The translations under genes were made by a program, and so were the position numbers. 15,640 bases of DNA from a candidate division Zixibacteria bacterium SM23_81 (GTDB lineage: Bacteria; SM23-81), in assembly GCA_001304015.1 (NCBI GenBank), contig LJUY01000063.1, positions 1-15,640 on the forward strand, given 5' to 3'. The notes beneath the pieces were generated by a model that made no database searches, was not told the DNA's origin, and worked only from the letters and a program-made list of their open reading frames with translations. Every line of letters begins with the position of its first letter. Position 1 is the stretch's first letter. Shown here piece after piece: positions 1 through 15,640 of this stretch.

Positions 1-1105
1 CGCGGGCAGCGATGAGGACTCTGGCCATCTCTATGCACAACATGGCGATATTCGTGACTCAGCGCTGGTGCACATCACCGATGTCACCACCATTGCTCTA
101 TTTCCAAATCCCGTCATCCTGGAGGTGGGACAACAACAAACCATCTTTCCAGAGGCCAGGGATTCATATGGCAACCTGATATCCCTGTCTGCCACCGATT
201 ATCAGTGGTCTGTCACTGGCGGAGTGGGAGAAATTACCACGGCAGGTATCTTCACTGCCACACAGTCGGGAGAGGGATTCATCATCGCAGCATACAATTC
301 CGTATCGGGCAGCACAGCCGTCTCGGTGGGCATCCCAACGGATGTCATTGTCGTTCGAGTGAATTTATCGGAGTGTAGCCTCACCGTCGATAGCTCGGTG
401 GCCATCTCACCCCCGACTTCAGGCAGGCTTCATTACAGCCTCACCACGGGGGGAACCAGTGCTCTGTACCTCGAGGGTTCTGTTCCCATTTCTGGAACCC
501 CAAGTACCATTGGACTTCACGTCTATGGTGATGGCAAGGGACACTGGCTAAGGGGGGAATTTGAGGATGTTGATGCAGAAAAATTCTTATTGGACTTCAC
601 GACAGCAACTCCCGGGATAGATTGGACCAATACGTGGAGATACCTCGAGGTTCCCCTGGATGAAGCCATCCCGCATTGGGGAAATCCCTCGGCCGTTCTC
701 ACTTTCCCCATTACGTGGAAGAGGATCTATTTGGCTGAAACGGACGAGGCTCAGAAGGACTCTGGCACGGTATTTTTGGACGATTTCACCGCCAGCTTCA
801 TCATCACAGATGTCGACCAGAACGAAAAAAATCCCATACCAGATCACTTCAGATTGGAGCAAAATTATCCCAACCCTTTTAATCCAACGACCCAAATATC
901 CTTCGTGTTGCCTCAACGAGAGCACGTCAACCTAGAAGTGTACAATATACTGGGACAACGCGTCACAACCCTTTTGAACAAAGAGATGCCCCCCGGACAG
1001 CACGCCGTGCAATTTGATGCCGGTGAGCTGGCCAGTGGTATTTACCTGTACAGGTTAAAGGTCGGAGATTTTCAGGAGACAAGGAGGATGGTGTTCCTGA
1101 AATAA
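1..1105 (+). CDS. Secreted protein with Ig-like domain, carbohydrate-binding-like domain and T9SS sorting tail (5' partial)
   Basis: The reading frame is open from base 2, so the gene begins outside the window; the GTG at 68 is internal. About 367 residues are visible. Window codons ~27-115 look like a bacterial Ig-like (Big) domain (VTTIALFPNPVILEVGQ, then WSVTGGVGEITTAGIFTA). Codons ~118-265 form a beta-rich domain with VYGDGKGHWLRGEFED, WRYLEVPL and GTVFLDDF, a pattern I associate with domains trailing phosphodiester glycosidase (NAGPA-type) exoproteins; that link is from memory. The last ~90 residues carry LEQNYPNPFNPTTQISFVLP and end GIYLYRLKVG...RRMVFLK, the classic T9SS type A C-terminal sorting domain (FlgD-like fold). 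The protein is therefore probably exported by Sec, then secreted or surface-anchored by T9SS with loss of the tail. The catalytic part lies off-window, so no enzymatic function is assigned. No terminator is seen after the TAA. Confidence 0.85.
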   Translation, partial: AGSDEDSGHLYAQHGDIRDSALVHITDVTTIALFPNPVILEVGQQQTIFPEARDSYGNLISLSATDYQWSVTGGVGEITTAGIFTATQSGEGFIIAAYNSVSGSTAVSVGIPTDVIVVRVNLSECSLTVDSSVAISPPTSGRLHYSLTTGGTSALYLEGSVPISGTPSTIGLHVYGDGKGHWLRGEFEDVDAEKFLLDFTTATPGIDWTNTWRYLEVPLDEAIPHWGNPSAVLTFPITWKRIYLAETDEAQKDSGTVFLDDFTASFIITDVDQNEKNPIPDHFRLEQNYPNPFNPTTQISFVLPQREHVNLEVYNILGQRVTTLLNKEMPPGQHAVQFDAGELASGIYLYRLKVGDFQETRRMVFLK

Positions 1106-1124
1106 ATAGTTGAGCGAGTTTTGT

Positions 1125-1200
1125 GACTTCAGAGAGTTCAGAGAGTTGAGAGAGTTTGGAAAGTTCGAGACTAGAGACCCAAGACTGGAGACTCGTGAAA
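1125..1200. repeat. Low-complexity GAGAGTT / GAGACT repeat tract
   Basis: The words AGAGAGTT and GAGACT recur with a period of about 7-10 bases and small variations. The last part (AGACTGGAGACTC, 1182-1194) recurs at 1480-1492. There is no coding potential. Similar imperfect tracts occur elsewhere in this window, so this looks like an intergenic repeat family and not chance composition. Confidence 0.6.
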
Positions 1201-1228
1201 AACCAAATATCCACACTCCTCCGTAGGT

Positions 1229-1254
1229 GGCGTCGGGTCACCGCACCCGACGCC
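1229..1254. repeat. Perfect 10-bp inverted repeat (hairpin)
   Basis: GGCGTCGGGT at 1229-1238 is mirrored exactly by ACCCGACGCC at 1245-1254 around a 6-base loop. There is no T-tract on either side, so it is not an obvious intrinsic terminator. It resembles the GC-rich palindromes near 13.5 and 15.0-15.2 kb and may be a diverged member of that family. Confidence 0.7.
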
Positions 1255-1404
1255 CTGCGAGGATAGTGCAAATTCCCCGTCTGGTGAGGCCACCCGAGAG
1301 CACGGAAAATAATCGGGGATCGGGCATCGTGAATCGTGAAAATCCTAGACTCGAGATTCGCGACTCGTGGATGACCTGCCAACTGCTACTCGTCTTTCAC
1401 TGCA

Positions 1405-1500
1405 TACTGCCTACTGGAGTGGCTGGGGGACGGGATTGCCATTGCCACTGCTTACTGCCTACTATGTGGATAGAGATTAGAGACTGGAGACTCCTGACAA
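1405..1500. repeat. Repeats of TACTGCCTACT and GAGACTGGAGACT type
   Basis: The 11-mer TACTGCCTACT occurs exactly at 1405-1415 and 1453-1463. It is followed by GATTAGAGACTGGAGACTC (1474-1492), which matches the tract at 1168-1195. This is non-coding low-complexity sequence. Confidence 0.6.
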
Positions 1501-1510
1501 GCCATATAAT

Positions 1511-1620
1511 CCTGTCATTCTGAGGCCGCGTTTCACGGGGCTTGTGCTGCGTACTTTACCTCGCTGAAGATATACGCCCGGCGAAGGATCGAGGTCATCC
1601 TGTGGCCGAAGAATCTCAGG
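1511..1620. repeat. REP-like element of two related half-units
   Basis: The element opens with GTCATTCTGAGGCCG (1514-1528) and a downstream GGCGAAGGATCGAGG (1580-1594). It closes with a compact second unit, GTCATCCTGTGGCCGAAGA then ATCTCAGG (1594-1620). The two units share the skeleton GTCATyCTGwGGCCG ... CGAAGrATCkcrGG. From memory, the CATTCTGAG ... GAAGAATCTC pattern is a widespread bacterial intergenic repeat, possibly a miniature or REP-type element. No transposase lies nearby. Confidence 0.55.
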
Positions 1621-1747
1621 CTATTGGTTCCAAAAAAGCCCGCCAGAAAACACTTTGCTGCACCTGTATCTCTTAAAGGTCGAAGACTAGGCTAAGATTG
1701 TCCCACCGATATGTTACGGTATGCCTGAAGGAGACAGGAAAAAGATA

Positions 1748-1775
1748 AGCCCTTCCGTTGTTAGGAGGGCTTTTT
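1748..1775 (+). terminator. Intrinsic terminator-like hairpin without an assigned gene
   Basis: AGCCCT (1748-1753) pairs with AGGGCT (1766-1771), extended by CC (1755-1756) with GG (1764-1765) around a single bulged T. Five T follow (1771-1775). The nearest + strand gene ends 640 bases upstream, so the hairpin either ends a small unrecognised transcript or is a relic. I see no convincing promoter in the preceding 120 bases. Confidence 0.5.
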
Positions 1776-1860
1776 CATACATTCACTTTGTGGCCCGCAG
1801 AGACTATTGCCTTTGCGAACAGGGCCGGAGATAGTGAACAGGAGGCATTAGGCGGCAGCT

Positions 1861-1923
1861 GGAAGCTGGTTTATGTTTTGGAAGCTAGTATGGAAGCTAG
1901 AGGCTGGATACTGGAAACTGGAC
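1861..1923. repeat. GGAAGCTGG / GGAAGCTAG repeat tract
   Basis: GGAAGCTGG at 1861-1869 is followed by GGAAGCTAG at 1880-1888 and 1892-1900, then AGGCTGGA and CTGGAAACTGGAC at 1911-1923. Spacing is irregular and there is no reading frame of interest. This is a different word from the GAGACT tracts but the same low-complexity style. Confidence 0.55.
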
Positions 1924-2151
1924 AATACCGTCTTTTCCTATAGCCTTTATCCAGGATCGGTCTCCCGTTTCACGACTCTCGAGTCTCGAATTTTCAAGGA
2001 TCAATCAACTTCTTGAATAATTCGGGCTGGAAGAGACAAGGCCAGGAGGCATCCAGAAATCCCTTGATTTCCCGGCCATGAGGGACTACATTGTTTATGC
2101 TAAGTCTCTGTGAAACTTGCCTGATGGAGCGTCAAAGGAGGATAGAGCAAC

Positions 2152-2913
2152 ATGGTTCCAAAAAACGAATGGGAGGAGTTCTTCGACGGACACGCTCCGG
2201 TGTATATGCAGAATCCCTTTACACAAAACACCTTGGGGGAGGTCGATTTCATTCTGGAAGAGCTTAAGCTTCCTAAGAATAGCCGTATCCTGGATATGGG
2301 CTGTGGCACCGGCCGCCACGCCGTGGAGCTGGCCAGGCGGGGATATCGGGTAACCGGCGTGGACATCTCCTCCGGGATGTTGGCCAAGGCCGAGAAGGCA
2401 GCCAGGAAAGCCGGTGTTGAGGTCGAATGGACACACGCCGATGCGACTACGTTCCGCTCCGCCAAACATTTCGATGCTGCCATCTGTCTGTGCGAAGGGG
2501 CATTTGGTCTCATAGGACCCAAAGAGAATCCCTGCGACCACGATCTGGCCATCCTCCGTAACATCTACAAGGCCCTCAAGCCGGGAACCAGATTCATTTT
2601 AACCGCACTCAACGGATGTCGACTGATTCGCAAGTTCAACCCAGAGGACATAAAGCAGGGTCGATTCGATCCGCTGACCATGATAGAGGTTTCTACCATG
2701 GAATACGATGCCGCTGAGGGCAAACAGACCGTGACGGTTAGAGAAGGCGGGCATGTGCCCTCCGAGCTGGTGTTTCTTCTCCGCCAGGCGGGATTCTCTG
2801 TGGAACATATCGGAGGGGGAACCGCTGGCAACTGGGGGCGGCGGCCGCTGGACCTGGACGAAATCGAGATGATGGTCATCGCCAGGAAGGAAAAGCAGCT
2901 CGGTTCGCGTTGA
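2152..2913 (+). CDS. Class I SAM-dependent methyltransferase
   Basis: A 253-residue soluble protein with a Rossmann-type methyltransferase core. Motif I is LDMGCGTGRHAVELA (residues 47-61). An acidic residue after strand 2 (VTGVDIS, Asp71) should bind the ribose hydroxyls of SAM, and HADATTF (around Asp97) is the adenine-contacting region. The C-terminal part (PSELVFLLRQAGFSVEHI) is the usual final segment of this fold, and the layout resembles Methyltransf_25/11 family members. The acceptor substrate cannot be told from sequence. The ATG start is well supported by AAAGGAGGA (2134-2142), 9 bases upstream. The transporter gene follows 111 bases downstream on the same strand; that gap shows no terminator, so co-transcription is possible. 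The motif call is firm and the biological role is unknown. Confidence 0.9.
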   Translation: MVPKNEWEEFFDGHAPVYMQNPFTQNTLGEVDFILEELKLPKNSRILDMGCGTGRHAVELARRGYRVTGVDISSGMLAKAEKAARKAGVEVEWTHADATTFRSAKHFDAAICLCEGAFGLIGPKENPCDHDLAILRNIYKALKPGTRFILTALNGCRLIRKFNPEDIKQGRFDPLTMIEVSTMEYDAAEGKQTVTVREGGHVPSELVFLLRQAGFSVEHIGGGTAGNWGRRPLDLDEIEMMVIARKEKQLGSR

Positions 2914-3024
2914 TTTCTGGCAGCTTCTGAATGATTGATGTGAAACAGCGCCGTAGATCGGAGGAAAGTGAAGACTTGATTTCCTTTCTGTCGAAAATCA
3001 ACATCACAATCGAAATTACTGCCT

Positions 3025-3921
3025 ATGAATGAAACTGTCCCATATCTTGGACAAACCCTATCTCTTCTAACCGCTGTGATCTGGGCATTTGCGGTCATCC
3101 TGTTCAAGAAGAGCGGCGAAACGGTCCATCCCATCGCCTTGAATCTGTTTAAGAACCTACTGGCTATAGTCCTCTTCCTGCCCACACTTTGGATGGCTGG
3201 TGAACCGCTGGTCCGTCAGATCCCTGGTAGTGAGTATCTGCTCTTTATATTCAGTGGCATCCTCGGCATAGCAATCGGCGATACATGTTTTTTCAAAAGC
3301 CTAAACCGGCTGGGGGCGGGTTGGTCCGCCATTGTCGCCTGCATGTATAGCCCTTTTATGATTGGCATGTCTTTCATTTGCCTGGGAGAGAAGCTCACTC
3401 CTGTGCAAGTGGCCGGCGTGCTTCTGATCCTCTCCTCCGTATTATTAACCATCCACTTAAAAGGGAGTGAACGCATAAAACGGAACGACCTTTTGTGGGG
3501 AATCTTTTGGGGAGTGATAGCCACGGCGGTCATGGCCATCGGTGTCGTGATGATTAAGCCATTACTCGAAGAAGCTCCTTTGCTATGGGCAGTTGAGGTG
3601 CGTCTTGTGGGCGGCTTTGTGAGCCTCGCTCTCATTACCCTATTGTTTCCCTCGGGTCGGAGAGCCATTACCACGCTCTTCTCGATACGCAGCTGGACCT
3701 ACACGGTCACTGGATCCTTCATGGGTGCATATCTGGCAATGCTCGCCTGGCTGGGAGGCATGAAATTCACCCAAGTATCATTGGCCTCGGCACTGAACCA
3801 GACCAGCACCATCTTCATCTTCGTTTTCGCGGCCGTCTTCCTGCACGAGCCCATCACCCTGCGGCGCACCACGGCAATTCTTCTTGCCGTATGCGGAGCG
3901 TTGCTGATTTTTCTCGGATAA
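3025..3921 (+). CDS. DMT superfamily (EamA/RhaT-type) membrane transporter
   Basis: A 298-residue very hydrophobic protein with about ten predicted transmembrane helices in two EamA-like halves (roughly residues 8-143 and 155-297). Helix 1 contains LTAVIWAFAVILFKKSG, and the second half has the typical SLASALNQTSTIFIFVFAAVFLHEPI segment (Ala/Thr-rich helix, then a conserved H/GE-P-I turn). Members export or import small metabolites such as amino acids or nucleotide precursors; the substrate here is not predictable. An in-frame TGA at 2977 with no ATG, GTG or TTG after it makes ATG 3025 the first usable start, although the ribosome binding site is weak. No clear terminator follows. Confidence 0.88.
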   Translation: MNETVPYLGQTLSLLTAVIWAFAVILFKKSGETVHPIALNLFKNLLAIVLFLPTLWMAGEPLVRQIPGSEYLLFIFSGILGIAIGDTCFFKSLNRLGAGWSAIVACMYSPFMIGMSFICLGEKLTPVQVAGVLLILSSVLLTIHLKGSERIKRNDLLWGIFWGVIATAVMAIGVVMIKPLLEEAPLLWAVEVRLVGGFVSLALITLLFPSGRRAITTLFSIRSWTYTVTGSFMGAYLAMLAWLGGMKFTQVSLASALNQTSTIFIFVFAAVFLHEPITLRRTTAILLAVCGALLIFLG

Positions 3922-4192
3922 GCGGTCACGAAAAACCCGCCAAAAGAGACTTTCAAGTCGCACACCACCCCACACCGGCAAATCCCCAAGAATAACCTCT
4001 TGACTTCAACCCAAATGGCAGTTAAATTAAGTGATAGTCCACCTGTTTGCCCCTCCGGCGTGGGTTATTCGAGACTCAGCGCATCCCGCCCATGGAAAGA
4101 AGATCGCCTCAGACATTGGGGGAGTGGGCAAACAAAAAAGGCAGGATTCCTAGTTGGGCGTATTGCCATAAGTCATTGGAAAAAGGAATACC
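3922..4192 (+). other. Leader region before tRNA-Leu/tig with a long-range RNA stem
   Basis: No gene is supported in these 271 bases. They contain a promoter candidate (4000-4028) and, downstream of its predicted start, an extended inverted repeat. TGTTTGCCC plus CTCC (4044-4056) pairs with GGAG, a bulged T, then GGGCAAACA (4121-4134). Inside it GGC/GCC (4057-4059 with 4088-4090) and GGG/CCC (4062-4064 with 4085-4087) form a sub-hairpin. A-runs, not T-runs, follow the stem on the + strand, so it is not an intrinsic terminator. Confidence 0.5.
4000..4028 (+). promoter_or_regulatory. Candidate sigma-70 promoter for the tRNA-Leu/tig transcript
   Basis: TTGACT (4000-4005) is followed by a 17-base spacer and TAAATT (4023-4028). 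The -35 is one base off consensus and the -10 is weaker. A start near 4035 would give a leader of about 160 nt before the tRNA. No better promoter is visible just upstream of the tRNA. Confidence 0.45.
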
Positions 4193-4277
4193 GCGAGAGT
4201 GGCGGAACTGGCAGACGCGCTGGATTTAGGATCCAGTAGGGCGACCTATGGGGGTTCGAGTCCCCCCTCTCGCACCA
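4193..4277 (+). tRNA. tRNA-Leu (anticodon UAG)
   Basis: Acceptor arm GCGAGAG (4193-4199) pairs with CTCTCGC (4267-4273), followed by A73 and an encoded CCA (4275-4277). The anticodon stem CTGGA/TCCAG (4220-4224, 4232-4236) encloses loop TTTAGGA with anticodon TAG at 4227-4229, which reads CUN leucine codons (mainly CUA). The T arm is GGGGGTTCGAGTCCCCC, and a long variable arm, as expected for leucine tRNAs, accounts for the 85-base length. The trigger factor start codon lies only 26 bases downstream, so tRNA and tig are probably on one primary transcript processed by RNase P and a 3' nuclease. Confidence 0.97.
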
Positions 4278-4303
4278 AATTGGGCCAAACTGTGAGGGTA
4301 AAC

Positions 4304-5623
4304 TTGAAAGTCAAGGTCACGGAACCAAAATCCTGGCAAAGAGTTCTAGAAATAGAGGTGCCAGTAGATACATTGAACGATCACATCGATTCTGCCTATA
4401 AAGAGTATCAACAGAAGACCGTTCTCCCTGGATTTCGCAAGGGAAAAGTACCCCTTTCCCTTCTCAAGGCGAGGTTTTCTGATACCATCGAGCAAACGGC
4501 CCTCCAGGAGCTCATCCCCAGGGTCTGGGAGGAGGCTCGGCAACAGCAACAGATCGATCCCATCTCCCAGCCGGTGGTCAGCGAGTTGGAGTTCAAGCCG
4601 GGCCAGCCACTGAAGTTCAAAGCCTCTGTTGAGGTCCGGCCGGAAATCAACCTAACCGAGTATACTGATCTCAGGGCGACGGAAAGGGAAATCCGCATCA
4701 GCGAAGAGGATGTGCAGCAGAGCCTGGAGGCTCTGCAGGATCGTCACGCCACAATCGCCCCATCCGATAGTGAGGCCAGGGAGACGGATATCGTTATCGT
4801 CGACTTCTGGAGAGTCGATCGAAGTGGCATCCCCATCGTTGGCCAGAAGAGCACTAATTACCCCATCGATCTGAGCTCCCCCAACGTCTTCCAGGAGTAC
4901 AAACAGGCCCTGGTAGGTGCCTCCGTCGGTGACCAAAAGCGTGTCAGTGTGGCTTACCCTGCCGACCATCCTCAAAAGGATTTGGCCGGACAAGAGGTTT
5001 CCTTCTTGTTGAAAGTGAACGAGATTAAGAAGAAAACTCTTCCACCTCTGGACGACGAGTTCGCCAGGGCCGCCGGCGACTTTGCCACCTTGAAGACCCT
5101 TCAGGAGGCAATTCGCAAGAACTTGGAGCAGCAAGAGAAGCAAAGGGCCAGGAGGGAAGTGGAGGAGCAGATTATCGATCAAATCATCGAGAAAAATCCC
5201 TTCGATGTGCCGGAGTCCCTTGTGGCTGGTTATATCGAGACGCTGATCTCTGATCTTCATCCCGATCAGAAAAAAGAAGAGCATCTCGATCAGCTGAGAA
5301 AATCCTATCGCCCCCTGGCTATTCGTTACGTAAGACGGTGGTTCATCCTGGAGGAGATTCGAAAAAAGGAGGGCATCAAGGTCACCGAAAACGAATTGAG
5401 GGCCAAGGTGCTGGCACTGGCCAAAGCTCGGGGCGCCGATGAGGAAAAACTGCTTCAAAACCTGACGGATTCTGGTCAACTCCAGAACATGCGCCGCAAC
5501 TTGGAAGAGGAAAAAACCCTGAGTTTCATCGTCAGCAAGGCCAAGATTGAGACCGTCCCGCCAAATTCAGGGACTGATCCTAATCCCGGCCCTGCCGGAA
5601 AAACTATTATCACTGGAAGATAA
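4304..5623 (+). CDS. tig: Trigger factor, ribosome-associated chaperone
   Basis: Trigger factor binds the ribosome next to protein L23 and shields nascent chains in the cytoplasm. I place the start at TTG 4304 (439 aa). The open frame reaches back into the tRNA, which is not credible, and with this start the ribosome-docking signature GFRKGKVP falls at residues 43-50, as in E. coli; GAGGG lies 5 bases upstream. GTG 4292 is the alternative. Domains: N-terminal ribosome-binding domain (1 to ~115), FKBP-like PPIase domain (~161-243, starting TDIVIVDFW), C-terminal substrate-cradling arms to the end. The PPIase pocket is diverged: the usual DFTG is DFWR and IPGFE is FQEYK, so prolyl isomerase activity may be weak or absent. 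Highly charged helices such as [17 protein letters not shown] form the arms. clpP follows after 14 bases. Confidence 0.95.
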
Positions 5624-5637
5624 TCGGGGGTTCTCAA

Positions 5638-6222
5638 ATGAGCTTAATTCCCATCGTGGTAGAACAGAGCGCACGGGGAGAACGCGCCTACGATATCTTT
5701 TCACGGCTCTTAAAGGATCGCATCATCTTTATCGGCAACATCATCAACGACGTCGTTGCCAACTTGGTCATCGCCCAGATGCTCTTTTTAGAGGCGGAGG
5801 ATCCTGACAAAGACATATTCCTCTACATCAACACTCCGGGCGGAAACGTTTCCTCAGGGCTGGCCATCTACGACACCATTCAGTACATCAGACCAGACGT
5901 GGCGACCATCTGCATGGGTCAAGCGGCCAGCATGGGAGCTTTGCTTCTGGGCGCGGGTGCGAAAGGCAAGCGTTCGGCTCTGCCACACTCGCGCATCATG
6001 ATCCATCAGCCCTGGGGAGGCGTACAGGGGCAGGTGGCCGACATCGAGATTCATGCCAAAGAACTGATTGTGCTCAGGAAGCGGATGAACGAGATCCTGG
6101 CCAAACACACCGGGCAGCCTTTGAAGAAGATCCAACAGGATACGGACCGTAACTTCTTTATGTCCCCCGAGGAAGCTCAACAATACGGCATCATCGACGA
6201 GGTCATCGAGAAGAAACAGTGA
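5638..6222 (+). CDS. clpP: ATP-dependent Clp protease proteolytic subunit, catalytic Asp replaced by Asn
   Basis: A 194-residue serine peptidase that stacks as two heptamers into a degradation chamber fed by ClpX. It is collinear with Bacillus subtilis ClpP from [10 protein letters not shown] onward, so ATG 5638 is secure. The nucleophile is Ser98 (GQAASMGA) and the general base His123 (MIHQPWGG). The third triad position, Asp172 in most ClpPs (TDRDxF), reads TDRNFFMS here: residue 172 is Asn, codon AAC. Listeria ClpP1 is a known case with Asn in this place. No second clpP is in the window. The conserved YINTPGG (usual YINSPGG) and the hydrophobic N-terminal axial segment are present, and there is no long propeptide. 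It lies between tig (14 bases upstream) and clpX in the classical order. Confidence 0.96.
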
Positions 6223-6246
6223 GACAATATAGCATCGTCGGTTACC

Positions 6247-6286
6247 AGGGGCTTGCGTTGTCCGCTGACGCGACGGCCCCTTTCTC
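6247..6286 (+). terminator. Weak intercistronic hairpin between clpP and clpX
   Basis: AGGGGC (6247-6252) pairs with GCCCCT (6276-6281). GCGT/ACGC (6255-6258 with 6268-6271) can add an inner stem, and the run TTTCTC follows. This is an imperfect terminator shape. It may reduce read-through into clpX or protect the clpP mRNA 3' end. ClpX has its own SD after it. Confidence 0.4.
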
Positions 6287-6310
6287 ATTCTTGCATCTGG
6301 TGAGGTCACC

Positions 6311-7552
6311 ATGACATCACATAAAGAAGAGCCGAAATGCTCCTTCTGCGGCAAACTCCAGAGCGAGGTGGAGCGGTTGATCTCCAGCCACTCCGTCCAC
6401 ATCTGCGCTCATTGTGTGCGTATTTGTGGCCAGCTTCTCCAAGCTGAGGCAAAAGCTGCGATACCCGAGAGGCCTCTGCCCACCCCTCGCGAGATCCACG
6501 CAGCCCTGGACGATTATGTCATCGACCAAGAACGGGCCAAAAAGACTTTGGCAGTAGCCGTCTACAATCACTACAAACGCATAAACTACCAGCCCGAAGC
6601 CGACTCCGTGGAGTTGGAGAAAAGTAACATCTTGCTTATCGGCCCAACGGGAACGGGAAAAACACTGCTGGCCCAGACCCTGGCCAAATCGCTGCACGTC
6701 CCTTTCTCCATCTCCGATGCCACGGTTCTCACCGAGGCGGGATACGTTGGAGAGGATGTGGAGAATATCTTGGTCCGACTGATACAGGCTGCCGACTATG
6801 ATATCGCCAGGGCTGAGCGAGGAATTATCTACATCGACGAAATAGACAAGATCTCCCGGCGCGACGCCAATCCGTCCATCACTCGCGACGTCTCTGGAGA
6901 GGGTGTCCAGCAAGCCCTTCTCAAAATCCTGGAAGGCACTCTGGCCCACGTTCCTCCTAAAGGAGGTCGAAAACATCCAGAGCAATTCTTGATTCAGATC
7001 AACACCAAGAAAATCCTCTTCATCTGTGGTGGAACCTTTGATGGTCTGGAGAAAATCATCGAACATCGTCTCGATAGAAAAACCATGGGCTTCGGCGCTC
7101 CCATCAGGAGTAAGCGGGAAAAGAAGGGAATTGGTGAGGTGTTCTGCCAGGTTCAGACCGATGATCTTCTCAAATACGGCTTCATTCCGGAGCTCATTGG
7201 CCGCCTGCCTGTTGTGGCTACCCTGGATGAGCTGGACGAAGGGGCTTTGTTGGATATTCTCGTTCAACCAAAAAATGCCATCACCAAACAATATCAGAAG
7301 TACTTCGAGATGGAAGGAGTCCAGTTGAACTTCGCCCCCGAGGCTCTGAAGGCTGTGGTTAAAATTGCTCTCAAACGAGGAACCGGGGCCAGAGGCCTCC
7401 GTTCCGCGATGGAGGAGGCCATGCTGGATGTCATGTACCATTTGCCATCCAAGTCCAACATTAAGGAATGTTTCATCTCTCCAGAAGTTATCACCGAAGG
7501 GGCTCAGCCTGTGTTCGTCAAGGCCTCCGCCAGACGACGGCAGGCCCGCTGA
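6311..7552 (+). CDS. clpX: ATP-dependent Clp protease ATP-binding subunit ClpX
   Basis: A 413-residue AAA+ unfoldase that recognises tagged substrates, unfolds them and threads them into ClpP. The N-terminal zinc-binding domain has Cys10, Cys13, Cys32 and Cys35. Walker A is GPTGTGKT (111-118) and Walker B IIYIDEID (172-179, Glu177). Pore loop 1 is GYVG (144-147), the RKH loop is 220-222, the arginine-finger region GRLP is at 297-300, and sensor 2 is GTGARGLR (357-364). The ClpP-docking tripeptide, usually I/L/V-G-F, is MGF (259-261). All catalytic elements are intact and the length is normal. The ATG is preceded by TGAGGT. Lon follows 27 bases downstream, so clpX and lon are probably co-transcribed. 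Confidence 0.97.
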
Positions 7553-7579
7553 CACCCATAAAACCTGGGCGAATCTGAC

Positions 7580-9934
7580 ATGATTACAATCCAAAGAGAA
7601 GAAGAAATCATAGAGCTCCATGAAAAGCTCCCCATCCTGCCCCTGCGGGATGTGGTCATCTTTCCCTACATGATCTTTCCTTTATTGGTGGGGCGCCAGA
7701 TTTCCATCACCGCGTTGCAAGAGGCGATGATGCTCGACCGACAAATCCTTTTGTGTACCCAAAAGAACCCAACTGTGGAGATCCCCGGCAAGCAAGACCT
7801 GTATCGAGTCGGCATTGTAGCCCGGGTTCTCCAGATACTCCGCCTGCCCAATGAGACCATAAAAATCCTCATAGAGGGTCTGGTGAGAGCCAAGATCAGA
7901 AGGTTTTTTTCCAGCAAGGGATATCTTCAGGCCAGAATCGTCCCCATGAGTGAGAAACAGATGGAAAACGATGTAGAGACTCAAGCTCTGATTAGAAGCG
8001 CTCTCACTCAATTCACCGATTACGTCAAGTTGAACCACAGGATTCCCGATGAGGTTCTTCTCTCTATCGGGAATATTCAAAATCCCTTCCGTCTGGCCGA
8101 CACCCTCTCCGCTCATATTATCCAGAGCCCCGAGATGAAACAAAAAATATTGCAGGCGGAAAACCTCCCAGAGCGCTTCATCGAGATCACCAAAATCCTG
8201 GCGGCCGAAAAACAGATCTTGGAGATCGAGGAGAAGATCGATGGACAGGTTCGAAGCCAGCTGGAAAAAGGCCAGCGAGAATATTATCTACAGCAGCAGA
8301 TGAAGGCCATCAAGGCTGAGCTGGGTGAGGAGGAGGAGACAGCGGAGAGTGCTGAATATGCTCGCAAGATCCGAGAAGCCAAGATGTCCCCGGAATCTGA
8401 GGAGAAAGCTCTTGCTGAGTTGAAAAAATTGAAGAAGATGCACCCTACCTCTCCGGAATCGACGGTGGTGCGCAATTACCTCGACTGGCTGATTTCCCTT
8501 CCCTGGCAGAAAAGGACACAGGATAAATTGAATATCCCTGAGGCGGAATCCATTCTGGAAGAGGATCATTATGGTCTGAAAAAACCCAAGGAAAGGATCG
8601 TTGAGCATTTGGCGGTGATGAAGCTTTCCAATCAGGTACGCGGCCCCATCCTTTGCTTCGTAGGCCCTCCTGGAGTGGGCAAAACCTCATTGGGAAAATC
8701 TGTGGCCAGGGCGCTGGGCAGAAATTTCGTGCGGATTTCACTGGGGGGGGTTCGGGACGAAGCTGAGATCCGGGGGCATCGTCGAACCTACATCGGATCG
8801 ATGCCGGGCAAGATCATTCAGTGCATTAAGAAGGCTAAGACGAAGAACCCCGTTTTCCTCCTCGATGAGGTGGACAAGATGAGCGTGGACTTTCGCGGCG
8901 ACCCATCAGCGGCTCTTTTAGAGGTGTTGGACCCGGATCAAAACAACACTTTTAACGACCATTACCTCGAGGTGGACTTCGACCTCTCGGAGGTCTTCTT
9001 CATCACCACAGCGAATACACTGCCGTCCATACCCCTGCCCCTCCAGGACCGGATGGAAATCATCCGGCTTCCGGGATACCTGGAGTTCGAGAAACTTAAT
9101 ATCGCCAAGGGATTTCTCATCCCCAAACAGCTGAAACAAAATGGTCTAGATTCTAAGACCCTCAGTTTCAGCGATGGGGCGTTGTCCGCCATCGTCGGCC
9201 AATATACCCGCGAGGCGGGTGTCAGAAATTTAGAGCGAGAGATCGCCACCATCTGCCGTAAGGTGGCGAAAGAGGTAGTGAGCAAGAAGATCAAGAAACC
9301 CGTGAAGATCACCAAGAACAATCTGGCCGCCTACCTGGGGGCCCCCCGGTATTTGGAATGGGAGCTGGAATCCCAAGATGCCGTGGGTTCGGCCACAGGC
9401 CTGGCTTGGACGGAGGTGGGAGGCCAAATTCTCACCGTAGAGGTCATCTTGCTCCGAGGAAAAGGCAACCTTATCCTCACCGGAAAGCTGGGCGAGGTGA
9501 TGAAGGAATCGGGGGAGGCCGCCCTTAGCTATGCGCGTTCTCGGGCCAAGATCTTGGGTTTGCAGCCAGATTTCTATCATAAGTTCGATGTTCACATCCA
9601 CTTGCCTGAAGGGGCAATACCTAAAGATGGCCCCTCGGCGGGCATCACCATTGCTACAGCCCTGGTCTCATCCTTAACTGGCAGGCCTGTGCGTCACGAT
9701 GTAGCCATGACGGGCGAACTCACTCTTCGGGGACGGATTTTGCCAGTGGGAGGGCTCAGCGAAAAGGTCATCGCCGCCCAGCGCGCCGGCATCAGAACCG
9801 TGCTCCTTCCTCGAAAAAACGACAAGGACGTCAAAGAGTTGCCTGCCGAGGTCAAACGGGGGCTGAACATCCAATTGGTGGAGAATATGGACCAGGTCCT
9901 GGAGTCTGCTCTGACGCCCGCTCCTTCCAAGTGA
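7580..9934 (+). CDS. lon: ATP-dependent Lon protease (LonA type)
   Basis: At 784 residues it has the same length as E. coli Lon. The N-terminal substrate-binding domain begins with [15 protein letters not shown] (residues ~17-31), the canonical LonA opening. A coiled-coil linker follows (~200-260, [19 protein letters not shown]). The AAA+ module has Walker A GPPGVGKT (362-369) and Walker B LLDEVDK (Asp429, Glu430). The C-terminal protease domain has the Ser-Lys dyad: Ser686 in KDGPSAG and Lys729 in GGLSEKV, 43 residues apart as in E. coli. It degrades misfolded and regulatory proteins in the cytoplasm. The ribosome binding site before ATG 7580 is poor, which may mean translational coupling to clpX, whose stop is 27 bases upstream. 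No heat-shock CIRCE or sigma-32-like site is visible. Confidence 0.97.
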
Positions 9935-10021
9935 TCTTTGCTCTTCGTCCCTCCAGTCTCCACTCCCTATCGTCCGCGATCCTTTCACAAACGTGCCATC
10001 GGGAGAATTCTGCGGGAAACC

Positions 10022-10627
10022 ATGTTCAAGGTCACCTCGTCTCAATACATCACCAGCGTCGTCTCACTGGACCTTATCCCAAAGGCCAGATTTCCTGAAA
10101 TCGCCTTTGCGGGACGGTCTAACGTGGGCAAATCCTCTTTAATCAACACTCTCCTGGGACGCCAGCGACTGGCCCAAACCAGCTCAACACCGGGGAAGAC
10201 TCGTATGCTCAACTTCTTCTTGGTGAACGAAAATATCTTCTTCGTGGATTTGCCGGGCTATGGATATGCCAAAGTAGCCAAGCAGCTCCGAAACCGTTGG
10301 AGCAATTTGGTGGAACCCTATATTCGCGACCGCGAGACTCTCACGGGTGTCATCCATCTCATAGACTGTCGGCATGAGCCCACCCAGAATGACTCTCAGT
10401 TGAGCCAATGGTTGGATTTTTACCAGATCCCTTCATTGGTGGCCGTCACAAAGGCGGACAAACTCTCCCGGCCCAAGGCCATGCTGGCATTGAATGTGGC
10501 CGCACAAACTCTTCATCGAGAAGAGGATCAATGCGTGCTGTTTTCAGCCAAAACCGGTGAAGGCAAAGCCGAGATTTGGAAGTGGATAGTGGGAAAGCTT
10601 CGCCCTTTTTATAAAGAACGGGCATAA
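10022..10627 (+). CDS. engB: Ribosome biogenesis GTPase YsxC/EngB (YihA)
   Basis: A TRAFAC-class GTPase required for late assembly of the 50S subunit. With the start at ATG 10022 the protein has 201 residues and begins MFKVTSSQYITS, like typical family members. The frame stays open upstream to a TTG at 9938, but those 28 codons look non-family and lack an SD. G-motifs: G1 GRSNVGKSS (31-39), G2 STPGKT (55-60, Thr57), G3 DLPGYGYA (76-83), G4 TKAD (143-146), G5 SAK (175-177). It follows lon after an 87-base gap. Lon next to ysxC is a conserved pairing in several phyla, so this gene probably belongs to the same operon or a read-through unit. Confidence 0.94.
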   Translation: MFKVTSSQYITSVVSLDLIPKARFPEIAFAGRSNVGKSSLINTLLGRQRLAQTSSTPGKTRMLNFFLVNENIFFVDLPGYGYAKVAKQLRNRWSNLVEPYIRDRETLTGVIHLIDCRHEPTQNDSQLSQWLDFYQIPSLVAVTKADKLSRPKAMLALNVAAQTLHREEDQCVLFSAKTGEGKAEIWKWIVGKLRPFYKERA

Positions 10628-10727
10628 ACTATGCGTCATCCTGGAACAGACAAGAGGTTACAGAGGGCTCCTGTGCCACGACTTTTCCTGGAGTCTTGAA
10701 TTCACCCATTTTATGCAGGAGATGATT

Positions 10728-11858
10728 TTGAAGAAGAGACTCTTCACACCGGGTCCCACGAGCCTCCCCCAAGAAGTCATCCGGGCTATGACAGAGCCCA
10801 TGGTTCATCATCGAGGGCAGGAGTTTACCGATCTCTTCCGGCATGTGCAACAAGGGCTTCAGTATGTCTTCCAAACGAAAAACGAGGTCCTCATCCTGAC
10901 CTGCTCCGGAACGGGGGCCATGGAAGCCTGCGTGGCCAACCTTCACTGCCCTGGCGATAAGGTCCTGGCGCTCCGAGGCGGCAAGTTCGCCGAACGCTGG
11001 GACAAAATCTGTCAAGCATATGGCTTACAGGTGAAGCCCATCGATATTCCCTGGGGAGAGGCGGTGGACCCACAGCGGGTGGCTCAAAGTCTGGAGGAAG
11101 AGCCAAACATCAAGGCCGTCTATGCCACCCTCTGCGAAACCTCCACCGGCGTGGTGCACGATCTTCCCACTCTTGCGCGAATGGTAGAACCTCATTCCGC
11201 TCTTCTGGTCGTGGACGCCATCAGCGCTCTGTGCGCCGATGAGCTTCTCACCGACGCCTGGGGCCTGGACGTGGTTATATCCTCATCCCAGAAAGGACTA
11301 ATGTGCCCTCCGGGCATCTCTTTCGTCAGCCTGAACGAGCCGTCATGGGATAGGGTCAAATCGGCCACCTTACCAAGATTCTATTGGGATTTTAGGGAAA
11401 TGCGGCGCTTCTTGGAGAAAAACATGACTCCTTACACACCGGCCATCACCACCTTATATGGGCTCAATGCCGCTCTGGACATAATCCAAAGGGAGGGATT
11501 GGAGAAAGTCATCGAGCGGCACGCTCGGCTGGCCAGGATCACCCGGGCAGCGCTCACCGCCCTGAACCTGCAATTGTTCTCACAGAGACCATCCAACGCT
11601 CTCACCGCGGTTCAGGTGCCTGATGGAATAGACGGCGCAGAACTGCTCCGCCTCCTTTACCATGAGCACGGCATGGTGGTGGCCGATGGCCAGTTTCATC
11701 TAAAAGGCAAAATCTTCCGCCTGGCGCACCTGGGCGATACGAATGAGCGTGACGTGATCGCCGCCATCACTGCCCTGGAAAAAAGTCTGCTGGCCCTGGG
11801 GCATGAGTTCTCTGAAGGCGCCGGCTTGCGGGCGGCTAAGATGGCCAGCTCAGAATAA
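10728..11858 (+). CDS. Class V PLP-dependent aminotransferase (serine-pyruvate / alanine-glyoxylate type)
   Basis: A fold-type I PLP enzyme of the alanine-glyoxylate/serine-pyruvate aminotransferase group (also described as the hydrogenase small-subunit-like family). KKRLFTPGPTSLP is the family N-terminus, SGTGAMEA is the phosphate-binding turn, VVDAISAL supplies the Asp that holds the PLP ring, and SSSQKGL contains the Schiff-base lysine (Lys189 from this start). Start: TTG 10728 has AGGAG at 10717-10721, six bases away. ATG 10713 and ATG 10722 are in frame but lack an SD, so they are the alternatives; the difference is at most 5 residues. The intact gene is about 376 aa, normal for the group. 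It is followed within 15 bases by what looks like a serA remnant, so it may act, or have acted, in serine or glyoxylate metabolism. Exact substrates are not assignable from sequence. Confidence 0.9.
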   Translation: MKKRLFTPGPTSLPQEVIRAMTEPMVHHRGQEFTDLFRHVQQGLQYVFQTKNEVLILTCSGTGAMEACVANLHCPGDKVLALRGGKFAERWDKICQAYGLQVKPIDIPWGEAVDPQRVAQSLEEEPNIKAVYATLCETSTGVVHDLPTLARMVEPHSALLVVDAISALCADELLTDAWGLDVVISSSQKGLMCPPGISFVSLNEPSWDRVKSATLPRFYWDFREMRRFLEKNMTPYTPAITTLYGLNAALDIIQREGLEKVIERHARLARITRAALTALNLQLFSQRPSNALTAVQVPDGIDGAELLRLLYHEHGMVVADGQFHLKGKIFRLAHLGDTNERDVIAAITALEKSLLALGHEFSEGAGLRAAKMASSE

Positions 11859-11872
11859 ACCGGGAGGGGACC

Positions 11873-11982
11873 TTGAAAGTCCTGGTTACAGCATCCATCT
11901 GGCAACGGTGAATGCCGCCACAAGCGCCGCCGAGCGAGGCATCAAATCTGTGGTGAGGAATGGGTCTTTCCGCACGGCTTGA
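11873..11982 (+). pseudogene. serA: Probable remnant of serA (D-3-phosphoglycerate dehydrogenase)
   Basis: A strong SD (GGGAGGGG) precedes TTG 11873, which opens MKVLVTASIWQR and stops at TGA 11909-11911. MKVLVT is the typical first stretch of D-3-phosphoglycerate dehydrogenase. A second frame continues directly after it (11896-11982): HLATVNAATSAAERGIKSVV, then a stop. VNAxxxAxERGIxV is the signature of the intervening (ASB) domain far inside SerA. Both pieces thus match SerA but are joined after only ~8 residues, with the NAD-binding Rossmann core missing, as expected for a large internal deletion with frameshift. The motifs are seen; the SerA identity is from family knowledge, and no alignment was run. 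A short chance ORF is the alternative. Confidence 0.5.
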
Positions 11983-12061
11983 GATTACGAGAAGGCTTAC
12001 TGCTCATTTTGTTGATATCACAGTTGACTCAGCGTCTTTTTGAAATTTTTGAAAAAATGTG
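11983..12061 (+). promoter_or_regulatory. AT-rich upstream region, possible UP element
   Basis: The segment just before the -35 box contains phased A and T tracts (CTTTTTGAAATTTTTGAAAA, 12036-12055). This is the composition of an UP element that binds the RNA polymerase alpha C-terminal domain. It suggests a strongly expressed transcript. No gene is visible here. Confidence 0.4.
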
Positions 12062-12090
12062 TTGACAAAAATCACGAAATATGTTATAGT
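12062..12090 (+). promoter_or_regulatory. Strong sigma-70 promoter of the structured RNA
   Basis: TTGACA (12062-12067), a 17-base spacer and TATAGT (12085-12090). The -35 is a perfect consensus and the -10 one base off. The predicted transcription start is about 12097. The AT-tracts upstream fit an UP element. Confidence 0.85.
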
Positions 12091-12096
12091 TGACTT

Positions 12097-12278
12097 ATAA
12101 GGAGAAGATTTAAGGCACTAACGAAAGGGTGTGGCTTATACTAAACTGCTAAGGGTTTCGTTTCCAACATCATGATGCGAGAGCATGGGCGACGAAGCGT
12201 CCCTTTAGCATGTTTTTGGACCGTATCTAGGAAGACTAGCCGAGTCCGGGGAGGCGTTTCGCGGGCTCGGTTTTTTTG
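12097..12278 (+). ncRNA. Predicted structured RNA of about 180 nt (unassigned family)
   Basis: The segment runs from a consensus promoter to an intrinsic terminator and contains no ORF. Nested inverted repeats build one long rod: ATAC/GTAT (12138-12141 with 12223-12226), AAAC/GTTT (12143-12146 with 12212-12215), TGCTAAGGG/CCCTTTAGCA (12147-12155 with 12201-12210), TTCGT/ACGAA (12157-12161 with 12192-12196). The tip is ATGC-GAGA-GCAT (12175-12186) with a GNRA tetraloop. TTTCGTT (12156-12162) can instead pair with AACGAAA (12120-12126), so a switch is possible. Length and rod shape recall 6S RNA, but I cannot see the 6S central bubble. It could also be a leader that attenuates the sigma gene 150 bases downstream. 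No SRP, RNase P, tmRNA or known riboswitch signature is seen. Confidence 0.6.
12240..12277 (+). terminator. Intrinsic terminator of the structured RNA
   Basis: CCGAGTCCG (12240-12248) pairs with CGGGCTCGG (12262-12270) over nine positions including one T-G wobble. Seven T follow (12271-12277). This is the cleanest evidence that the RNA ends before the sigma factor gene. Confidence 0.9.
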
Positions 12279-12371
12279 ACGATAGTCCTATGGCGGCTCG
12301 TTGAGAATGGAAAAACGGACATTTGGGGTCCTGGAAAGGGAAGATGATCCTGCTCAATTTTCGCTACACTT

Positions 12372-12400
12372 TTGACTCCACTAGAGCGTCTAAATAATAA
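12372..12400 (+). promoter_or_regulatory. Candidate promoter of the sigma factor gene
   Basis: TTGACT (12372-12377), a 17-base spacer and TAATAA (12395-12400) lie 34 bases before the start codon and after the RNA terminator. This would let the sigma gene be transcribed independently of the upstream RNA. Confidence 0.55.
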
Positions 12401-12433
12401 GGACTATCCAGACACACTCTCGGAGGGCACCAC

Positions 12434-13294
12434 ATGATCTTATCATCCAAGATACCGCTTCAAGGTGGAAACCGAAGCTTACAAAGATATTTGCAGGAAG
12501 TTGGAAAGCCGGATCTGCTGACCAACAGCGAAGAGGCAGAGCTGGCCCGGCGCATCAAAAAGGGCGACCGGGAGGCTTTGAATAAGCTGGTCTGTGCCAA
12601 CCTGCGTTTCGTCATCAGTGTGGCCAGACATTATCAGAACCAAGGGGTTCCTCTTTCCGACCTGATCTCAGAGGGAAACATTGGACTCATCGAGGCAGCC
12701 AAGCGGTTCGATCAGACCAAAGGGTTTCGATTCATCTCCTATGCTGTGTGGTGGATTCGACAATCCATACTGGCTGCGCTGGCCAAACAGTCGCGTATCG
12801 TTCGGCTCCCCTTGAATAAGATCGCTGAGCTGCAGAAGATGAGCCAGGCTATTGAGCATTACGTCCGCGATCATCATCGTTCGCCCCAGACCTCTGAGAT
12901 TGCAGAGCAGTTGAAGATGGGAGAGACGGAGGCTTCAGAGCTTTTCAGCGCATTTGGGCGACATCTATCCTTGAACGGATCACCCACCAACGACGGGAAC
13001 GCCCTCACCCTGCTGAATACTCTGCCCAACGAGAAAGATCCCCCGCCAGACGAAAACGTTCTGGTCGGCGACCTTTCCCGTCAGATGGAGAGGGCCATCT
13101 CCACCCTATCGACCCGTCAAGCGGAGGTCATCCGCATGTACTATGGCCTCGCCGGGAAGAAGCCGCAGACCTTGAAGCAGATCGGTAAGCATTTTGGGCT
13201 CTCCAGGGAGAGGGTGCGACAGATCAAAAAACAAGCGCTGGAGAAACTGCGGCATGCCTGCCGAAAGCGTCTTCTGGAACCATATTTGGAGTAA
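12434..13294 (+). CDS. rpoD: RNA polymerase sigma factor, sigma-70 family (RpoD/SigA-like)
   Basis: A 286-residue sigma-70 without region 1.1. Region 1.2 is ~14-45 (SLQRYLQEVGKPDLLT). Region 2 is ~50-120, with NLRFVISVARHYQNQGVPLSDLI (2.1-2.2), GFRFISYAVWWIRQSI (2.3-2.4) and the -10-recognising YAVWWIR. Region 3 starts QSRIVRLPLNK (~119-130). Region 4 is ~215-275, with the helix-turn-helix TLKQIGKHFGLSRERVRQIK (246-265) that reads the -35 box. Size and sequence closely resemble the primary sigma factor of Bacteroidetes/Chlorobi, so it is likely the housekeeping factor, though a group 2 paralogue cannot be excluded. ATG 12434 has GGAGG (12421-12425) upstream. The gene has its own promoter and terminator and is monocistronic. 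Confidence 0.93.
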   Translation: MILSSKIPLQGGNRSLQRYLQEVGKPDLLTNSEEAELARRIKKGDREALNKLVCANLRFVISVARHYQNQGVPLSDLISEGNIGLIEAAKRFDQTKGFRFISYAVWWIRQSILAALAKQSRIVRLPLNKIAELQKMSQAIEHYVRDHHRSPQTSEIAEQLKMGETEASELFSAFGRHLSLNGSPTNDGNALTLLNTLPNEKDPPPDENVLVGDLSRQMERAISTLSTRQAEVIRMYYGLAGKKPQTLKQIGKHFGLSRERVRQIKKQALEKLRHACRKRLLEPYLE

Positions 13295-13328
13295 TCAGGA
13301 AAAGTCAGAGGTAAACAAAGATAAAAAA

Positions 13329-13358
13329 GAGGGGGTTCGGAAACGAGCCCCCTTTTTT
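13329..13358 (+). terminator. Intrinsic terminator after the sigma factor gene
   Basis: GGGGGTTCG (13331-13339) pairs with CGAGCCCCC (13344-13352, one T-G wobble) around a GAAA tetraloop, followed by six T (13353-13358). The A-run before the stem could allow weak function on the other strand. Confidence 0.93.
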
Positions 13359-13367
13359 GTTACTACT

Positions 13368-13437
13368 GACCACTGGATTGAGGATAGAGGATTTGGGGAT
13401 TGAGGGTTGAGGGTTAAGAAGTCTCTCAATCCTCGAG
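13368..13437. repeat. Low-complexity GGATTGAGG / GAGGGTTGAG tract
   Basis: Short words such as GGATTGAGGATAGAGGATT and GATTGAGGGTTGAGGGTTAA repeat imperfectly every 7-9 bases. The reverse-complement version (CCTCTATCCTCATCCCTCAA) lies at 15335-15354. It carries no coding signal. Confidence 0.6.
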
Positions 13438-13446
13438 ACCAGGTTC

Positions 13447-13475
13447 CCTTCCGAAGGTTCCGAACCTTCGGAAGG
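13447..13475. repeat. Near-perfect palindrome, 14-bp arms
   Basis: CCTTCCGAAGGTTC (13447-13460) and GAACCTTCGGAAGG (13462-13475) are exact reverse complements around one central C. Each arm also contains the smaller palindrome CCTTCCGAAGG or CCTTCGGAAGG, so the element is nested. It shares the core AACCTTCG with the inverted repeat at 15287-15319. Confidence 0.85.
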
Positions 13476-13538
13476 TTTAAACAAAGGAATGTATTGAATA
13501 TGCTAAAAACCAATGCACAGCTTCATACGGTCAATACA

Positions 13539-13566
13539 GTAGGGGCTCAATATATTGAGCCCCTAC
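13539..13566. repeat. Perfect 28-bp palindrome of the GTAGGGGC...GCCCCTAC type
   Basis: GTAGGGGCTCAATA (13539-13552) is followed immediately by TATTGAGCCCCTAC (13553-13566). No T-tract follows. The outer GGGGC/GCCCC arms recur with a different centre at 15198-15221, which marks a family of palindromes with conserved ends and variable middle. Confidence 0.9.
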
Positions 13567-13575
13567 ATGACGACA

Positions 13576-13645
13576 CAAACCGTTCCGCAGAAGCAGGAGC
13601 CTCTGCGGGAAATCGAGGTCGGGAGACCCCTCCTACAAAAAAACC
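13576..13645. repeat. Additional small inverted repeats in the intergenic region
   Basis: CGCAGA (near 13576) pairs with TCTGCG (near 13597), and GGTC pairs with GACC around GGGA (near 13617-13628). Together with the preceding palindrome they make a compact cluster of hairpins. No gene is present. Confidence 0.4.
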
Positions 13646-13663
13646 TAATCCTCACGGATTAAG
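13637..13663 (-). terminator. Intrinsic terminator of the minus-strand Asp-box gene
   Basis: Read on the minus strand, TAATCC (13661 to 13656) pairs with GGATTA (13651 to 13646) around a 4-base loop and is followed by GG and seven T (13643 to 13637). It lies 27 bases past the stop codon of the gene it would end. Confidence 0.7.
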
Positions 13664-13689
13664 CCTCTCAGCACAGATCAAACTGTATG

Positions 13690-14877
13690 TTAATCACAGT
13701 TTGTCAACTCGCGATTGAACCTACCTGTCCGGTTGGAGGCTTTGGATTTGTTGCCAGAGTCATCGACGGCCTTCACTACGTAATAATAAGCAGGTGTGGC
13801 CCACCGACTGTTGATGTCAGAGTAGGAAGAGTCTGTGCAGAAACCGATGGAATCTCCTGATGTGGGGACAAAATAGGGTTCTGTGCTTCGGTAAACAACA
13901 TAGTGGCTAATCGTTTCTGGTTGTCCCCATATGTCCTGGTTAACCGGCCACCAGTCCAGCAAAATAGAGCTGTCTGAAGGCGCACAGGTCAAATTATCAA
14001 TGGCTTCCGGGAGCAAAACATCCATGTGATTTGAATAAACATGAGATGCGGTGAAAGTCTGTCCGTAATCGAGACTTCGATGAATGTATAAATCTTCTTT
14101 GCCAAACATATCGTAACAATCTTCGAGGACATAGACTTCTCCTGAAATGAACCCCCCAGCCAAGCCAGTTTGGAAATCATCATCAAAAGAGTATTGTTGG
14201 CAGAGAGTATCACCATAGTTTTGACTATAAAAGAGTGTCATGTAATTTGCTAAAATGTAAAGCTCGCCAGGCTCATTTCCTTTTGTGAGATTATATATCG
14301 TATATCCGCCGCTCATATCGATAATAAGTTCATAGGTCTCTCCGTAATCAGTGCTGTGATAGATGTCTCCACTATGGCAGCCGCAGTAGATTTCACCAGC
14401 GCTGTGCCCTACACTCATGCTGGCAACCCATCCTGGACAAGTACCTTTATCAATAAAAGTTTCACCATAATCAGTGCTGTATTTCGTAATATCGTATATG
14501 CTTGTATACACTTCACCCGGTGCATATCCACTAGCTATCGCATCTAAATCGGTGCCTACAATGCTTTTCAATGCAAAGTTAATCCCATAATCATTACTAT
14601 AATATATTTCACCTCCAGCATATTTATACACCTCACCTTCGACTACACCTTCACCGAACAACCCCACCCCTGTTTCGTTCTGAAAGTAAACGGTCTGACC
14701 ATAGTCTGTGCTGCGATAGAGCCATCTTGGGGCCGCTGGGTAGGTACCACCTACACCATAGACATATAGTTCTCCGGGCACTACGCCCCTAGCCAACTTC
14801 CCACTGGCAATAACAGTCAAAGGCAAGAAGAGCAGAAGAGCAAATATGACAAATCCGATATAAAACTCAGTCTTCAT
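13690..14877 (-). CDS. Secreted protein with six Asp-box (BNR-like) repeats and a C-terminal Fn3-like domain
   Basis: A 395-residue protein with an N-terminal Sec signal peptide (basic MKTEF, hydrophobic core ~6-22, likely cut near ASG at 24-26). Six Asp-boxes of the S-x-D-x-G-x-T-F type occur at ~56 (STDYGQTV), 94 (SNDYGINF), 134 (STDYGETF), 175 (STDYGETY), 218 (SQNYGDTL) and 268 (SLDYGQTF). Each is preceded by a strand PGELY/GEVY/GEIY at ~35, 81, 121, 161, 204 and 246. The ~40-residue spacing suggests a beta-propeller. Residues ~291-380 look like a fibronectin type III domain (ISHYVVYRS, YYYVVKAVDDSGN). There is no T9SS tail, unlike the protein at the left edge. No sialidase catalytic Arg triad or Tyr is evident, so I call it a surface or binding protein of unknown function. 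AAGGTGGG lies upstream of the ATG. The gene is visibly more AT-rich than its neighbours. Confidence 0.85.
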   Translation of the reverse strand: MKTEFYIGFVIFALLLFLPLTVIASGKLARGVVPGELYVYGVGGTYPAAPRWLYRSTDYGQTVYFQNETGVGLFGEGVVEGEVYKYAGGEIYYSNDYGINFALKSIVGTDLDAIASGYAPGEVYTSIYDITKYSTDYGETFIDKGTCPGWVASMSVGHSAGEIYCGCHSGDIYHSTDYGETYELIIDMSGGYTIYNLTKGNEPGELYILANYMTLFYSQNYGDTLCQQYSFDDDFQTGLAGGFISGEVYVLEDCYDMFGKEDLYIHRSLDYGQTFTASHVYSNHMDVLLPEAIDNLTCAPSDSSILLDWWPVNQDIWGQPETISHYVVYRSTEPYFVPTSGDSIGFCTDSSYSDINSRWATPAYYYVVKAVDDSGNKSKASNRTGRFNRELTNCD

Positions 14878-14937
14878 CTTGACCCACCTTTGTGGTCAAG
14901 AAAACTAAAAAAGATTTAGCTTTCTTTTTTCACCTTC

Positions 14938-14966
14938 ATTTTAGCATGCATTTACAAAGTTGTCAA
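14938..14966 (-). promoter_or_regulatory. Sigma-70 promoter of the Asp-box gene
   Basis: On the minus strand TTGACA (14966 to 14961), a 17-base spacer and TAAAAT (14943 to 14938). The start would be near 14931, giving a leader of about 55 nt before the ATG at 14877. Confidence 0.8.
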
Positions 14967-15030
14967 GGGAAAATCTGGTCGAATCTGGAATCACCACAGA
15001 GTTACGGTCCATACGTGCACGTTTCATTGC

Positions 15031-15054
15031 ACGGGCACGGCATGCCGTGCCCGT
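15031..15054. repeat. Perfect 24-bp palindrome
   Basis: ACGGGCACGGCA (15031-15042) is followed by its exact reverse complement TGCCGTGCCCGT (15043-15054). There is no T-tract. It has the same GC-rich end style as the palindromes at 13539 and 15198. Confidence 0.9.
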
Positions 15055-15197
15055 CCGTTTGGAAATGCTAAGTTGCGTTTGTGATTACTAATAACTGTTT
15101 ATTTATGAAGATTTTCGTTAAGAACGACAGACGATTAACGCGCAACGATTGCCGTTACGAGCCTCGAAACCGCCGAACGACAGCCCATGAACGGAAA

Positions 15198-15221
15198 AGG
15201 GGCGGTTCGCGAACCGCCCCT
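15198..15221. repeat. Perfect 24-bp palindrome of the AGGGGC...GCCCCT type
   Basis: AGGGGCGGTTCG (15198-15209) is followed by CGAACCGCCCCT (15210-15221) and then AC, so the right end GCCCCTAC equals that of the palindrome at 13539-13566 while the middle differs. Confidence 0.9.
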
Positions 15222-15286
15222 ACAACTTTATGACCGTATGAGACTTTGAGAAGGCTTGGAACTTTTGATAAGCTTTCCTTGTTTTA

Positions 15287-15319
15287 AACCTTGCGAAGGG
15301 TTAAAACCTTCGCAAGGTT
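15287..15319. repeat. Perfect 13-bp inverted repeat with 7-base loop
   Basis: AACCTTGCGAAGG (15287-15299) is mirrored by CCTTCGCAAGGTT (15307-15319). The core resembles the nested palindrome at 13447-13475 with one changed central pair, so both may belong to one family. Confidence 0.85.
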
Positions 15320-15325
15320 GGTCAA

Positions 15326-15364
15326 TTCTCATCCCTCTATCCTCATCCCTCAATCCTTTCCTCC
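15326..15364. repeat. Low-complexity CTCATCCCTC tract
   Basis: Imperfect repeats CATCCCTCTATCCTCATCCC and TCAATCCTTTCC form the reverse complement of the 13368-13437 tract style. The copy lies in the opposite orientation. Confidence 0.55.
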
Positions 15365-15367
15365 CAT

Positions 15368-15403
15368 AAAAAAGAGCCACCGCACAGACAGCAGCGACCC
15401 TCT
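15368..15403 (-). terminator. Probable terminator of the minus-strand glycosidase gene
   Basis: On the minus strand AGAG (15403 to 15400) can pair with CTCT (15376 to 15373), with CGC/GCG pairing inside and mismatches between. Six T follow (15373 to 15368). The stem is imperfect, so confidence is moderate. It lies about 20 bases past the stop at 15424. Confidence 0.5.
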
Positions 15404-15423
15404 AAGACTCCCTTTTTTCACAA

Positions 15424-15640
15424 TCACAACTTAACAATATCCTGCTGGATCTTGACCCCCCAGGTCTCTTCAGGCTTCATGCTCAGCTTCCAGTTGGGAA
15501 AAACCACAGAACTCTGATAGACCCGCTCGAAACCCGCCTCCGATTGAGAGACGGTCTCGATGGGAAACCGCCACAGGATGGCGGGTTGGTCCAGATGCAA
15601 AGAGATCTTCAAACCCAGATATTCATCCTGCAGCCCAAAG
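15424..15640 (-). CDS. C-terminus of a probable GH57 4-alpha-glucanotransferase / alpha-amylase (5' partial)
   Basis: The minus-strand frame is open to the window edge and ends at TGA (15426 to 15424). It shows the last 71 residues only. The stretch AILWRFPIETVSQSEAGFER then VYQSSVVFPNWKL resembles the C-terminal beta domain (DUF1926-type) of GH57 4-alpha-glucanotransferases and alpha-amylases, which act on starch or glycogen-like glucans. This is recognition from memory. The catalytic barrel is off-window and cannot be checked. The TTG at 15612 is internal and not a start. An imperfect terminator follows. Confidence 0.7.
   Translation of the reverse strand, partial: FGLQDEYLGLKISLHLDQPAILWRFPIETVSQSEAGFERVYQSSVVFPNWKLSMKPEETWGVKIQQDIVKL

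Follow-up and report, generated by a model that had tools for sequence, protein, structure and literature searches.

6S RNAs have the shape of a rod that includes a closing stem and a central bubble (PMC8876501). The locus described here shares with 6S RNA (RF00013) and 6S-Flavo RNA (RF01685) a length of about 180-200 nt, a strong promoter and a long apical stem. With attenuating riboswitches and leader RNAs it has in common a position 5' to a regulatory gene and a structured element followed by a terminator, and with generic intergenic trans-acting sRNAs it shares its length, its own sigma-70 promoter, a stem-loop body, a Rho-independent terminator, a lineage-restricted occurrence and a conserved core segment.

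The locus occupies positions 12097-12278 on the plus strand of a 15,640-nt window (the whole stretch of DNA analysed) and is about 180 nt long, its start being placed from the spacing to the -10 element and its end from the T run. Judging from sequence comparison, it is very probably a real, conserved RNA gene and thus a candidate sRNA. Our preferred reading, to which we give a rough probability of 0.55, is that of a stand-alone, constitutively transcribed regulatory sRNA gene that acts in trans via an invariant segment.

Results

The window belongs to the genome G000, and the comparison set for its phylum consisted of four genomes (G000-G003), of which G001 is the sole other member of the same family, in a different genus. 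This relative carries a homologue of the RNA at the same position (72-73% DNA identity, E 5e-23), directly upstream of the orthologous sigma factor gene, as in the window genome. A sequence-only reading had described a promoted, structured and terminated RNA and had proposed a comparison with related genomes; its coordinates were correct on recheck, and promoter, stem and terminator are all present in the relative at the same place. Between the two genomes, the promoter is 83%, the RNA core 76% and the terminator 85% identical, unlike most of the flanking sequence, which is 30-47% identical (RNA 5' end 30%, linker 31%, DNA upstream 47%, DNA after the terminator 42%); around the block preceding the sigma gene, identity is 60%.

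The promoter (12062-12090, plus strand) consists of a -35 element TTGACA at 12062-12067, a 17-nt spacer and an extended -10 element TG-n-TATAGT, with the -10 at 12085-12090 and A/T tracts upstream. It matches 11 of 12 consensus bases; when the intergenic region is dinucleotide-shuffled, 2 of 500 sequences reach this score. The relative has a full 12/12 match (TTGACA-17-TATAAT with TG), in line with the consensus promoter described earlier. From this strong, probably constitutive promoter, we infer that housekeeping RNA polymerase transcribes 12097-12278, and the transcript would be ended by the intrinsic terminator of the RNA itself at 12238-12278 (plus strand). This terminator comprises an 11-bp stem (12238-12248 with 12262-12272), an inner 3-bp stem and a T run; it folds at -22.4 kcal/mol (z -4.1, with none of 200 shuffles as good), and its three stem changes in the relative keep all pairs. 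A simple terminator scanner did not call it, and the clean intrinsic terminator of the sequence-only reading is nonetheless borne out by its stability and conservation. The RNA thus has the conserved promoter and conserved Rho-independent terminator of its own that mark a stand-alone sRNA.

Between these two elements lies the long stem capped by GAGA that had also been noted, formed by 12147-12155 with 12202-12210 and by 12156-12162 with 12191-12197, with the GAGA loop near its tip. Taken alone, it folds moderately better than shuffles (-21.5 kcal/mol, z -2.0; equalled by 10 of 200), and the fold of the whole RNA is weakly beyond chance, with z -1.76 in the window genome and z -2.66 in the relative, so that the case for the RNA rests on conservation and not on folding energy. 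In the modelled structure 100% of cells are paired, as compared to 38-53% in slid versions. All six main-stem substitutions in the relative sit on the 3' arm (12191-12210, plus strand, with a bulge CGTC at 12198-12201) and preserve pairing, a pattern with a chance of about 0.001 under uniform substitution and of about 0.12 when only transitions are counted, with 12 of the 16 positions permissive for a transition. The modelled main stem and terminator show no double-sided pair change between these two sequences, and a small predicted linker hairpin with two such changes lies in poorly aligned sequence and was left uncounted. Since the stem changes are confined to the 3' arm, the 5' arm appears to be under a further constraint, for example from a partner molecule or an alternative pairing.

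The 5' arm, together with an unpaired AACATC, makes up an invariant 26-nt block, CTGCTAAGGGTTTCGTTTCCAACATC (12146-12171, plus strand), that is identical at 26 of 26 positions in the relative. It is preceded by a conserved 5' part (12120-12145, plus strand; TAACGRAA and GCTTATAC), which is 79% identical over alignment columns 26-53 and could partly pair with 12156-12162. With up to two mismatches allowed, an 18-nt piece of the invariant block occurs once in the window genome and once in the relative, with no further occurrence in the four genomes of the phylum. These 26 invariant bases, the pair-preserving changes between promoter and terminator and the divergence of the neighbouring DNA speak against conserved but non-functional transcription noise, in which only a strong promoter and a terminator would be maintained and the stem would be a by-product; the whole-RNA folding energy, barely past that of shuffles, would fit such noise, which we nevertheless regard as very improbable.

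The RNA had also been described as free of open reading frames, and it shows no coding signature, but a mechanical ORF of 35 aa is present at 12172-12279 and runs through the terminator. A small protein encoded from 12172 would be in keeping with this ORF and with an overlapping open frame in the relative. However, this ORF continues across the terminator hairpin, its ATG is replaced by TTG in the relative, gaps shift the middle of the frame, including part of the stem, into another frame, and the invariant block is devoid of silent changes. The coding reading was therefore rejected on frame and substitution pattern, and its chances seem negligible.

The gene downstream (12434-13294, plus strand), which starts 155 nt beyond the terminator, encodes a 286-aa RpoS/RpoD-like sigma-70 family protein whose best NCBIfam matches, RpoS and RpoD, both fall below the equivalog cut-offs; its orthologue in the relative is 92% identical. 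The earlier label of a primary-type sigma factor is not established, as the protein is a short RpoS/RpoD-like paralogue, and because the window genome has four further sigma matches, one of them a 598-aa frame, a group-2 type factor is more likely than a sole primary sigma factor. In a search of GTDB genome contigs with the sigma protein, the best among the matches listed were about 55% identical and mostly from Bacteroidota, and none of those listed was a near relative.

Beyond the RNA terminator there is probably a separate promoter for the sigma gene. The candidate lies at 12366-12394 (plus strand) and consists of ACACTT, GAACTT in the relative, followed by GAGCGTCTAA, in an ECF-like arrangement. 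The two genomes share an identical 11-nt block, GAGCGTCTAAA, within an otherwise weakly conserved sigma leader, and in the relative it is preceded by the GAACTT-like element at promoter spacing; this region looks like an ECF-type promoter, an assignment that we infer from these motifs. The possible ECF promoter hints that the sigma factor itself sits in an envelope-stress-type cascade.

Upstream of the RNA, the window contains a remnant of serA (3-phosphoglycerate dehydrogenase) at 11873-11946, in which LKVLVTASI corresponds to residues 6-14 and VNAATSAAERGIK to residues 389-401 of the serA product of the relative, where an intact 530-aa serA stands at the corresponding place. The window genome, 93% complete, yielded no serA at any other place, so that the gene was apparently lost through internal deletion and decay. 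Further upstream, the window has the gene order clpP-clpX-lon-engB at 5638-10627, with clpP recognised by eye and the other three by NCBIfam. Before it lies a trigger-factor-like gene, which in its listed ORF overlaps at the start with a tRNA-Leu gene (4193-4277), and at 68-1105 there is a protein with a terminal PNPFNPTT...FLK, by eye typical of T9SS-type C-terminal sorting signals.

The sequence-only reading had further proposed competing folds that could make the RNA a switch or attenuator of the sigma gene. In such a cis-acting leader, one of two folds would block the terminator and allow read-through into the sigma gene. The order of RNA and sigma gene, common to both genera despite the loss of serA from the window genome, is in keeping with this model, as are the preserved AACGRAA/TTTCGTT alternative and the invariance of the shared strand, whose two partner strands both vary. 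However, of the three proposed pairings, only TTTCGTT/AACGAAA survives in the relative (where AACGAAA reads AACGGAA and one A-U pair has become G-U), and it lies within chance, as shuffling the columns of the 5' flank gave a helix of at least 7 pairs in 101 of 1000 trials (chance about 0.10). A gap and a change disrupt the AAAGGG/CCCTTT pairing in the relative, where it is out of register, and the GGCT/AGCC pairing is lost there as well, GGCT reading AGCT. Pairing of the upstream RNA with the terminator 5' arm was no better than in shuffles (469 of 500 and 267 of 500 as good), and no conserved antiterminator exclusive with the terminator was found. Considering also the separate promoter-like block before the sigma gene, an attenuator model is not favoured, and we hold a cis-acting leader to be unlikely.

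A different contact is suggested by the terminator loop GGCG (12253-12256), which can pair with the main-stem bulge CGTC. The pairing is kept in the relative (loop GACG), where a U-G becomes a U-A pair, and it is part of a 9-bp alternative helix kept in both genomes. As the longest helix reached 9 bp in 13 of 200 column shuffles, conservation of this putative bulge-to-terminator-loop contact is no more than suggestive.

In cmscan searches with all 4227 Rfam families, a tRNA was the sole match in the window at the gathering threshold, and the RNA region and its homologue in the relative gave no credible match at E<=10, riboswitch and leader families included, so that the earlier remark that no known family signature could be recognised holds. 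For SRP RNA (RF00169) there was no match in the RNA region, and the SRP RNA of the genome lies elsewhere (G000:C38). At E<=10, neither RF00013 nor RF01685 matched the RNA region; RF00013 was likewise without a match in the window genome as a whole and in the other three genomes (G001-G003), and RF01685 gave a chance-level match of 22 bits elsewhere in the window genome, against a cut-off of 85. The control relative G058 gave a clear 6S match, which shows for at least one case that the 6S model is effective at this distance.

The RNA could still be a diverged 6S (or Ms1-like) RNA, able to bind RNA polymerase and to mimic an open promoter. Its length and strong promoter would suit such a role, as would the fact that the four genomes of the phylum lack a recognised Rfam 6S, so that the 6S of the phylum, if any, has escaped recognition. 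In addition, the conserved positions cluster in the 5' strand of the apical stem, close to the site that templates product RNA in real 6S (PMC8876501). Against this, and against the 6S-like regulator proposed earlier, stand the missing Rfam matches, the engagement of the 3' end in the terminator hairpin and the lack of a 5'-3' closing stem in either genome; pairing between the two flanks was no better than in shuffles (842 of 1000 and 516 of 1000 as good in the two genomes), and the closing stem is absent from the consensus fold. We thus consider a diverged 6S quite improbable.

Searches of the phylum and of about 300 genomes with BLAST, exact patterns and a covariance model found the copy in G001 as the only homologue. 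The covariance model was derived from both copies and recovers them by construction; among 290 genomes it gave strong scores for these copies only, and it found no RNA in two further small phyla. Two borderline matches (E 0.07-0.09, spanning 60-70 nt) look like chance, and the IMG/VR, phage and plasmid collections contained no homologues. The best sigma matches in the remaining two genomes of the phylum (G002 and G003) lie in another context, by eye with a small gene upstream and an MreC-like gene downstream, and the RNA is absent beside them. From these searches the RNA appears limited to one bacterial family, although fast-evolving sRNAs can escape such searches.

Discussion

A stand-alone sRNA gene would yield an RNA that folds as a single long stem with a sequence-fixed 5' arm and a terminator hairpin, the two possibly joined through the bulge-to-loop contact. 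The invariant segment at 12146-12171, with the conserved GCTTATAC before it, would then contact an mRNA or a protein, most likely in trans. Because both genera keep the RNA in front of the sigma gene, the sigma mRNA can be considered a candidate target, and the same adjacency could mean that the RNA acts in cis instead. A more speculative reading, which we think improbable, is that of a new structured-RNA class limited to one family, in which the 26-nt arm and the contact between bulge and terminator loop build a tertiary fold able to bind RNA polymerase or a sigma factor, in a lineage without a recognisable 6S RNA.

If expressed, the locus would be an sRNA gene particular to one lineage of a phylum that has hardly been studied, and a concrete candidate in a setting where current models recognise no 6S RNA. 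It would add an unnamed RNA to known kinds and no new mechanism.

Compared to the systems that it most resembles, the RNA lacks the closing stem, and hence the rod with a central bubble, of 6S and 6S-Flavo RNAs, and has no match to their covariance models. From attenuating riboswitches and leader RNAs it differs in being without a conserved antiterminator and in having its terminator 155 nt away from a gene with a promoter-like block of its own. From the generic trans-acting sRNA it departs in that neither a chaperone site nor a target was recognised and in that its most conserved segment lies mostly inside a long stem rather than in a single-stranded region.
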